Positions 1 through 64,000 of a stretch of DNA of 64,000 nucleotides are shown piece after piece. The translations under genes were made by a program, and so were the position numbers. The notes under the pieces were generated by a model. The model saw nothing but the letters and a program-made list of their open reading frames with translations. It searched no databases and had not been told where the DNA came from. Numbering within the stretch: the first letter of the stretch is position 1; each line of letters opens with the position of its first letter. Source of the DNA: Longimicrobiales bacterium (GTDB lineage: Bacteria > Gemmatimonadota > Gemmatimonadetes > Longimicrobiales > Gaopeijiaceae); assembly GCA_958296005.1 (NCBI GenBank), contig CATQHQ010000001.1:884134-948133 (forward strand), written 5' to 3'.

Positions 1-1
1 C

Positions 2-3000
2 GCCGTCATCGAGCGGAAGGGCGCCCGAACCGCTCTCCTGACCACGGCGGGGCACCGCGACGCGTTGGAGATGGCTCACGAGAACCGCTTCGAGCAGTAC
101 GACATCGGGGTGGACCGGCCGCCGCCCCTGGTTCCCCGCCGCTTGCGGTTGCCCGTGACGGAGCGCGTGGACAAGAACGGGCGCGTGCTGGTGCCGCTGG
201 ACGAGGACTCGGTGCGGGCGTTGCTGCCCGTGTTGGACGAGGCGGGCGTCGAGGCGGTGGCGGTGGGGTTCATCCACGGCTATGCGAACCTCACGCACGA
301 ACAGCGGGTGCGAGCGATCCTGGCAGCCGAGCGGCCGGAGCTGGCCGTGACCCTGGCATCGGACGTGTGCCCGGAAGTGCGGGAGTACGAGCGGCTGTCG
401 ACCGCGTGCGTCAACGCCTACGTGCAGCCCCTGATGTCGCGCTACCTGAACGGCCTCGCCGAGTCGCTCGAGGAGATCGGGTTCTCCTGTCCGTTGCTGC
501 TGATGACGTCCAGCGGTGGGCTCACCACGCTGGAGACCGCGGTGGCGTCGCCGGTTCGGCTGGTGGAGTCGGGACCTGCGGGCGGCGCGATCCTCGCGGG
601 CCAGCTGGCGCGGAGCCTGGGACTGGGGGACGTGCTCTCGTTCGACATGGGGGGCACCACGGCCAAGCTGTGCATCGTCGACGGGGGCGAGCCGCTGACG
701 TCCCGCACCTTCGAGGTCGCCCGGAGCTACCGCTTTCAGAGGGGGAGCGGGCTGCCGGTGCGGATCCCGGTGATCGAGATGGTGGAGATCGGCGCGGGCG
801 GCGGCTCGATCGCCGCAGTGGACTCGCTGGATCGGATCCGCGTGGGGCCGGCAAGCGCCGGATCGGAGCCCGGACCGGCGTCGTACGGGCACGGCGGCGA
901 ACGTCCCACCGTGACCGACGCGGACTTGGCGCTGGGACGGATCGCCCCGGAGCTGTTTGCGGGGGGTACGATGCCGCTGGACGCCGGGAAGGCCGCTTCC
1001 GCCATCGGCACCCACGTCGGCGCCAAGCTTGGACTTGAGACGGTCGCCGCCGCCCGGGCCATCGTCGAGGTCGTGGACGAGAACATGGCCAACGCCGCCA
1101 GAACCCACGCCGTCGAGTGGGGCAAGGCAATGGCTGGCCGGGCCCTGGTGGCGTTCGGCGGCTCGGCGCCGGTTCACGCGGCGCGCTTGGCGGAGAAGCT
1201 GGGGCTGGACCGGGTCGTCGTGCCTCGCCACGCGGGAGTCGGCTCTGCAGTGGGGTTTCTGCTGGCCCCGATCTCGTACGAGGTCGTGCGCAGCCGGTAC
1301 ATGAGGCTGTCGAGCTTCGATCCCCTGCTGGCGTCGAACGTGCTGGCCGAGATGCGGGCCGAGGCTGCGGAGGTCGTGTCGCAAGGGGCGCCCGGCGCCG
1401 CCGTCGCCGAGCAGGCCCGCGCCTACATGCGATACGGCGGGCAGGGACACGAGATCGGCGTCGAACTGCCGGACGGGGTTGAGGGCGCGAACGGCGGCCC
1501 GTTGCTGCGCGAAGCGTTCGACCGCGCCTACGAGGCGATGTTCGGGCGCACGATTCCCGGGCTCGACGTGGAAGTCTTGAGCTGGACCCTGGTGCTGACG
1601 GCGGAGCGAGAGCCCAGCGCGTGGGCCGAGTGGGCCGACGAGGCGCCCCCGCTCGTGGACGGCCCGGCCGGAAACGCCGGCACGCCGGTCGCGGTTCACC
1701 GTCGCGACGACCTGAGGCCGGGCGTCCGCGTCGCAGGACCGGCGATGGTGACCGAGGCCCAGACGACCACGGTGGTCCCCGTCGGGTTCGGAGCGGAGGT
1801 GCAGCCGAGCGGCCACTTGGTGCTGTTGCGCGAGCGGCGCCGCTCCACGCCCGTGGCGAAACGCGAAGCGGCGACCAAGTCCGAAGGCCGCGGGGTCCTC
1901 GACGGCCAGATCATGTGGAGCCGGCTGCTCTCCGTGGTCGAGGAACAGGCGCGGACGCTGGTGCGCACCGCCTTCTCGACGCCGGTGCGGGAGGCGGGCG
2001 ACCTGTCGGCGGGCGTCTTCGACCTCTCGGGACGGATGCTGGCGCAAGCGGTTACGGGCACGCCGGGCCACGTCAACGCAATGGCCGAATCGGTCGGCGC
2101 CTTCCTGGCCGACTTTCCGGCCCACTCCCTGGCCGCGGGCGATGTGCTCGTCACCAACGACCCGTGGAAGGGCACTGGACACCTGAACGACTTCACGGTG
2201 GTCAGCCCCGCCTTCCACGGCGGGCGGCTGGTCGCCTTGTTCGCGGCTACGAGCCACATCGCCGACGTGGGCGGACGGGGCTTCGGGGCGGACGCCGGCC
2301 AAGTGTACGAAGAGGGGATCCGCATCCCCATCGGCTACCTGATCCGCGCCGGGCGGCTCGACAGGACGCTGATGCGGCTCGTGCGCGCCAACGTCCGCGA
2401 GCCCGACGTGGCCGAGGGCGACCTTCACTCCCTCGTGGCGTGCAACCGCACAGGGTGCCGGCGGCTCTCCGCGATGATGAGCGAGTTCGAGGTCGCCTCG
2501 ATCGCCAAGCTGGCCGATTCGATCATCGACACGTCCCGCCGTTCGATGCTCCGCCGGATCGCCAAGCTGCGTCCGGGCACGTACCACAACCGCATGACGA
2601 TCGACGGCTACGACCGGGACTTGGAGTTGGCGTGCGCCCTGACCGTGTCGCCCGCCGGCATCCGCATCGACTTCGACGGCTCCTCCCCGACCTCCAGCTA
2701 CGGGATCAACGTGCCCCTCACGTACACCCGGGCATACGCCTCCTTCGGCGTCCGCTGCATCGTGGGGGCCGACGTGCCCAACAACGCGGGCTCCCTGAGC
2801 GCAATACAGGTCTCGGCACCCCCGGGCTCGCTGCTCAACGCGCCCTTCCCGTCGGCGGTCTCGGCCCGCCACGCGGTAGGTCAGATGCTGCCCGACGTGG
2901 TCTTGGGGTGCCTGGGCCAGGCAATGGACGAACCGGTCCCGGCGGAGGGCGCGTCGTGCCTCTGGAACCCGGTGCTGATGGGCGGTCGGGGCCTCTCCGG

Positions 3001-3589
3001 CGGCGACTACGGAGAGTCGGAGCCGTTCGTGGTCAACCCCTTCCACACCGGCGGAACCGGGGGGCGTCCGGGCAAGGATGGCCTGTCCGCGACCGCGTTT
3101 CCGTCCGGCGTCCGGAGCACCCCCGTCGAGATCACCGAGACGGTGGCGCCGCTGGTCTTCTGGAGGAAGGAATACCTAGCCGATTCCGGCGGTCCGGGGC
3201 GGTACCGTGGCGGATTGGGGCAGGTCATGGAGGTCGCCCACGCCGACGGTGCGCCGTTTGCGGTCTCCAAGATGTTCGACCGGATAAGGAACCCGGCTCG
3301 CGGCCGCGAAGGGGGCGGACCGGGGGCTCGAGGCCGCGTCCACGTCGTGGGCCCGAACGGTGGCGAACTGCGGGCGAAGGGCAAGGAAGTGGTGCCTCGC
3401 GGACACCGAATCGTCATGGAAACGCCGGGCGGCGGCGGGCTGGGCGACCCCCGGCACCGGGACCCGGAAATGGTCGAGCGGGACGTGCGGAACGGCTATG
3501 TGTCGGCGGAAGCGGCCGCGCGAGACTACGGAACGGTCAGCGGCGCGGGCAAGGTGCGTACATCACCAGGGACTCCAAGTCGTCCTTGA
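2..3589 (+). CDS. Hydantoinase/oxoprolinase family protein, fused HyuA-HyuB (5-oxoprolinase-like), N-terminus cut by window edge
   Basis: Frame is open to base 2 (AVIERKGARTALLTTAGHRDALEM...); SFDMGGTTAKLCIVDGG and GAGGGSIA typical of HyuA; GQIMWSRLLSVVEEQARTLVRTAFS...DLSAGVFD and VTNDPWKGTGHLNDFTVVSP typical of HyuB. Confidence 0.93.
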   Translation, partial: AVIERKGARTALLTTAGHRDALEMAHENRFEQYDIGVDRPPPLVPRRLRLPVTERVDKNGRVLVPLDEDSVRALLPVLDEAGVEAVAVGFIHGYANLTHEQRVRAILAAERPELAVTLASDVCPEVREYERLSTACVNAYVQPLMSRYLNGLAESLEEIGFSCPLLLMTSSGGLTTLETAVASPVRLVESGPAGGAILAGQLARSLGLGDVLSFDMGGTTAKLCIVDGGEPLTSRTFEVARSYRFQRGSGLPVRIPVIEMVEIGAGGGSIAAVDSLDRIRVGPASAGSEPGPASYGHGGERPTVTDADLALGRIAPELFAGGTMPLDAGKAASAIGTHVGAKLGLETVAAARAIVEVVDENMANAARTHAVEWGKAMAGRALVAFGGSAPVHAARLAEKLGLDRVVVPRHAGVGSAVGFLLAPISYEVVRSRYMRLSSFDPLLASNVLAEMRAEAAEVVSQGAPGAAVAEQARAYMRYGGQGHEIGVELPDGVEGANGGPLLREAFDRAYEAMFGRTIPGLDVEVLSWTLVLTAEREPSAWAEWADEAPPLVDGPAGNAGTPVAVHRRDDLRPGVRVAGPAMVTEAQTTTVVPVGFGAEVQPSGHLVLLRERRRSTPVAKREAATKSEGRGVLDGQIMWSRLLSVVEEQARTLVRTAFSTPVREAGDLSAGVFDLSGRMLAQAVTGTPGHVNAMAESVGAFLADFPAHSLAAGDVLVTNDPWKGTGHLNDFTVVSPAFHGGRLVALFAATSHIADVGGRGFGADAGQVYEEGIRIPIGYLIRAGRLDRTLMRLVRANVREPDVAEGDLHSLVACNRTGCRRLSAMMSEFEVASIAKLADSIIDTSRRSMLRRIAKLRPGTYHNRMTIDGYDRDLELACALTVSPAGIRIDFDGSSPTSSYGINVPLTYTRAYASFGVRCIVGADVPNNAGSLSAIQVSAPPGSLLNAPFPSAVSARHAVGQMLPDVVLGCLGQAMDEPVPAEGASCLWNPVLMGGRGLSGGDYGESEPFVVNPFHTGGTGGRPGKDGLSATAFPSGVRSTPVEITETVAPLVFWRKEYLADSGGPGRYRGGLGQVMEVAHADGAPFAVSKMFDRIRNPARGREGGGPGARGRVHVVGPNGGELRAKGKEVVPRGHRIVMETPGGGGLGDPRHRDPEMVERDVRNGYVSAEAAARDYGTVSGAGKVRTSPGTPSRP

Positions 3590-3944
3590 TCTGGTCGTAC
3601 ACGCTCTCCGGGGCTTCCGGCTGCTCGGTTTCGATCCAGCCGCCGCACTTGGCGCCGCCGGCCGTGCTGCCTTGCTGGCGAACGCGTCCCGTCGAGTGGT
3701 ACACCGTCATCTCGCCCTCCCAGGCGCCGTCCCGGAGGGTCGCTTCCAACTGTACGCCCCCTCCGTCTACCACGGGGAAGACCCTGAACACCCTCCCCGA
3801 GTACGGTGCGAGCGTCTCCGGGTCCACGTAGAGGCTGTCCCGAACGACCAGCTCGTCCAGGTCTCGCCCCGCAGCTTCGAAACAGCCGAACAGCAGCGAA
3901 ACCGACAGAAGCACGAGCGTCAAGCGAACCGCGACGGCCGTCAT
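3537..3944 (-). CDS. Small lipoprotein with MORN/YwqK-like repeat
   Basis: MTAVAVRLTLVLLSVSLLFGCFEA lipobox; YSGRVFRVFPVVDGGGVQLEATLRDGAWEGEMTVYHSTGRVRQQGS resembles YwqK/MORN repeats; 3' end overlaps preceding CDS. Confidence 0.7.
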   Translation of the reverse strand: MTAVAVRLTLVLLSVSLLFGCFEAAGRDLDELVVRDSLYVDPETLAPYSGRVFRVFPVVDGGGVQLEATLRDGAWEGEMTVYHSTGRVRQQGSTAGGAKCGGWIETEQPEAPESVYDQIKDDLESLVMYAPCPRR

Positions 3945-4060
3945 AGTTGCCTCGATTTCCCCGTGTGCACGACCCGCCCCAGACTGAAGGGTCGCGCCGT
4001 TGTTCGCCCTGGGGCAACCGCGGTAGGTTCCCATCCACACGTACCGGAGCCGCCAATAAG

Positions 4061-4729
4061 ATGAACTCCCGCCCGTCCCTTCCCGAAGAGGTTTTCCTCC
4101 TTGCGCTGCGCGACAACGGCGCGGTCTCCAGCCACTACCTGGGCTACGCCCTCGGGGGTGCGATCCTGGCCGAGCTGATGATGCGGGACCGGCTTGGCGT
4201 CTCCGGTATCGGACGCAAGGCGTGGGTCGCCGTCCTCGACCCGTCCGCAACCCGCTCGTCGTTGCTGGACCAGTGCCTGGAGAAGGTCGCCGGCTCCAAG
4301 CCCCGCCGGCTCTACACCTGGGTGACGACCTTTGCGCGGACTCGGAAGCTGAAGCACCAAGTTGCGCAGCCTCTCTGTGCGCGAGGTATCGTCAGGGCGA
4401 AGGACGCCCCCGTCCTCTTCGTCTTCCGTCGCCGGCTGTACCCGCTGATGGACCGCGGAAGCCGCCGCGACGTGGTCGACCGGATCTGGGCGGCCGTCAG
4501 CGGACGCGCCGAGGTCGACCCGCGCACCGCAACCTTGGTCGCCATCGCGCATAACGTCCACCTGCTCCGAAAGGTCCTTGGCGGCAAGCGGATCAGGCCC
4601 CACAAGGCGCGGATCAAGGAGATAGCCAAGGAAGACGCTGTCGGGGCCGCGGTTCGGCAAGCGGTCTCCGCCGCCGCAGCCGCCGCGAGCACGACGGGGG
4701 TCGTCGTCGCAACCCCGCCGAGCACCTGA
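4061..4729 (+). CDS. GPP34 (GOLPH3/VPS74-like) family phosphoprotein
   Basis: SLPEEVFLLALRDNGAV...YALGGAILAELMMRDRLGVSG...LLRKVLGGKR matches GPP34 pattern. Confidence 0.85.
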   Translation: MNSRPSLPEEVFLLALRDNGAVSSHYLGYALGGAILAELMMRDRLGVSGIGRKAWVAVLDPSATRSSLLDQCLEKVAGSKPRRLYTWVTTFARTRKLKHQVAQPLCARGIVRAKDAPVLFVFRRRLYPLMDRGSRRDVVDRIWAAVSGRAEVDPRTATLVAIAHNVHLLRKVLGGKRIRPHKARIKEIAKEDAVGAAVRQAVSAAAAAASTTGVVVATPPST

Positions 4730-4828
4730 CGCCCGTCGGTTACGCTGTAACGAGCGGTCGGATCGTCGTAAGAGAGGAAGCGGGACGCTTCGGCGTCCGA
4801 ACCCCTACCGCACGAAGGAGCAGTACCG

Positions 4829-5647
4829 ATGAGCGCCGCTTCCCAACGTCGAGTCAGGACCTTGGACTTCGCCCGCCGCAAGGAGGCGGGGGAGCCGATC
4901 GTCATGCTCACCGCCTACGACGCCCTCTTCGCGGCGCTGCTGGACGAGTCCGGCGTGGACGCGATCCTGGTGGGCGATTCCCTCAACACCGTCCTGTGCG
5001 GGGAGGAAACGACCCTCTCGGCCACGGTGGACCAGATGATCTACCACGGGCGCATCGTCCAACGGGGCGTGCGCCGGGCGCTGGTGGTGGTGGACATGCC
5101 CTTCATGAGCTATCAGGTGTCGCCCGAAGAGGCGGTTCGGAACGCCGGGCGCATCCTCAAGGAGACGCGAGCGGGCGCGGTGAAGCTGGAGGGAGGCGCG
5201 GAGGCGGCGCCTGCTGTGCGAGCGATCGCATCGGCCGGGATTCCGGTCATGGGCCACCTGGGCTTCACGCCTCAGTCGGTGCACCAGATCGGAGGCGCCC
5301 GGGTTCAGGGGCGGACGGACGGGGCGGTGGAGAAGCTGGTCCGCGACGCCCAGGCGATCGAGGAGGCCGGCGCGTTCTCGATCCTGCTGGAGCTGCTGGT
5401 GGGCCGCGTTGCCAAGGCCGTGACCGCGGCCCTCCATGTGCCCACCGTCGGCATCGGGGCCGGACCCTACTGCGACGGCCAGCTCTTGATCCTGCACGAC
5501 ATGCTAGGCCTGAACGAAGGGTTCAACCCCCGCTTCCTGAAGCGCTTCGCGACACTGGGGGCCGACGCCCGATCCGCCATGGCCCGGTACGTGCAGGAAG
5601 TGCGCGAGCGATCCTATCCGGGGACCGATCACGTGCACTGGGAGTAA
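4829..5647 (+). CDS. panB: 3-methyl-2-oxobutanoate hydroxymethyltransferase
   Basis: MLTAYDALFAALLDESGVDAILVGDSL, VKLEGG, PVMGHLGFTPQSV, TVGIGAGPYCDGQLLILHDMLGL. Confidence 0.95.
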   Translation: MSAASQRRVRTLDFARRKEAGEPIVMLTAYDALFAALLDESGVDAILVGDSLNTVLCGEETTLSATVDQMIYHGRIVQRGVRRALVVVDMPFMSYQVSPEEAVRNAGRILKETRAGAVKLEGGAEAAPAVRAIASAGIPVMGHLGFTPQSVHQIGGARVQGRTDGAVEKLVRDAQAIEEAGAFSILLELLVGRVAKAVTAALHVPTVGIGAGPYCDGQLLILHDMLGLNEGFNPRFLKRFATLGADARSAMARYVQEVRERSYPGTDHVHWE

Positions 5648-5699
5648 GCCGGGCAGATCCAGTCGCTGCCCAGGGGCGCGTCGCCGGGGCGGCCCCGCG

Positions 5700-6170
5700 T
5701 CAGTTGTTCGGCGCTCCCGCCTCGATCCAGGCGCGGATGACCTCGATCTCGTCTTCCGGCACCGGGTCGCCCTCCTCGGGCATGTTGCCTTCGACGATCA
5801 TCTCCAGCAGGAAGCTGTTCTCGGCGCTGCCCGCCTCGACCACGGGCCCAAACTCGGAGCCCATCATTATCCGTTCGTACTCCAGCAGGTTGAGGCTGAC
5901 CTCGGTGCGGACCTCGCCGTCCTCGCCGACCGCTCCGTGGCACTGGGCGCACCGATTCTGGAAGATCGGCAGCACATCGTTGACGAAGCTGACGGTGTCG
6001 CCGGCAGCCCCCTCCTCCGCGGGCGGTGCGACGGGAGCGCCCGAACGAGAGTCGGCCCCGCCAAGCGTGAGGGCGACGGCTGCGAAGACGAGAACGCTCC
6101 ACGGCGCGCCGGACGGGCGAGCGCGGCGCCCGCGGGACAAGCGGCTCGGGCTGAACGGCTTGCGGGTCAT
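5700..6170 (-). CDS. Exported c-type cytochrome domain protein (single CxxCH)
   Basis: Signal-like N-terminus; VSFVNDVLPIFQNRCAQCHG; C-terminal EDEIEVIRAWIEAGAPNN as in planctomycete-type cytochrome domains. Confidence 0.8.
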   Translation of the reverse strand: MTRKPFSPSRLSRGRRARPSGAPWSVLVFAAVALTLGGADSRSGAPVAPPAEEGAAGDTVSFVNDVLPIFQNRCAQCHGAVGEDGEVRTEVSLNLLEYERIMMGSEFGPVVEAGSAENSFLLEMIVEGNMPEEGDPVPEDEIEVIRAWIEAGAPNN

Positions 6171-6241
6171 GTCGGCAAGATCCTTGCTGGGGTCGGAAGT
6201 TTCCTTTGCTCGCGAACCGCGAAATTCTACTACGGCGAAGG

Positions 6242-6637
6242 CTACTTCGACACCTCCGCCGAGTATCCGTCGAGCGCGCGCTGGGCGAACGTCTCCGTAG
6301 CGGCCACCTCCAGAAGCTCCACCTGATAGGCGCCCACCGCGTCGGGAACGTGAAACTCCAGCACGCGTCCCGGCCGCAACGTGCCAGCCACGATCGCCTT
6401 CACGCCGGTGCCGGACGGGCTCCAGTAGAGCTCGTAGGGACCTGTGGCGCGCAACGAGTCGATGCGGGAGCCGGTGATGCTGATCAGCGCACCGGCGTCG
6501 GAGACCCCCTGGGGCACCGACAGGCTCACGCCCAAGTAGCCGGGCTCGGGAAGCGGAGGACCCGCCGGAGGCTCGTCGCCGGCGCACGCCGCCAGGACCG
6601 CGACGAGGGCGAGCAGTGCCGCAGAGCGTGCCGTCAT
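6242..6637 (-). CDS. Lipoprotein of unknown function (Ig-like/IPT-like)
   Basis: MTARSAALLALVAVLAACAG lipobox; ATGA overlap with upstream gene. Confidence 0.7.
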   Translation of the reverse strand: MTARSAALLALVAVLAACAGDEPPAGPPLPEPGYLGVSLSVPQGVSDAGALISITGSRIDSLRATGPYELYWSPSGTGVKAIVAGTLRPGRVLEFHVPDAVGAYQVELLEVAATETFAQRALDGYSAEVSK

Positions 6638-9600
6638 CGTCCGCTGCCGGTGCTGCGACGGGCGGGACCCGGACCGGAACCAGGCGTCGCGGGCGGCGGG
6701 GCGGCAACTGCGCAGATCGCGCCTCCGCTCCGGCAACGCTCCCGCCACGACAGGAAGTCACCCAGGTTGTACACGCCGTCGGCGTTGCCGAGCCGGTCCA
6801 GCACGGCGCGCTGCAACAGAGTAATCGTGCGGCCGCCGATGAGCGTCCTGGCCGCCACATCCACCGACACTTGGTCGCCGACGCGGAGGGTGTCGGCGAA
6901 GACGACGGGCGGTGCCGCGCTTCCGTCCACCCTGACCTGGATTTCGGCGATGCGCGTCTGCCCTGCCGACAACTCCCGCGCGCTGCGACGCCAAGCCAAC
7001 GGGTCGCCCGCGCCTCCGGCGAAGGCGATGAGCTCCAGCCACTCGAGGCTGTCGGCGCTGGCGGTCCATGTGGCCTCGCTGGCACGAGGTCCCCGCAGCC
7101 TCACCGCCAGAGTGTCGTGGTGCCACTCCGCCACCCCGGCGATCGTCGAAGCCGCACCCGCCACGCGTTCGCCCAGCTCCACCGCCGCCACGTCGAACGC
7201 TTCCAGGCGCACCACCACCTGGGTGGCACCGGCCGCGTCCCCGGCGCCCGCCACCACCTCGATCGTGTCTTCGTGCACTCCCGGGCCGGGAGCTTCCTGC
7301 GGGTCCACCGTCCAGCGCAACGAGTCGAAGCCGCGCCCGGTCCCCGCGTCCAGAGTCAGCCACGGCGTGCCGACGTGAGAGGCGGTCCACTCCGCGGTGG
7401 GCCACCCGGTTCCGTAGGTCCGCACGACGGCGGCGCCCGACACGGGGTCCCCAGCCACCCCCAGCTCCAGGGACACGTCCCTCACCCGCATGTGCGCCGA
7501 CACTTCGGCACGCACGGGCAACGAAAACGCGCCTCGTCCGTGGGTCGCCGCCACCAGCATCCCGGCGTTGGGCTCGGTGGCCAAGTCGAACACCGCGACC
7601 ATCGGCATCCCCTCGCCGAAGCGTTCCCACCGGCCCGGCGCGGGCGATGCGAAGACCGACAGGTCGGTGCCGACGAACAGCTGCTCCGGGTTGTCCGGGT
7701 CGAGAAGGATCGCGTTGACCGGATGATCCGGCAGGTTGCCCGTCATGTCTCGCCACGAGGCGCCGAAATCGTCGGTGACGAAGACGTGGCCGGTCCCGAA
7801 CCCCGATACGACGGCCCACGCCCGAGCCGGGTCGCGAGGGTGAACCGCCAAGTCCGTGACTCGCCGGTCGGGAAGCGGCTCGCCCGATGCCCACGTCGCC
7901 CCGCCGTCGGTCGTGGCGTAGACCGCCCCCCACGTTCCGACGTACACCACCGCCGAGTCCGACAGAGCCGGCGCAACTGCACTGATCAGCTCCCCTGCAA
8001 AGGCGTCTCCCACCACCGTCCAGTGCGCGCCCCGGTTCCCCGTCCGATACAGACGCTCGGTGCCGAAGTACAAGATCGACGGATCGAAGGGGTCCATCAC
8101 CAGCGGCGGGATGAACAGCGCTCTGTCGTTCAGGTCGATCCCGTTGGCGCGCCGCACCGGCGAACCGCTCCCAACGATCCGCCTCGGCCCCGAGTAGTCG
8201 CCGCCCCACTGGTTCTCCAGCCATAGCTCCGGCCGAACCGGATCGATCGCCGTGTAGCCCCCGTCGCCGCCCCAAGTGAAACGCCAGTCCCGCTCGCCGA
8301 CGGCGGCTCGCAGTGTCCCGTTGTCCTGGGTTCCGCCCGCCAGCCCCCAAGGCCCGTGAGGGTCGATCGACACGCCCTGGTAGAACTGGGTCAGCTCCAA
8401 GTTGGTGTTGAGGGACTCCCAGGCGCCGCCCATGTCCATGCTCCGGTAGACGCCGCCGTCGTTGCCCACCAGCACCATGTCGGGACGGCGCGGATCCGTT
8501 GTGATTACGTGTTGGTCGACGTGGGTCCAGGGCGGTCCGGTGATCCCCGTGAACGAGAGTCCACCGTTCATCGAGCGGAAGAGGTAGACCCCGCCGAAGT
8601 AGACGATCTCCGGGTTCTCCGGGTGGACGGCCAGGGCCATGTCGTACCAGCACTGACTGCCGCAGCCCGCCTCTTGGGCCGCAAGCTTCGTCCAAGCGTC
8701 GCCGCCGTCGTCCGTCCGGTAGATGCCCATGAGTCCGCCGCTCTCGTCGTCGTGAACCGAGGCGTACAGGACGTTCGGGTCCGAATGCGCCTGGGCCAAG
8801 TTGATCCTTGCCGGGACCATCCCGTCGCCGTCGTCCAGTCCCATCTCCAGGCGTTCCCACGTGGCGCCTCGGTCCGCCGAGCGGAATACGCCTTCGCCGT
8901 AGACCGCCGCGAACACGGCGTCGGGTTGCTCGGGGTGGACCAGCACGTCGGTTGCGGTGCCCTCCAGGGTCATAGACCAAGTGGCGCCCGAGTCGCCGGA
9001 GCGGAAGAACCCCCACTGGGTGGCGGCGTAGACGACGGTGCTAGTGGTGGAGCCGGCGCTCTCGGGGTCCACGGCCATGCGAGCGATCCGGGTTCCCCAT
9101 CCACCGGGGTTGGTGAACCACTGGGTGCCCATCCGGCGCCAGGTGCCGCCCCCGTCGGTGGACCGCAGGACGCCGCAGCCGTAGTAGCTGTCGCCGGAGA
9201 AGTGCTGCTCGCCGGTACCGGCGTAGACGATCTCCGGGGCGACCGGGTCCAGAGCCACGGCTCCCATCGCCAAGGAGCACTCCGCGTCGGTCAGGGGCCG
9301 CCACGACGCACCCTGGTCGTCGCTTCGCCAGACGCCCCCTTGAGCGCCCCCGACGTAGATGACGTTCGGGTCGGTCGGGTGAAGGGTCACCGCGGACACG
9401 CGGCCGGCCGCCGGAAGCTGGCGGTCCACGATCCGCCGCGGCCCCAGCGGCTGCCAGACGCTCCCTTCGACGGCAGAAGGGGGACCGGCCTGACGGAGGA
9501 TCGGACGCTGAAGCACTTGCAACCGGGCTTGCTGCAGCCGAGCCGCTAGGCCGCCGACACCGGGCGACCTTCTCTGTTCGAGGAAGTACGCCCAGCGCCT

Positions 9601-9687
9601 AGCTGGGTCGTCGGTCTGGGCGGTCGCGGCCCCGGAGAAGCTCGCCAGGACCGCGACCGCCAGAAGCGCGACGACGCGGCTACTCAC
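6634..9687 (-). CDS. VPS10/sortilin-like BNR-repeat propeller protein with C-terminal dockerin-like motif
   Basis: Multiple SxDGGxTW/RSxDxGATW repeats; signal peptide VVALLAVAVLASFSGAATAQ; C-term LDRLGNADGVYNLGDFLSWRERC; GTG start overlaps upstream TGA. Confidence 0.85.
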   Translation of the reverse strand: MSSRVVALLAVAVLASFSGAATAQTDDPARRWAYFLEQRRSPGVGGLAARLQQARLQVLQRPILRQAGPPSAVEGSVWQPLGPRRIVDRQLPAAGRVSAVTLHPTDPNVIYVGGAQGGVWRSDDQGASWRPLTDAECSLAMGAVALDPVAPEIVYAGTGEQHFSGDSYYGCGVLRSTDGGGTWRRMGTQWFTNPGGWGTRIARMAVDPESAGSTTSTVVYAATQWGFFRSGDSGATWSMTLEGTATDVLVHPEQPDAVFAAVYGEGVFRSADRGATWERLEMGLDDGDGMVPARINLAQAHSDPNVLYASVHDDESGGLMGIYRTDDGGDAWTKLAAQEAGCGSQCWYDMALAVHPENPEIVYFGGVYLFRSMNGGLSFTGITGPPWTHVDQHVITTDPRRPDMVLVGNDGGVYRSMDMGGAWESLNTNLELTQFYQGVSIDPHGPWGLAGGTQDNGTLRAAVGERDWRFTWGGDGGYTAIDPVRPELWLENQWGGDYSGPRRIVGSGSPVRRANGIDLNDRALFIPPLVMDPFDPSILYFGTERLYRTGNRGAHWTVVGDAFAGELISAVAPALSDSAVVYVGTWGAVYATTDGGATWASGEPLPDRRVTDLAVHPRDPARAWAVVSGFGTGHVFVTDDFGASWRDMTGNLPDHPVNAILLDPDNPEQLFVGTDLSVFASPAPGRWERFGEGMPMVAVFDLATEPNAGMLVAATHGRGAFSLPVRAEVSAHMRVRDVSLELGVAGDPVSGAAVVRTYGTGWPTAEWTASHVGTPWLTLDAGTGRGFDSLRWTVDPQEAPGPGVHEDTIEVVAGAGDAAGATQVVVRLEAFDVAAVELGERVAGAASTIAGVAEWHHDTLAVRLRGPRASEATWTASADSLEWLELIAFAGGAGDPLAWRRSARELSAGQTRIAEIQVRVDGSAAPPVVFADTLRVGDQVSVDVAARTLIGGRTITLLQRAVLDRLGNADGVYNLGDFLSWRERCRSGGAICAVAAPPPATPGSGPGPARRSTGSGR

Positions 9688-10321
9688 CCAATGCCCTCGG
9701 CTCTCCTCAAGAGATTGAGGTGCTGGGCGGCTTGGGCCAGGCCGCCTTCGCCTTCGCCCCAGGAGACGCGCCCGTCGCCGTCGGCGTCGGTCCCGGAGAC
9801 GATGGCGTCGGCCATGGCGGCGATCTCCTCCGCCAATGCGCGAGCAGCGTCCATGTCGGAAGCGGCGGCGACCTGCTCCGCCTTCTCCAAGATGCCCTGA
9901 GCCCAAGTCACCACGTTCTCGGCCGAGGCCTTGACGTGGGCGGCGTGGGCTTTGACGGCGTCCGAAGCGTCATCGGAGTCGCCGGCCATGCCGATGTGGC
10001 GGGCCACGCCCTCCGCAGCCTTGACGATCCCATAGCCGTTCCCGGGGCCCCGCTCCATGCTGGCGTTCACCGCGTGGACGACATGCATGACGTGGCGTCC
10101 AGGTCCGCCGCCTCCGCGGCCAGCTTGGCGTGCTGGGCCGCGACTTCGGCTTCGGCTTCGGCCGCCGCCAGCAAGCCCATGTTGTCGGGCGTGTCGTTCC
10201 ACATCTCCGCCACATGGCCGACGTGCCTGTGGGCGGCGCTCTGGGCCGACGCCGTCGGAGCGAGCACCACCAGCAGAAGCGCGGCGACCGCAGTCGTGAC
10301 TACCTTGTTCGAGTTGGCCAT
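9684..10321 (-). pseudogene. Exported EF-hand-containing protein interrupted by an apparent -1 frameshift
   Basis: First part MANSNKVVTTAVAALLLVVLAPTASAQ...EAADLDA in one frame, HVMHVVHAVNASMERGPG...DADGDGRVSWGEGEGGLAQAAQHLNLL in another; shift near 10080-10100. Confidence 0.65.
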
Positions 10322-10448
10322 GGTTCCTCCTTGTTGGCCGATCGGATGTCGAGAGATCGTAACTAGTACCGACTCGCAACGGGATCGGACAAGGCCGGCG
10401 GCGCCACTTCGCCCCCTACCCCCACAGCGCGCAGGAGCTGCCGAACCG

Positions 10449-11249
10449 ATGAACTCCGCACGCCGACGCTTCCACATCGCCCTCGTCCTCGTCGCCGCCT
10501 GGGTTGCCTTGCCCGGGTGCTCCGGCGACGCCGACTCCCCCCATTCGTCTCGAGCGCTCCTCGTCCAGCTGTTGGCCGACGGCCAGGCCGTGTTCGGCGC
10601 CTTCCCCGGTCCCTCGACGGCAGAGCAGGGCGCCGAACGGGGACGCAACCGGGAGCTGGACTTCGTCTTCTACTCGCTGGAGTCCGGCCCCTTCGATATC
10701 CCGACGATGGCGGCGTACATGGCCGGGATCGCCGAGGGTGCCGCCCCCGAGCCTCCGCATCCGCTCGTGCTGCGCGTGCCGCCGGTTCGGGACGGCGTGG
10801 AGCAGGCGCGGGCAAACGTCGCCGAGGCGGTTGCGGCGGGCGTGGCCGGGATCGTCTTCCCTCATGTGGAGTCGGGCGAGGACGCGGCCGCAGCGGTCTC
10901 GTCGATCGGCGCTGATTCGTGGCCCGGCAACGGCGACGGGGCTCTGGTCAACATGCTGATCGTCGAGGACAGGGCCGGGGTCGAGCGAGTGGACGAGATC
11001 GTCGCCACGACGGGCGTGAGCGTCGTCTTTGCGGGGCCGGGGGACCTTCGGCGGGCCTACGAGGGGGACATGGCCGCCGTTGAGGAGGCGATCCAGGCGG
11101 TGCTGGGGGCGTGCATCGCCCACGGCGTGCCGTGCGGGATCACGGCCGGGCCGGACGACATCGCCCGCCGGATCGCAGAGGGCTTCCGCGTCTTCATCGT
11201 CAACGATGCGGCCGCCGTGACTGCGGGGCGGGCGGCGGCGGGGCGGTAG
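10449..11249 (+). CDS. HpcH/HpaI aldolase-family protein with lipoprotein signal peptide
   Basis: VALPGCSGD lipobox; FPHVESGEDA and FAGPGDLRRAYEG resemble the HpaI PxVExxxxA and GPxDL motifs. Confidence 0.78.
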   Translation: MNSARRRFHIALVLVAAWVALPGCSGDADSPHSSRALLVQLLADGQAVFGAFPGPSTAEQGAERGRNRELDFVFYSLESGPFDIPTMAAYMAGIAEGAAPEPPHPLVLRVPPVRDGVEQARANVAEAVAAGVAGIVFPHVESGEDAAAAVSSIGADSWPGNGDGALVNMLIVEDRAGVERVDEIVATTGVSVVFAGPGDLRRAYEGDMAAVEEAIQAVLGACIAHGVPCGITAGPDDIARRIAEGFRVFIVNDAAAVTAGRAAAGR

Positions 11250-11330
11250 CCCGAAGAGGACGCCCACGCTACGGTAAGCCGCATCGCCCGTTCGCAACCG
11301 CAACCGCCCAACCACCACCGAGCCGTCGTC

Positions 11331-13946
11331 ATGAGAACCCACCGCAGATCCAACCACGCCGTCGTCGTCGCCGGCGCTGCCCTCCTCGCCGGTACTGCCC
11401 TCCTCGCGCCCGCCGTCCCGCTGGCGGCCCAATCGGCTATTCCTTCGCCCGCCGAGTTCTTCGGCCACGAGATGGGAGCGGACCGGAAGCTGGCCCGATG
11501 GGACAAGCTGGTGGAGTACTACCAGCTGATCGGGGAACGCAGCGACCGCGTGGAAGTCGTGCACATGGGACCCTCCACGCTGGGCGAGCCGTTCCTCTCG
11601 ATCTTCGTGTCGTCGCCGGAAAACCTGGCGCGACTGGAGGAGATCAAGCGGATGAACGCGGTTCTCCAAGACCCCAGGGGGCGCTCTCGGGCCGAGATCG
11701 ACGCGGCCGTCGAGGACGGCAAGGTCGTCTTCGTGCAGTCGTACGCGCTCCACTCCACGGAGGTGGCGGCCAGCCAGGCGGCGGCCGAGATCACCTTCCT
11801 CTTCGCCACCCGCGATGATCCGGAGATCCGGGAGATCCTCGACAACACGGTCTCGATCCTCATTCCGGCGTTCAACCCCGACGGCATCGGCATCGTCACC
11901 GAATGGTACGACCGGTGGGTGGGCACGGAGTACGAGGGCGCGTCGCCCCCGGAGCTCTACCACCACTACATCGGCCACGACAACAACCGCGACGCCTTCA
12001 TGCAGAACACGGTGGAGTCCCGCTACGGGGCCGAGATCCTATTCCGGGAGTGGATACCGCAGGGGTACATCGACCATCACCAGATGGGACCGTATACGGC
12101 GCGGATCTATCTGCCGCCATACGCCGAGCCGATCCGCCCGGAGGGCGACCCGCTGGTTTGGCGGGAGATGTCGTGGTACGGCGCGCACATGGCGTACCGC
12201 ATGGAGGAAGCGGGCTTCGAAGGCACCGTGAACGCCGCCATCTACTCCGGCTGGGGGCACTTCGGCTTCCACTGGATCACGCCGTTCCACAACATCGCCG
12301 GGATGCTGACCGAGTCCGCCAGCGCCCGCTTGGCGACCCCGTTGCACGTGCACCCCGACCAGCTGCGGGGCTCGCGCCAGCTTCCCGAGTACGAGGCGCA
12401 GACGACGTTTCCCAACCCTTGGCCCGGAGGATGGTGGCGGGTCCGCGACATCGTGGATCGGCAGATCGTCGCGACGTTCTCGCCGTTGGAGATCGCCGCC
12501 AAGAACCGGGAGACCGTGCTTCGCAACGCCTACAACAAGGCGAGCCGGCAAGTCCAGCGGGGCCTCGAAGGCGACGTGAAGGCGTACGTGATCCCGGCCG
12601 CGCAGCACGACCCCCTGACGATGGGGAAGATGGTGAACAAGCTGCTGCTCCAAGGCGTGACCGTGGAGCGCGCGCCGTCCAGCTTCACTCACGAGGGACG
12701 CGTCTACGGCCCGAACAGCTATGTCGTGTCCCTGGCCCAGCCAAAGCGCGGGGTGATCCGCTGGCTGCTCGGGCGGACCTTCTACCCGGACAACAGCTAT
12801 ACCCGCACGGCCTCCGGCGACCCGATCCGACCCTACGACATGTCCGGCGACGTGATCGCAGAGTTCATGGGCGTCCAGGTCGATCCCGTCCGCACGCCCG
12901 TGGAGGCGCGCCTAGTTGCTGTGGAAGGGCCGGTGGCGAGCGCCGGAAGCGTGTCCGCAGGGACCGCCGGCTACGTGGTGGACGGCACCCTCAACGACGC
13001 CTTCAAGGCGGTGAACATGCTCTTCAACGCAGGGGTGGACGTGAGCCGCTTGGCTGGCGACGGAGCAGCTCGTGGCGACTTCGTCGTGGCCCCCGACGCG
13101 CCGCAGGCGACGCTGGTCGAGGTTGCGGAGGCCACCGGCGTGGAGTTCGCCGCTTGGGACGGCGACGCATCCGGTGGCCTGTCCAGCCATTCCATCGTCC
13201 GCCAGCGCATCGGCATGTACCAACGCCATTACGGCGGCAACATGGACGAGGGATGGACCCGCTGGTTGCTGGAGGAGTTCGGCTTCCCCTACACCAGCCT
13301 CTTCGACGACGAGATCCTGTCCGGCGACCTCCACGAGCGGTGGGACGTGATCATCCTCCCGGCGGACAGCAAGGAGATGATGCTCGGCCCCTCCGGCGAC
13401 GCCGCGGGCGGCCGGGGTCCCGACCCGGACGGCACGCCGCCCGAGTACCGCAGCGGCTTCGGCCAAGCGGGCGCAGCGTCGCTGGAAGCCTTCGTCGAGA
13501 ACGGCGGCACGCTCGTCACCTTCGCCCAAGCCGGGCAACTGGTGCTCGACGAGTTCGACGTGCCCGTCCGCAACGCCGTCGCCGGGATGTGGGGAAGCGA
13601 CTTCTGGGCACCGGGATCGACGCTTCGGGTGCGGGTGGACACGTCCAGCCCCTTCGCCTACGGGATGCCGGAAGAGGCTTTGGCGGCCTACTTGGCGGGC
13701 GGCCAAGTCTACGAGACGGTGCCCGGAGCCCGCAGCGCCGACGTGCGCCGCATCGCGACCTATGTGGACCGGGACATCCTCCAGAGCGGCTGGCTCCTCG
13801 GGGAGGAGGCGATCGCCAACAAGGCGGCGATGGTATCGGTAGCCCACGGCGAAGGCACGATCGTAATGATCGGCTTCCGCGCCCAGCACCGCGCCCAGAC
13901 CCACGGAACCTTCAAGCTCCTGTTCAACGCACTGGTAGGGCGCTGA
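11331..13946 (+). CDS. M14 family zinc carboxypeptidase-like metallopeptidase (exported)
   Basis: HSTEVAASQ, LIPAFNPDG, YIGHDNNRDAFMQN, YIDHHQMGP; signal peptide. Confidence 0.88.
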   Translation: MRTHRRSNHAVVVAGAALLAGTALLAPAVPLAAQSAIPSPAEFFGHEMGADRKLARWDKLVEYYQLIGERSDRVEVVHMGPSTLGEPFLSIFVSSPENLARLEEIKRMNAVLQDPRGRSRAEIDAAVEDGKVVFVQSYALHSTEVAASQAAAEITFLFATRDDPEIREILDNTVSILIPAFNPDGIGIVTEWYDRWVGTEYEGASPPELYHHYIGHDNNRDAFMQNTVESRYGAEILFREWIPQGYIDHHQMGPYTARIYLPPYAEPIRPEGDPLVWREMSWYGAHMAYRMEEAGFEGTVNAAIYSGWGHFGFHWITPFHNIAGMLTESASARLATPLHVHPDQLRGSRQLPEYEAQTTFPNPWPGGWWRVRDIVDRQIVATFSPLEIAAKNRETVLRNAYNKASRQVQRGLEGDVKAYVIPAAQHDPLTMGKMVNKLLLQGVTVERAPSSFTHEGRVYGPNSYVVSLAQPKRGVIRWLLGRTFYPDNSYTRTASGDPIRPYDMSGDVIAEFMGVQVDPVRTPVEARLVAVEGPVASAGSVSAGTAGYVVDGTLNDAFKAVNMLFNAGVDVSRLAGDGAARGDFVVAPDAPQATLVEVAEATGVEFAAWDGDASGGLSSHSIVRQRIGMYQRHYGGNMDEGWTRWLLEEFGFPYTSLFDDEILSGDLHERWDVIILPADSKEMMLGPSGDAAGGRGPDPDGTPPEYRSGFGQAGAASLEAFVENGGTLVTFAQAGQLVLDEFDVPVRNAVAGMWGSDFWAPGSTLRVRVDTSSPFAYGMPEEALAAYLAGGQVYETVPGARSADVRRIATYVDRDILQSGWLLGEEAIANKAAMVSVAHGEGTIVMIGFRAQHRAQTHGTFKLLFNALVGR

Positions 13947-13959
13947 CGGCCGGGGGACG

Positions 13960-15708
13960 CTACGACACCGCCGCCGGCCTTCGCTGGTGCCAGTCGGTGC
14001 CCTGCTGGAAGGCGTGGGCGACGCTCAGGAGCTTGTCGTCCGCGAAGAGGGCGCCGATCAAGGTGGTGGTGAGGGGCATCTCGGTGGGGCTGTCGGCGTC
14101 GGGGTTGCGCACGCCGAAGTCGTAGGGGACGACGACCGCCGGGTGGCCCGTTTGGTTGGTGAGGCCCACGAGGCCGGAGCCGCTGACGAAGATGTCGAAG
14201 TCCTGCATGACTTCGGCCATTTGCTTAATGAGGACTAGCCGGCGGCGCTGGGACTGGACGAACTCCAGGGCGCTTACGTCCCGGCCGCCCCGGAACCGGC
14301 TCCGGCGACGGCGCTCGGCTTCGTCGAGGTCGTCCGGGATCGGATCGGGTTCGCCGTCGCGGGCGACGTAGAAGTCGAACGCTGCGGCGGACTCCACACC
14401 TAGTGCGTTGGAACGGCCGTCAGGCAGTTCGGGCATCGACTTGGGGTCGGCGCCCAAGGCCCGCAGCTGCTCCACAAAGGACTCGGGAGCGTCGTCGGCG
14501 TAGCCGATGCGAAGGGCGGCGAAGTCGGGCGCCGCGTCGAAGCGGAAGGGCGTGGTCACGGAGCCCGGGTCTTTTTCGTCGGCGCCGTGGATGGCGTTGA
14601 ATACCAGCGCGCAGTCGAGGGCGCTCCGGCACATGGGACCCGTCTTGTCCATGCTCCACGACAGGACCATCCCGCCGTAGCGGCTGACTCGGCCGAAAGT
14701 GGGGCGGAGGGCCGTCAAGCCGCACCGCCGGGAGGGCGACACGATCGATCCTTGCGTCTCGGTGCCGATGGCGAAGGCCACGCACGCCGCCGCGGTCGCG
14801 GAGCCCGGACCTGCCGATGAGCCGCTTGAGCCCTCGTCCAAGTTCCACGGGTTGAGCGTGCGGCCGCGGTACCATCGGTCGCCCCGCGCGAACTCCCCGG
14901 TCGCCAGCTTGGCCGTCAGCACGGCGCCGGCGTTCCGAAGCCGAACGGCGACTTCCGAGTCCTCTCGGGTGAACCGGGTCCTGAAGTCGGCAGCGCCCCA
15001 TGTGGTGCGCGTGCCGGACACGGCGAAGAGGTCCTTGATGCCGTACGGGATGCCGTGGAGGGGACCGCGCCAGTTGCCGTCGCGGAGATCGGCGTCGGCT
15101 TGGCGGGCCTCCTCGCGAGCCCGGCCCTCCAGAATGGTCACGGCGCAGAGGAGCACCGGGTCCAGCCGTTTGAGGCGCTCCAAGTAGATGTCGGTAAGCT
15201 CCTCCGACGTGATCTTGCGCTCCCGGATCAGCGCCGCTTGGCGGTGCACCGGGAGGAAAGCCAGCTCCACCTCGTCGGCCGGCGCCGCGCCTGTCCATGG
15301 CCCGATGGGAATCTCGGTCCGCTCGAAGGGGTTCCCGCCGGTCTCGTGCCAGAGCTTCTCCATGAGGGCGCCGGTGCCGCCTGGGTACGCCTGGAAGTGC
15401 ATCGCCGGGGGCTCGCCGTTGCCCAGGGGGACGAGCGGCGGCGCTTCCTGCGGTTGCTGGACAGGGGAGACGGGACCAACGCCGAACGCCGAGGCGCGGG
15501 ACGGGTGCGGTACGCTGGCAGCCCCAAGCATCTCCGGCGCGACGGCGCCCGCTGCCGCGACTGTCGCTGCGGCCTTGAGGAAGCCGCGACGCTCGACGGC
15601 CGCCGCCTCTTGCGACGGCTTCGTGTGTTGATGCTCCGTGCGGCTCTCGTGGCCCGTGCGGCTCTCGTGGCGTTCGCGGCTCTTGGGTTGGGGTTGCTTC
15701 TGGCTCAT
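13960..15708 (-). CDS. Amidase-signature family hydrolase with Tat-like signal
   Basis: RRGFLKAAATVAAAGAVAPEML; GPLHGIPYGIKDLF; LDEGSSGSSAGPGSATAAACVAFAIGTETQGSIVSPS. Confidence 0.93.
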   Translation of the reverse strand: MSQKQPQPKSRERHESRTGHESRTEHQHTKPSQEAAAVERRGFLKAAATVAAAGAVAPEMLGAASVPHPSRASAFGVGPVSPVQQPQEAPPLVPLGNGEPPAMHFQAYPGGTGALMEKLWHETGGNPFERTEIPIGPWTGAAPADEVELAFLPVHRQAALIRERKITSEELTDIYLERLKRLDPVLLCAVTILEGRAREEARQADADLRDGNWRGPLHGIPYGIKDLFAVSGTRTTWGAADFRTRFTREDSEVAVRLRNAGAVLTAKLATGEFARGDRWYRGRTLNPWNLDEGSSGSSAGPGSATAAACVAFAIGTETQGSIVSPSRRCGLTALRPTFGRVSRYGGMVLSWSMDKTGPMCRSALDCALVFNAIHGADEKDPGSVTTPFRFDAAPDFAALRIGYADDAPESFVEQLRALGADPKSMPELPDGRSNALGVESAAAFDFYVARDGEPDPIPDDLDEAERRRRSRFRGGRDVSALEFVQSQRRRLVLIKQMAEVMQDFDIFVSGSGLVGLTNQTGHPAVVVPYDFGVRNPDADSPTEMPLTTTLIGALFADDKLLSVAHAFQQGTDWHQRRPAAVS

Positions 15709-15709
15709 C

Positions 15710-15988
15710 CTATCCTCCCGATACGGCTTGCATGAAGAGGACCGTGTCGCCCTCCGCGACCGGCCCATCCCACCCGTCCAACCACCGGGTGTTGACCCCG
15801 TTGTGGAAGCACAGCACGTGCTCTCGAAGCCGTCCTGACTCGTCGAAGAGGTGGGGCTTGAGGCGCGGTTCGCGCCGAACCAAGTTGCCGAACACGTCCC
15901 GCAACGTCTCGCCCGACGCCGACAGCTCCCGAACGCCGCCGGTGACGGGTTCCAGCAGGGCGGGCAAGGCAATGGTCACGGAGGGCAT
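15710..15988 (-). CDS. MoaD/ThiS-family ubiquitin-like protein with C-terminal Gly-Gly
   Basis: 92 aa; VTIALPALLEPVTGG...LRDVFGNLVRREPRLKPHLFD...LFMQAVSGG; TGATG overlap with upstream gene. Confidence 0.82.
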   Translation of the reverse strand: MPSVTIALPALLEPVTGGVRELSASGETLRDVFGNLVRREPRLKPHLFDESGRLREHVLCFHNGVNTRWLDGWDGPVAEGDTVLFMQAVSGG

Positions 15989-17127
15989 CACTGGCTCCAG
16001 GCCGACACGTGCAGGATTCTCGGGAACGTCACAGGGAGGTTGGTCCAGCTGTCGCCCAAGTCGCTGCTGGCGTGCATCGTCCCGGACGTCGTTCCCATGT
16101 ACACGCCGGCCGGCTCCAAGTCGTCCACGCACATGGCGCCCCGAAGGACCGTTCCCCAAGCGTTGGCCGACGGCAGGCCAGCCGAGGCCGAGTGCCAGCT
16201 GTCGCCGCGGTCGGTGCTGCGGAAGACGCGAAGTGCGCCTCCCGCCGGCACCCGATGCTCGTCGCTCTCCTGCGGCACCGCAAATAGGGCGCTGCCCCCC
16301 GCGTCGATCACGATGGGGAAGCCGAACGCGGTAGGAAGCCCGTCCTCGTTGCGTTCCCAGAAGTCGCCGCCGTCCGTGCTCCGGTACATCCCGGAGTGGT
16401 CCTGGCGGTAGAGGCGGTTGGGGTTCGACGGGTCTTGGGCCAAGCCGTGCACGCAGGTGCCGATCCCTTTGTGCTCCTGGTCCTCCAGCACTATTGACAC
16501 GCCCGCGTTTCGGGGAACCCAGGTGGCGCCGCCGTCGTCGGTGCGGAACACTCCGACCGCTGAGATGCCGCACCACATCCGGTCCGGGTCGTCGCTGAAA
16601 AGCAGCGCGTGGCAGCACAAGCCGCCCGCACCCGGCATCCATCCCCCGCGAGTCTCGTGATCGTTGAGCCCAGGGACGGGCACCCACGTGCGTCCCCCGT
16701 CGGCGCTCGCAAAGAGTCCCGCTTCCTGCACGCCGCCGTAGAGGGTGCCCCGGTTCTCCTTTAGTGTCCAGATCTGTTGCAACCGCCGGTCGCCGCCTTC
16801 GGGGTACGCCGGTCCCTCGGCGACCTGCTCCCAGCTATCCAGATCGGGGCTCGCGCGCCCGTCCGCCGTTGCGTACACCGCCGGTCCATAGATGTCGCTG
16901 GCGACCGCGGCCAGGAACCGTCCGTCGCTGAGCCGGAGCCCGGCCGTGACTTTCCACCCCTTGAAGAACGGTCCGGTCACCTTCCACTCGCGCCGATCCC
17001 GGCTCGTAAGCCAAAACCCGCCCTTCGTCGTCCCCACCAAGAGTCGCACGCTCACCCGCTGCTCCTTTCCACCCGGTCCCTGCTTGGCGAGAAGCAAAGA
17101 TAAGTCCAGGAAGTTCCGCTCCGCCAT
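15988..17127 (-). CDS. BNR/sialidase-like beta-propeller protein (start codon uncertain)
   Basis: LLVGTTKGGFWL, LFASADGGRTWVPVPGL, VFRTDDGGATWVPRNAG, MYRSTDGGDFWERNEDGLP. Confidence 0.87.
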   Translation of the reverse strand: MAERNFLDLSLLLAKQGPGGKEQRVSVRLLVGTTKGGFWLTSRDRREWKVTGPFFKGWKVTAGLRLSDGRFLAAVASDIYGPAVYATADGRASPDLDSWEQVAEGPAYPEGGDRRLQQIWTLKENRGTLYGGVQEAGLFASADGGRTWVPVPGLNDHETRGGWMPGAGGLCCHALLFSDDPDRMWCGISAVGVFRTDDGGATWVPRNAGVSIVLEDQEHKGIGTCVHGLAQDPSNPNRLYRQDHSGMYRSTDGGDFWERNEDGLPTAFGFPIVIDAGGSALFAVPQESDEHRVPAGGALRVFRSTDRGDSWHSASAGLPSANAWGTVLRGAMCVDDLEPAGVYMGTTSGTMHASSDLGDSWTNLPVTFPRILHVSAWSQ

Positions 17128-17165
17128 TTGCCGAGCCCGTCAGCTGCGTGCCGCGCCCGTTCGGG

Positions 17166-18347
17166 CTATTGCGACGCCCGCCTCATGACGTGTTCGACTG
17201 CTCGGCAGGTAGCCGCCAACTGATCTGCTGTGATCGTCGGGTGGACCAGGAACGACAGGCAGGTCTCACCCACCTCTCGGGCGTTGGGCAGGCGTCGCCG
17301 GGGCCGCCATCCTGTCCCCGCGAAGGCGACTTCCCGGTAGATCTCGGGGCAGGCGCCCTCGTGGAAGCAGGGGATCCCCGCGGCGTTGATCTCGCGAACC
17401 ACTCGGTCCCGGCTCCAGCCCGGCGCCAGCCGCTCCGGCCGAACGAAGGCGTAGAAGCGGTAGTAGGCGTGGCGGACGTGCTCGGGCGTCGCCGGCACCC
17501 GGAGGGCGTTGAACTGCCGGCACGCGCGGGCGATTTCGTGGGCGTTGCGCCGGCGGGCGGCGGACCACTCGGCGATCCGGTTCAGCTGAATGCGCCCCAA
17601 GGCCGACTGCACCTCGGTCAGCCGCCAATTGGTGCCGAACGACTCGTGGACCCAGCGAAACCCCGGGGGATGCTGCCGGTTGTAGACGGCGTCCCACGAC
17701 TTGCCGTGGTCCTTGTACGACCAAGCGGCTTCCCAGATGGCCGGGTCGTTGGTGGTGACCATCCCGCCCTCGCCCCCCGTCGTAATGATCTTGTCCTGGC
17801 AGAAGGACCATGCGGCGACGTCGCCGATTCCGCCGACGCTTCGGCCTCGATAGCGCGCGCCGTGAGCTTGAGCGCAGTCCTCCACGACGACCGCGCCCCG
17901 ATCCCGCGCCAGCGCCACGATCGGGTCCATCTCGCATGGCCAGCCACCCAGGTGCACGCAGACGACCGCCCGGGTGCGGGGCGTCCACGCCGCTTCGACC
18001 GAGCGCGCTGTGATGTTCTGAGAATCGAGATCGATCTCGGCGAAGACGGGCCGGGCCCCGGCGTTCACGACGCTGCTCGCGGATGCGATGAAGGAGCGAG
18101 GCGTGACGATGACGTCGTCGCCCTCCCCGACCCCCACGGCGCGCAACGCCAAGTCGAGAGCCACGGTGCCGTTTGCCACCGCGACGGCGTGGTCGGTTCC
18201 CGCAAAGGCCGCGAACTCCTTCTCGAAGGCGCGTCCCTCTTCGCCGGTCCAGTAGTTGACGCGGTTGGAGAGCAGGACGCGGGAGGCGACCTGGGCTTCC
18301 TCCTCGGTAAAGCAGGGCCATGGCGCGAAGGGCCGGTCCAACGTCAC
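17166..18347 (-). CDS. DegT/DnrJ/EryC1/StrS family aminotransferase
   Basis: AFAGTDHAVAVANGTVALDLALRA; VIVTPRSFIASASSVVNAGARPVFAEID; VVEDCAQAHGARYRGR; WSFCQDKIITTGGEGGMVTT. Confidence 0.95.
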   Translation of the reverse strand: MTLDRPFAPWPCFTEEEAQVASRVLLSNRVNYWTGEEGRAFEKEFAAFAGTDHAVAVANGTVALDLALRAVGVGEGDDVIVTPRSFIASASSVVNAGARPVFAEIDLDSQNITARSVEAAWTPRTRAVVCVHLGGWPCEMDPIVALARDRGAVVVEDCAQAHGARYRGRSVGGIGDVAAWSFCQDKIITTGGEGGMVTTNDPAIWEAAWSYKDHGKSWDAVYNRQHPPGFRWVHESFGTNWRLTEVQSALGRIQLNRIAEWSAARRRNAHEIARACRQFNALRVPATPEHVRHAYYRFYAFVRPERLAPGWSRDRVVREINAAGIPCFHEGACPEIYREVAFAGTGWRPRRRLPNAREVGETCLSFLVHPTITADQLAATCRAVEHVMRRASQ

Positions 18348-18403
18348 CTTGCGGAACCCGACGGAAGCAGCCGACTCGGAAGAACCGCGGCCAAGTTGAG
18401 GTC

Positions 18404-18844
18404 ATGGACGATTGCCGCCAGCCACGCGACGCGCGCCCAGTGGATTCCCGCCCGGTGATCCTTTTCGACGGCGTGTGCAACCTGTGCAACGCAACGGTCC
18501 GATGGGTCGCCAAGCGGGACGCCGTTGGACGGTTCTGCTACGCTTCCCTCCAGTCGGAGGCGGCACGCCGGTTGCTGGCGGGCGCCGATCTCGTCGACCG
18601 CCCCGACTCCATGGTGCTCGTGGACCACGATGGCGCTCACTTCAGGTCTGCCGCCGCCATCCGCATTGCAAAGGAACTGGCCTTCCCGTGGTCGCTGCTG
18701 GCGTGGCTGGGCGTGGTGCCGCGCCCGGTCCGCGACGCCGCCTACGATCTCGTCGCGAGGAACCGTTACCGCTGGTTCGGACGACAAGAAAGCTGCCCGT
18801 TGCCAACTTCCGAGCTGGCCCGGCGGTTTCTGGATTCGGAGTAG
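18404..18844 (+). CDS. DCC-family thiol-disulfide oxidoreductase (DUF393)
   Basis: VILFDGVCNLCNATVRWVAKRD; FCYASLQSEAARRLL; ESCPLPTSELARRFLD. Confidence 0.92.
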   Translation: MDDCRQPRDARPVDSRPVILFDGVCNLCNATVRWVAKRDAVGRFCYASLQSEAARRLLAGADLVDRPDSMVLVDHDGAHFRSAAAIRIAKELAFPWSLLAWLGVVPRPVRDAAYDLVARNRYRWFGRQESCPLPTSELARRFLDSE

Positions 18845-18869
18845 CACGCCCCGCCCAGGCCATCGGCAA

Positions 18870-19187
18870 GAGTGGCCGCCGGGGCCGCCCATTTCGGCGG
18901 CAGCCCCGGCGGCAGCGATTCCTCCGGCGAGCAGCCCGGTCCGCACGGGCGAGAACTGCTGCATGTCGATGCTCGTCACGTCGGCCCGCAGAACCCGCAG
19001 CGTGTCTGCCACCTTCGTGCCCCGGTGCAGTCCAGGATCGATCCCTTGGATGCGGACGTGAAGCACCAGCATCTCCGAATCGACGGACAGGAGATCGCCG
19101 TCAAGGCTGGTACGGGCCACCCCGGTGATCCTTGCATGGCGAACCTGGCCCTCCGCCGTGAGCCCGGTGCGGACTGGGCACGGAGAC
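18870..19187 (-). pseudogene. Possible relic of a small exported/lipoprotein gene
   Basis: Frame gives CPVRTGLTAEGQVRHARITGVARTSLDGDLLSVDSEMLVLHV...DTLRVLRADVTSIDMQQFSPVRTGLLAGGIAAAGAAAEMG, protein-like, but stop TAG upstream, no ATG start, and no stop before it runs antisense into the DUF393 gene. Confidence 0.35.
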
Positions 19188-19487
19188 TCCTAGGGTTGAA
19201 GACGACGGTGCCGAAGCGACACTGGGTCTAGTTCACCATTGGCGTCAAGCCGGCGCCGCGGCAACCCGCCGTGGTACCGGCTCGTCGAGGCGGCTAGGTT
19301 CCGAACTCTGCCCCCATCGTGTCTGGATACGGGTCTCGATATGCGAACCTCTTTCCGCGCTTTCCGCCGTTCCATCGCCGTCGCCGTCGCGCTGGCGGGT
19401 TGGCGGCACCGCGCTTCCACGCGTGCGTCGGAACTCCAGGTCCCAGCGCCGCAGAGGCCGAAGCCGAAGGGGCGACGGGCGCGCACC

Positions 19488-21179
19488 ATGAGGCTCTGGG
19501 CCGGCCTCGCGTTTGCGCTCGGGGTTCACGTGGTTCTCGTGTTGAGCGCGTGGACACCCCAAGTCAACATCAGAAGGGACAACGTCGTCTACCTCGCACT
19601 GGCCCACTCCCTCGTCGAGGACGGCGCCTACAGGGAGCTCTGGCACCCCGGCGAGCCCGACCACACCAAGTTTCCGCCGCTGTACCCCGCCTTCCTGGCG
19701 GCGATGATCCTCGCAGGTGCCACGACCTGGGGCGCCTTCAAGGCGTCGTCGATCGCGTTCACCGCCCTGGCCACGGCGTTCTGCTTCCTCTGGGCCCGCC
19801 GGCTTCGGGGCGACCGTGCCGGAGTGGTCGTGGCCGTGCTCTTCGGCGCGTCCTACGCGGTGCTCTTCGCCGCCCAGGGGATAAGGTCGGAACCGATGTT
19901 CCTGGTGGCCACGATGGGCTGCCTCTGGCTCCTCGCCCCTGGCAAGACGAAGCCGAAGCCTCGATGGGAGCTTGCCGCAGCGCTGGCCCTGGCCGTCGTA
20001 GCCTACTTCGCCCGCTCGGCCGGGGCGCCCCTGATCGTGGCCGCGGGGCTGTGGCTGGCGATCGGCAGGCGCTGGAAGGAGCTGGGCGTCTTCGCCGCGG
20101 CCCTCGCCGTTCCCGTGTTCCTCTGGGGCAGAGCCTCGGCCGAAGCTTACGCATCCGAGTTCTGGCTGATCAACCCTCGCGTGCCGGACCTAGGGCGAGC
20201 CGGGCTCTGGGACTGGGTGGTCCGGGCGGTGACCAACGCGTGGACGTACGCCTCCGACTACGTTCCCAACGGCTTGGCAGGCCCCCTGGGAGGCGTCGCG
20301 GCGGTCGTGGGGATCGCCCTGACCGTGGCGACGTTGGCCGAATGGCTCCGGCGAGTCCGCTCCGGTCCCGGGGTCGCCGAGCTCTTCCTCGTTCTCTACT
20401 GTGGGCTCCTGGCAGCTTGGCCGTGGTCGTATAGCCGGTTCGCGTTGCCGATCCTTCCCGTGGTGCTCCTCTACGCCTATGCGTCGGTGGCCCGACTGGC
20501 GAAGTTCTGGGTCGACCGTCGGCCCGCCCCCGAACCCGCCGCTCCAGGCGCCGTCCGCGAGAACCGGTGGCGTCGGCTGGCCGGTGCCGCGGCGCTGGCC
20601 GCAACCGTGGCTGTCCCGGCGGGCCTGTCGTGGGACCGACTTCGAGATCTGTCGCTGGGCTGCGGCCAAGCGATGGTCGCTTGCTACCCGGACGAATACC
20701 GGGCCTTCCACGTCATGGCCCTGTGGGCCGGCGACCATCTGCCGGAGGGCTCGGTGGTCTACAGCCGCATGCCCCGCTTATTTTACGCCTTCAGCGGCCT
20801 GCAGTCCGTGGCCTACAGCCGGCGGTCCGTTCCCTTCTCGACCGACGGGTCCCGGTTCATGGCAATAGCCGATTCCTTGGGGATCGGATACGTCGCAAAG
20901 AGCAGATGGGGCAGATGGGACCGTGCAGCCATCTATGTGGACCCTGTCGTCGCCGCCCACCCGGAGCGGTTCTGTCGGGTCGCCAGGCTCCAGAGTCCGA
21001 CGGAGATCTGGATGCTGGCGATCCTCCCGCCCTTGGAAGGAGAAGCCGAACCTCCATCCCAGACCAGTCGCGGGACCGAACTGCGGGAGTGTCCGCCGGA
21101 AGGCGGTTCGACGCTGCCGTCCCAGTCCGCAGTCGCCTCCATGACGGTGCCCTTCCTAAGACGGAGCCCGCCCCGATGA
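19488..21179 (+). CDS. Glycosyltransferase family 39 / ArnT-like polytopic membrane protein
   Basis: RRDNVVYLALAHSLVEDGAYRELWHPGEPDHTKFPPLYPAFLA followed by many TM segments; longer start at 19341 possible. Confidence 0.75.
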   Translation: MRLWAGLAFALGVHVVLVLSAWTPQVNIRRDNVVYLALAHSLVEDGAYRELWHPGEPDHTKFPPLYPAFLAAMILAGATTWGAFKASSIAFTALATAFCFLWARRLRGDRAGVVVAVLFGASYAVLFAAQGIRSEPMFLVATMGCLWLLAPGKTKPKPRWELAAALALAVVAYFARSAGAPLIVAAGLWLAIGRRWKELGVFAAALAVPVFLWGRASAEAYASEFWLINPRVPDLGRAGLWDWVVRAVTNAWTYASDYVPNGLAGPLGGVAAVVGIALTVATLAEWLRRVRSGPGVAELFLVLYCGLLAAWPWSYSRFALPILPVVLLYAYASVARLAKFWVDRRPAPEPAAPGAVRENRWRRLAGAAALAATVAVPAGLSWDRLRDLSLGCGQAMVACYPDEYRAFHVMALWAGDHLPEGSVVYSRMPRLFYAFSGLQSVAYSRRSVPFSTDGSRFMAIADSLGIGYVAKSRWGRWDRAAIYVDPVVAAHPERFCRVARLQSPTEIWMLAILPPLEGEAEPPSQTSRGTELRECPPEGGSTLPSQSAVASMTVPFLRRSPPR

Positions 21180-22230
21180 CGAACCGCCCCCTCCGCCGCT
21201 TCGCAGAACGCGCGACTGCCGGGGGCCCCGGCCTCGGTCTGCCAGACGCTTGGCGGCCGCCGTCCTCGCCTCGGCGCTGCTAGCGCTCCTTCCCGGTTTT
21301 CCCGACTCCGGCACCGTGCGCCTCGCCGCCGCCCAAGCCCCCTCCGCCCGACGAGACATGGCGGCAGATCAGCACCAGCCACTTCGTCGTCACCTACCCG
21401 GAGGGGATGGAGAGCTTGGCCGAACGGGCGGCGGAACGGGCCGAACGCGCCTACGCCCTGCTGTCGGAGCGCATCGCGACCGCGCCCGGGGGTCGCGTCT
21501 GCTGCTGCTCACCGACCACGCCGACTTCTCCAACGGCTTTGCCACGCCGATCCCCTTCAACCGGATCACCATCTACGCCCGCCCGCCGATCGACGGCGGC
21601 AGCCTGGCCTACTTCGACGACTGGCTGGAGCGAGGACGACACCGCGTCCACCCACGCTCCAACACCCGGGAGCGACCCCTCCGCGGACGCGGATTCGGCA
21701 ATAGGGGAGCCGGCGCTCGGGTTCCTGCTGGACAGCCTCCTCGCCCGGGCCAGCCACGCGACCCACATCGCCCGCTACGCAGGAGACAGCCTCCTGGCGG
21801 ACAGCTTTGCGGCGTGTCCGCGGCTTCCACCGGGCACCCAGTGCCATGCCACGAGCGACTGGCTCGTCACCGCGGCGAGCGATCAGCCGGGCGGTCCGGT
21901 CGTCGCAACTCTAGTCGAGGACATGGCCGGGCCCGACGGTCGCGTCCTCGTGCCCCACGGCACCAAGTTCCTGGGCGTCGTGACCGAAGCCCAGAGCGCG
22001 TTGGGTCCCGGCGAAGTGCCGTTCTTGGAAGTCGTCTTCGAGACCCTGGCGGCGGAGGCGTGGGAACGGCCGATCAAGACGCCGACCTGGATGCGCCGAC
22101 CCGCCTTTACGGACGGGAAGTGGCAAGCTGGCCCGTGCTGTGGCAGCTGGTGGCCCACATGAACGAGCACCTGGGACAGCAGATCGCCTACGCCCGCATG
22201 AACCGGGTAGCGCCGCCCTGGTCGCGGTAG
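21176..22230 (+). pseudogene. Mosaic of decayed gene fragments: peptidase MA-like N-terminus, VirB10/TrbI-like segment, DinB C-terminus
   Basis: Successive frames: HFVVTYPEGMESLAERAAERAERAYALLSERI; LLLLTDHADFSNGFATPIPFNRITIYARPPIDGGSLAYFDDWLE; GRVLVPHGTKFLGVVTEAQSALGPGEVPFLEVVFETLA; LDAPTRLYGREVASWPVLWQLVAHMNEHLGQQIAYARMNRVAPPWSR. Confidence 0.7.
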
Positions 22231-22272
22231 ACCGGTAGGCCCGCCGTAGGACGACGGCAGATCGCGTGCCGG

Positions 22273-23037
22273 TCAGATCACCTCCAGCAGATCGAGCACT
22301 AGCCAACCGACCTTGCCGTCGGCCAGAACGATCTCGGCCCACTCGCCGGAGCGCTGGTCGATGCGGACCTTCGTGCCGGCGTGGAGCGTGAAGACGGTCA
22401 GGCCGCCTTCCGCCGACGGCGCGCTGAGCACCCGCGTCTCCGCGGCCATGACCACGGCCTCCTCGGGCCGGCCGACGCCGGCCTCCCGCGCGAACAGCGT
22501 TCCCCCCAGTACGACCGTAGCCAGCCCAGCGCCGTATGAGGTCCGGCGAGCCGTCGCCCGCCACCCCCGAGGCCGGCGCAGCACGAGCATCACGCCCGCC
22601 AAGCCCAAGACGCCCCAGCAGCCGGCAACGGTCACCTCCAGCGCACCTCGCGGCAGCAGCGTCAGCCACCACTCGAACGCCGAGAGTAGCCAGAAGCGGG
22701 GCAGGGGCTCGATACGGTCCTGCAGCCGCTGGTTGACCAGCGCCAAGTTTGCGCGGACGTCGTCGTTGCCGGGGTCCAGTCTGGCCGCGCGCTCGTAGGC
22801 GACCACGGCTGGGGCGAGTTCGCCGAGCCGGTAGCGCGCGTTGCCCAGGTTGTAGTACAGGACGGAGGACTCGAAGCCGCTCTCCAGCATGTCCTCGTAC
22901 TTGGCGGCGGCGCCGGCGAAGTCGCCCTCTTGGTAGAGCCGGTTGCCCTCCCCGAAGGCGCCTGCCTGAGCCGACGCGGCAAGAGGGAGCACGAGCGCCA
23001 GCGCCGCCGGTCGAATCCACGCCCACGGCCACCTCAC
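22273..23037 (-). CDS. TPR and SH3-like domain protein of the Bat operon (BatE-like)
   Basis: GNRLYQEGDFAGAAAKYEDMLESG...YYNLGNARYRLGE TPRs; two TM segments; SH3-like C-term; GTG start overlaps upstream TGA. Confidence 0.8.
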   Translation of the reverse strand: MRWPWAWIRPAALALVLPLAASAQAGAFGEGNRLYQEGDFAGAAAKYEDMLESGFESSVLYYNLGNARYRLGELAPAVVAYERAARLDPGNDDVRANLALVNQRLQDRIEPLPRFWLLSAFEWWLTLLPRGALEVTVAGCWGVLGLAGVMLVLRRPRGWRATARRTSYGAGLATVVLGGTLFAREAGVGRPEEAVVMAAETRVLSAPSAEGGLTVFTLHAGTKVRIDQRSGEWAEIVLADGKVGWLVLDLLEVI

Positions 23038-24836
23038 GTCGAGAGCTCCTTGGCAAGCTCCGCCATGATCCTCGCGGCCCGCTCCAGCAACTCCTCCGGG
23101 GGCTCGCGCTCGGTACCAGCGGGTGCGAACCGCTGTCGGTCGCAGTGGTCCAAGCACTCGAAGAGACGTTCCAGCGTCTTCGCCGAGACGCCCCGGGCCG
23201 CGGCCACTCGGCCGACTTCGTCACGGACCAAGCTGGCCGCCGACACGTTCATCTTGTCCGCCAGGAACCCCTGCAGCGCACCGGCCACCTCGGCGTGGAA
23301 CTCCCGGGGGTCGCCGGACGCCAGTTCCTTGGCCTTGGCCAGCCGCTTCTTCGCCATCCGGCCCGCCCGGCGGGTGCGGGCGTATGCCACGTCGCCCTCC
23401 AGTCGATCCCGGTGCCGGCGGTACGCCCCTGCGCCGGCCACTGCGGCCACCGGCAGCAAGAGCGCCACCCAGAACCCCGGCGCGGCGACGAGCCGTCGGC
23501 CCACGGGCGCGAACCGTACTTCGCCCACATGGATGAAGCGGATCTCCTCCCGAACCGACGATACCGCCGACGGAACCGCGCCCGCCCCTTCCGCCACCGC
23601 GTCCCCTCCCTCCACCGCCAGTTCGATCGGCCCCGCACGCGACGTGCGGTACGCCTGGGCGTCGGGGTCGAACGACGACACCTCGACGAGCGGCAGCGTC
23701 ACGCGCCCGGGAACCCGTGGAACGAGGACGTAGTCGAAGGTTCGGGCGCCCTCGAGGCTGCCCCCGCCAGGGGAGACGCGCGTGCTGGCCTCGGGGGGAA
23801 AGACCTCGAGCTCGGCGGGGAAGTCGATCTCGGGGGGCGAGAGGCTGCGCAGGTTGCCCGTGCCCTCCATCGCCACCCGGAACGTCACGGCCTCGTTGGC
23901 TTGCACGGTGGAACGGTCGACCGACGTGGAGACGGCCAAGCCGCCCACATGGCCGCGGAAGCTGGCGGGCCTCCCGCTGGGGGGCAGGGGCAGGACCTCG
24001 ATCTCGACCGGCCGCGACGCCACCGCCACCGGGACGCGGCGGTCCAGCAAGCCCGACCGACCGAAGATGTCGCCGAAGGGGTCGAACGAGCGGTTCCGCG
24101 TGCGCACCTGGGCCTCCAGACCGAGAGGGTCCAGCGTCTTCGTGCCGGGGCCGGTCGGGAAGAGGACGGTGCGACGGACTACCGCGGACACGTACTGGCG
24201 GCCGTTTCGCGTCACGTGCTCCACTCTCGGCGACTCGGGCTGCTCCAGCTCCTCCGTCAGAAAGCCGGTCGCCAGCGGCAGGTCCGTGATCGAGTAGGAC
24301 TCGACGTTGACCAGGGTCATTATCCGGTACTCCACCGTCACCGGCTCGTTTTCGAAGGCCCGGGTCTTGCTCACCGTGGTTTCGACGAACAGGTCGTCCG
24401 GCGCGACGGCGTCGGCCGGCCCGCCCTCCGCCCCTGGCGCGGCGCCGGTCCCCGGTTGCGGAGCGTCGGACACGACCAGCGAAACCGGCTCCGTCTCCAG
24501 CACCCGGTCCCCGGCTGGGACGCGCACGGCCCCGATCTCGAAGGTGCCCTCCTGCGTTGCCAGAAAACGGTACTGGTGGGTGAGCGACACGGTGGTCCGA
24601 CCGTTCACGATCTGCATCGACGTGGAGGTTCCGGCGCCCAAGTAGCGGGCGAAGCCCTCCATCGCCGGCAGCACCGGGTCGCCATCCAGCTGCTGCGTGC
24701 CCGACACCTCGACGTGGAGGACGAACTGCTGTCCGACCCCGACCTGGGGCGCGCTTAGGTACGCCCGCACCCCAACGTCCTGGGCGCCGGTCCACAACGC
24801 CGCCGCAGCCGCCAGGGCCAGTGCGCCGCCTGCCAT
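23034..24836 (-). CDS. BatD-family exported protein
   Basis: VRAYLSAPQVGVGQQFVLHVEVSGTQQLDGDP; repeated NEPVTVEYRI / NEAVTFRVAMEGTGNL; C-terminal TM and cytosolic domain. Confidence 0.87.
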   Translation of the reverse strand: MAGGALALAAAAALWTGAQDVGVRAYLSAPQVGVGQQFVLHVEVSGTQQLDGDPVLPAMEGFARYLGAGTSTSMQIVNGRTTVSLTHQYRFLATQEGTFEIGAVRVPAGDRVLETEPVSLVVSDAPQPGTGAAPGAEGGPADAVAPDDLFVETTVSKTRAFENEPVTVEYRIMTLVNVESYSITDLPLATGFLTEELEQPESPRVEHVTRNGRQYVSAVVRRTVLFPTGPGTKTLDPLGLEAQVRTRNRSFDPFGDIFGRSGLLDRRVPVAVASRPVEIEVLPLPPSGRPASFRGHVGGLAVSTSVDRSTVQANEAVTFRVAMEGTGNLRSLSPPEIDFPAELEVFPPEASTRVSPGGGSLEGARTFDYVLVPRVPGRVTLPLVEVSSFDPDAQAYRTSRAGPIELAVEGGDAVAEGAGAVPSAVSSVREEIRFIHVGEVRFAPVGRRLVAAPGFWVALLLPVAAVAGAGAYRRHRDRLEGDVAYARTRRAGRMAKKRLAKAKELASGDPREFHAEVAGALQGFLADKMNVSAASLVRDEVGRVAAARGVSAKTLERLFECLDHCDRQRFAPAGTEREPPEELLERAARIMAELAKELST

Positions 24837-24903
24837 GGCCTACCGCGCCTCCCCACGGCCGGCCGGCACGGCGGCCGCCGCCGAGATCGTTCCTGCGCAC
24901 ATC

Positions 24904-25710
24904 CTACCAGTCCTTCCTGGGACGGCGTCCGCGCACCTGGGCGGCCTTGCGGTTCACTTCGCCCGGGTCCTCGTCGATCGCCTGCATCAGACGCTCGGCC
25001 TGCTCCGGCGTCATCCGACCGGACGCCTGGGCGGCTTGGCCCTCGCCGTCCTCGTTCTCGGGCCGGCTCGGGTCCCCTTGGCCCTGCTGGTTCTCGGGCG
25101 ACTCGTTCTCGGCGCCTGGCTCGCCTTCGTTCGGCTGATTCTGCGGGTCTTGCTCCGAGCTCCCGCCCTGCTGCTGGTCTTGGCCTTGCCGGCTCTCGTC
25201 CTGCTGGTCTTGTTGGTCCCCGTCCGATCCTTCGCCGCCTTGGTTCTGCTGCTGTTGCTGCTGTTGATCAAGCTGCATCAGCGCCATCTCCAGGTTGTGC
25301 TTTGCGTCGACGTCCGACGGGTCCAGGCGAAGCGCCTCCTTGTACGCCTCCGCCGCTGCGCCCGCCTGCTGCTGGCGAGCCAAGGCGTTGCCCAGGTTGT
25401 ACCAAGCTTGGCTCCGCCACTCCGGGTCGCCGTTCTCCAGCGCTTCCATGTACGCCTCCATCGCCCGCTGGAACTCCTGACTCCGATACAAGGCGTTGCC
25501 CTCGTTGAAGCGGGCCAGCGGCAGCCCCGGCGCCTTCTCCAGCGCCTCCAGGTACCGGGCATGAGCCTCCGAGTACCTGCCTTCCTCGTACAACCGGTTG
25601 CCGGACTCCACTTCCTCCCGCCCATCTTGGGCGACGCCATGGCTCGCCGGGACGGACGCCGCTCCGACCACGGCCAAGCACACGAGGGCCAACCGAACCG
25701 TCTCTGTCAT
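24904..25710 (-). CDS. TPR protein with Gln/Glu-rich tail (BatC/BatE-like)
   Basis: GNRLYEEGRYSEAHARYLEALEKAPG, YNLGNALARQQQAGAAAEAYKEALRLDP; low-complexity QQQQQQNQGGEGSDGDQQDQQ. Confidence 0.82.
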   Translation of the reverse strand: MTETVRLALVCLAVVGAASVPASHGVAQDGREEVESGNRLYEEGRYSEAHARYLEALEKAPGLPLARFNEGNALYRSQEFQRAMEAYMEALENGDPEWRSQAWYNLGNALARQQQAGAAAEAYKEALRLDPSDVDAKHNLEMALMQLDQQQQQQQNQGGEGSDGDQQDQQDESRQGQDQQQGGSSEQDPQNQPNEGEPGAENESPENQQGQGDPSRPENEDGEGQAAQASGRMTPEQAERLMQAIDEDPGEVNRKAAQVRGRRPRKDW

Positions 25711-26735
25711 ATCGCCTCCTCCGTCCGGCGGGCCGGACGCCTTCTCGCTTCCGGCACGACGAACTCCAGCACAAGCAGGAGCAGCGCCGCCGCCACGAAG
25801 CTCTGGTACTGCTCCTCGAACTGCGTCACATCCCTCGATTCCACCTCCCGTCCCCCTGTTCCGATCCGTTCGGCCAGCTGGGCCAGACCGTCGCCCGCCT
25901 GCCCGATCCGGTAGTACCGCCCTCCCGTCTGCATGGCGATGTCCTGCAGGGCCGTCTCGTCCAGCCGCGTCGTGATCACGTTCCCGTCGTCGTCCCGTCG
26001 GAAGCCCTGGCGCGCGCCGCCGTCGTCCACGTCGGGCAGGGGCACCCCCGCCGCCGTTCCCACTCCCACCGCGTGCACCGTCACGTTCGCATCCGAGGCC
26101 GCCGCGATCGCCCCCGCGACGCCTCCTTCGTGGTCCTCTCCGTCGGTGACGACCACCAGAATGCGGTTGTCCTCCGGCGTTTCCTCCAGCGCCTCCACGG
26201 CCACGGCCACGGCCTTCCCCAGGTCCGTCCCCTGGGTGGATACGAGCGTCGGGTCCATGGCGTTCAGAAACATCATCGCAACGCCGTAGTCGGCGGTCAG
26301 CGGACTTTGGACGAAGGCGTCGCCGGCGAAGGCGACCAGCCCGATCCGGTCCCCGTCCAGACGCTGGATGATTCGCCCGACCTCAATCTTCGCGCGCTGC
26401 AAACGGTTCGGCGCCGCGTCCTCGGCGTACATGGAGCGGGAGACGTCCACCGCCACGATCACGTCCTGCCCTTCCCGGCGCACGGTCTCGACGCGGGTAC
26501 CGAACTGGGGGCGGGCCAGCGCCAGCCCGAGGAACGCGAACGCCGCCAGCGCCAGCGCCGACTTCCATCGCCGGGCCGTGGTGCTCACCGAGGGGCGAAG
26601 CCGTCGCACGAGGGCGTGTTCGCCGAAGCGGGCCATCAGCGCGCGGGATCGGCGGGTTGCGTGCCAGTGGAGGACGAGAAGCAGAGGAACCAGCGTCAAG
26701 CTCCACAGGGCGAAGGGGTTGCCGAACCTGAACAT
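25707..26735 (-). CDS. VWA-domain membrane protein (BatB-like)
   Basis: DVIVAVDVSRSMYAEDAAPNRLQRAK MIDAS; LVVVTDGEDHEGG; ATGA overlap with next gene. Confidence 0.92.
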   Translation of the reverse strand: MFRFGNPFALWSLTLVPLLLVLHWHATRRSRALMARFGEHALVRRLRPSVSTTARRWKSALALAAFAFLGLALARPQFGTRVETVRREGQDVIVAVDVSRSMYAEDAAPNRLQRAKIEVGRIIQRLDGDRIGLVAFAGDAFVQSPLTADYGVAMMFLNAMDPTLVSTQGTDLGKAVAVAVEALEETPEDNRILVVVTDGEDHEGGVAGAIAAASDANVTVHAVGVGTAAGVPLPDVDDGGARQGFRRDDDGNVITTRLDETALQDIAMQTGGRYYRIGQAGDGLAQLAERIGTGGREVESRDVTQFEEQYQSFVAAALLLLVLEFVVPEARRRPARRTEEAI

Positions 26736-26776
26736 CGCTCGCTAGGACCGCCTCCGAGTCACGGGGAACGTCCGCG

Positions 26777-27769
26777 TCATGGCAGCGTCCTCAGCCGAGT
26801 CCGCGCCAATACGACCTCGACCAGCAGCAGCGCCAGGCCGGCCAGGAGGGGCAAGGCGAACCGTTCGCCGTAGCGGGTGAAGTTCTCGACCTGAATCTCG
26901 GTGGTCTCCAGTTCGTCGATCTCCCTGTAGATCGCCTCCAGGCTTTCCCGGTCGGTGGCGCGGTAGTAGCGGCCCCCGGTGGCCTCGGCGGTGGCGCGCA
27001 AGGCGGGCTCGTCTACGTCGACCTGGGTCGTGACGTAGCGGCGGCCGCCGAAGCGGTCGGCCACGGGGACTCTGGCCATGCCCCGGGAGCCGGCGCCCAC
27101 GGTGTACACCCGAACGCCCAGGGCTTGTGCGGCGTGGGCCGCGGTGATCGGGTCGATTTCGCCCCGGTTGTTGCGTCCGTCGGTCAGCAGGACGACGACC
27201 TTCGACGCGGCCTCGCTGACCTGGAGTCGCTTCACCGCCGTGGCCAGCCCCATGCCGATCGCGGTGCCGTCCTCGATCATCCCGACCTCCAGCTCGCCCA
27301 GAAGCGACCCCACGACCGAGTGGTCCAGGGTGAGGGGCGCTTGGGTGAACGCCTTGCCCGCGAAGATCACCAAGCCGATCCGGTCGTTGCTCCGCCCCTC
27401 GGCAAACTCCGTCGCCACGGCCTTGGCCGCCTCGAGTCGGTTGGGCGTCAGGTCCTCGGCCAGCATCGAGCTCGACACGTCCAGGGCCAGGATGATGTCG
27501 ATCCCCTCGGCGACCACGTTCTCCCCGGTGACGCCCGTCTGCGGTCGGGCAAGCGCGACGATTATGCACGCAAGCGCCAGCCCCCGAAGCGCCGCCGGCA
27601 GGTGTCGCACCCACAATCCTTCGCCTCGGCCGGCTCGGCGCAACCCCTCCACGTTCGGGTGCAGAAGCGCGCCCCGTCGGTCGCGGGCTCGGCCGACGTA
27701 CCACCACGCCAGCAGAGGGACCGCCCCCAGGAGCAGCAGGAGCCAAGGGTCGTCGAAGCGGAAGATCAT
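26777..27769 (-). CDS. VWA-domain membrane protein (BatA-like)
   Basis: DIILALDVSSSMLAEDLTPNRLEAAK; VVLLTDGRNNRGEIDP; ATGA overlap with upstream gene. Confidence 0.92.
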   Translation of the reverse strand: MIFRFDDPWLLLLLGAVPLLAWWYVGRARDRRGALLHPNVEGLRRAGRGEGLWVRHLPAALRGLALACIIVALARPQTGVTGENVVAEGIDIILALDVSSSMLAEDLTPNRLEAAKAVATEFAEGRSNDRIGLVIFAGKAFTQAPLTLDHSVVGSLLGELEVGMIEDGTAIGMGLATAVKRLQVSEAASKVVVLLTDGRNNRGEIDPITAAHAAQALGVRVYTVGAGSRGMARVPVADRFGGRRYVTTQVDVDEPALRATAEATGGRYYRATDRESLEAIYREIDELETTEIQVENFTRYGERFALPLLAGLALLLVEVVLARTRLRTLP

Positions 27770-28800
27770 GGGCCGGCTCCGCCCTCCGCGCCTTCCGAAG
27801 CGGGGGTCTCCGTCGCTTCGGCCCCGGTTGCGCCCACCGCGCCGGCCCCGGGCGGGTCCGCCGCCTCGTTGCCCGTCCGGCCGCTGGTCATCTCCACCAG
27901 TTCCCGAGCTCTTGCGACCATGGTCCGGGAATCGTCAACGGACGGGCGCCACTTCGCGAACTTCACCAAGTCGCACTGCTCCAGGAATCTGCGAAAGCTC
28001 TCGCATATCGGCGGTCCAAGCGCCGCGCGTCGCAGGCCGTCCACGACCTCCACTGTGGTCATCTCCAGGGCGGGTACTTCGAGCTGGCCTTCCACATAGG
28101 TCCGCACGATTTCCGACACCCGGACATGGTACTCCTTGACTTGGCCCCGCTCCAGCATCAACGAAGCTTCCAGGGCCGCGAGAGCCTCCAGGGCGACCAG
28201 ATGATGAGGCCGAGGCGGTGGCGGCGGTGGACCCGGAGACGCCGCGACGGGACGGTTCCTTCGGCGCCGCCAGACATAGATACCCCCGGCAACGGCGGCG
28301 AGGCCCAGCAACAGCCAGAGGATCGGCCCCCACCAGCTACGGGCGATCGACAGGGGACCCTTGATCTCCCGGATATCGCCGGATTCGTCCAAGCCGACGC
28401 TCTCCACGCCGATGCGGAAGGGGTCTGTGACCAGGGTCTCGACAGCGCCGTCGGGACCGGTCGCCACGACCTCGATCTGCGGAAGCTCCAGCTCCCCAAG
28501 CTCGAAGCTGGTGACGACCAGCTGCGCCGCCGACCGCGTCGCCCCGTCGGCGGTTGCCGGCTCGCCGACTTCGAAGTGGAGAACCTCGAACGGCGCAACC
28601 TCGATCGAGTCGGTCCAGCGCACCGTCCAGTCCTCGGGGTGATCGACCACCAGCCGAACCGAGACCGGGTCGCCCACATAGATCGCCGTCGTGTCCACGT
28701 CCATGGCGATTCGGAACCGCTGGGGCACCCCCGCTCCGGTCGCCAGCGGCCAGCCGACGACGAGCAGCAGCACCCCCGCTGCCGGCGTGCGCAACCTCAC
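27766..28800 (-). CDS. Bat-operon exported membrane protein (BatD-related N-terminus, DUF4381-like C-terminus)
   Basis: Ig-like N-term (DTTAIYVGDPVSVRLVVDHPEDWTVRWTDSIEV), TM WWGPILWLLLGLAAVAGGIYVWRRRR, C-terminal HVRVSEIVRTYVEGQLEVPALEMTTVEV; GTG start overlaps TGA. Confidence 0.78.
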   Translation of the reverse strand: MRLRTPAAGVLLLVVGWPLATGAGVPQRFRIAMDVDTTAIYVGDPVSVRLVVDHPEDWTVRWTDSIEVAPFEVLHFEVGEPATADGATRSAAQLVVTSFELGELELPQIEVVATGPDGAVETLVTDPFRIGVESVGLDESGDIREIKGPLSIARSWWGPILWLLLGLAAVAGGIYVWRRRRNRPVAASPGPPPPPPRPHHLVALEALAALEASLMLERGQVKEYHVRVSEIVRTYVEGQLEVPALEMTTVEVVDGLRRAALGPPICESFRRFLEQCDLVKFAKWRPSVDDSRTMVARARELVEMTSGRTGNEAADPPGAGAVGATGAEATETPASEGAEGGAGP

Positions 28801-29675
28801 CGGAGCCGCCGGGCTCGGGCCTCGAAGAAGCGTCGCAGGGAGCGTTCGTAGGGCTCCCCCGTCGTCACGTCGATGGCGTCGATCCCGCACCGCCGGAAGA
28901 GCTCGTCCACCCTCTCTCGGGCGTCGGCCCGCAGCGTCCCAAAGCGCTGCTGAAACGCGCGCGCCGACGTGTCGACCACCGTCCGCGCCCCCGTCTCCGG
29001 GTCCTCGAACTCGACGAACCCGATCGGGGGGATTTCGTCCTCCCGAACGTCGCCCACCCGAACCGCGATCAGATCGTGGCGCCGCGCCGCGACCGAAAGA
29101 GCCCGCTCGTAGCCGGACGCCAGGAAGTCGGACGCCAGGAAGACCACCGCCCGCCGCCGGATTACCCGGGCCAGGTACTCCAGCGCACCAGCCAAGTCGG
29201 TTCCCTTGCCCTCGGCGGAGTGGAACAGGAGCTCGCGCAGCACGCGGAGGGCGTGACGGCGACCCTTCCGCGGAGGGACGAACCGCTCTATGCGATCGGT
29301 GAACAGGATCATTCCGACCTTGTCGTTGTTCTTGATGGCGCTGAACGCCAGGACGCCGCACAGCTCCGCCGCCAGTTGCGACTTCATCCGATCCCGAGTG
29401 CCGAACCACGCTGACGCGCTGGCGTCCACCACCAGCATCACCGTCAGCTCCCGCTCCTCCTCGAACACTTTGACGTGGGGCGAGCCCGTCCGCGCCGTCA
29501 CGTTCCAGTCGATGCCCCGGATGTCGTCCCCCCAGGCGTATTCGCGCACCTCCGCGAAGCTCATCCCCCGCCCCTTGAAGACGGAGTGGTACTCGCCCGA
29601 GCACACCTCGTTCACCAAGCCCCGGGTCGTGATCTCGATCCGGCGAACCTGCTTGAGGATCTCGCGAGGAGTCAT
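28797..29675 (-). CDS. DUF58 domain protein
   Basis: YHSVFKGRGMSFAEVREYAWGDDIRGIDWNVTARTGSPHVKVFEEERELTVMLVVDAS. Confidence 0.95.
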   Translation of the reverse strand: MTPREILKQVRRIEITTRGLVNEVCSGEYHSVFKGRGMSFAEVREYAWGDDIRGIDWNVTARTGSPHVKVFEEERELTVMLVVDASASAWFGTRDRMKSQLAAELCGVLAFSAIKNNDKVGMILFTDRIERFVPPRKGRRHALRVLRELLFHSAEGKGTDLAGALEYLARVIRRRAVVFLASDFLASGYERALSVAARRHDLIAVRVGDVREDEIPPIGFVEFEDPETGARTVVDTSARAFQQRFGTLRADARERVDELFRRCGIDAIDVTTGEPYERSLRRFFEARARRLR

Positions 29676-29718
29676 CGTCGGCCGTCCCTTCCGCGCTTCG
29701 CCCTGCGCTCGGCGGGTC

Positions 29719-30708
29719 CTACGGGACCTCCACGGTGTCCATCACCCGGGTCACCACATCCTCGGCGGTCGTCTCCTCCGCCTCGGCCTCGTACGTGAGG
29801 ATCACCCGGTGCCGCATCACGTCCAACGCCACGGAGCGGACGTCCTCCGGCGTCACGTAGCCCCGGTGGCGCAGGAAGGCATGCGCTCGGGCCGTCTTGG
29901 CCAGACAGATCGTGGCCCGCGGCGAGGCGCCGAACGCCACCAGCGGCTCCAGCTCCTCCAACCCAAAGCTCTTGGGCTCTCGGGTAGCGAACACCAAGTC
30001 CACGACGTACCGCTCGACTTGGGCGTCCATGTAGATTGTCTCGACGGCGTTGCGCGCCGCAACGATCTCCTCGGGCGTCACCACCGGCTCCACCGTGGGC
30101 GCCGGCCCCGTGCTCATCCGCCGCATGATCTCCAGCTCGTCGTCCTTCGACGGGTACCCCACCGACAGCTTCAGCATGAAGCGGTCCACCTGGGCCTCGG
30201 GAAGCGGGTAGGTCCCTTCCTGGTCGATCGGGTTCTGGGTCGCCAGGACCAGGAACGGAGACGGCAGGTCGAAGGTGTTGTCGCCGATCGTGACCGTGTG
30301 CTCCTGCATTGCCTCCAGCAGCGCCGACTGGACTTTGGCGGGGGACCGGTTGATCTCGTCGGCCAGGATGACGTTGGCGAAGATCGGCCCCTTCCGCGTC
30401 CTGAACTCGGACTCCTTGGGATCGTAGATGAGCGTGCCGATCAGGTCCGCCGGCAACAGGTCCGGCGTGAACTGGATGCGCTGGAAGGAGGTGCGGACGG
30501 CGCCCGCAAGGGTGCGCACCGTCAGCGTCTTGGCCAGCCCCGGGACCCCCTCCATGAGGACGTGTCCGTCGGAGAGCAGCCCGATCAGCAGCCGCTCCAC
30601 CATGGTCTTCTGGCCTACGACGACCCGTCCCATCTCCTTGAAGAGGCGGTCGACGAAGGCGCTGGTCTCCTGGATTCTCGCCTGAATGACTTCAATCTCT
30701 CGGTTCAT
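29719..30708 (-). CDS. MoxR-family AAA+ ATPase
   Basis: LLSDGHVLMEGVPGLAKTLTVRTLA Walker A; FANVILADEINRSPAKVQSALLEAMQEHTVTIG; LVLATQNPIDQEGTYPLPEAQVDRF. Confidence 0.97.
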   Translation of the reverse strand: MNREIEVIQARIQETSAFVDRLFKEMGRVVVGQKTMVERLLIGLLSDGHVLMEGVPGLAKTLTVRTLAGAVRTSFQRIQFTPDLLPADLIGTLIYDPKESEFRTRKGPIFANVILADEINRSPAKVQSALLEAMQEHTVTIGDNTFDLPSPFLVLATQNPIDQEGTYPLPEAQVDRFMLKLSVGYPSKDDELEIMRRMSTGPAPTVEPVVTPEEIVAARNAVETIYMDAQVERYVVDLVFATREPKSFGLEELEPLVAFGASPRATICLAKTARAHAFLRHRGYVTPEDVRSVALDVMRHRVILTYEAEAEETTAEDVVTRVMDTVEVP

Positions 30709-30984
30709 GCGGGTCGGTGCGGACGCGGGGTTGGGTGCAGGGGGCGATGCGACTGGACCGGATGCGGATCGAGTTCAGTCGCGGACAGGCCAAATTAGTG
30801 GACGCCGGGGAGTTCGGTACGGTTGCCCGCGCCCGAGACGGCCACCGTTCGTCGTTTCTGCGGCGACCTGTGACGCATTGCGGGGTCGTTGTCGGCGGCC
30901 TATCCTTGCAACAATTCGACCGGCGGCCGACGAGTCGGACCGATCGCTGCCCGCAGCCGCCGGTCCATCGCCAAGGAGACGGCC

Positions 30985-31401
30985 ATGAAGCGCTGGGGAT
31001 TGTTCGCACTGAGGGTGACGACCGGGTGGCTGCTCGTCCTATGGGGCCTGGACAAGCTCCTGAACGTCGAGCACGGGGTCCGGGTCGCCGACGCTTTCTA
31101 CTTGGGCATCGGGGGCCAGGCCATAGTCCAAAACGTCCTCGGGGTGCTGGAGGCGGTCCTGGGCGTGCTGGTCGTCGTCGGCCTCTGGCGGAAGAAGACC
31201 TATCCGGTGGCGTTCGTCGTCCTGGCCGTCACCGCGTTGGCGGTGTGGCGGTCCGTCTTGGACCCATGGGGCTGGTTCCTGGAGGGCGCCAACGTCCTGT
31301 TCTACCCGTCGGTAATCATCGCAGCGGGCGCGGCGGTGCTGTGGGGGACCCAAGACGAGGACACGCTGACTCTGGACCACAAGCTCGCGGCGAAGGGCTG
31401 A
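30985..31401 (+). CDS. DoxX-like small membrane protein
   Basis: FALRVTTGWLLVLWGLDKLLN; about four TM segments. Confidence 0.75.
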   Translation: MKRWGLFALRVTTGWLLVLWGLDKLLNVEHGVRVADAFYLGIGGQAIVQNVLGVLEAVLGVLVVVGLWRKKTYPVAFVVLAVTALAVWRSVLDPWGWFLEGANVLFYPSVIIAAGAAVLWGTQDEDTLTLDHKLAAKG

Positions 31402-31865
31402 TCGGCGGAGGTGGGTTCCGGCGGTGGCTCGCAGATGTCCCGCTCAGGGTCGCCACCCAGCCCCTTCAGCCCGACCCAGGCCACGAAGGTGGTGTCCCTG
31501 GGTTCGCTCCATTCGACCGTGATCTCGATCTGGGCGCGCAACCCCGCCTTGTACTGAAACGGGACGCCTTCGCCCGGCTGGACTTCCACGTCGATCTCCG
31601 CGTCGCCAAGCAGGTCCTCGGCGCGAACGCGCCAGGTGCCCGAGTGACCATCCCACACCTGGAAGCATCCCTCCAGCGACAGACCCGCTACGGGCAACAC
31701 CGCGCTCCGGAAGCGGCCGCTTCCTTCCTCCACGACAAGCCTAGTCCAACTTCCGCCGTTGGCCACGGCCCGAAACAGCTCCCCGAGCTGGGCCTCGGCG
31801 GCGTCGGGAGCCACGGCGAGGGAGAGGACCGAAAGGGCCGCGACAGGAACGGTGGCGAGCTTCAT
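31302..31865 (-). CDS. Exported protein of unknown function
   Basis: Signal peptide MKLATVPVAALSVLSLAVAPDAAEAQ; C-terminal ~33 codons overlap antisense to the DoxX gene. Confidence 0.6.
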   Translation of the reverse strand: MKLATVPVAALSVLSLAVAPDAAEAQLGELFRAVANGGSWTRLVVEEGSGRFRSAVLPVAGLSLEGCFQVWDGHSGTWRVRAEDLLGDAEIDVEVQPGEGVPFQYKAGLRAQIEITVEWSEPRDTTFVAWVGLKGLGGDPERDICEPPPEPTSADQPFAASLWSRVSVSSSWVPHSTAAPAAMITDG

Positions 31866-31925
31866 GAGTCACGTTAGCGAAATCGTTGCCCAAGTGTGGG
31901 TTGCGCTCGGGCCGGCGGGGTTGAG

Positions 31926-32768
31926 TCAGGCTTGGCTTCCCCGACCTCTCCGCCTTGCGGGGGGCAGGTCCAACGAGCCGCGGATATCCGAGTAGCGGAT
32001 CCGCTCGCGCCGGCCCGACGACACCACGAAGTCGCCGTCCACGTCGCGCACCGACACTCCACCGGACCCCATGCGCTTGATGCGCACGGCGCCCCCAACG
32101 CCCTCGATCTCGATGCTGCCGGAGCCGTCCGACACGATCACGTCGCCGGCAACCTCCCGGATCTCGAGACCACCGGAGCCGTCCTCCACCTCCACGTCCC
32201 CGGTCACGCCGGCGATCTCGACGCTGCCGGAGCCGTCTTCCAAGACCACCGAGCCGACGCCGCGCAACGTCAGCCCGCCCGAACCGTCCCGCATGTGGAC
32301 CGCCCCCACGCCGGAGAGCGACGCGCTTCCCGAGCTGTCGTCCACGCCTACGTTCGTTCCAGCGGGCACCTCGACGACCAGATCGATGCGGGCGTAGCTC
32401 CTCCCGCTCCCGCGCCGGTTCGGATAGTCGGTGTCGATCCGCGATATGCCGCCGGACTCGTTCAGCGTGACCTGAAGCCCATCCAGACGGTCTTGGCTAG
32501 ATGCGCACAGCGTGGCGACGACCGAGATCCCGTCGGTGCCCTCACGCCCGACGACGATCAGCTTGCCGGCGCCGGCGTCGATCGAGACCTCCCCCGTGGC
32601 GCCACCGGTCAGCCGCCGCTCGTCCCTGACTTGGCACCGGTCCTGGGCGATCAGCGTCGCCGGAAGCAACCCCGCCCAAGCGGCGACCGCCACGCCCGCT
32701 GCGGTTGCCAGCTTCCCGCTCCGCGCCAGCAGTCTTCCTGTTGCCAACACTCCCTTCGCCTCGCTCAC
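31926..32768 (-). CDS. DUF4097-type repeat adhesin-like exported protein (predicted beta-solenoid)
   Basis: 17-18 aa repeats: VGSVVLEDGSGSVEIAG / VTGDVEVEDGSGGLEIRE / VAGDVIVSDGSGSIEIEG. Confidence 0.82.
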   Translation of the reverse strand: MSEAKGVLATGRLLARSGKLATAAGVAVAAWAGLLPATLIAQDRCQVRDERRLTGGATGEVSIDAGAGKLIVVGREGTDGISVVATLCASSQDRLDGLQVTLNESGGISRIDTDYPNRRGSGRSYARIDLVVEVPAGTNVGVDDSSGSASLSGVGAVHMRDGSGGLTLRGVGSVVLEDGSGSVEIAGVTGDVEVEDGSGGLEIREVAGDVIVSDGSGSIEIEGVGGAVRIKRMGSGGVSVRDVDGDFVVSSGRRERIRYSDIRGSLDLPPARRRGRGSQA

Positions 32769-32947
32769 GATATCGTCCTCCGCCCTTTGCAGGTTTCGTC
32801 CTCTGATGGAGTTCCCGCCGTCGCCCGCCCGGCCGTCGCTCCAATAAGACGCAGGAACGTTGCGGAAAGTTTGGATGAGGACGCTCGCCTCGCGCCGGGC
32901 CTAGGTGGTGGCTACGGGGGGCCGGCAACCCCTGGCGCGAGCGGCGC

Positions 32948-34921
32948 CTAACGTCCCCCGTTGATCGTCGCCGTTTCGTCCTTCAGGAACTGGTCGAAGA
33001 AATCGAGCATGTCCATGAGCATCTTGCGGCGGTTGGCCTTGCCGTAGACGTAGTAGTTCTCGTTGGGGTAGGTCGTGTAGCGGAAGGGCTTGTAGTAATT
33101 CTCCAGCGCGCGGGCGAAGAGTTCCGACTGGTCGGAGCCCGGGTAGCGTCCGACCCCATGGACCATGAACACGGGCGTCGCCACCTTCGCCACATCGGTG
33201 ATCGCCGAACTGCGCTGCCAGACGTCTTGGCTGGTGGCGAACGGTCCCAGCTCGTGCTCCAGCAGCTTGACGTGGCGCAGCTCGTTCTCGCCGTGGTAGA
33301 AGTGCACCCAGTCGGCGTAGCCCGAGCCGGCGATGCCGGCACGGAAGTAGCCGGGCGAAAACGCCACCGCGTACATAGTCATGACGCCGCCGTAGCTGGT
33401 GCCGGTGATGCCGATCCGCTCCGGGTCGACCTCCGGCAGTGTCTTCAAGTACTCGCCGCCCGCCACCACGTCCTCCAGGTCGCAGTGCCCCCAGCAACCG
33501 TTGTTGCCATCGGCGAACGACTTCCCGTAGCCCGAACTGCCCCGGATGTTGGGCAGGAGCACGACGTAGCCCCGTTGGGCGAAGAACTGGACGTGCTGCT
33601 GGAAGGTGTCGTTGAACTGGGACGTGGGGCCGCCGTGGATCCACAGGACGCCCGGTCGGCTGCCGCCGGACGTCGTGGGCGGACGGTACAGGTACGCCGA
33701 AATCTCGTACCCGTCGGTGCTGGCGTAGCGGACCTTCTCGGGCACGACCAAACGGTCCTCGAAGCCTCCGGCAGGCATGGAGCGGGTCAGCTGGCGCGTC
33801 TTCCCTTCGTCCAACGACACGGTGAAGAGGTCCTTGGGCTTCGTGAGACCCTCCGCAAAGTAGGCGAGCGCGTCGCTGCCCGGGGCCCACGACGGCGCCG
33901 ACACGACCCCTTCGTCGGGCGACACGAGCACGCGGGGTTGTCCGCCGTCCGCCGACACCACGCGCAAGTCGTGATGGCCGTTGTGGTTCTCCGTGTAGGC
34001 GATCCAACGCCCGTCGGGGGACCACTTGGCGGCGCTCTGATCCGCCTCCGCCGGGGCGATCTGCCGAGGTTCCTCCGACGCCCCGCTCAGCGGAGCGAGC
34101 CAGTAGTTGATCCAGCCGCTGCGGTGGGAGGGGAAGAGGACGTGTCGGCCGTCGGGGGACGGCTGGGGGTAGCCGAAGGTTCCGCCGGCGCGGTAGTCGA
34201 AGAAATCGGTGTCGGTCAGGACGATCGTCGGGTTTCGACCGTCCGCGTCCACGGCGACGACCTCGTGGTCCTCCCATGCATCGTCGAGGCGCACGTACAG
34301 GATGCCCTCGGAGTCCGGCGTCCAGGCGGGGAAGACGTCGTAGCGGGCGTCGGTCGTGAGGCGGCGGACGCGGCCGGTGGCGACGTCGGCGGTCCAGATG
34401 TCGTAGTTGCCGTAGCGGTCCCCGGCGAAGGCGATCCGGCGTTCGTCCGGCGACCAGCTCATGGAGTTGATCCGGGCGCCCAGGCTGGTGAGCTGCACCT
34501 CGCTTCCGTCGTCGGCGGACCACAGCCATATCTCCGGCGCGCCGCTCTTGTCGGACACGTAGGAGATCCAGCGGCCCTCCGGGGACCAGCCCGGCATCTG
34601 CGACGCCAGGAAGTGGCCGGAGCTGCCCATATCCACTGGAATGCGCACGGGAAAGCCGCCGTCGGGAGAGATCGTCGTCAGGCCGCCGGTCAGTGCCGAC
34701 TGCACCAGGATCTCCGAACCCCGAGGCGACCACGCCGGCGTGCCGGACACGACGGACTCGATCGAGAGGAGCTGGTCGATGCCGAGGACCTGGGCGTCGG
34801 CCTGGGAGTGGAGAGCGGTTGCCAGCGCGACGACCGAGACCGCGCCGACGCGTCGTAGCGAAGAACGGCTGGATCTGTCGGTGCGGACTGCCCTGCGTCC
34901 GCATGTTGCTGCTGTTGCCAT
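32948..34921 (-). CDS. S9 family prolyl oligopeptidase-type serine peptidase with TolB/PD40 propeller
   Basis: WSPDGRWIAYTENHNGHHDL propeller repeats; GITGTSYGGVMTMY nucleophile elbow; LWIHGGPTSQFN; MVHGVGRYPGSDQSE. Confidence 0.93.
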   Translation of the reverse strand: MATAATCGRRAVRTDRSSRSSLRRVGAVSVVALATALHSQADAQVLGIDQLLSIESVVSGTPAWSPRGSEILVQSALTGGLTTISPDGGFPVRIPVDMGSSGHFLASQMPGWSPEGRWISYVSDKSGAPEIWLWSADDGSEVQLTSLGARINSMSWSPDERRIAFAGDRYGNYDIWTADVATGRVRRLTTDARYDVFPAWTPDSEGILYVRLDDAWEDHEVVAVDADGRNPTIVLTDTDFFDYRAGGTFGYPQPSPDGRHVLFPSHRSGWINYWLAPLSGASEEPRQIAPAEADQSAAKWSPDGRWIAYTENHNGHHDLRVVSADGGQPRVLVSPDEGVVSAPSWAPGSDALAYFAEGLTKPKDLFTVSLDEGKTRQLTRSMPAGGFEDRLVVPEKVRYASTDGYEISAYLYRPPTTSGGSRPGVLWIHGGPTSQFNDTFQQHVQFFAQRGYVVLLPNIRGSSGYGKSFADGNNGCWGHCDLEDVVAGGEYLKTLPEVDPERIGITGTSYGGVMTMYAVAFSPGYFRAGIAGSGYADWVHFYHGENELRHVKLLEHELGPFATSQDVWQRSSAITDVAKVATPVFMVHGVGRYPGSDQSELFARALENYYKPFRYTTYPNENYYVYGKANRRKMLMDMLDFFDQFLKDETATINGGR

Positions 34922-34944
34922 AGTGTTCTTCCTTCCGAGCGGCC

Positions 34945-35382
34945 TCAATAGATCCAAAGGCTCGACTGTTTCAGATGATTCTCCAGGCGCCACCAGATCG
35001 TCTGGCCGCGACCGGGGTAGATCGTCGCGCTGTAGTGGGGCGCTTCGGAACCGACGGGGTCGGCCACGAGGCGGAAGCCGGAGCCCGCGAGCAAGCTGCG
35101 TGGAAGGGCCACCGAGTCCGTGCGCATGCTCGTCACCGACAGGAGACGGTAGCGCTCCGCCTCCCGAACGGCGTAGATGCGCATGTCGGCCCAGTTGCGG
35201 TTGTGCACGAGCAGGCGGCTGGGCTCCTCCGCAGTGCTCGCTAGGCCGGCCGCGTCCTCCCGGCCTTCCGACGGCGAGGACCCGAGGGACGCGCAGGCCG
35301 CCGTCGTCAGCAACAGGGCAACGACGGCCGGGATCGCTTCTCTTCTCCCTGCTACGGGACGAACCCCGGCTGGGGCGTGCAC
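34945..35382 (-). CDS. Small lipoprotein of unknown function (start uncertain, GTG)
   Basis: AVVALLLTTAACASLGSS lipobox; LLVHNRNWADMRIYAV...RLVADPVGSEAPHYSATIYPGRGQTIWWRLENHL; overlaps 3' end of SusD gene. Confidence 0.65.
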   Translation of the reverse strand: MHAPAGVRPVAGRREAIPAVVALLLTTAACASLGSSPSEGREDAAGLASTAEEPSRLLVHNRNWADMRIYAVREAERYRLLSVTSMRTDSVALPRSLLAGSGFRLVADPVGSEAPHYSATIYPGRGQTIWWRLENHLKQSSLWIY

Positions 35383-36782
35383 CCTGCTGGGACGTCCGGC
35401 TCCCGGGGCAGGCATTCGCTCAACGGATACGGCATGGCGTCGTGGAGGCGCTGGTCGGCGCTGGGAGGACCGAGTACGGGGATCTCCATCAGCTTGCCGT
35501 AGCGGTTCATGTCGATCCAGGTGTGGCCCCACTCGAACACGAGAGAGAACCGCTTGTTGTACAGCAGCTCGTTCAGCAGCTCCGCGTCGGTGCCGGTGTA
35601 GGGGTCCGGGAGCGGCTCCAGGCCTCCCGATGCCATGCGCACCAAGTTGATGTCCTCGATCGCTTTGTCGCGGTCGCCCATCGCCAAGTTCGCCTCGGCC
35701 CGCAACAGCACGAGCTCCTCGTTCTTGACCCATACGAAGGGGTCGCCGGGGTTCTCGTACAGCGTGTACTGCAGGTCCGACGCCACCTCCAGCAGCTGGT
35801 AGGTGGGCACGACCTTGAACTTGTCCTGGAAGCGCATGTCCCGAGAACCGTCGGCCCGCAGCTGTGCCTCGTCGCGGAAGCGGGTGTTCGCCCAGAGCAG
35901 GTCGGGACGGTTGGCGGGGTTCACCATGTCGCCGGAGTTGACCGACCAGTCGTGGTACGCCCCGTAGTCCAGTGCTCGATCCGCGTCCAGGAACGACTCC
36001 GAAAGGGCCTGCAGCGCGGCGCTCCAGTTGTTCCGCTGCACCTCGGTGCGCGCCTTCAGGGCGCGGTTGAGCATGAGGAAGGACTGGGGCGCGTCAAAGT
36101 CGCTCAGCCCGCCGGGCACGCTCAACGGCCACGCGGCGGCGCTACCCAACTCCGAGCGCGCCTCGTCCAGCAGGTTCGCGATGTGGTTGTACAGCTCCGC
36201 CTCGGACACGATCGGTGCCGGGTCGTCGTTGGGGTCGGCGCCTACCGCCACCGGTGCCCCCAGCCGCCGCCGCGTGACGGCAACGTGGAGAAACTCATAC
36301 GCCTGAATTGTCTTGGCGAAGCCCCGCACTCCCGCCTTCTCGCCTTCGGGCAGCTCGGACGACTCCAGCGCCGCCAGCAGCAGGTTGGCGTTGCGGATGT
36401 TGTGGTACGCCTCCGTCCACACCTGCGTGCCCACCCACAGCGTCCCGTCCCAGGGGTCCCGCACGCTGCCGGGCAACGCCGACCCCGTCGGCGCCATCGG
36501 ATAGACCTCCCGCCCGAAGGCGCCGACCCACATCACCATGTCGCCGGCCGTGATCCTCGTGCTGAAGAGCAGCCCTTGGGCCGCCGCGGCGAGTGCAGCC
36601 CGGTTGGGGTTGTTCTGCAGGTCCTCGACGCTGGGGTTGTTGAAGTCGGGGACCGTCAGTTCGCACGCGGAAACAGCGGCGAGGGTTGCCAGAAGCCCGG
36701 CCGACCGCCGCCGCCCGCCGGCCCGGGAACTGCCGAACTGACCGTTCATCCGTCTGGTCCTCCTGCGCGTTGCGGAGATCAT
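35352..36782 (-). CDS. RagB/SusD-family nutrient-uptake outer membrane lipoprotein
   Basis: ACELTVPDFNNPSVEDLQNNPNRAALAAAAQG; RAEANLAMGDRDKAIEDINLVR; FEWGHTWIDMNRYGKL; ATGA overlap with SusC stop (alternative ATG at 36749). Confidence 0.93.
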   Translation of the reverse strand: MISATRRRTRRMNGQFGSSRAGGRRRSAGLLATLAAVSACELTVPDFNNPSVEDLQNNPNRAALAAAAQGLLFSTRITAGDMVMWVGAFGREVYPMAPTGSALPGSVRDPWDGTLWVGTQVWTEAYHNIRNANLLLAALESSELPEGEKAGVRGFAKTIQAYEFLHVAVTRRRLGAPVAVGADPNDDPAPIVSEAELYNHIANLLDEARSELGSAAAWPLSVPGGLSDFDAPQSFLMLNRALKARTEVQRNNWSAALQALSESFLDADRALDYGAYHDWSVNSGDMVNPANRPDLLWANTRFRDEAQLRADGSRDMRFQDKFKVVPTYQLLEVASDLQYTLYENPGDPFVWVKNEELVLLRAEANLAMGDRDKAIEDINLVRMASGGLEPLPDPYTGTDAELLNELLYNKRFSLVFEWGHTWIDMNRYGKLMEIPVLGPPSADQRLHDAMPYPLSECLPREPDVPAGCTPQPGFVP

Positions 36783-39700
36783 CGGAACGCCACGTCCACC
36801 GAGAACCAGAAGCTCCGGCTCGGCGGGAAGGGCGCCACGTCCTGTCCCCGGCCGACCGCTTCGCTGCCGAAGTTGCTCACTTCGGGGTCGAGGCCGGGGT
36901 AGTCGGTGAACGTCAACAAGTTGCGGCCGCTGACGTTGAGGCGAACGGAACGCACGCTGCGCCAGATGCCGGCCACCACGCTGGCGGGCAGCTCGTAGCC
37001 GACGGTGAGCTCCCGGAGCTTGACGAACGAAGCGTCCTGAAAGTAGGTGCCGGTATTGTTGGGAAACTCGCGGTTCCGTTTCACGCACACGCTCTCGCCG
37101 TCCACCAGGTCGTTGCAGTCTTCTGTGTTGCGCGTCAGGTCGAAGAGGAAGCGGGTGAGGTTGTTGACGGTGCCGCCCTTCTGCCAGTCCAACGTGCCGA
37201 AGACGTTGAACCGGCCGAAACTCAAGTCGTTCGAGACCCCGAGCCGGAAGTCGGCGTTGGCGTCGGCGATGGGGCGGACCGCCACTTCGCCCGTCTCCGG
37301 ATCTGGACCGTTGCCCCACAGCCACGTCAGGGATCGGCCCTCTTCGGCCACCGTGGTCCCGTAGAAGTAGCCGAAGCCCTGGATCGTAAACCGGGGAACG
37401 GGAAGCGAAGTCACCTTGCTGCGGTCCATGCCGAACGTCGCCCGGGCAGTCCACTGGAACTCCCGAGTGAAGTAGGGCACCACCGTCAACGCCGTCTCGA
37501 TCCCCCAGGCGTTGATCTCGCCGCCGTTGAAGATCGCTTCGTTGAAACCGGTGGAGGGCGCCAAGGAGCGTTCCAGGATTACGTCGCGGATCGTCTTGTT
37601 GTAGTAGGTGAACTCTACGGTGGCCCGGTCCTCCAACAGGGTTGCGTCGAAGCCGCCCTCGATCTCGGTTTGGCGCTCCGGACGCAGATCCAGCGCGGCC
37701 GTGGCGCCTTCCACCCGCAACGCCGGCAGCCCGGCGATGTTGCGTCCTTCGTACTCCGTGAACTTCTGCCCGTAGACCGGCTGGTTGCCCGACTGGCCCC
37801 ACGCACCCCGGAACTTGATCTCTTCAAGTCCGCCGCTTCCCACAGGCAGGCGGAAGGAAGCCGCGAGCTTGGGGTAGAAGTGGTACTCGTCGGTAGCGGA
37901 GTTGTTGGAGCTGCGGTCTGCGCGGACACCCGCGGTGAGGAGCACCCGTTCGTCGAACAGAAGCACTTCCTCCTGCGCAAAGATGCCGAAGTCCACGGAT
38001 CGGGCCCGATCCTGACGCACTTCCGTCGCCGTTCCCCGGTCGATGTTCTGAAGTCCGCCGATCAGGTTCTTGGCGATCGTGCTGCTCACGTCCAAGTCGC
38101 GGATCTCGTACTGGGTACCGAACGAGGTGGTGGACTGGAGGGCGTCGGAGTTGAAGGTGTAGACGGCGTTGGCGTTGACGTTGAGGTACTGGCTGTAGCC
38201 GGAGCCCAGCACCGAAGTGCCCGACAGGCCGTCGTTGGGCTCGAACTGGGACTCGGGAGGCGAGAACAGCGCGTTTTTCTGGTTGAAGAAGTCGATGCCG
38301 CCGGTCGTGCTTAGGCGCAGGGTGTGGGTGCGTGACGAGATCGCGTCGAACGTCAGGTTGCCGGAGCCCACGAACCGCCACACCTCCTCGTTGTTCCGCA
38401 CCAGCGAGGCCGTCTCCAGGATGTTGGAAGCGGCGAAGGGGTTGCGGGGGTAGGTGCCCTGGCCGTTGGGGCAGTCGTCCACGTCGGCTTGGCGGCTCCC
38501 GTCCCCGCAGGTCGCGCGCAGGTCCACGAAGCTGGGGGTGGACGGCAGCGTCATGTAGTAGCTGATGCTGCGGTTGTCGTTGTTGGTGATCCCCCGTCCC
38601 GCGAGGGTGTGGACCGCGTTGGTGTTCAGACTGAACGAAAGCTTGTCGCCCAGCGTCTGGTCGATGTTGAGCTTGATCGATTCCTTGTTGTAGAAGGTGT
38701 TGTCGATGATCCCGCCGTCGTGCTTGACCAAACCGGAAGCGTAGTAGCGCGTGTCCTCGGTGCCTCCGCCGACGCTGGCCGCAGTCTCGTAGGAAAGGGG
38801 CGTCCGACCTGCCAGCAGCTCCTCGTGGTCGAAGAACTTGCCGGGCGCCCAATGGTTGGCCGCCTGCGGGCCGAAGAACTCGACGGCTTCCTCCATCGAC
38901 GTGAACTCCCGCAGCCCCAGCTTGTTGGCAAGCTGAAAGAAGCCAAAGCGCTGGGTGACGTTGAACTGGGGTGTGCCCACTCGTCCCCGCTTCGTGCGGA
39001 TGATGATCACCCCGTTGTTGGCCTTGGAGCCGTAGATCGCGGCGGCCGACGCTCCCTTCAGGACTTCGATGCTCTCGATGTCGTAGGGGTTCAGGTCGGA
39101 GATGCGGTTGGCCGAGTTGTCCTGGGAACCACCACGGACCGGGTTCGAGGACGAGACCGTGACCGCGTGCACGCCCGACGGGATCGTCTCGTCGCTGACG
39201 ATGACGCCGTCCACGACGTAGAGGGGTCGGTGGTTCCCCAGAATTGTGGACACGCCTCGGAGCTGGAGCTGCATCCCTCCGCCGGGCGCGCCGGAGTTTG
39301 ATTGGATGTTGGCGCCGGCCACCTTCCCCCGTAGCGCCTGCTCCACCGAGGCCGCGGGGACCCGGTCCAGCTCCCGGGCGCTCACCGACGAGACGGCGTT
39401 GGCCAAGTTGCGACGGGAGATGCCGGTGGCTTGGCCGGTGACCACGACCTCGTCCAGGTTGAGGATGTCGATGCGAAGGGCCACGCTCACGTTGTTGGTC
39501 CCTGCGGGAACCATGACCGTGCCCGGCTGGTAGCCCAGCATGGTGATCGCCAGCACGACTTCGCCGGGCGCGACGGCGAAGGAGAAGGTGCCGTCCTCGT
39601 TTGTGAAGGTTCCCTGCGTGGTGCCCGGTACCGCGACGACGGCGCCCGAGATCGGCCCGCCGGTGGTCGCGTCGGACACCGAGCCGGTGAGAACTCGGGT

Positions 39701-39793
39701 TTGCGCGTGGAGGGCGTGGGCTCCGCAGAGCAGGACCAACCCCGCCGCCAGCGTCACGAGAAGAAGTGCCGGCGCTTCACGACGACGGTTCAT
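36779..39793 (-). CDS. SusC/RagA-family TonB-linked outer membrane protein
   Basis: Carboxypeptidase-regulatory-like N-term; [51 protein letters not shown] plug; [32 protein letters not shown]. Confidence 0.96.
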   Translation of the reverse strand: [1004 protein letters not shown]

Positions 39794-39930
39794 GGAACCT
39801 CCTTGTTGTTGCCGCGCGCGTTCGGTGCCATGGCGGTATGGGGACCGCGGGCGCAAGTTGGTGGCCGGACGCAGGGCGGCCCAGCATCTTGGGGCTGGAG
39901 GATGGTTTCCGCAAGCACAAGGAGCGGACT

Positions 39931-41439
39931 ATGAGCAGGACCGGGACGTCTCGAAGGGAGTTCCTCATGGCCGGGGCTGCCGGCCTGGCCGGGGCCGTCC
40001 TGTCGCCGGGGCGACTGGTGGCGGACCCGTACGCGCCGCTCAGCGATGCGCTTGCCAGGCACGCCCCCGTGCGGGTACGAGGCGTGGTGCGAGCCGCGGG
40101 CCGTGGATTGCCCAGGGTCGCAGTGTCGGACGGCCTCCAAGTCGTGGAGACCGGAACCGACGGTGCCTTCGAGCTCGTCACGACCACCGATCAGGACTTC
40201 GTTTGGTTCTCGGTCCCGTCCGGCTACCGGCTCCCCGTGAACCCGTCGGGCACGGCGCGCTTCTACCAGCCCTTGAGCGCCGCTCCGGAGCAAGCCGCCG
40301 AGTTCGACCTGGAGCCGGACCCGGCGTCCCACGAGAACCACACGCTGGTGCTGCTGGGCGACATCCAGACCCAAGACCAGCAGGAGATGGAGTGGTTCCT
40401 GGAGCAGGCCGTCCCCGACGTGCGGCAGGCGGTGGACGGGCTGGGCGACGAGCACGTCTTCGGCATCGCATGCGGCGACATCATGTACGACGATCTGGCC
40501 CTTTACCCCGCCTACGAGAGCGGCGTGCAACGGATCGGCGTGCCCTTCTTCCAAGTCGTTGGCAACCACGACCTGGACAGGGGCAGCCCAACTGACGAGG
40601 GCTCCACCGAGACGTTCATCCGCCACTTCGGCCCCCGGAACTACTCCTTCGACCGGGGCGCCGTGCACTACGTGACGCTGGACGACGTGTTCTGGTACGG
40701 AAGCGACTACATCGGCTACCTGGACTCGGGCACGCTGACGTGGCTGGAGCAGGACTTGGCGCGCGTGGAGCCGGGTGCGCCGGTGGTCGTGGCCACTCAC
40801 ATCCCGGTGCTGGGAAGCCACTACGCCCGACGGGGCGAAAACTCGCCCCGAGCGGGCTCCGCAATAGCCAACCGAGACGTACTCTACCGCCTCTTGGAGC
40901 CATTTCAGGCCCATGTCCTGGTCGGCCACCTCCACGAGACGGAGCACCTCTTCGGCCAGGGGGTTCACGAGCACGTCGCAGGAGCGGTCTGCGGCGCATG
41001 GTGGAGCGGCCCGATCTGCTGGGACGGCGCCCCAAACGGCTATTGCCTTTACCAAGTCCGCGGCGAAGAGGTCACATGGCGCTACAAGGCCACGGGTCGC
41101 CCCGCCAGCCACCAGATGCGCGTCTACCCTCCCGGTGCCGACCCGGAGGCGCCCGACGACCTCCTGGTCAACGCATGGGACTGGGACCCCGAATGGACGG
41201 TGCGCTGGTTCGCCGACGGTGCGCCGCGGGGCGCAATGGAGCGCCGACGCGGCCCCGACCCGCTCAGCGTCCAGCTGCACGCGGGGCCGGACCTGCCGCC
41301 GCGTCGTCCCTGGGTGGACCCGGTGCCCACGGACCACCTCTTCCGGGCGACGCTCGCGGGCGGCGAGCAGGTCGTGACGGTGGAGGCGACCGACCGGTTC
41401 GGCCGGACCTACACGGAGGAGTGGCGGCGGGGCAGGTGA
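39931..41439 (+). CDS. Calcineurin-like metallophosphoesterase with Tat signal
   Basis: TSRREFLMAGAAGLAGAVL; LLGDIQTQDQQE, ACGDIMYDD, VVGNHDLD, VVVATHIPV, HVLVGHLHETE. Confidence 0.93.
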   Translation: MSRTGTSRREFLMAGAAGLAGAVLSPGRLVADPYAPLSDALARHAPVRVRGVVRAAGRGLPRVAVSDGLQVVETGTDGAFELVTTTDQDFVWFSVPSGYRLPVNPSGTARFYQPLSAAPEQAAEFDLEPDPASHENHTLVLLGDIQTQDQQEMEWFLEQAVPDVRQAVDGLGDEHVFGIACGDIMYDDLALYPAYESGVQRIGVPFFQVVGNHDLDRGSPTDEGSTETFIRHFGPRNYSFDRGAVHYVTLDDVFWYGSDYIGYLDSGTLTWLEQDLARVEPGAPVVVATHIPVLGSHYARRGENSPRAGSAIANRDVLYRLLEPFQAHVLVGHLHETEHLFGQGVHEHVAGAVCGAWWSGPICWDGAPNGYCLYQVRGEEVTWRYKATGRPASHQMRVYPPGADPEAPDDLLVNAWDWDPEWTVRWFADGAPRGAMERRRGPDPLSVQLHAGPDLPPRRPWVDPVPTDHLFRATLAGGEQVVTVEATDRFGRTYTEEWRRGR

Positions 41440-41490
41440 GCGCTCGGCCGACCTAGGCGACGGCGCCGCTCCTCCGACGGTGGTTGCGCC

Positions 41491-42018
41491 CTACTCCGGT
41501 GGCCCGTCAGGGTGCAGTTCGCACTCCGGCGGCTGAAGTCGAGTCCAGGACAGCGAGACGATCTGCCACGCCTCCGTCTCGACGTTCCGCGCAAGCAGAA
41601 GGCCGTCGGCGCCGCAGTGGCTGAGCTCGTCGCCCACATAGAAGTCGTAGGGCGTCCAGACCATGGCCAGATCGCCGCTGATCCGCACCTCCGGGTCGAA
41701 CATGCGCTCCGTCAGGATCGCGTCGCTGCCCTCGACCCGGGCAACCAGCTCGTCCAGCGTCGAGGTCGAGATCGTGCGGGCGCCTTCTGCAGACCGCTCC
41801 ACCGAGTGCATCACGACCTGCGGGTGCATGATCCGACGAAGCGCTGCGCCGTCGCCCGAGGCGAGGGCGTCGAAGATTGCCTGGACGGTCGCGAGAACCG
41901 CCTCCCGCTCCGAGTCCGTGGGCATGTGGCGGACGACGGACGCGTCGTCGGACGGGGGCGTACAGCTCGGGGTCCCCAGGGTGGCGGCCAGGACCAGCGT
42001 CAAGACCGGGCGCTTCAT
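41491..42018 (-). CDS. Exported SnoaL/NTF2-like (DUF4440-type) protein
   Basis: TVQAIFDALASGDGAALRRIMHPQVVMHSVE...LAMVWTPYDFYVGDELSHCGADGLLLAR. Confidence 0.78.
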   Translation of the reverse strand: MKRPVLTLVLAATLGTPSCTPPSDDASVVRHMPTDSEREAVLATVQAIFDALASGDGAALRRIMHPQVVMHSVERSAEGARTISTSTLDELVARVEGSDAILTERMFDPEVRISGDLAMVWTPYDFYVGDELSHCGADGLLLARNVETEAWQIVSLSWTRLQPPECELHPDGPPE

Positions 42019-42041
42019 GATCCCTCCTTGGTGTGTGGTAC

Positions 42042-45000
42042 TCAACCGCTGCGACGCCTGGGCACCGCCACGGGCTCCCCGGGCTTCGCCGTGGCGCCCG
42101 CTTCCGCCATCCGAAGCTGGAACGCCGGCACCCGTTCCACGACGTACTCGTTCACTTCCTCGACCAGCGCCGGTACGCGCTCCCAAGCCAAGTCGATCGC
42201 CGCCAGCTGGCCAGCCGAGGGAGGTCCAGCGTTCCGTTCCAGGCCCGAAGCCGCCCGGCCTGGTCGGGCGTCCTGCAACCTCTCCTGCAACGAGTCCACG
42301 GCAGCGGACAGGGTGGCAGCCTCCTCCCTCAGATCGGCAAACGAGCCGCTGTCGCCGGGCCCGGAAGCGTCGGCCGTTTCGGTTGTCTCGTCGGCGGCAT
42401 CTTCGGCGTCGCCGTCACCCCCGGCCAGCTCCTTCAGCAGCGCTTCCGCGTCGTCGAGCTGTTCCGCCAAGCCGCGTAGCGCGCGGGTTGCCAGCGTGAC
42501 GGTGGCGTTGATCGCTGCGGCGTCCCGGACGGCGCTCTGACGGGCACGCAACGCTGTCATGTCCACGGTAACCCGGGGGTCGATCCGCACGACGACTTCC
42601 TGTTGGGCCACTTGGTCGCCCGCGTCGAGCTGCACGACGTACGTGCCCGGCAACACCAGCGGCCCGTCGGCGGAGCCTCCGAAGCGCCCACGGCCTCCGC
42701 CAGGCCCGCCTCCTCCACCGGTTTCCGGCGGCACCTCCACCGGCGGCGTCTCCCGCATGTCCCATACGACCATGTTCATGCCCGCCTCCGCCGGGGCGTC
42801 CAGCGTGCGGAGTTGCTCCCCCATGGCGGAAGTCACCATCAACGCCACCGAGTCCACGCCATCCGCCAGCCAGTACCGTACGACCGCGCCGTCCGGCGGG
42901 TTCTCGGCCTCGTACACGTCCCCCTTGAACGGCCAACCGCCCAAGCGGAACCGCTGCGTCGCGGTCGCCACAGGGAAGAGGTACGCCTGCCGGTCGAACA
43001 CCCCACCGCCTGCGATCTGCTCCAGCGGTGCCAGATCGTCCACGATCCAGATGCTGCGCCCGTGGGTTCCCACCACCAAGTCGTTGTCCCGGGGGTGCAC
43101 GACGAGGTCGTCCACTGGAACCGTCGGCAGCCCGCCCATCCTGTGCCACGACTCGCCCCGGTCCAGCGACGCGAAGACGCCGATCTCGTTGCCCAGAAAG
43201 AGGAGATTCGGGCTGCGCGGATGCTCCCGCACAACGTTCACCGACCAATCGGGCAGCCCCTCGGTGATCCTGCGCCACGACTCGCCGAAGTCGTCGCTGA
43301 CGTAGACGTAAGGGCGGTAGTCGTCGTCCCAATGGCGATCGAAGGTGGCGTACACGCGCCCTTCCGCATGGTACGACGCCTCGGTTCGGCTCACGTAGGA
43401 GCGTTCGGGCAGGTCGGGCACGTTCTCCGCCACATTGACCCACGTCGCCCCGCCGTCGCGGGTGACTTGCAAGTTGCCGTCGTCGGTTCCTACGTAGATC
43501 ACGTCCGGCGACAAGGGGGACTCGTCGATCGTCGTGACGTTGCCGTAGGTGCTGATTCCGTCGTGACGCGAAAGGGTCGAATCGGTCACCAGCGCACCCA
43601 TGATCTCCAGCGAATCCCGGTCGATCGCCTTGGTGAGGTCGGGGCTCGCCTCCTCCCACGTCGCCCCCCGGTCGCGAGAGCGCATCAGGTGGTTGTTGGC
43701 CACGTACACCGTGCTGGAGTTGTGGGCCGACACGACGATCGGCGCGTTCCAGTTGTACCGGTAGGTCCTCTCCTCGCCCTCCTCGGCGTCCGGGTCCGGC
43801 GGAGGCGAAGGCCGCATGTTCATTGCTTCGCCAGTGGACAGGTCCACGCGCCCCGAGTTCCCGCCCTGGGACTCGGTGTACAGGATGTTCGGGTTGTCGG
43901 GGTCGAACTGGTTGTAGAATCCGTCGCCTCCCCAGACGTCGATCCAGTCCCGGTTGCGCAGTCCGTCGCCCGTTGTCGTCTCGTTGGGCGCGCACCACGA
44001 ACTGTTGTCCTGCAACCCGCCGCACACCCTATACGGGTCGCTCATGTCCACGCCGATCTCGTAGAACTGACCGATGGCGATATTGTTGTGGTGCCGCCAC
44101 GTGCGCGCGCCGTCGAAGCTGGTCGCAACGCCTCCGTCGCTGCCGAGCACAACGTAGTCCGAGTTGCCGGGGTCGATCCACATGGCATGGTGGTCGACGT
44201 GAATACCCTCTGCGGCATCGCCTTCCCACCAAGTTCTGCCGCCGTCGTCGGACGCCGAGAGGCTTACGCCGGCAACGTAGATGCGCTCGGGGTTGTTGGG
44301 ATCGATCCGCACCATGCTGAAGTACATCGGACGAGGGTTTCGGCTCGACACCTTCTCCCAGCTCTCGCCGCGGTCGCTGGACTTGTACAAGCCCCGCCCC
44401 GTGCCGCGCGACTCCACCAGCGCGTAGACCAAGTTGCCGTCCCGCCGGTACACGTCGATGCCGATCCGTCCCTTGTCGCCGTCGGGAAGTCCCTTGGTCA
44501 GCTCGAACCAGCTCTCGCCGCCGTCGGTGGTGCGGTAGAGGCCGCTCCCGTCGCCGCCGGCGCTGAAGCCGAAGGCGGTGCGCCGACGCTGGTACATCGC
44601 CGCAAAGAGCGTCTGCGGGTCCGACGGGTCCATGACCATGTCGATGGCGCCGGTGTTCTCGTCCACGTAAAGCACCCGTTCCCAGTTGGCGCCGCCGTCC
44701 GTGGTCCTGAAGACGCCCCGTTCCTCGTTGGGTCCGTAGAGGTGTCCCACGGCCGCCACGTACGCTACGTCCGGGTCCCGCGGATGCACTGCGATCCTCG
44801 CGACGTGGCGCGTGTCGGCAAGCCCCACGTCCTTCCACGTGCGGCCGCCGTCGGTGGACTTGAAGACGCCGCAGCCGTACTGCGAGCTCTGGCGGTTCTG
44901 GGGCTCCCCGGTCCCGGCCCACACCACGTTCGGGTTCGGTTGGAAGACGGTCACGTCGCCTATGGAGGAGCACGGCTGGTCGTCGAAGAGGGGCGTCCAC

Positions 45001-45341
45001 GACATCCCGTTGTTCTCCGTACGCCACACGCCCCCCGACCCCAGGCCGATGTAGAAGACGGCCGGGTTGGACTCCAGCGGCGCCACATCCGCCACCCGAC
45101 CGCCCATGATCGCCGGGCCGATTTCCCGAAAGTGCACGCCGGCCAGGGCCTGGGCGATCGCAGAGTGATCCGTCGGCGACTGGGCTCCCACTGGCGTCCA
45201 CCCCATCGCCGCGGCGAAGAGAGAGACGACCAGGGCGGGGACGACGGGGGCACGGGAGACAACGGTGCCGGCGGAGATCCGGCGGACGGGCCGCCCCGGG
45301 AGCGTCGTCCAGGCGGGACAGGGCAGGGAGTGGCGGAACAT
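42042..45341 (-). CDS. VPS10/sortilin-like BNR propeller protein (WD40/YVTN-type glycosyl hydrolase-like)
   Basis: VFKSTDGGRTWKDVGL, VFRTTDGGANWERVLY, LYKSSDRGESWEKVS; long C-terminal Ig/coiled region. Confidence 0.92.
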   Translation of the reverse strand: MFRHSLPCPAWTTLPGRPVRRISAGTVVSRAPVVPALVVSLFAAAMGWTPVGAQSPTDHSAIAQALAGVHFREIGPAIMGGRVADVAPLESNPAVFYIGLGSGGVWRTENNGMSWTPLFDDQPCSSIGDVTVFQPNPNVVWAGTGEPQNRQSSQYGCGVFKSTDGGRTWKDVGLADTRHVARIAVHPRDPDVAYVAAVGHLYGPNEERGVFRTTDGGANWERVLYVDENTGAIDMVMDPSDPQTLFAAMYQRRRTAFGFSAGGDGSGLYRTTDGGESWFELTKGLPDGDKGRIGIDVYRRDGNLVYALVESRGTGRGLYKSSDRGESWEKVSSRNPRPMYFSMVRIDPNNPERIYVAGVSLSASDDGGRTWWEGDAAEGIHVDHHAMWIDPGNSDYVVLGSDGGVATSFDGARTWRHHNNIAIGQFYEIGVDMSDPYRVCGGLQDNSSWCAPNETTTGDGLRNRDWIDVWGGDGFYNQFDPDNPNILYTESQGGNSGRVDLSTGEAMNMRPSPPPDPDAEEGEERTYRYNWNAPIVVSAHNSSTVYVANNHLMRSRDRGATWEEASPDLTKAIDRDSLEIMGALVTDSTLSRHDGISTYGNVTTIDESPLSPDVIYVGTDDGNLQVTRDGGATWVNVAENVPDLPERSYVSRTEASYHAEGRVYATFDRHWDDDYRPYVYVSDDFGESWRRITEGLPDWSVNVVREHPRSPNLLFLGNEIGVFASLDRGESWHRMGGLPTVPVDDLVVHPRDNDLVVGTHGRSIWIVDDLAPLEQIAGGGVFDRQAYLFPVATATQRFRLGGWPFKGDVYEAENPPDGAVVRYWLADGVDSVALMVTSAMGEQLRTLDAPAEAGMNMVVWDMRETPPVEVPPETGGGGGPGGGRGRFGGSADGPLVLPGTYVVQLDAGDQVAQQEVVVRIDPRVTVDMTALRARQSAVRDAAAINATVTLATRALRGLAEQLDDAEALLKELAGGDGDAEDAADETTETADASGPGDSGSFADLREEAATLSAAVDSLQERLQDARPGRAASGLERNAGPPSAGQLAAIDLAWERVPALVEEVNEYVVERVPAFQLRMAEAGATAKPGEPVAVPRRRSG

Positions 45342-45556
45342 GACGGCTCCTGGGGCGGCGGGGGTGCGACGGCGGTCGGCGAGAGAAAGATCAGGCGGCC
45401 CGCCAGCACGGCGAGCACGTGCCCGAATGTGTTACGTTTACGACACGAACGCCCGATGCGCCAGCCTGGACCGACTCGACGCCTAGCAGCCCCCGTGTGT
45501 TGTCTCGGCGGCCGACGAGCCGCTGGCGGCCCGCCCCCCGCCACCGCTTCGCCAAC

Positions 45557-46726
45557 ATGTCCGGCACCAGCCAGTTTCGAGTCTACTTGTGTGGCCCCAT
45601 CAGCGGTTGCACCGACATCCAAAAGCACAAATGGCGGGACGACGTCAAGAAGAAGTACGGCAAGTACTTCGACTTCATCGACCCCACCGACGAGCTGCTG
45701 GACCACGAGGCCAGCTCGGCCGAGTTCGTCGATGCCGATCTGCGCGCCGTCGAGAGTTCGTCGGGGCTCCTCGCCAACATGTGGCGCGAGTCGATCGGCA
45801 CGGCTCTGGGGCTCGTCCACGCCAGTCGCGTAGGAAGACCCGTGGTGCTTGCGGACCCCAACTTCCTGCGCCACCGCATGTTGCAGTTCTACGCCGACGC
45901 CGTGGCGGACACCGTTCCCAAGGCGGCAAAGGCCCTCCTGGCTCTCCTCCGCGCCGAGGCCGGCTGGCTGGTGCTCAAGTCGGACGGACGCCAGGAACCC
46001 TTTGCCCGCCAGAAGATCATATCCTCGGTTGGACGCATATGCAGAAGGGAAAGGCAGGACGACATCGTCGTACCGCGGCTCGTCCTCGCCGACGTGATCA
46101 CCGAACTGGAGCGGAGCGACCGCTGGGTGGGAAACGCCGTCGGCTCCACGGAGATCGACCAAGCGGTCTTGAAGATACTTCGTCGCCGCCAGCGGCAGCG
46201 GGACCCTGCCTTCGCCAGCTTGGCGACGGCATGGCGCCGGCGCAACGACGATCCCGCACCGTTCCCACGTCGCGTCCATCCGTCGCGCCAGCGGTCCCTG
46301 GTCCGCGACAGCCCAGGAGTCTCCGGTCCCGTCCAGGTGCCCGTCTCCTGCGGATCCAAGGCCCACTCCACAATCTGGGGCAAGACCGTGCGCCGGCTCG
46401 ACGACATACCGTCCGCCGCCGCCCGCCAAGTCTTCCGAACCGTCGTCGCGGTCCCGGGCATCACGCGGGTTTCGCTGGGGCCCTTCAGCCGCGGCGAAAC
46501 CCGAGCCTCGTGCTGCGCGACCGTGGCAGCGTCCCCAACTCCCTTCGTCCTCGAAGGCAAGCTCTTTGACGCAGGCGAGAAGGGGACCTTGCAGACCTTT
46601 CAGGTTCACGTTCAAGCCGACGCCGAGAAGGAGAGGATCGCCTCGGCAGTCGCCATGGCGCTCGCGGCTCGCGGCCTTTCGAGCGAGTCCACCGTCAACC
46701 CGCCACGCCAGCCAACGACTTCATGA
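45557..46726 (+). CDS. Multidomain protein: nucleoside 2-deoxyribosyltransferase-like N-term, ATP-cone-like middle, HST-motif (DUF2103-like?) C-term
   Basis: FRVYLCGPISGCTDIQKHKWR...SSGLLANMWRESIGTALGLVHASRVGRPVVLAD; then WLVLKSDGRQEPFARQKIISSVGRICRRE...EIDQAVLKILRRR; then GSKAHSTIWGKTVRRLDDIP...PGITRVSLGPFSRG. Confidence 0.72.
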   Translation: MSGTSQFRVYLCGPISGCTDIQKHKWRDDVKKKYGKYFDFIDPTDELLDHEASSAEFVDADLRAVESSSGLLANMWRESIGTALGLVHASRVGRPVVLADPNFLRHRMLQFYADAVADTVPKAAKALLALLRAEAGWLVLKSDGRQEPFARQKIISSVGRICRRERQDDIVVPRLVLADVITELERSDRWVGNAVGSTEIDQAVLKILRRRQRQRDPAFASLATAWRRRNDDPAPFPRRVHPSRQRSLVRDSPGVSGPVQVPVSCGSKAHSTIWGKTVRRLDDIPSAAARQVFRTVVAVPGITRVSLGPFSRGETRASCCATVAASPTPFVLEGKLFDAGEKGTLQTFQVHVQADAEKERIASAVAMALAARGLSSESTVNPPRQPTTS

Positions 46727-49700
46727 AGCGACCCGACTCACGTCCTGACGTATTTCTGCGCGCCGCTGTCCTTGCCGTCGCCCTAGCGGGTTCCGCGGCT
46801 GCCGTTACAGCGCTTTCGACCGATCTCGCCGCCCAAGGAGTGACCACAGGCGCGGTTGGCGGATTCGTGTACGACGAAGACGGCCAGCCGCTGGCCGGCG
46901 CCTCCGTGACCGCCGTGCATCTGGAGTCCGGCGCCCGCTACTCTGCTGTCAGCAGGCCGGGCGGCGCCTTTGATCTTCCCAACATGCGCGTGGGCGGACC
47001 GTACACCGTCACCGTCGAGTTCATCGGGTTCGGCGCTCGGTCGGAGGAAGACGTCTTCGTTCTGCTGGGGCAAACCGTGCGGATCGACTTTCCGCTCGCG
47101 ACCGAGGCCGTGCAGCTCGAGGGAATCGAAGTGGTGGCGACCGGCGAGGCCGCCCTGGAAGCCGGGCGCACAGGGGCCGCCACGTCGATCGACGCAACCC
47201 AGGTAGCCACGCTGCCTTCCGTGAAGCGCACGATCCGCGACCTGATCCGCACGGACCCCCGCAACGACGGCAACTTGGCGTTTGCCGGCCGCAACTGGCT
47301 CTTCAACAACGTCTCCCTCGACGGCTCCTACTTCAGCAACCCCTTCGGTCTCGACGATCCGGCGCCCGGCGGCCAAGCCAACGCCGAGCCCGTCCCCTTC
47401 AACGCCGTCGAGCAGGTGCACGTCTCGGTAGCGCCCTTCGACGTGCGGGAAGGGGGGTTCACCGGCGCCAACGTCAATACCGTCACCAAGAGCGGCACCA
47501 ACGAGTTCCGCGCTTCCGCCTACACGTTCACGCGCAACGAGTCGCTCATCGGCAACAAGATCGACGGCGCCACCGTGTCTGCGCGCCCGAACCTGTCGTT
47601 CAACCAGTCGGGGATCACGCTCTCGGGCCCGATCGTCCGCGACCGGCTGCTGTTCTTCGTGAACGCCGAGATCGAGCGGCGAGACGACGCGGGCTCCGAC
47701 TTCGTGGCCGACCGGGACGGCGTGCTGGAGCTGGGTGAGTCGCGGGTGCGCGCCGACGTAATGGACGCAATCCGCGAGCGGATGATCTCCGCCTACGGCT
47801 ACGACCCCGGCCCCTACGAGGACTACGTTCACGCGACCGACAACGACAAGCTGCTGGCCAAGATCGACTGGAACGCCAGCGACCGTCAGCACCTGACCGT
47901 CCGATACAGCTACTTGGACGCCACCCGGGAACAAGGCCCGCATCCGTTCGCCCTCAGCTTCAACAACGCGGGACGCGGTCCCAACGCGGCGTCCCTTCCA
48001 TTCCGCAACGCCGGCTACGCGATCAACAACAACCTCCATTCGTTCGCCGTGGAGCTGAACAGCCGGGGCGACAGCTACGCCAACCGCTTCTTCGCCAGCT
48101 ACAACCGCTTCCGCGACCTTCGCTTCCCCTTCAGCGAGGACTACCCCACGATCCAGATCGGCGAAGGCGGAATCGGCTACACGACCTTGGGCCACGAGCC
48201 CTTTTCCATTCACAACATAGTGCACCAGAACGTCTATCAGTTCACCAACAACCTCACCTACTACAGGGGCAGACACGCCCTGACGGCCGGCGCCAACTTC
48301 GAGTACTTCGGTTTCGTCAACTCCTTCAACCTCTTCCGTCACGGCCTCTTCTTCTTGCCCCACTTCCTGCCCATCGGCTCCACGTTCTCGTCGTTGGACG
48401 ACTTCTTCGCCGCTACCGAGGGCGGCGCCAAGGACTTCGCGAGCATGATCGGGACCGGGCCGTACAAAGGCGAGAGGCCCGGCGTGGGTCAGCTGTCCCT
48501 TTACGCCCAGGACGAGTTTCCGGTCGGCGCCAACCTCAACCTGACCGCCGGGCTCCGGGTCGACATGCCGATCTACTTCAGCGATCCCGTGGACAACCCC
48601 TACTCTCGGTCCCTCATGGCGGCCGACCAGTACGGGAACCCGGAGACCGTGGACCAGAGCGCGCTCCCCGGCGCCACGCCGCTCTTCTCGCCGCGCCTCG
48701 GCTTCAACTGGGACATACGCGGCGACGGTTCGACTCGCCTGCGCGGGGGAACAGGCATCTTCACCGGCCGCATCCCTTTCGTGTGGTTCGGAAACGTTGT
48801 CTCGAACCCCGGCGCCAACCCCAACATCTGGTCACCTGGAAACAACGTTCCGCAAGTCGAGGTTAGGGAGAACACGGTTCTGCAGCAGACGTTCGACTTA
48901 AACGCTATGGACCCGGACTTCACGTGGCCGCAGGTATGGGTTTCCGACATCGCCGTGGACCACGAGATCGTCGAAGGACTGGAGGCCACGACGGAGCTCG
49001 TCTACGGCAACGACATCAACGCCGTCACCGTCCGCAACGCCGACCTGCGCCCCCCTATGCGAACGCTGCGGGACGGACGGCCCTACTACGGAGGCTCCGG
49101 CGCCAACGAACGCAACGCCGACGGCGGGGCGGGCATCTACGTCTTGGACAACACGAGCCAAGGCTACAACGTCAGCGTGACCGCGCAGCTGCGCAAGACT
49201 CTCGCGGACGACGGCGCTGCCTCGCTCGCCTACGCCTTCACCCACGCCAAGAACACGATGAAGACGACCGAGATCGCGTCGCTCATGTGGCAGAACCTGC
49301 CGGTGCAGGGAGATCCCAACAATCCGCGCCTCTCATGGTCGGAGTTCAGCCCCAGGCACCGAGTGCTGGCGACGGCCACGTACACGCACACCTGGTCCGA
49401 GCGGTTCGCGACCCACATCGGCGTCTTTGCGGAAGCGGCCCAGGGCGGACGCTTCACGGCGGCGGGCGGCAACCGCTTCTCCTTCGTCTACGCCGGCGAC
49501 GTGAACGGCGACGGATACGGCGGGAACGACCTGATCTACGTGCCCCTGCACCAGAGCGAGATCAACTTGGCAGACCCCACCCAATGGGCGGCGCTGGACA
49601 GCTTCATCGAGCAGGACGCGTACTTGAGCCGCAACCGGGGCCGCATCTCGGAGCGGATGGGTGCGCTGGCGCCTTGGTTCGCCGGCGTGGACGTGCGCAT

Positions 49701-49959
49701 CCTGCAGGACATCGCCATCGGGCGCCAGATCGTGCAGCTGAGCGTGGACGCCCTCAACGTCGGCAACCTTCTCAACAGCGCCTGGGGGGTGCGCAAGATC
49801 GCCAACCCGTCGGCAACCTCGCCGCTGCGCCTCGTCGAGTTCAACCAAAGCGGCGAGCCCGTGTTCGACTTCACCGCGCCTGCGGAGACGTTCATGCCCG
49901 ACCCCGGGGTGTTCTCTCGGTGGCGGGTCCAGTTGGGCGCGCGGGCGATGATCCGCTGA
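46723..49959 (+). CDS. Oar-like TonB-dependent outer membrane receptor with carboxypeptidase-regulatory-like domain
   Basis: TTGAVGGFVYDEDGQPLAGASVTAVHLESGARYSAVSRPGGAFDLPNMRVGGPYTVTVEFIGF; FDVREGGFTGANVNTVTKSGTNEFRASAY; ATGA overlap with preceding gene. Confidence 0.93.
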   Translation: MKRPDSRPDVFLRAAVLAVALAGSAAAVTALSTDLAAQGVTTGAVGGFVYDEDGQPLAGASVTAVHLESGARYSAVSRPGGAFDLPNMRVGGPYTVTVEFIGFGARSEEDVFVLLGQTVRIDFPLATEAVQLEGIEVVATGEAALEAGRTGAATSIDATQVATLPSVKRTIRDLIRTDPRNDGNLAFAGRNWLFNNVSLDGSYFSNPFGLDDPAPGGQANAEPVPFNAVEQVHVSVAPFDVREGGFTGANVNTVTKSGTNEFRASAYTFTRNESLIGNKIDGATVSARPNLSFNQSGITLSGPIVRDRLLFFVNAEIERRDDAGSDFVADRDGVLELGESRVRADVMDAIRERMISAYGYDPGPYEDYVHATDNDKLLAKIDWNASDRQHLTVRYSYLDATREQGPHPFALSFNNAGRGPNAASLPFRNAGYAINNNLHSFAVELNSRGDSYANRFFASYNRFRDLRFPFSEDYPTIQIGEGGIGYTTLGHEPFSIHNIVHQNVYQFTNNLTYYRGRHALTAGANFEYFGFVNSFNLFRHGLFFLPHFLPIGSTFSSLDDFFAATEGGAKDFASMIGTGPYKGERPGVGQLSLYAQDEFPVGANLNLTAGLRVDMPIYFSDPVDNPYSRSLMAADQYGNPETVDQSALPGATPLFSPRLGFNWDIRGDGSTRLRGGTGIFTGRIPFVWFGNVVSNPGANPNIWSPGNNVPQVEVRENTVLQQTFDLNAMDPDFTWPQVWVSDIAVDHEIVEGLEATTELVYGNDINAVTVRNADLRPPMRTLRDGRPYYGGSGANERNADGGAGIYVLDNTSQGYNVSVTAQLRKTLADDGAASLAYAFTHAKNTMKTTEIASLMWQNLPVQGDPNNPRLSWSEFSPRHRVLATATYTHTWSERFATHIGVFAEAAQGGRFTAAGGNRFSFVYAGDVNGDGYGGNDLIYVPLHQSEINLADPTQWAALDSFIEQDAYLSRNRGRISERMGALAPWFAGVDVRILQDIAIGRQIVQLSVDALNVGNLLNSAWGVRKIANPSATSPLRLVEFNQSGEPVFDFTAPAETFMPDPGVFSRWRVQLGARAMIR

Positions 49960-49960
49960 C

Positions 49961-51088
49961 CTAACCGAGGTTGTCCGCCAGTATCTCCACGATTCGGTCG
50001 CCGGCCCGCCCGTCCCACAGCGGGGGGACGGACGAGCGCGCCTCTCCCGCCTCGAACTCCGCCATCGCGTCGCGGTACGACGCCAGTATCCCTTCGGGAG
50101 TCGTCCCTGCCAGCCGGTTGGTTCCGATCTCGACGGTGACCGGGCGTTCGGTGTTCTCCCGCAGCGTCACGCACGGCACGCGCAGCGCCGTCGTCTCCTC
50201 CTGAAGCCCTCCCGAATCGGTGAGCACGATCCGCGCGTTGTCCACCAGCTTCAGGAAGTCCAAGTAGCCGAACGGAGCCGCAGTCCGCAGCCGATTCATT
50301 CTCTCCACCCGCCGCACCAAGCCGAAACGGGCCAGCGACTCTCGGAGGCGAGGGTGAAGAGGGAGCACGATCGGCAGGTCGGCCTGCATCTCTTCGAAGG
50401 CATCCAGGATACCCGTCAGCGTTCTCTCTTGGTCGACGTTCGAGGGCCGGTGCAGCGTCGCAACGGCGTATCCGCCACCCCCTCTCAGGTTCCCCACCAG
50501 CCCCAGGTCCTCCAACACCGTCGACGCCTTGGACCGCTCGCGGTGGCGAAGCAACGTGTCGACCATTGTGTTGCCCACCAGGAAGACCTTGTCGTGGGCG
50601 ACGCCTTCCCGCGCCAAGTTCTCCACCCCCGCCTGCTCGGTGCAGAAAAGCAAGTCGCTGATGGCGTCGGTGAGGACGCGGTTGATCTCCTCGGGCATCG
50701 TCCGGTCGCCGCTCCGCAGTCCCGCCTCGACGTGAGCTAGCGGGAACCCCAGCTTGGCCGCCACCAGCCCGCACGCGATCGTGCTGTTCACGTCGCCGAC
50801 CACCAGTACCGCGTCGGGCCGCATCTCCCGCGCCACCCCCTCGAACGCCTTCATGATCTCCGCCGTCTGCACGGCGTGGCTCCCGGAGCCCACTTCCAGG
50901 TTCACCTCCGGGTGGGGCAGCCCCAGGTCTCGAAAGAATCCGGCGCTCATCGCTTCGTCGTAGTGCTGACCCGTATGGATCAGCACGGGGTCGATCCGAT
51001 CGCAGCCACGGTACGCGGTCATCAGGGACGCGACCTTTACGAAGTTGGGGCGCGCCCCGACGACGTTCAGGACGCGAATCTTCGTCAC
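49961..51088 (-). CDS. wecB: UDP-N-acetylglucosamine 2-epimerase (non-hydrolysing)
   Basis: VLNVVGARPNFVKVASL; IHTGQHYDEAMSAGFFRDLGLPHPEVNL; VVGDVNSTIA; HVEAGLRSGDRTMPEEINR; VLTDSGGLQEETTALRVPCVTLRENTERP. Confidence 0.96.
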   Translation of the reverse strand: MTKIRVLNVVGARPNFVKVASLMTAYRGCDRIDPVLIHTGQHYDEAMSAGFFRDLGLPHPEVNLEVGSGSHAVQTAEIMKAFEGVAREMRPDAVLVVGDVNSTIACGLVAAKLGFPLAHVEAGLRSGDRTMPEEINRVLTDAISDLLFCTEQAGVENLAREGVAHDKVFLVGNTMVDTLLRHRERSKASTVLEDLGLVGNLRGGGGYAVATLHRPSNVDQERTLTGILDAFEEMQADLPIVLPLHPRLRESLARFGLVRRVERMNRLRTAAPFGYLDFLKLVDNARIVLTDSGGLQEETTALRVPCVTLRENTERPVTVEIGTNRLAGTTPEGILASYRDAMAEFEAGEARSSVPPLWDGRAGDRIVEILADNLG

Positions 51089-53307
51089 GGCCCCAGCCGC
51101 ACTCGCTGGCCGGTCCCCAGGCTTCGGATCGCGCCGAAGCACACGAGGTGGGCCGCGACGATCTCCTCCCAGGGGATCGGCCAAGCGCTCCCGTGCCGGC
51201 ATGCGTCCAAGAAGGCGCGCAGCTCCCCGTCGAACCCCTTGTCCTGCTTGCTCCGCAGACCCCGGCCTCCACCGAAGAAGGTCGTGGAGCGGAAGTCGTC
51301 CAGGACCGCGCTCCGGCCGCCCGCGAAGACCTCGCAGCGCTCCTTCCTCATCTCTCGATGACCGCCGGCGAGGTACTGGATCGCAGCCAGCGAGCCGTCG
51401 GCGTACTCGACGGTGATCGCCACCGAGTCGGGCGACGCGGACCCGGGTCGATCCTCGGAAAGGGCGGCGGCCGTCACCGCTACGGGGTTTGTGCCTGTCA
51501 GCGCACCGCAGAAGTCCACGAAGTGGCACCCTTCCCCAACGAGGCGGCCGCCTCCCACGACCGGATCGTGCACCCAGTGGTCGGGTGGGACCGCACCGGC
51601 GTTGATCCTGTAGCTGACGGCGAGCGGCGTCCGGCGTTCGGCGAACCCGGCTCGCAGCGCCTGGGCTTGAGGCGAGAAGCGGCGGTTGAACCCGACCATC
51701 AGGCATGGCCGGTGACCAGCGGCCCGGGCGTCCTCCAACGCCGACGCGACCTCTTCCACTTCCGCCTCTCGAATGCACAGAGGCTTCTCCACGAAGACGT
51801 GCTTGCCGGCCCGCAACGCCGCCGCCGCCAGCGAGGCGTGGCTGTCGTGACGTGTAGCGACGAACACCGCGTGGGTCTCGGGGTCGTCCAGGACGGCGCG
51901 CGGGTCCGTGGCAGCCACCGCGAACCCGAACCGCTCTCCTGCTTGGCGGGCGCTCCGCCCGGTAGCGGTGCACACGCCGGTCAGGGTCACGTCGCTCATC
52001 CGGGAGAGCCGGGGAAGCAGCACGCTGCGAGCGAAGCTGCCGGCCCCGATGAAGCCGATGCCGATCCGGCTTGTTGCCGTGGCCGGCGATCTCGGAGCCC
52101 TCGAGGCCTGGCCTGTTCGCCGGTCGGCTTCTTGTCCGGAGAGGCGTACCGAAGCCGCGACATCGGCGTCCTTCCGGTACTCGAGGAGGATGCCCAGGGG
52201 CCCAAGGTCCGATGCGTCGGGACGGTCGGCGCCGGACTCGCCCAACAGCGCGTACCCCTCCAGCGCGTTCTCAAAGGGGAGCGTGTGGGTGACCAGCGCT
52301 CCCGGAGTCGCCTTCCCCTGCTGCACCAAGTACAGGAAGCTCTCCAAGTTGCGTTGCTCGGTGAAGCGAACGTAGGGGAACGGATAGTCGGTGCCGCCCT
52401 CCTCGTAGCTGGGGTCGTAGCGCCCGGGGCCGTACGACATCGAGAGGCGCAGCTCCAACTCCTTCTTGTAGAAGGCGTCGCGGGGGACGTTCAGCCCCAC
52501 GGCCCCGACGGCCACCACCCGCCCTTTCCGGCGCGACACGTCGGCGGCGGTCTCGATGGGGCCGTTCTCGGAGGTCGCTGCGGCAATGATCACGGCGTCG
52601 GCGCCGCGTCGGCCGGTGAAGGCTCTGCAGGCTTCGGCCACGTCGGTCGTTGCCACGGCGTCGGCGCCCAGCTTCTCGGCGAGGCGAACTCGGGCCTCCT
52701 TTGGATCGGCGCCGAGCACCGCGCAGCCGTTGGCCTTGAGTATCTGGACGGTGAGCAGCCCCAGCAGGCCTAGGCCAACGACCACGATCCGCTCCCCCAG
52801 CAGCGGGTTGGCCTGGCGGACGCCTTGGAGGGCGATCGCTCCCAGGGTCGTGAACGCGGCGTCGGCGTAGGAGACGTCATCCGGGACGCGGACGCACAGG
52901 TTGCGCGGGACGAAGTTGAATTCGGCGTGGCTAGAGTAGCCTCCACCGGCTGTCGCCACCCTGTCGCCGGGCCTCAGGCCGCCCGCGTCGATACCGGCCT
53001 CGACCACTTCGCCGGCTGCGGAATACCCCAGGGCGATCGGTTCGTCCAGCTTGGCGAAGACCTTCTCGACAGTCGGCTTGATCCCTTCCGAACGAGCCTT
53101 CGCGATCGTTTGCTGGACCAAGTCCGGCCGCGCCCTTGCCTTGGACAGCAGGTTCTTGTTGGCCAGTTCCGTCAGCATCCGCTCGGTACCGGCCGAGATC
53201 AGGCTGTAGCGGTTCCGGACCAGAACGCCGCCAGGAGCGCATCTCGGCACCGGGACGTCGGCCAGCCAAGTCTTGCCGGTGCGGTAGGACTGGAGAAGTT
53301 GCTTCAC
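51085..53307 (-). CDS. Bi-domain oxidoreductase: zinc-type alcohol dehydrogenase fused to Gfo/Idh/MocA
   Basis: NRYSLISAGTERMLTELANKNLL...GYSAAGEVVEAG...RIVVVGLGLLGLLTVQILKANG; then IGIGFIGAGSFARSVLLPRL...VFVEKPLCI...VGFNRRFSPQA. Confidence 0.93.
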   Translation of the reverse strand: MKQLLQSYRTGKTWLADVPVPRCAPGGVLVRNRYSLISAGTERMLTELANKNLLSKARARPDLVQQTIAKARSEGIKPTVEKVFAKLDEPIALGYSAAGEVVEAGIDAGGLRPGDRVATAGGGYSSHAEFNFVPRNLCVRVPDDVSYADAAFTTLGAIALQGVRQANPLLGERIVVVGLGLLGLLTVQILKANGCAVLGADPKEARVRLAEKLGADAVATTDVAEACRAFTGRRGADAVIIAAATSENGPIETAADVSRRKGRVVAVGAVGLNVPRDAFYKKELELRLSMSYGPGRYDPSYEEGGTDYPFPYVRFTEQRNLESFLYLVQQGKATPGALVTHTLPFENALEGYALLGESGADRPDASDLGPLGILLEYRKDADVAASVRLSGQEADRRTGQASRAPRSPATATSRIGIGFIGAGSFARSVLLPRLSRMSDVTLTGVCTATGRSARQAGERFGFAVAATDPRAVLDDPETHAVFVATRHDSHASLAAAALRAGKHVFVEKPLCIREAEVEEVASALEDARAAGHRPCLMVGFNRRFSPQAQALRAGFAERRTPLAVSYRINAGAVPPDHWVHDPVVGGGRLVGEGCHFVDFCGALTGTNPVAVTAAALSEDRPGSASPDSVAITVEYADGSLAAIQYLAGGHREMRKERCEVFAGGRSAVLDDFRSTTFFGGGRGLRSKQDKGFDGELRAFLDACRHGSAWPIPWEEIVAAHLVCFGAIRSLGTGQRVRLGP

Positions 53308-53350
53308 GGGGCTTGGGCCGTTCCGCGACAGGGCGGAGGACAGAGTTGAA

Positions 53351-53434
53351 CGGAGGCGGAGGGACTCGAACCCCCAAGTGCTTGCGCACGCCGCATTTCG
53401 AGTGCGGTGCCTTACCAATTAGGGCTACGCCTCC
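53351..53434 (-). tRNA. tRNA-Ser(CGA)
   Basis: Complement GGAGGCG...CCGCA-CTCGAAA-TGCGG... variable arm GTGCGCAAGCAC ...GGTTCGAGTCC...CGCCTCC. Confidence 0.93.
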
Positions 53435-53454
53435 CAAAGCGTCGTGGAGCAAAA

Positions 53455-53528
53455 TCGGGGCGCCCGGATTCGAACCGGGGACCTCTGCGACCCGAACGCA
53501 GCGCTCTACCGGACTGAGCCACGCCCCG
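53455..53528 (-). tRNA. tRNA-Pro(CGG)
   Basis: Complement CGGGGCGTGGCTCAG...CTGCG-TTCGGGT-CGCAG...GGTTCGAATCC...CGCCCCG. Confidence 0.95.
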
Positions 53529-53558
53529 ATGAAGTTGATCTGACTAGAACCGCGCTCA

Positions 53559-53674
53559 CGGACGGGGTGGGATGGGTCGGCTTTGCCGGCCGTCTCCGGG
53601 GTTCGGTCCTGGTGGCCCGACCCCCTTCGGCTCGAAAGATCGAATCCCACTCCCCCCGTTTCGCTGGCGCTCAA
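53559..53674. repeat. 116-bp inter-tRNA element, copy 1 (flanked by copies of the tRNA-Ser(GGA) 3' end)
   Basis: cggacggggtgggat at 53559 recurs exactly at 53675 (period 116); interior matches copy 2 at 97 of 116 positions by hand count. Confidence 0.85.
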
Positions 53675-53759
53675 CGGACGGGGTGGGATTCGAACCCACG
53701 CGGGCAAGATGCCCACACGATTTCCAGTCGTGCGCCTTAAGCCACTCGGCCACCCGTCC
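53675..53759 (-). tRNA. tRNA-Ser(GGA)
   Basis: Complement GGACGGGTGGCCGAGTGG...CACGA-CTGGAAA-TCGTG...GGTTCGAATCCCACCCCGTCC. Confidence 0.95.
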
Positions 53760-53775
53760 TTGTTCTCGGCTTCAG

Positions 53776-53891
53776 CGGAGGGAGTGGGATGGGCCGGCGT
53801 TGCCGACCGTCTTCGGGGGTCGGTCCTGGCGGCCCGACTCCCTTCGGCTCGAAAGATCGAATCCCCCTCCCGCCACTTCGCTTCGCGTCAG
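53776..53891. repeat. 116-bp inter-tRNA element, copy 2 (flanked by copies of the tRNA-Ser(GCT) 3' end)
   Basis: cggagggagtgggat at 53776 recurs exactly at 53892 (period 116); same length and order as copy 1. Confidence 0.85.
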
Positions 53892-53976
53892 CGGAGGGAG
53901 TGGGATTCGAACCCACGTGGCCCAATGGACCAACGCCTTAGCAGGGCGCCGCTTTTAGCCGCTCAGCCATCCCTCC
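53892..53976 (-). tRNA. tRNA-Ser(GCT)
   Basis: Complement GGAGGGATGGCTGAGCGG...GCGCC-CTGCTAA-GGCGT...GGTTCGAATCCCACTCCCTCC. Confidence 0.95.
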
Positions 53977-53979
53977 AAG

Positions 53980-54052
53980 TAGCCCCGCCTGGGCTCGAAC
54001 CAGGACTCTTCTGATCCAGAGTCAGACGTGTTGCCAGTTACACCACGGGGCT
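53980..54052 (-). tRNA. tRNA-Gln(CTG)
   Basis: Complement AGCCCCGTGGTGTAACTGGC...TCTGA-CTCTGGA-TCAGA...GGTTCGAGCCCAGGCGGGGCT. Confidence 0.93.
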
Positions 54053-54067
54053 ATCAAGCTGCTTCAG

Positions 54068-54140
54068 AGCCACCGGTCGGACTCGAACCGACGACCCCGT
54101 CATTACGAGTGACGTGCTCTACCAGCTGAGCTACGGTGGC
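54068..54140 (-). tRNA. tRNA-Thr(CGT)
   Basis: Complement GCCACCGTAGCTCAGCTGG...CGTCA-CTCGTAA-TGACG...GGTTCGAGTCCGACCGGTGGC. Confidence 0.95.
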
Positions 54141-54197
54141 GATCTTCTCCTTGGGTTCGCAAGGACCCACTCCGGCCCGACGCGCGGGACTCGAAAG

Positions 54198-54270
54198 TGG
54201 AGCCGAGGGGAGTCGAACCCCTGACCTCAGCGTTGCGAACGCTGCGCTCTCCCAACTGAGCTACGGCCCC
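54198..54270 (-). tRNA. tRNA-Ala(CGC)
   Basis: Complement GGGGCCGTAGCTCAGTTGGGAGAGC...CAGCG-TTCGCAA-CGCTG...GGTTCGACTCCCCTCGGCTCC. Confidence 0.95.
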
Positions 54271-54282
54271 GGAAACCAGAAG

Positions 54283-54356
54283 TGGGCGCGACAGGACTCG
54301 AACCTGTGACCTCCACGATGTCAACGTGGCACTCTAACCAACTGAGCTACGCGCCC
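54283..54356 (-). tRNA. tRNA-Val(GAC)
   Basis: Complement GGGCGCGTAGCTCAGTTGG...CCACG-TTGACAT-CGTGG...GGTTCGAGTCCTGTCGCGCCC. Confidence 0.95.
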
Positions 54357-54401
54357 GGCCAAAACCCAACGCTCCCACTTCCTCCGCCCCCGCATCCCAA
54401 A

Positions 54402-54475
54402 TGCGCCCGGGAGGACTCGAACCCCCAACCCCCTGATCCGTAGTCAGGTACTCTATCCAATTGAGCTACGGGCGC
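54402..54475 (-). tRNA. tRNA-Arg(ACG)
   Basis: Complement GCGCCCGTAGCTCAATTGG...CCTGA-CTACGGA-TCAGG...GGTTCGAGTCCTCCCGGGCGC. Confidence 0.95.
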
Positions 54476-54480
54476 TCGGA

Positions 54481-54564
54481 TGCCCACGACAGGACTCGAA
54501 CCTGTACGTCCTTTCGAACACTGGTCCCTCAAACCAGCCTGTCTACCAATTCCAGCACGTGGGC
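54481..54564 (-). tRNA. tRNA-Leu(GAG)
   Basis: Complement GCCCACGTGCTGGAATTGG...CTGGT-TTGAGGG-ACCAG... long variable arm ...GGTTCGAGTCCTGTCGTGGGC. Confidence 0.95.
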
Positions 54565-54585
54565 AAGCTTCCGTTCCGGCTCAAA

Positions 54586-54670
54586 TGCTCGGGGAGGGAC
54601 TCGAACCCTCACGGGGTTAACCCCCACAGGATCCTGAATCCTGCGCGTCTACCAATTCCGCCACCCGAGC
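54586..54670 (-). tRNA. tRNA-Leu(CAG)
   Basis: Complement GCTCGGGTGGCGGAATTGG...CAGGA-TTCAGGA-TCCTG...GGTTCGAGTCCCTCCCCGAGC. Confidence 0.95.
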
Positions 54671-54696
54671 TCGGCCGGTGTACCGGCCCGTCGCAG

Positions 54697-54769
54697 TGGA
54701 GCCGAGGGGAGTCGAACCCCTGACCTCCTGAATGCCATTCAGGCGCTCTCCCAACTGAGCTACGGCCCC
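54697..54769 (-). tRNA. tRNA-Ala(GGC)
   Basis: Complement GGGGCCGTAGCTCAGTTGGGAGAGC...CCTGA-ATGGCAT-TCAGG...GGTTCGACTCCCCTCGGCTCC. Confidence 0.95.
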
Positions 54770-54831
54770 AGCAGTGCGAACGCGAGCCTACAACTGCTCC
54801 ACGACCCTGATTGTCAAAGAAACTCCAGCAG

Positions 54832-54906
54832 CGGGGCTGACGGGACTCGAACCCGCGGCCTCCGGTGTGACAGACCGGCACTCTAACCAAACTGAGCTAC
54901 AGCCCC
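54832..54906 (-). tRNA. tRNA-Asp(GTC)
   Basis: Complement GGGGCTGTAGCTCAGTTTGG...CCGGT-CTGTCAC-ACCGG...GGTTCGAGTCCCGTCAGCCCC. Confidence 0.95.
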
Positions 54907-54934
54907 AACTAGCGGGGTCCGTCCGGCGACCCCA

Positions 54935-55006
54935 TACCCTCACGGGGAATCGAACCCCGATCTCCACCTTGAAAGAGTGGTGTCCTGACCGTTAGACGAT
55001 GAGGGC
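54935..55006 (-). tRNA. tRNA-Glu(TTC)
   Basis: Complement GCCCTCATCGTCTAACGG...CCACT-CTTTCAA-GGTGG...GGTTCGATTCCCCGTGAGGG. Confidence 0.94.
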
Positions 55007-55043
55007 GCACCGTTGTTTCCCGGCAACCGCCTCCCGGCGACAG

Positions 55044-55117
55044 CAGGCCCGGAGGGACTCGAACCCCCAACCGCCGGTTTTGGAGACCGGTGCTCTACCA
55101 AATTGAGCTACGGACCT
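55044..55117 (-). tRNA. tRNA-Trp(CCA)
   Basis: Complement AGGTCCGTAGCTCAATTTGG...CCGGT-CTCCAAA-ACCGG...GGTTCGAGTCCCTCCGGGCCT. Confidence 0.95.
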
Positions 55118-55128
55118 TTGGCTCTGAA

Positions 55129-55201
55129 TGGCCAGGGACGGAATTGAACCGCCGACACCGCGATTTTCAGTCGCGTGCTCTACCAACTGAGCTACCTGGC
55201 C
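55129..55201 (-). tRNA. tRNA-Phe(GAA)
   Basis: Complement GGCCAGGTAGCTCAGTTGG...CGCGA-CTGAAAA-TCGCG...GGTTCAATTCCGTCCCTGGCC. Confidence 0.95.
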
Positions 55202-55224
55202 CTGGACTCCTAGGGACCCGCCGA

Positions 55225-55247
55225 CAAAAAACCGACCGAGTCCGGTC
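55225..55247 (-). terminator. Candidate Rho-independent terminator downstream of initiator tRNA-Met
   Basis: Minus strand GACCG-GACT-CGGTC hairpin followed by GGTTTTTT. Confidence 0.45.
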
Positions 55248-55359
55248 CGGCGACGGAACCCGAAGGTTCCCCGCCAGCGGCTTGGCCGGCTTACGCCGAA
55301 ACCGCCGCCCGAAGGCGACGCTCCCGGAGCGCCTTTGGGATATGTGTCCGTTGGAGTCA

Positions 55360-55433
<74 letters not shown>

Positions 55434-55591
55434 ATAGGACGGTAATGATAGGAAGACTGCCACCGGGCGTCAACGGGCGGAACCGCGCCTGCCAACCCCT
55501 CGCCTCCCACCGTTCCTTGCGCGGCGGGTTACCTTGAGAAGAAAGGGTCAGGGGCGCATCCCCAAGCCAACCGAACGGGAGCACGGTAACG

Positions 55592-55882
55592 ATGGCCAGC
55601 AGACTTTCGCCGGATGAGGTCGCGGGCTGGGCAGACGCCCGCCGAGGATGGAAGGTTCGAGAGAACGCCATACGGAAGCGCTTCGCATTCGCTTCGTTTC
55701 GCGCCTCCATCGTCTTCGTCAACCGGGTCGCGACGCTGGCCGACGAGCATGACCACCACCCCGACATCGACGTGCGATACGACAAGGTGTACGTCACCCT
55801 CTCGACCCACGACTCGGGCGGCGTCACCCAGAAGGACTTGAACTTGGCGGAACGGATCGACTTCTCCACCTCGGCCCGCTGA
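55592..55882 (+). CDS. 4a-hydroxytetrahydrobiopterin (pterin-4a-carbinolamine) dehydratase family
   Basis: FASFRASIVFVNRVATLADEHDHHPDIDVRYDKVYVTLSTHDSGGVTQKDLNLAERID. Confidence 0.92.
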   Translation: MASRLSPDEVAGWADARRGWKVRENAIRKRFAFASFRASIVFVNRVATLADEHDHHPDIDVRYDKVYVTLSTHDSGGVTQKDLNLAERIDFSTSAR

Positions 55883-55927
55883 CCTCGCGCTGACGGCGCG
55901 CACGGTGCGCCGCCGCGCCGCGCCAAC

Positions 55928-57178
55928 TCACTCGACCGAACGCACCGCGCCCGCGAGAGCCTCCACCCCTTCTTCCAACTCCTCCGTCGCGATCGTGGCC
56001 GGTGGCGTCAGCTCCACGACGCGGCCGTCCTCCCCTGCCGGAAGCACGATCAGCCCCCGCTCCAGCGCTCGCTCCGCAACCAGTGCGGCGACCCCGGCGG
56101 GGCCGTGCAGCTCCACGCCCAGCATCAGCCCTCGGCCGCGAACCTCCCTTACCGCGCCGCATCCGGCCAGCGCCTCCTTCAGGCAGCCGGCGGCCGTCCT
56201 CCCCAGGCGGGCGGCTCGCGTCGCCAGGCCTTCGTCCTCCAGGACCTCCAGGAAGCCGATCCCGGCGGCGCACGCCAGAGGATGACCCAGGAACGTACTG
56301 GTGTGGATCGCCTCGCCGGACGAGGGCGGCCAGGCGTCCATCACCTCCGCCGGACCGCAGCACGCCGAGAGCGGGAGACCACCGCCGAGCGCCTTCCCTA
56401 GGCACACCAGGTCCGGCACCGTCTCGCGGCTGGACGCCAGCAGGTCCCCAGTCCGCCCCATTCCGGTGAAGACCTCGTCGGCGATCAGCAGGGCGCCCGC
56501 CGCTCGGGTCCGCTCGGCCACGCTCCGCAGGAACCCGGGCGGAGGTGCCCGTACCCCCGCACGGCCCTGAACCGGCTCCACGATCACGGCACCGACGGGA
56601 TGAACTCCCGCGAGCGCGACGGCCAAGCGCTCAAGGGCTCGCTCGGCCTCGTCGGCCGTGCTGGGGAAGGGCAGGAACCGCACGTGATCCGCCAGCCGGT
56701 CCACGAAGGGACGCCGAAAGTGCTCCCGATGCGTGGTCGCGAGGGCGCCGAGCGCCAAGCCGTGGTAGCTCCCTTCGAAGGCGACGATGCCGATGCGCCC
56801 CGTGGCGAGCTGAGCCGTCTTGAGGGCGGCCTCCACGGCGTCGGAGCCGGTCAGCCCCAGGACGATCCGGGTTGCGGACCACGGCATCCGCTCCGCCAGC
56901 GCCTCCAAGAACGCCACCTTTACCGCCGGAGGGTGCACGTCGCCCATCCCGTGGACCAGCCGTCCCGCCTGCTTCGCGATCCGGTTCATGATGCGGGGGT
57001 GGCGGTGCCCCGCGAACGCCACTCCGAACGCCCCAGTCAGGTCCAGGTAGCGGTTGCCGGCGTCGTCCCGCACCCGCACGCCCAGCGCGTCGGTCCAGAA
57101 CGGCGTGCGACGGCCGAGAAAGGTGACGTTTCGGGACTCGACTCGCTTCAGGCGAGCGGCGAGGGCGTCACTGCCCAA
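55928..57178 (-). CDS. Class III PLP-dependent aminotransferase
   Basis: DAVEAALKTAQLATGR; GALLIADEVFTGMGRTGDLLASSRETVPDLVCLGKALGGGLPLSA. Confidence 0.94.
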   Translation of the reverse strand: MGSDALAARLKRVESRNVTFLGRRTPFWTDALGVRVRDDAGNRYLDLTGAFGVAFAGHRHPRIMNRIAKQAGRLVHGMGDVHPPAVKVAFLEALAERMPWSATRIVLGLTGSDAVEAALKTAQLATGRIGIVAFEGSYHGLALGALATTHREHFRRPFVDRLADHVRFLPFPSTADEAERALERLAVALAGVHPVGAVIVEPVQGRAGVRAPPPGFLRSVAERTRAAGALLIADEVFTGMGRTGDLLASSRETVPDLVCLGKALGGGLPLSACCGPAEVMDAWPPSSGEAIHTSTFLGHPLACAAGIGFLEVLEDEGLATRAARLGRTAAGCLKEALAGCGAVREVRGRGLMLGVELHGPAGVAALVAERALERGLIVLPAGEDGRVVELTPPATIATEELEEGVEALAGAVRSVE

Positions 57179-58133
57179 TGCCGAGCCAAGTCACGAAGCT
57201 GATGTAGGCGATCAGCAGGAAGACGCCTTCGCCCCTTCGGACTTCCTTCGCGGTGGTCACGACCGGCCACAAGACGATCGAAATGAGAACCACGGTGGGG
57301 AACTCCAACTCCAAGACCTGTTGCTCGACTGCGAAGCCCCGCGCCATCGCGGCTCCGCCCATCACCGCGGTCAGGTTGAAGATGTTGGACCCGACCACGT
57401 TCCCCACCGCGATGTCCGCTTGCCGCCGAACCGCGGCCACGACCGACGTGATCAGTTCCGGCAGGGAAGTCCCGATGGCGACCACGGTAAAGCCGACCAC
57501 CGACTCGCTGATGCCGAACACCACCGTCAGGTAGTGGGCGCCTTCGACGATCGCCCAGCCGCCGAACCCCAGTCCGGCACCGCCCGCCATGACCAGCCCC
57601 AGGTTGCGAAGCAGGTGGGGGCCTTCCTCCGGCTCGGCGGCCAAGCCCTCCACTTCGTGCAGAATCTCCTCGACCTCTTCTTCGCCGGTTATGAACGTGA
57701 AGGCGACGTACACGACGAGGAGGAGAAGGAGCACCAAGCCCTCGCCCCGGCTCACGTTCCCGTCCCACAGGAGCGGGAAGACGAAGATCGTGATCACGAT
57801 CATGATCGGCACTTCCCGGCTGATGACCCGGTCGGCGACGCGCAACGGGCTGATCAGCGCCGTGGCGCCCAGGATCAGGCCGATGTTGGCCAAGTTGGAG
57901 CCGAGGATGTTCCCTGCCACGAGGCCCCCTTCGCCCCGCAGGCTGGCCATGACGCACACCACCAGCTCGGGCGCCGACGTGCCGAGGGAGACGAGGGTTA
58001 GGCCCACGACGATCGGACTGACCCCATAGTAGGTGGCGATACGGGCTGCGCCGCGAACCAGCCATTCGGCGCCGAAGTAGAGTGCGCCGAACCCTCCGAC
58101 GAGAAGCAGGAGATGGGAGACCAGATCGGTCAT
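57168..58133 (-). CDS. Calcium/sodium antiporter (CaCA family)
   Basis: VGLTLVSLGTSAPELVVCVMASLRGEGGLVAGNILGSNLANIGLILG and repeat VGFTVVAIGTSLPELITSVVAAVRRQADIAVGNVVGSNIFN. Confidence 0.95.
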   Translation of the reverse strand: MTDLVSHLLLLVGGFGALYFGAEWLVRGAARIATYYGVSPIVVGLTLVSLGTSAPELVVCVMASLRGEGGLVAGNILGSNLANIGLILGATALISPLRVADRVISREVPIMIVITIFVFPLLWDGNVSRGEGLVLLLLLVVYVAFTFITGEEEVEEILHEVEGLAAEPEEGPHLLRNLGLVMAGGAGLGFGGWAIVEGAHYLTVVFGISESVVGFTVVAIGTSLPELITSVVAAVRRQADIAVGNVVGSNIFNLTAVMGGAAMARGFAVEQQVLELEFPTVVLISIVLWPVVTTAKEVRRGEGVFLLIAYISFVTWLGIGQ

Positions 58134-60370
58134 TCGGCGGCCGCATCCGAGGGCGGGATCGGGTCGGCTAGCTCCAGGAGCGCGAAGAGCTCGTCCAGGT
58201 CGAGGACGGTCACTTGGTCGAGCTCCTTCGCCTTGGTCAGCTTGGACCCCGGCTTGCGGCCGGCGACTAGGTAGTCGGTCTTGGGGCCCACCCTACTTGC
58301 CACTCGCGCTCCCCGTTCCAAGAGGCGTTCCTTCAGGTCGCTCCTTCTAATGCTCTCGAAACTGCCGGTGATTACAAAGGTCTTGCCCGCGACCGAGTTG
58401 GCCGGGTCCGGGTCGGCGACGGTCGTTGGGGACGGCTCCGCGGGCGCGTCGAAGGCGAACCCCTTGGACAGCAGGTGGTCGAGAGCCTCCGCGACTCGCG
58501 GGTCGTCGAGAAACTCGCGGATCGCCGATGCCATCTTTTCGCCGATGCCGCGGACCTCCACGAGCTGCTCCAGCGTCGCTGCGCGCACGGCTGCGAACTC
58601 GCGGAAGTGGGCGGCCAGGTCGCGGGCGACGGTCGTTCCCACCTCCGGGATGCCCAGGCCGACCAGAAACCGGGCCAGCTCCACGCGCTTGCGGCCCCGG
58701 ATCGTGGCCTTTGCGCGTTGATGCAGCAGCGCGGCCCGCCAGCTGGCAGGCAAGTCGAACACTCGGGGCCCGCGGACCGCCTCCACCAGCTTGCGTGCGG
58801 AGAGTTCGGCGAAGCGGGGGGACTCCTCGGGGAAGCGCTCCTTGAGCCGGACCAACTGCTCGGGCTCCAGGTCGAAGAGGTCCGCCAGCTCCCTTACCAG
58901 GCCCGTCCTCGCGAGCAACGCCGCGTTCTTTTGCCCCAGCCCCTCGATATCCAAGGCGCGACGGGATGCGAAGTGGACGATCCGACCCTCCAACTGGGCC
59001 GGGCAGGCAAACCGGTTTGGGCACACGACGATCGGTCCCCGCTCCACGGGCCTCGCGCCGCACGAGGGGCACGACTCCGGCGTTTGGAAGGCGGCGGAGC
59101 GGGGTGGATCGTCCTCCCTCGACTCTGCCACCTCCCGCGCCACGATCTGAGGGATCACGTCGCCAGCCCGCTGAAGACGCACATCGTCGCCGACGCGCAC
59201 ATCCTTCCGCTCCACTTCCTCCCGGTTGTGCAGCGAGGCGCGGGTCACGGTCACGCCGCCCACCTCGATGGGACGCAGCAGCGCCACTGGCGTGAGCACC
59301 CCCGTCCGTCCCACGGAGACGATAATCCGGTCGACGCGGGTGACGGTCTGCAGGGGCGGGAACTTGAAGGCGATCGCCCAGCGGGGGTGGTGGGCAGTGC
59401 TCCCCAGCAGGGGACGGGCGGCCAAGTCGTCCAGCTTGACCACGACGCCGTCGATCTCGTAGTCGAGGCGGGACCGGGCATCGCCGAAGCGACGGTGGTA
59501 CTCGGCGATCTCGTCCACCGAGCTGACCCGCGTCACCTTCTCGGGGACCTGGAAGCCCCATTCGCGCAGGGCGGCGACGCGGTCGAAGTCGGACTCGAAG
59601 GCGGGAGTGGACCGATCCTCGATCTGGAGGATGTCGTACGCCAGCACGGTAAGGGGACGGTCGGCGGCGATGCGGGAGTCGAGCTGGCGGAGGGCGCCGG
59701 AAGCCGTGTTGCGGGGGTTCTGGTACGGGTCCTCGCCGGCGGCGACGCGGCGTTTGTTCAGGGACTTGAACTCGCTGGCGTAGATCAGAGCCTCGCAGCG
59801 AACGGAGAGGAACCCTGGGACGGGCCGCTGGTCCTCGTGCAGGCGAAGGGGCACGGAGCGGATCGTGCGGGCGTTCTCGGTGACGCCTTCGCCGGTTCGG
59901 CCGTCGCCCCGTGTGACCGCCCGGACGAGGAGGCCGTCCTCGTAGACCAGCTCCAAGGCGGCGCCGTCCAGCTTGGGCTCGAGCACGTAGCGCACCTCGC
60001 GGCCCTCCAGGGCCTTGCGGAGTCGGTCGTCGAAGCGTCGCACGTCCCCCAACTCGTACGACGAGTCCAGCGACAGCATCGGTGCCGCGTGCTCGACGGT
60101 GGGCAACTCGTCGCGAGGAGCGGCCCCGACCCGCTGGGTGGGCGAGTCGGACCGCGCAATGTCGGGATGGGCTGCCTCGATCGCTTGGAGGCGTCGGAAG
60201 AGCCGGTCGTACTCGTAGTCCGAGATCGCGGGCGCGTCGTCCACGTAGTAGAGCCGGTCGTGGCGGTCGATCTCCGCGGCTAGCGCCTCCATCTCCTGCG
60301 CCGCCTCCCGGCGCTGGAGCTTGGCCGGGCCGAGGCGATCGGAGTCCATGCCGGGGACGGGATCAGTCAA
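58130..60370 (-). CDS. ligA: NAD-dependent DNA ligase
   Basis: YYVDDAPAISDYEYDRLFRRL; YVLEPKLDGAALELVYEDGLLVRAVTRGDGRTGEGVTENARTI; Zn-finger CPSCGARP..CPNRFACPAQ; BRCT C-term; ATGA overlap with next gene. Confidence 0.97.
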   Translation of the reverse strand: MTDPVPGMDSDRLGPAKLQRREAAQEMEALAAEIDRHDRLYYVDDAPAISDYEYDRLFRRLQAIEAAHPDIARSDSPTQRVGAAPRDELPTVEHAAPMLSLDSSYELGDVRRFDDRLRKALEGREVRYVLEPKLDGAALELVYEDGLLVRAVTRGDGRTGEGVTENARTIRSVPLRLHEDQRPVPGFLSVRCEALIYASEFKSLNKRRVAAGEDPYQNPRNTASGALRQLDSRIAADRPLTVLAYDILQIEDRSTPAFESDFDRVAALREWGFQVPEKVTRVSSVDEIAEYHRRFGDARSRLDYEIDGVVVKLDDLAARPLLGSTAHHPRWAIAFKFPPLQTVTRVDRIIVSVGRTGVLTPVALLRPIEVGGVTVTRASLHNREEVERKDVRVGDDVRLQRAGDVIPQIVAREVAESREDDPPRSAAFQTPESCPSCGARPVERGPIVVCPNRFACPAQLEGRIVHFASRRALDIEGLGQKNAALLARTGLVRELADLFDLEPEQLVRLKERFPEESPRFAELSARKLVEAVRGPRVFDLPASWRAALLHQRAKATIRGRKRVELARFLVGLGIPEVGTTVARDLAAHFREFAAVRAATLEQLVEVRGIGEKMASAIREFLDDPRVAEALDHLLSKGFAFDAPAEPSPTTVADPDPANSVAGKTFVITGSFESIRRSDLKERLLERGARVASRVGPKTDYLVAGRKPGSKLTKAKELDQVTVLDLDELFALLELADPIPPSDAAAE

Positions 60371-60726
60371 GTCCCGTCACTCCCAATGCAACGCCTCGTG
60401 AATGTCGTACTGCTTGTCTGTTGTACGATGCGAACCGTCGCCTGCCGTTCTCGACGTGCATAGGCTGCCGGAGGGGTGCGACGTTCCCAGGTCGTTGGCA
60501 ATCGGAAAACGACGGTCCATTGTCTCGGGGAGTGGTCTCCCAGAGGCGGCCCGGTTGCGGGAGCCGCGACTGCTACAAGGTAGGCAAGTTTCGATGGGCT
60601 GACCAGCCGACCCCGCGAGTGGTCCGGTGGTCCGCTCGGTGGGAGAACCGGACGTGTCCAACCCCGGCGGAGCAGTGTATACTTGGTGGCGATCCAGTGT
60701 CACCGCCACGCAGGAGTCCGACCCTC

Positions 60727-62385
60727 ATGAAGATCTCCACCGACCTTTCCCGGCCGACCTTTCTCCGCGCCCCGGCGCGCTGTCTTGCTCCGCTCGTCGC
60801 TGTTCTACTGGCGATCGTGCTGCCCGGCGCCAGCGCCGCCCAGATGGAGCCCACCACTCCCCGCGGCGCCGCCGAAGGCGACGGCCCCCACGAGCGGCTC
60901 ATCCTTCGCGGCGCCACGGTCATCGACGGCACCGGCGCGCCTCCGATGGGACCCGTGGATATCGTGATCGAAGGGGACCGGATCGTCCAGATCCGAGCCG
61001 TGGGCTTCCCGGGCGTGCCGATCAACGAAGAGCGGCGGCCGTCGGACGCCACCAAGGAAATCGACATGAGCGGCATGTACATCATGCCCGGCTTCGTGGA
61101 CATGCACGCCCACACCGGCGGAGGAGGAAAGGCGCCCCAGCCCGAGTACACCTACAAGCTGTGGATGGGCCACGGGATCACCACGTCCCGAGGCGTGGGC
61201 CACGGGCCGATGATGTGGGCGCTGGAGGAGAAGGCGGCGGCGGCGCGGAACGAGATCGTCGCGCCGCGCATGTTCACCTATGCGCGCCCCGGCGAGGGAT
61301 GGGAGCAAGGCCCGGTGGACTCGCCCGAGAAGGCGCGGGAGTGGGTGCAGTGGGCCGCCGCCGTGGACGTGGAGGGTGCCAAGATCGACGGGCTCAAGCT
61401 CACCGCGATGGACCCGAAGATCATGGAAGCGGTCATCGACGAGGCCCATAAGCACGGCCTGGGCACGGTTGCCCATTTGGCGCAGACCGGCGTGGCGCGG
61501 ATGACGGCGCTGGACGCGGCGGAAGTCGGCCTCGACATGATGACGCACTACTACGGCCTCTTCGAGTCGATGTTGACGGAGTACAGCGTCCAGGACTGGC
61601 CGCTGGACTACAACTACCAGGACGAGCAGCACCGCTTCGGCAACGTCGGGCGGCTTTGGTATCAAGCGGCGGAGCCCGGTTCGGAGCAGTGGAACGAGCT
61701 GATCGACCGGCTTCTGGAGCTGGGCTTCGGCATCGATCCGACGATGACGATCTACGAGGCTAGCCGCGACGTGATGCGCGCGCGGGAAGCCGACTTCCAC
61801 GAGGAGTACACCCTGCCGAGCCAATGGGAGTTCTACAAGCCTTCTCGGCGGGCGCACGGCTCTTACTGGTTCTACTGGACCAGCGAGGACGAGTACCACT
61901 GGAAGAAGTTCTACCAGAGGTGGATGCACTTCCTCAACGACTACAAGAACGCCGGCGGGCGCGTGACCACCGGTTCGGACTCCGGCTTCATCTACAAGCT
62001 CTACGGGTTCGACTACATCCGGGAGCTGGAGCTGTTGCGGGAGGCGGGCTTCCACCCGATCGAAGTGATCCGCGCCGCCACCCTGCACGGCGCCGAAGAG
62101 CTCCATGACCCCAAGGGCGCGGAGATCGACTTCGGCATCCTGCGACCGGGGCTCAAGGCCGACATGGTAGTCGTGGACGAGAACCCCTTGCAGAACCTGA
62201 AGGTCCTGTACGGCAACGGCGCCGTGAAGCTCAACGACGACACCGGGGAAGTGGAGCGCGTCGGCGGGATCAAGTACACGATCAAGGACGGGATCGTCTA
62301 CGACGCGCAGAAGCTCCTGGCCGACGTGCGCGAAATGGTGCGCATGGCCAAGGAAGCGGCTGCCGTGTCGCCGGACGGGAGCTGA
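60727..62385 (+). CDS. Exported amidohydrolase-family protein
   Basis: MKISTDLSRPTFLRAPARCLAPLVAVLLAIVLPGASAAQ signal; MPGFVDMHAHTGGGG; VTTGSDSGFIYKLYGF; GILRPGLKADMVVVDENPL. Confidence 0.93.
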   Translation: MKISTDLSRPTFLRAPARCLAPLVAVLLAIVLPGASAAQMEPTTPRGAAEGDGPHERLILRGATVIDGTGAPPMGPVDIVIEGDRIVQIRAVGFPGVPINEERRPSDATKEIDMSGMYIMPGFVDMHAHTGGGGKAPQPEYTYKLWMGHGITTSRGVGHGPMMWALEEKAAAARNEIVAPRMFTYARPGEGWEQGPVDSPEKAREWVQWAAAVDVEGAKIDGLKLTAMDPKIMEAVIDEAHKHGLGTVAHLAQTGVARMTALDAAEVGLDMMTHYYGLFESMLTEYSVQDWPLDYNYQDEQHRFGNVGRLWYQAAEPGSEQWNELIDRLLELGFGIDPTMTIYEASRDVMRAREADFHEEYTLPSQWEFYKPSRRAHGSYWFYWTSEDEYHWKKFYQRWMHFLNDYKNAGGRVTTGSDSGFIYKLYGFDYIRELELLREAGFHPIEVIRAATLHGAEELHDPKGAEIDFGILRPGLKADMVVVDENPLQNLKVLYGNGAVKLNDDTGEVERVGGIKYTIKDGIVYDAQKLLADVREMVRMAKEAAAVSPDGS

Positions 62386-62409
62386 TCCCAGCAGCGCGAC
62401 TCCGCGACG

Positions 62410-63447
62410 GTGGATCGGACGACTTGGGAACGGGTGCGGCGAAGGCTTCTCCTGTGTGTTCTGGTGATGGCGGGCGTGTTGGCCGGGCTCTTTCTGGCCG
62501 AGTTCGCGTTGCGTGCCATGGGATTCGGCAACCCGATCGTCTACCGCACGAACAGTGCCTACCGTTTCGCGCCCCGGCTCGATCAGAAAGTTGAGCGTCG
62601 CCGTTGGGGAGGGGGGAGGGTGACTACGATCAATGAGAGCGGATATCGGAGTACAGAGAGCTGGAAGAAGAACGCCGCGTTCAAGGTTCTGTGGATTGGC
62701 GACAGCGTGACCTGGGGTGGGACCTACATTGACGACACGGAGACTTTCGCGGAGCTCTCGTGCGGGCGGATTGAGGTGGCGACCGGCTTGGAGGCGGTGT
62801 GCGGCAACGGCGGAGTGAACGCCTACGGCGTGGACAACATGGTAAGCCGGCTTCGCTACGATCGTGCCGGGGCCGATGCCAACGTGGTTGTTGTCGTGGT
62901 CGGTTGGAAAAACTTCTTTCGGAGCAAGTCGAGCATCGGCGGCAATCCATTCCTCACGTATGCGCCTCCGAGTCCGGTTAGGGCGTTGCGGGAAGTTGCT
63001 GCAAATGCGAGCGCGAGACTCTTGGTCAAATTGCAGTGGTCGCCAGGTCTCTCTTGCGACGATCCATACCGTATGGCAGTCGTACGCAAGAGCTTGGCGG
63101 AGTTGCTCCAAGTCCTGAGGAAGAAGCAGGACGAGGGCAAGACCGTGTTGCTTGCTCGCTACGTCGAGGCCCGTGAGGTTGAAGAACACAACAACACCCG
63201 CAAAATACAATGGTGCATTCCGAGCGCGTCCGCGTTTCCGTTTTTCCTTGATCTGGAAGAGCAAATTCACACTTCGGGCGTGCCTTACCTTGACTTGACG
63301 AACGCCGTACGTGAGGCTGCTAAGACAGATTCAGCAGAACCGATATTCCTCGACAGAGGCGGCCACCTCCAGGTCCGGGGCCATCAGGTCTACGCACAAG
63401 CGATCGGCGACAAAGTACTTGAGCTGACCGGTTATGCGAACGAGTGA
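62410..63447 (+). CDS. Membrane-anchored SGNH/GDSL-like hydrolase
   Basis: N-terminal TM; FKVLWIGDSVTWGGTYIDDTETFAELS (GDS block I); FLDRGGHLQVRGHQVYAQAIGD (block V-like). Confidence 0.78.
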   Translation: MDRTTWERVRRRLLLCVLVMAGVLAGLFLAEFALRAMGFGNPIVYRTNSAYRFAPRLDQKVERRRWGGGRVTTINESGYRSTESWKKNAAFKVLWIGDSVTWGGTYIDDTETFAELSCGRIEVATGLEAVCGNGGVNAYGVDNMVSRLRYDRAGADANVVVVVVGWKNFFRSKSSIGGNPFLTYAPPSPVRALREVAANASARLLVKLQWSPGLSCDDPYRMAVVRKSLAELLQVLRKKQDEGKTVLLARYVEAREVEEHNNTRKIQWCIPSASAFPFFLDLEEQIHTSGVPYLDLTNAVREAAKTDSAEPIFLDRGGHLQVRGHQVYAQAIGDKVLELTGYANE

Positions 63448-63494
63448 TCGTGCGCGCCGTCCTTCCGGCGGCAACCGGAGATCCGGCTCTCCGG

Positions 63495-64000
63495 TCAGGG
63501 GCACGCCCAATCGCGCCAGCCGCGCTGGCAGGCTAGGGCGACCAGCGCGGTGAAGTCGCGCTCCGTGACCGGCCCCTTGCTGCCGCGGAGGACCAAGGGC
63601 ATTTCGCTGGGCGGGGGTCGTTCGCGGACCAACGCAGCCGTGCCCGCGCCGCCGCCGGCGAGGATCGTTTGCAGGTTGACGCATCCGGGCTCGAAGCCGC
63701 GTGCGCAAGCGTGCTCGAACTCGCGGGCTGCGCCCCGGTAGTCGCGGTCCGCCTCCGCCAGGAAGACGCCGAACTCGTTGCACCCCCACCCCGAGCCCCG
63801 ATCGCAGAAGTTCTGCTGCATGAACCCCATGTAGTCGCAGGCTCGTTCCCGGGCGGCCTCGCTGCTTCCGGCTATGCAGGCGTTGTGCCAGAAGGGGTAG
63901 TACTGGCCGGGGTGGTCGTCGCCGACGCCGCCGCTCAAGCTCAGGGCCGTGAAGGCGGCGGCCCAGGTCCCTGCCGTCAGGAACCGCCGACGTGCGGGCA
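63495..64000 (-). CDS. Exported Cys-rich SEL1-like repeat protein, truncated by window edge
   Basis: Frame open to window end with ARRRFLTAGTWAAAFTALSLSGGV; repeated YYPFWHNACIAGSSEAARERACDYMGFM, FEHACARGFEPGCVNL. Confidence 0.65.
   Translation of the reverse strand, partial: PARRRFLTAGTWAAAFTALSLSGGVGDDHPGQYYPFWHNACIAGSSEAARERACDYMGFMQQNFCDRGSGWGCNEFGVFLAEADRDYRGAAREFEHACARGFEPGCVNLQTILAGGGAGTAALVRERPPPSEMPLVLRGSKGPVTERDFTALVALACQRGWRDWACP

Follow-up and report, generated by a model that had tools for sequence, protein, structure and literature searches.

A protein joining a nucleophile-less NDT/DNPH1-fold domain, an ATP-cone and a basic C-terminal domain, and its possible role as a nucleotide-pool sensor

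One gene in the window (i.e., the whole 64,000-nucleotide stretch of Longimicrobiales DNA analysed here) appears to join a nucleoside deoxyribosyltransferase (NDT)-like domain, an ATP-cone and a third, C-terminal domain, which raises the questions of whether such a fusion is a genuine protein and, if so, what it might do. Its open reading frame of 389 amino acids contains the motifs quoted in the earlier note, which had proposed this architecture. Full-length orthologs occur in two genomes, each of another genus of the same family, at 51% (G070) and 48% identity (G275); together with the window copy, these are the only fusions known. Over the whole gene and for all ortholog pairs, divergence at codon position 3 (0.50–0.53) exceeds that at positions 1 and 2 (0.32–0.43), while the linker between the ATP-cone and the C-terminal domain is the sole poorly conserved segment. 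The full-length orthologs and the excess of third-position changes identify the gene as real and under selection, and it encodes a genuine three-domain protein: the proposed architecture is borne out by the open frame, the orthologs and the domain matches detailed below. The expectation that this architecture was unreported also stands, insofar as our literature searches, of incomplete coverage, found no published account of the combination. The features of the locus are listed in Table 1.

Table 1. Coordinates of the fusion gene, its domains and related features (window positions unless another locus is named).
Feature	Position	Strand	Evidence
Fusion gene: NDT-like domain, ATP-cone, C-terminal basic domain	45557..46726	+	Open frame, 389 aa plus stop; full-length orthologs L004, L005
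NDT/DNPH1-fold domain, residues 5-133, nucleophile lost	45569..45955	+	Sub-cutoff Pfam in all orthologs; PHROG 5781, E 8e-5; PDB profile matches MilB, Rcl/DNPH1
Asp61, counterpart of DNPH1 acid/base Asp80, retained	45737..45739	+	Alignment-invariant; aligned to DL motif of Rcl
Gly85, where catalytic Glu is expected (DNPH1 E104, MilB E103)	45809..45811	+	Gly in 3/3 fusions, Glu in 11/11 stand-alone relatives
ATP-cone, residues 139-231	45971..46249	+	PF03477; alignment to S. coelicolor NrdR 7p37
Linker, variable, basic	46250..46342	+	Identity 17-25% between orthologs vs 37-64% in domains
C-terminal domain, residues 263-375, alpha-beta4-alpha, basic	46343..46681	+	A2 profile; AlphaFold2 pLDDT 84.9, pTM 0.81; also in L011
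TonB-type receptor gene, ATG overlapping fusion stop (ATGA)	46723..49959	+	Sequence; same order in G070, TGATG overlap
Second architecture: YaaA/DUF6884-like domain, C-terminal domain	L011 601-1827 (G053)		

Taken alone, the N-terminus of the window protein stays under the Pfam cut-off (PF05014, E = 0.11); those of the orthologs score better (PF15891, E = 1e-4; DUF4406, 22.1 bits vs a cut-off of 22), and a PDB search with a profile that included stand-alone relatives retrieved MilB as the best match (E = 4.6e-5) along with Rcl/DNPH1 (E = 6.7e-5). The orthologs and the PDB matches thus uphold the NDT-like assignment made from the single sequence, although a model of the full-length fusion is poor across this part. 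In this enzyme family, a Glu (E104 in DNPH1, E103 in MilB) is the nucleophile that forms a glycosyl-enzyme intermediate, and D80 is the acid/base Asp of DNPH1 (PMC10603095). The catalytic Glu of the SxGTxxE motif is absent from all three fusions, which carry Gly85 in its place. The Glu is kept by all 11 stand-alone relatives used for comparison, which are of bacterial, plasmid (one), phage (one) and viral-contig origin. A stand-alone NDT-like relative of Edwardsiella phage vB_EpM_ZHS (L024) is encoded close to a DNA polymerase gene and to 7-deazaguanine (queuosine-type) genes. Invariant among the fusions are Tyr10, the acid/base Asp61, the phosphate-loop Ser79 and the loop NMWRESIGT. With the Ser and the Asp retained and the Glu replaced by Gly, the NDT-like domain is probably a pseudo-enzyme that binds a nucleotide but does not cleave it; the invariance of the NMWRESIGT loop is more readily explained by a (predicted) binding site that has been kept than by decay.

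The main rival to a sensory role is that the fusion is an active N-glycosidase or transferase gated by ATP or dATP, which would use a non-canonical nucleophile (e.g., Glu78) or proceed with no covalent intermediate, its ATP-cone serving as allosteric switch. Such an enzyme would make use of the conserved Asp61, Tyr10 and Ser79 as well as of Glu78, which is nearby and likewise invariant, and it has a precedent in ribonucleotide reductase (RNR), where the ATP-cone regulates an adjacent catalytic module. Nevertheless, Glu78 adjoins the phosphate-loop Ser, away from the position of the nucleophile, and catalysis in this family proceeds through a glycosyl-enzyme intermediate formed by the Glu (PMC10603095), a residue replaced by Gly in each fusion; we therefore consider an active enzyme unlikely. 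For the same reason, the link to nucleoside turnover drawn in the earlier note is weakened, while the other half of that proposal, a nucleotide-pool sensor, holds up.

In the window protein, PF03477 scores 34.6 bits (37.2 bits in a whole-genome search) against a cut-off of 25.8, narrowly passed by the orthologs (26.1 and 26.0 bits). NrdR and the ATP-cone of NrdB rank first in a Foldseek search with the model, in which no match passes E = 0.001; the profile and the ranking bear out the ATP-cone predicted for this segment. RNR and NrdR are the best-known carriers of ATP-cones. The alignment to NrdR of Streptomyces coelicolor (7p37) equates Val139, Lys141, Glu147, Phe149 and Lys153, all invariant in the three fusions, with NrdR V48, K50, E56, F58 and K62, respectively, while an equivalent of NrdR R51 is not kept. 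The inner nucleotide bound by S. coelicolor NrdR is contacted by K50, R51 and E56, the outer by K62; nucleotide binding is impaired when V48, K50, E56 or K62 is mutated (PMC9110341). From these conserved contact residues we infer that the fusion's cone binds ATP or dATP at a site of the NrdR/RNR type.

The fusion is not itself an NrdR. It lacks the Zn-ribbon (the CxxC pairs and the Arg-rich motif), scoring 13 bits with TIGR00244 against a cut-off of 124.65, and its genome encodes a separate, true NrdR (L001) with both Zn-ribbon and Arg-rich motif. These two proteins are the only ones in that genome with an ATP-cone: none was detected in the sole RNR found there (G000:C2:515520). In the sequence upstream of the fusion gene, a screen with a crude consensus brought up no NrdR box that was convincing.

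The C-terminal domain is 47–53% identical between the fusion orthologs. In addition, it ends a protein of another genome (L011 of G053), where it shares 28% identity with the window copy; this fourth member was also found independently, in a search started from the single window protein (E = 6.2e-7). A confident AlphaFold2 model built from the four sequences consists mainly of a helix, four strands and a second helix. Every one of the four is basic (pI 9.5–11) and, even though a basic pI is a weak pointer to nucleic-acid binding, contact with nucleic acid or another polyanion appears the most likely function of the domain. No significant Pfam match was obtained. A resemblance to DUF2103, which the earlier note had called less secure, did not reach significance: PF09876 matched one of the four members, partially though in register, with 12.7 bits against a cut-off of 22.4 (E = 0.12). 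No other Pfam lead came from a natural sequence, and this one is too weak to establish the identity of the domain; members of the DUF2103 family were not found in 150 genomes of the phylum. Matches to SPOR and Mak16 arose with an artificial consensus sequence only and were discarded. Searches of the PDB and BFVD with the model gave no confident match, the one viral protein at probability 0.99 having E = 0.017 and TM scores of 0.48/0.57.

The fusion is sporadic, occurring in 3 of 121 genomes of its family, and it was not found elsewhere among the 395 genomes of the phylum sampled. Across 394 genomes of the class, the C-terminal domain gave only four strong matches; weaker ones in G411 and five other genomes (E = 0.002–0.007) can be put down to chance, given the number of genomes searched. 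Other phyla were scanned by exact peptide patterns only, which diverged copies there would escape. In the phage, plasmid and viral collections, we found neither the fusion nor the C-terminal domain, the searches returning stand-alone NDT-like proteins only. This sporadic spread, and a C-terminal module swapped between partners, would suit a role in conflict or defence, with the C-terminal domain as an effector set off when phage infection alters the nucleotide pool; indeed, domains of the NDT-like and YaaA/DUF6884-like kinds are met repeatedly in the context of phages and conflict systems. However, the fusion matched no family in PADLOC-DB, its neighbours look like housekeeping genes with no defence gene seen among them, synteny is stable across two genera, and no homologue of the fusion was found in the phage, plasmid and viral collections. 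The role in phage defence that had been entertained earlier is, therefore, without support, and we regard it as very improbable.

Immediately downstream lies a gene for a TonB-type outer-membrane receptor, whose start codon overlaps the stop codon of the fusion in both the window and G070, so arranged that the two are likely co-translated. The flanks are alike in these two genomes, with flanking proteins 75% identical. In G189, the receptor and a divergent neighbour of the same type are present with no fusion between them; hence, one lineage acquired the fusion gene or the other lost it. The G275 copy has a different neighbourhood and sits among genes that, judged by eye, resemble those of the lipid-A type. 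Some 7 kb downstream of the fusion, the window also carries a dense array of 17 tRNA genes, all on one strand (53351-55434, minus strand).

The overlapping codons and the shared flanks could mean that the fusion, translationally coupled to the receptor, tunes nutrient uptake to the nucleotide pool, and the lipid-A-type genes beside the G275 copy would also be compatible with a regulator linked to the envelope. Yet the neighbourhood in G275 is unlike those of the window and G070, the G189 receptor and its neighbour do without the fusion, and TonB-type receptor genes are so abundant in each genome of this family that adjacency to one may be chance. We hold this explanation to be quite unlikely; nor, since the neighbourhood is not kept in G275, does the genomic context point to nucleotide metabolism.

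We tentatively propose, rating it at somewhat less than an even chance, that the fusion is a soluble nucleotide-pool sensor or regulator in which the basic C-terminal domain is under the control of the ATP-cone and the pseudo-NDT domain. ATP or dATP would be taken up by the cone at its NrdR/RNR-type site, while the nucleophile-less NDT/DNPH1-fold domain would probably hold, but not cleave, a nucleotide resembling a nucleoside monophosphate, and may also supply the dimer interface usual for its family. Changes of oligomeric state dependent on these ligands would then switch the alpha-beta4-alpha domain, with contact to nucleic acid or another polyanion as the most likely output. A bolder version, which we find doubtful, would set the fusion apart from NrdR as a new class of regulator of the nucleotide pool: its DNPH1-type domain, catalytically dead, would sense a nucleoside monophosphate and the cone on the same polypeptide ATP/dATP, and between them they would govern a basic domain, unknown until now, that YaaA-like proteins use as well. 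If true, the combination of an ATP-cone, a nucleophile-less glycosidase fold and an orphan basic domain would constitute an independent means of reading the dNTP/NTP balance, and the C-terminal domain would be an uncharacterised module swapped between nucleotide-related partners.

Each part of the fusion has its counterpart among known systems. Like NrdR, it joins to another domain an ATP-cone with equivalents of V48, K50, E56, F58 and K62, and the proposed nucleotide-driven change of oligomeric state would be a further likeness; unlike NrdR, it has no Zn-ribbon, but an NDT-like domain and a C-terminal domain of a novel kind. With the RNRs that carry an ATP-cone it would share the use of the cone as an adenine-nucleotide switch, but the fusion has no reductase domain and its cone lies in mid-chain. 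DUF2103 is similar to the C-terminal domain in length, with only the non-significant, partial match in register described above. The YaaA/DUF6884-like protein of G053 has the C-terminal domain in common with the fusion, whereas its N-terminal partner is YaaA-like, and neither the NDT-like domain nor the ATP-cone was detected there. Finally, DNPH1/Rcl, MilB and the stand-alone PF05014, PF15891 and DUF4406 proteins share with the fusion the fold, the YLxGPxxG motif, the acid/base Asp and the SxGT phosphate loop, but the fusion differs from all of them in having a Gly for the catalytic Glu and in the addition of an ATP-cone.

Follow-up and report, generated by a model that had tools for sequence, protein, structure and literature searches.

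The tRNA cluster studied here raises the question of why two of its spacers should each terminate in sequence copied from the 3' end of the preceding tRNA gene. In the window, the whole 64,000-nucleotide stretch of Longimicrobiales DNA that was analysed, CGGACGGGGTGGGAT occurs at 53559-53573 and again at 53675-53689, and CGGAGGGAGTGGGAT at 53776-53790 and again at 53892-53906, with a period of 116 in both cases. The resulting 116-bp units are spacers between tRNA genes of one cluster, lie directly 3' of their tRNA-Ser genes, and carry the tRNA-end copy (S2) as their own 3' end. On the tRNA strand, the order is tRNA, linker, S', a core of three hairpins and S2, the latter comprising the end of the T-loop, the 3' strand of the T-stem and the 3' strand of the acceptor stem of the adjoining tRNA (Table 1). 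The two units are identical at 97 of 116 positions, or at 84 of 101 when the 15-nt ends are left out; each end has no mismatches with its own tRNA-Ser and two with the other. A sequence-only reading had already described the exact period, the 97 identities (counted by hand) and the match of each flank to its own tRNA, and these stood up to the coordinates (53559/53675 and 53776/53892), a recount and the mismatch counts, respectively. A third copy in the same genome, on another contig, follows tRNA-Ser(TGA), and its S2 matches that tRNA. At curated thresholds, Rfam returned no family besides tRNA for the stretch in the window; matches to sX4, YrlA and a plastid UTR were rejected, being located on tRNA sequence. 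Open reading frames on the plus strand extend over the spacers as well as the tRNAs.

Table 1. Positions of the two spacer elements, their parts and the associated tRNA genes in the window.
Feature	Position	Strand	Remarks
RtT-like element 3' of tRNA-Ser(GGA), from the base adjoining the tRNA through the last base of S2	53559..53674	-	R1 match 53559-53659, 78.5 bits
RtT-like element 3' of tRNA-Ser(GCT)	53776..53891	-	R1 match 53776-53876, 77.3 bits
S2, first element: duplicates the final 15 nt of tRNA-Ser(GGA)	53559..53573	-	0 mismatches
S2, second element: duplicates the final 15 nt of tRNA-Ser(GCT)	53776..53790	-	0 mismatches
S', first element: imperfectly complementary to S2 and to the tRNA 3' end	53640..53660	-	Inverted repeat I2, 86%; pairs with S2 in the fold of the isolated element
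S', second element	53857..53877	-	Inverted repeat I4, 86%; pairs with S2 in the fold of the isolated element
Core, first element: P2-P4 hairpins with the GCCGA...GGAGAC tandem-GA arm	53574..53639	-	
Core, second element	53791..53856	-	
tRNA-Ser(GGA), source of the first 3'-end copy	53675..53759	-	ARAGORN, Rfam
tRNA-Ser(GCT), source of the second 3'-end copy	53892..53976	-	53892 by Rfam, 53891 by ARAGORN
17-tRNA cluster holding both elements	53351..55434	-	Pro(CGG) and Ser(CGA) downstream of the elements

We consider it fairly probable (roughly 65%) that the spacers are copies of an RtT-like, tRNA-linked RNA repeat with a tRNA-derived 3' end, which would be released by tRNA processing and spread by duplication and copying. 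On sequence grounds, the elements are RtT-like relatives of E. coli rtT and not formal members of RF00391.

The repetition of the tRNA end does not stem from chance. In a survey of 475 tRNAs from homologous clusters in relatives, the last 14 nt of the tRNA itself recurred downstream, with at most one mismatch, in 30 cases; the controls gave 3 cases upstream and an expectation of 0.8 with swapped tRNAs. These numbers, together with the mismatch counts against own and other tRNA, rule out a chance origin. Ser or Pro tRNAs accounted for 29 of the 30 downstream cases, and the remaining one, at a Met tRNA, was an artefact at a contig end. When 154 genomes of the order were searched with a covariance model built from 12 copies and containing no enteric sequence (R1), 59 had a match at E<=0.01; 58 of these belong to the family of the window, and one, weakly matched, lies outside it. 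With a second model (R2), also built from these copies only and without enteric sequences, 346 genomes of the phylum yielded 50 with a match at E<=0.0001; every one of the 50 belongs to the same family, and R2 carriers were absent from the rest of this phylum sample at that threshold. The 114 distinct copies tabulated come essentially all from one Gemmatimonadota family, and the adjoining upstream tRNAs are Ser (four anticodons), Pro (CGG, TGG, GGG), Cys, Leu (TAA, CAA) and Arg (CCG). The core thus recurs beyond the window beside other tRNAs with a matching duplication. The expectation that copies always lie 3' of such a tRNA describes the usual case, with S2 mostly matching the local tRNA at 15 of 15 positions, and fails for some copies that have no adjoining tRNA. 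Tandem arrays of the element are common. When GTDB contigs were searched for the core pattern near tRNAs, the named records were Gemmatimonadota MAGs, some labelled Longimicrobiales. Spread to other phyla was dismissed, since the non-Gemmatimonadota matches to the exact pattern that were checked have no tRNA nearby; the best of them under the model (L233, 25.4 bits) was rejected because inspection revealed no S2-like tRNA end. Viral carriage was likewise set aside, as neither of the two viral pattern matches has a tRNA.

Isolated elements are predicted to fold as a closed multibranch structure consisting of P1 (S' with S2), P2, P3 and P4. In an alignment of the 114 copies, which was fitted to the model and therefore leans towards the structure, 81.3% of the cells were paired, compared with 66.3% after shuffling and at most 60.5% after sliding, and the covariation score was 0.356 versus 0.129 (shuffled) and at most 0.130 (slid). 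P3 and P4 were paired in 93% and 97%, respectively, with many two-sided changes; P1 was paired in 69-78% and P2 in 56-86%, and the S'/S2 pairing is only partly conserved. P3 bears a conserved tandem-GA arm (GYC-GA ... GA-GAC), and unpaired motifs are conserved across genera. In P4, 24 G-U versus 4 A-C combinations favour the tRNA strand as the one that encodes an RNA; with all helices pooled, the figures are 89 and 96, so that the evidence for the strand is weak and clear only in P4. The spacer interior is a covarying folded structure, with the E. coli tyrT rtT repeat as its closest known relative; neither point had been seen in the sequence-only reading.

This interior speaks against a simple duplication of the tRNA 3' region, be it segmental or in tandem, with conversion between the copies and a spacer that has no function. 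Such a duplication would account for the identity of S2 with its own tRNA, for linker sequence repeated after S2 and for the arrays. It accords poorly with the strong P3/P4 covariation and the unpaired motifs conserved across genera (albeit in an alignment fitted to the model), with the similarity to E. coli rtT and with the occurrence of the repeat at only certain tRNA types in the cluster survey, and we regard it as highly unlikely. Segmental duplication with conversion had been one of two proposals of the sequence-only reading; the tandem arrays and the repeated linker fit the duplication, the likeness of cores within a genome fits spread or conversion, and what the proposal leaves unaccounted for is the covarying folded interior.

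The Rfam RtT model (RF00391) matched both window copies over their full length and on the right strand with 17.6 and 15.8 bits (E 0.75-2). The gathering score of 45 bits was not reached, and formal RtT membership therefore fails; under strict filters (E<=0.1), RF00391 matched 0 of 58 genomes of the family. When R2 was run on 45 kb of E. coli, the four tyrT/tyrV rtT units ranked first with 23.6, 18.8, 18.1 and 17.2 bits, followed by the next match at 8.3 bits; the rough E-values are 0.0009-0.03 in 45 kb, the match is modest, and the four units are paralogues and not four independent tests. R1 also ranked these units first, more weakly (16.6-12.5 bits). The E. coli unit is made up of GGGGAAGGAT (S'), AAGGTTCGA, a YCGAG block, the tandem-GA arm and AATCCTTCCCCCACCACCA (S2), from which it follows that the tRNA-like sequence is broken at the same T-loop position. 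The elements described here likewise lie 3' of a tRNA gene on the tRNA strand, end in a tRNA 3'-end copy and have a common fold with an S'/S2 helix and a tandem-GA arm, a tandem GA motif in RtT having been noted previously (PMC7657543). A passage in PMC4986893 reports that RtT RNA is released from tyrT and other tRNA transcripts, and that it was detected by Northern blot in A. pleuropneumoniae.

For the Gemmatimonadota elements, we propose that each is transcribed as a spacer or trailer of a tRNA precursor, which is probable for the two in the window, given their position between tRNA genes of one cluster and the single promoter-like site upstream of the 17-tRNA cluster. P1 with S2 would mimic the acceptor/T-stem helix of the adjoining tRNA, and tRNA 3' processing would then cut after S2 as it does after the tRNA, freeing an RNA of about 115 nt by analogy with what has been reported for E. 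coli rtT. S'/S2 mimicry combined with release by tRNA 3' processing is the most economical inference. The pairing constraint, conversion or the two together may keep S2 identical to its tRNA.

Another possibility is a bistable switch, in which the acceptor 5' strand would pair with S1 in the cloverleaf or else with S2, S1 then being bound by S', and the element would control tRNA folding. In the predicted equilibrium, the acceptor 5' strand pairs with S2 in 60 of 61 precursors, which lie on average 11.5 kcal/mol below the separate tRNA and element, and the minimum free energy structure of E. coli tyrV-rtT has the same exchange. A control with shuffled middles, however, retained the pairing in 58 of 61 precursors (mean -6.0 kcal/mol), so that much of the effect reflects the energy model and base composition, and the fold leaves out tertiary stability and co-transcriptional order. 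We therefore regard control of tRNA folding as very improbable.

With regard to the spread of the RtT-like repeat, units would multiply through tandem duplication and through copying between tRNA 3' ends. An empty and a filled site exist within one genus: tRNA-Ser(GGA) is directly followed by TTGGAAGGTACCCGAG in L035/L063, and in L097 by a unit of 194 bp, which has S2 at its end and precedes TTTGTAGGTACCCGAG. Linker sequence is often repeated after S2, with a variable duplicated length. In L060 and L069, tRNA-Ser(CGA) is separated from the element behind it by a terminator-like hairpin that has a T-rich tail, and the start of this sequence recurs after S2; these two copies past a terminator-like hairpin indicate that not every copy need share the transcript of its tRNA. 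The repeated linker and the tandem arrays point at least as much to tandem duplication as to insertion. Core likeness averaged 0.72 between different tRNAs of one genome and 0.64 between the same tRNA in different genomes. On a core tree with few columns, genome labels changed 72 times (96 when shuffled) and tRNA labels 45 times (56 when shuffled), and both signals imply that inheritance at a tRNA and copying between tRNAs have each left a trace. Spread between tRNAs within one genome is thus supported by the comparison of cores, and autonomous mobility of the element is not shown.

An alternative is that the unit is a tiny mobile DNA element, either a cargo-less integrative unit or a MITE-like insertion, with S1 and S2 as attachment-site or target duplications and a recombinase acting in trans. 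The empty and filled sites fit this explanation, as do the cores common to unlinked tRNAs of a genome, the copies located in truncated tRNA fragments (L132, L113:3078) or in the 5' half of a tRNA-Pro (L169), each between GA and AT, and the copies that lack an adjacent tRNA, some of which may, however, stem from islands inserted between tRNA and element (L175). Set against MITEs and transposon-derived elements, with their terminal inverted repeats and target duplication of constant length, S'/S2 form a subterminal inverted repeat, an empty site exists, and the duplicated length varies. With the genes around other copies listed, no recombinase was identified, the repeat after S2 often includes the linker and sometimes the terminator-like hairpin, tandem arrays are present, and the covariation indicates a selected fold, all of which make such a mobile element unlikely in our view. 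Of the other proposal of the sequence-only reading, duplication of a tRNA 3' end by a tiny mobile unit, the duplication and an empty site in a congener are thus retained, and a recombinase and a target duplication of fixed length were not found.

Several loci show further arrangements. In L175 (G012:C410, 5110-8549), a full tRNA-Ser(TGA) is followed by about 3 kb of other sequence, a tRNA-Ser 3' half that starts in the anticodon loop, and an RtT-like element, an arrangement that suggests insertion of an island into the anticodon loop of the tRNA. The core in L169 (G133:C241, 12400-12518, minus strand) lies within a duplicated tRNA-Pro(GGG) 5' half, between CACCTGA and ATGGGGTTCAG and not in the T-loop. 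L166 (G087:C57, 1035-8198) contains tRNA-Ser(GGA) with an element, about 7 kb of genes and a second element in the same direction, the end of which nearly matches the same tRNA-Ser(GGA). The element in L123 (G085:C347, 898-1014) has no tRNA and overlaps an open reading frame that, by eye, would encode a DUF262-like protein. G094 has a two-unit array after Ser-TGA and another after Ser-GCT, each on its own contig (L082, L102); the arrays are alike unit by unit, and the two tRNAs have identical 3' ends.

A more general and tentative proposal is that RtT-like elements may form a class of small mobile RNA-coding repeats, in which the core enters tRNA copies at the T-loop (A58^A59), adopts the tRNA 3' end as its own, passes from one tRNA gene to another in the same genome and is set free when the tRNA is processed, with E. 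coli rtT as one enteric branch. The idea that a tRNA T-stem invariably forms the left flank of the core was rejected, as only some copies keep the T-stem. The absence of carriers in the remaining phylum sample leaves the link with Gammaproteobacteria unexplained.

Among known systems, the elements resemble the tRNA-gene attachment sites of integrative elements in that an inserted stretch has a tRNA 3' end at either side of it. They differ in their 116-bp units without an integrase, which are too short to hold one, in their covarying fold, in the variable length of the duplication and in the tandem arrays. With tRNA 3' external transcribed spacer RNAs of the 3'ETS-leuZ type, they share the possibility that a tRNA precursor's trailer has a role as an RNA. 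Unlike the present elements, such spacer RNAs are not known to carry a tRNA 3'-end copy. The elements are most like RtT RNA (RF00391; E. coli tyrT/tyrV rtT, small RNA RttR): both lie 3' of tRNA genes in the same direction, end in a tRNA 3'-end copy that starts in the T-loop and has a complementary S', continue from GGTTCGA into a YCGAG block, and have a tandem-GA arm and tandem arrays. Unlike E. coli rtT, they occur in another phylum and behind Ser, Pro, Cys, Leu and Arg instead of Tyr tRNAs, score below the Rfam threshold, have an S2 without CCA and different P3/P4 hairpins, and measure about 115-195 bp versus about 178. Knowledge of E. coli rtT comes mainly from the tyrosine tRNA operon and from gammaproteobacterial relatives; here, the same architecture is present in a family of a distant phylum, behind at least five tRNA types and usually with the 3' end of the own tRNA. 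Because tRNA type and core vary separately, this material makes comparative tests possible, both of the role of an RtT-like RNA and of the way in which an adjoining repeat acquires a tRNA 3' end and keeps it identical.
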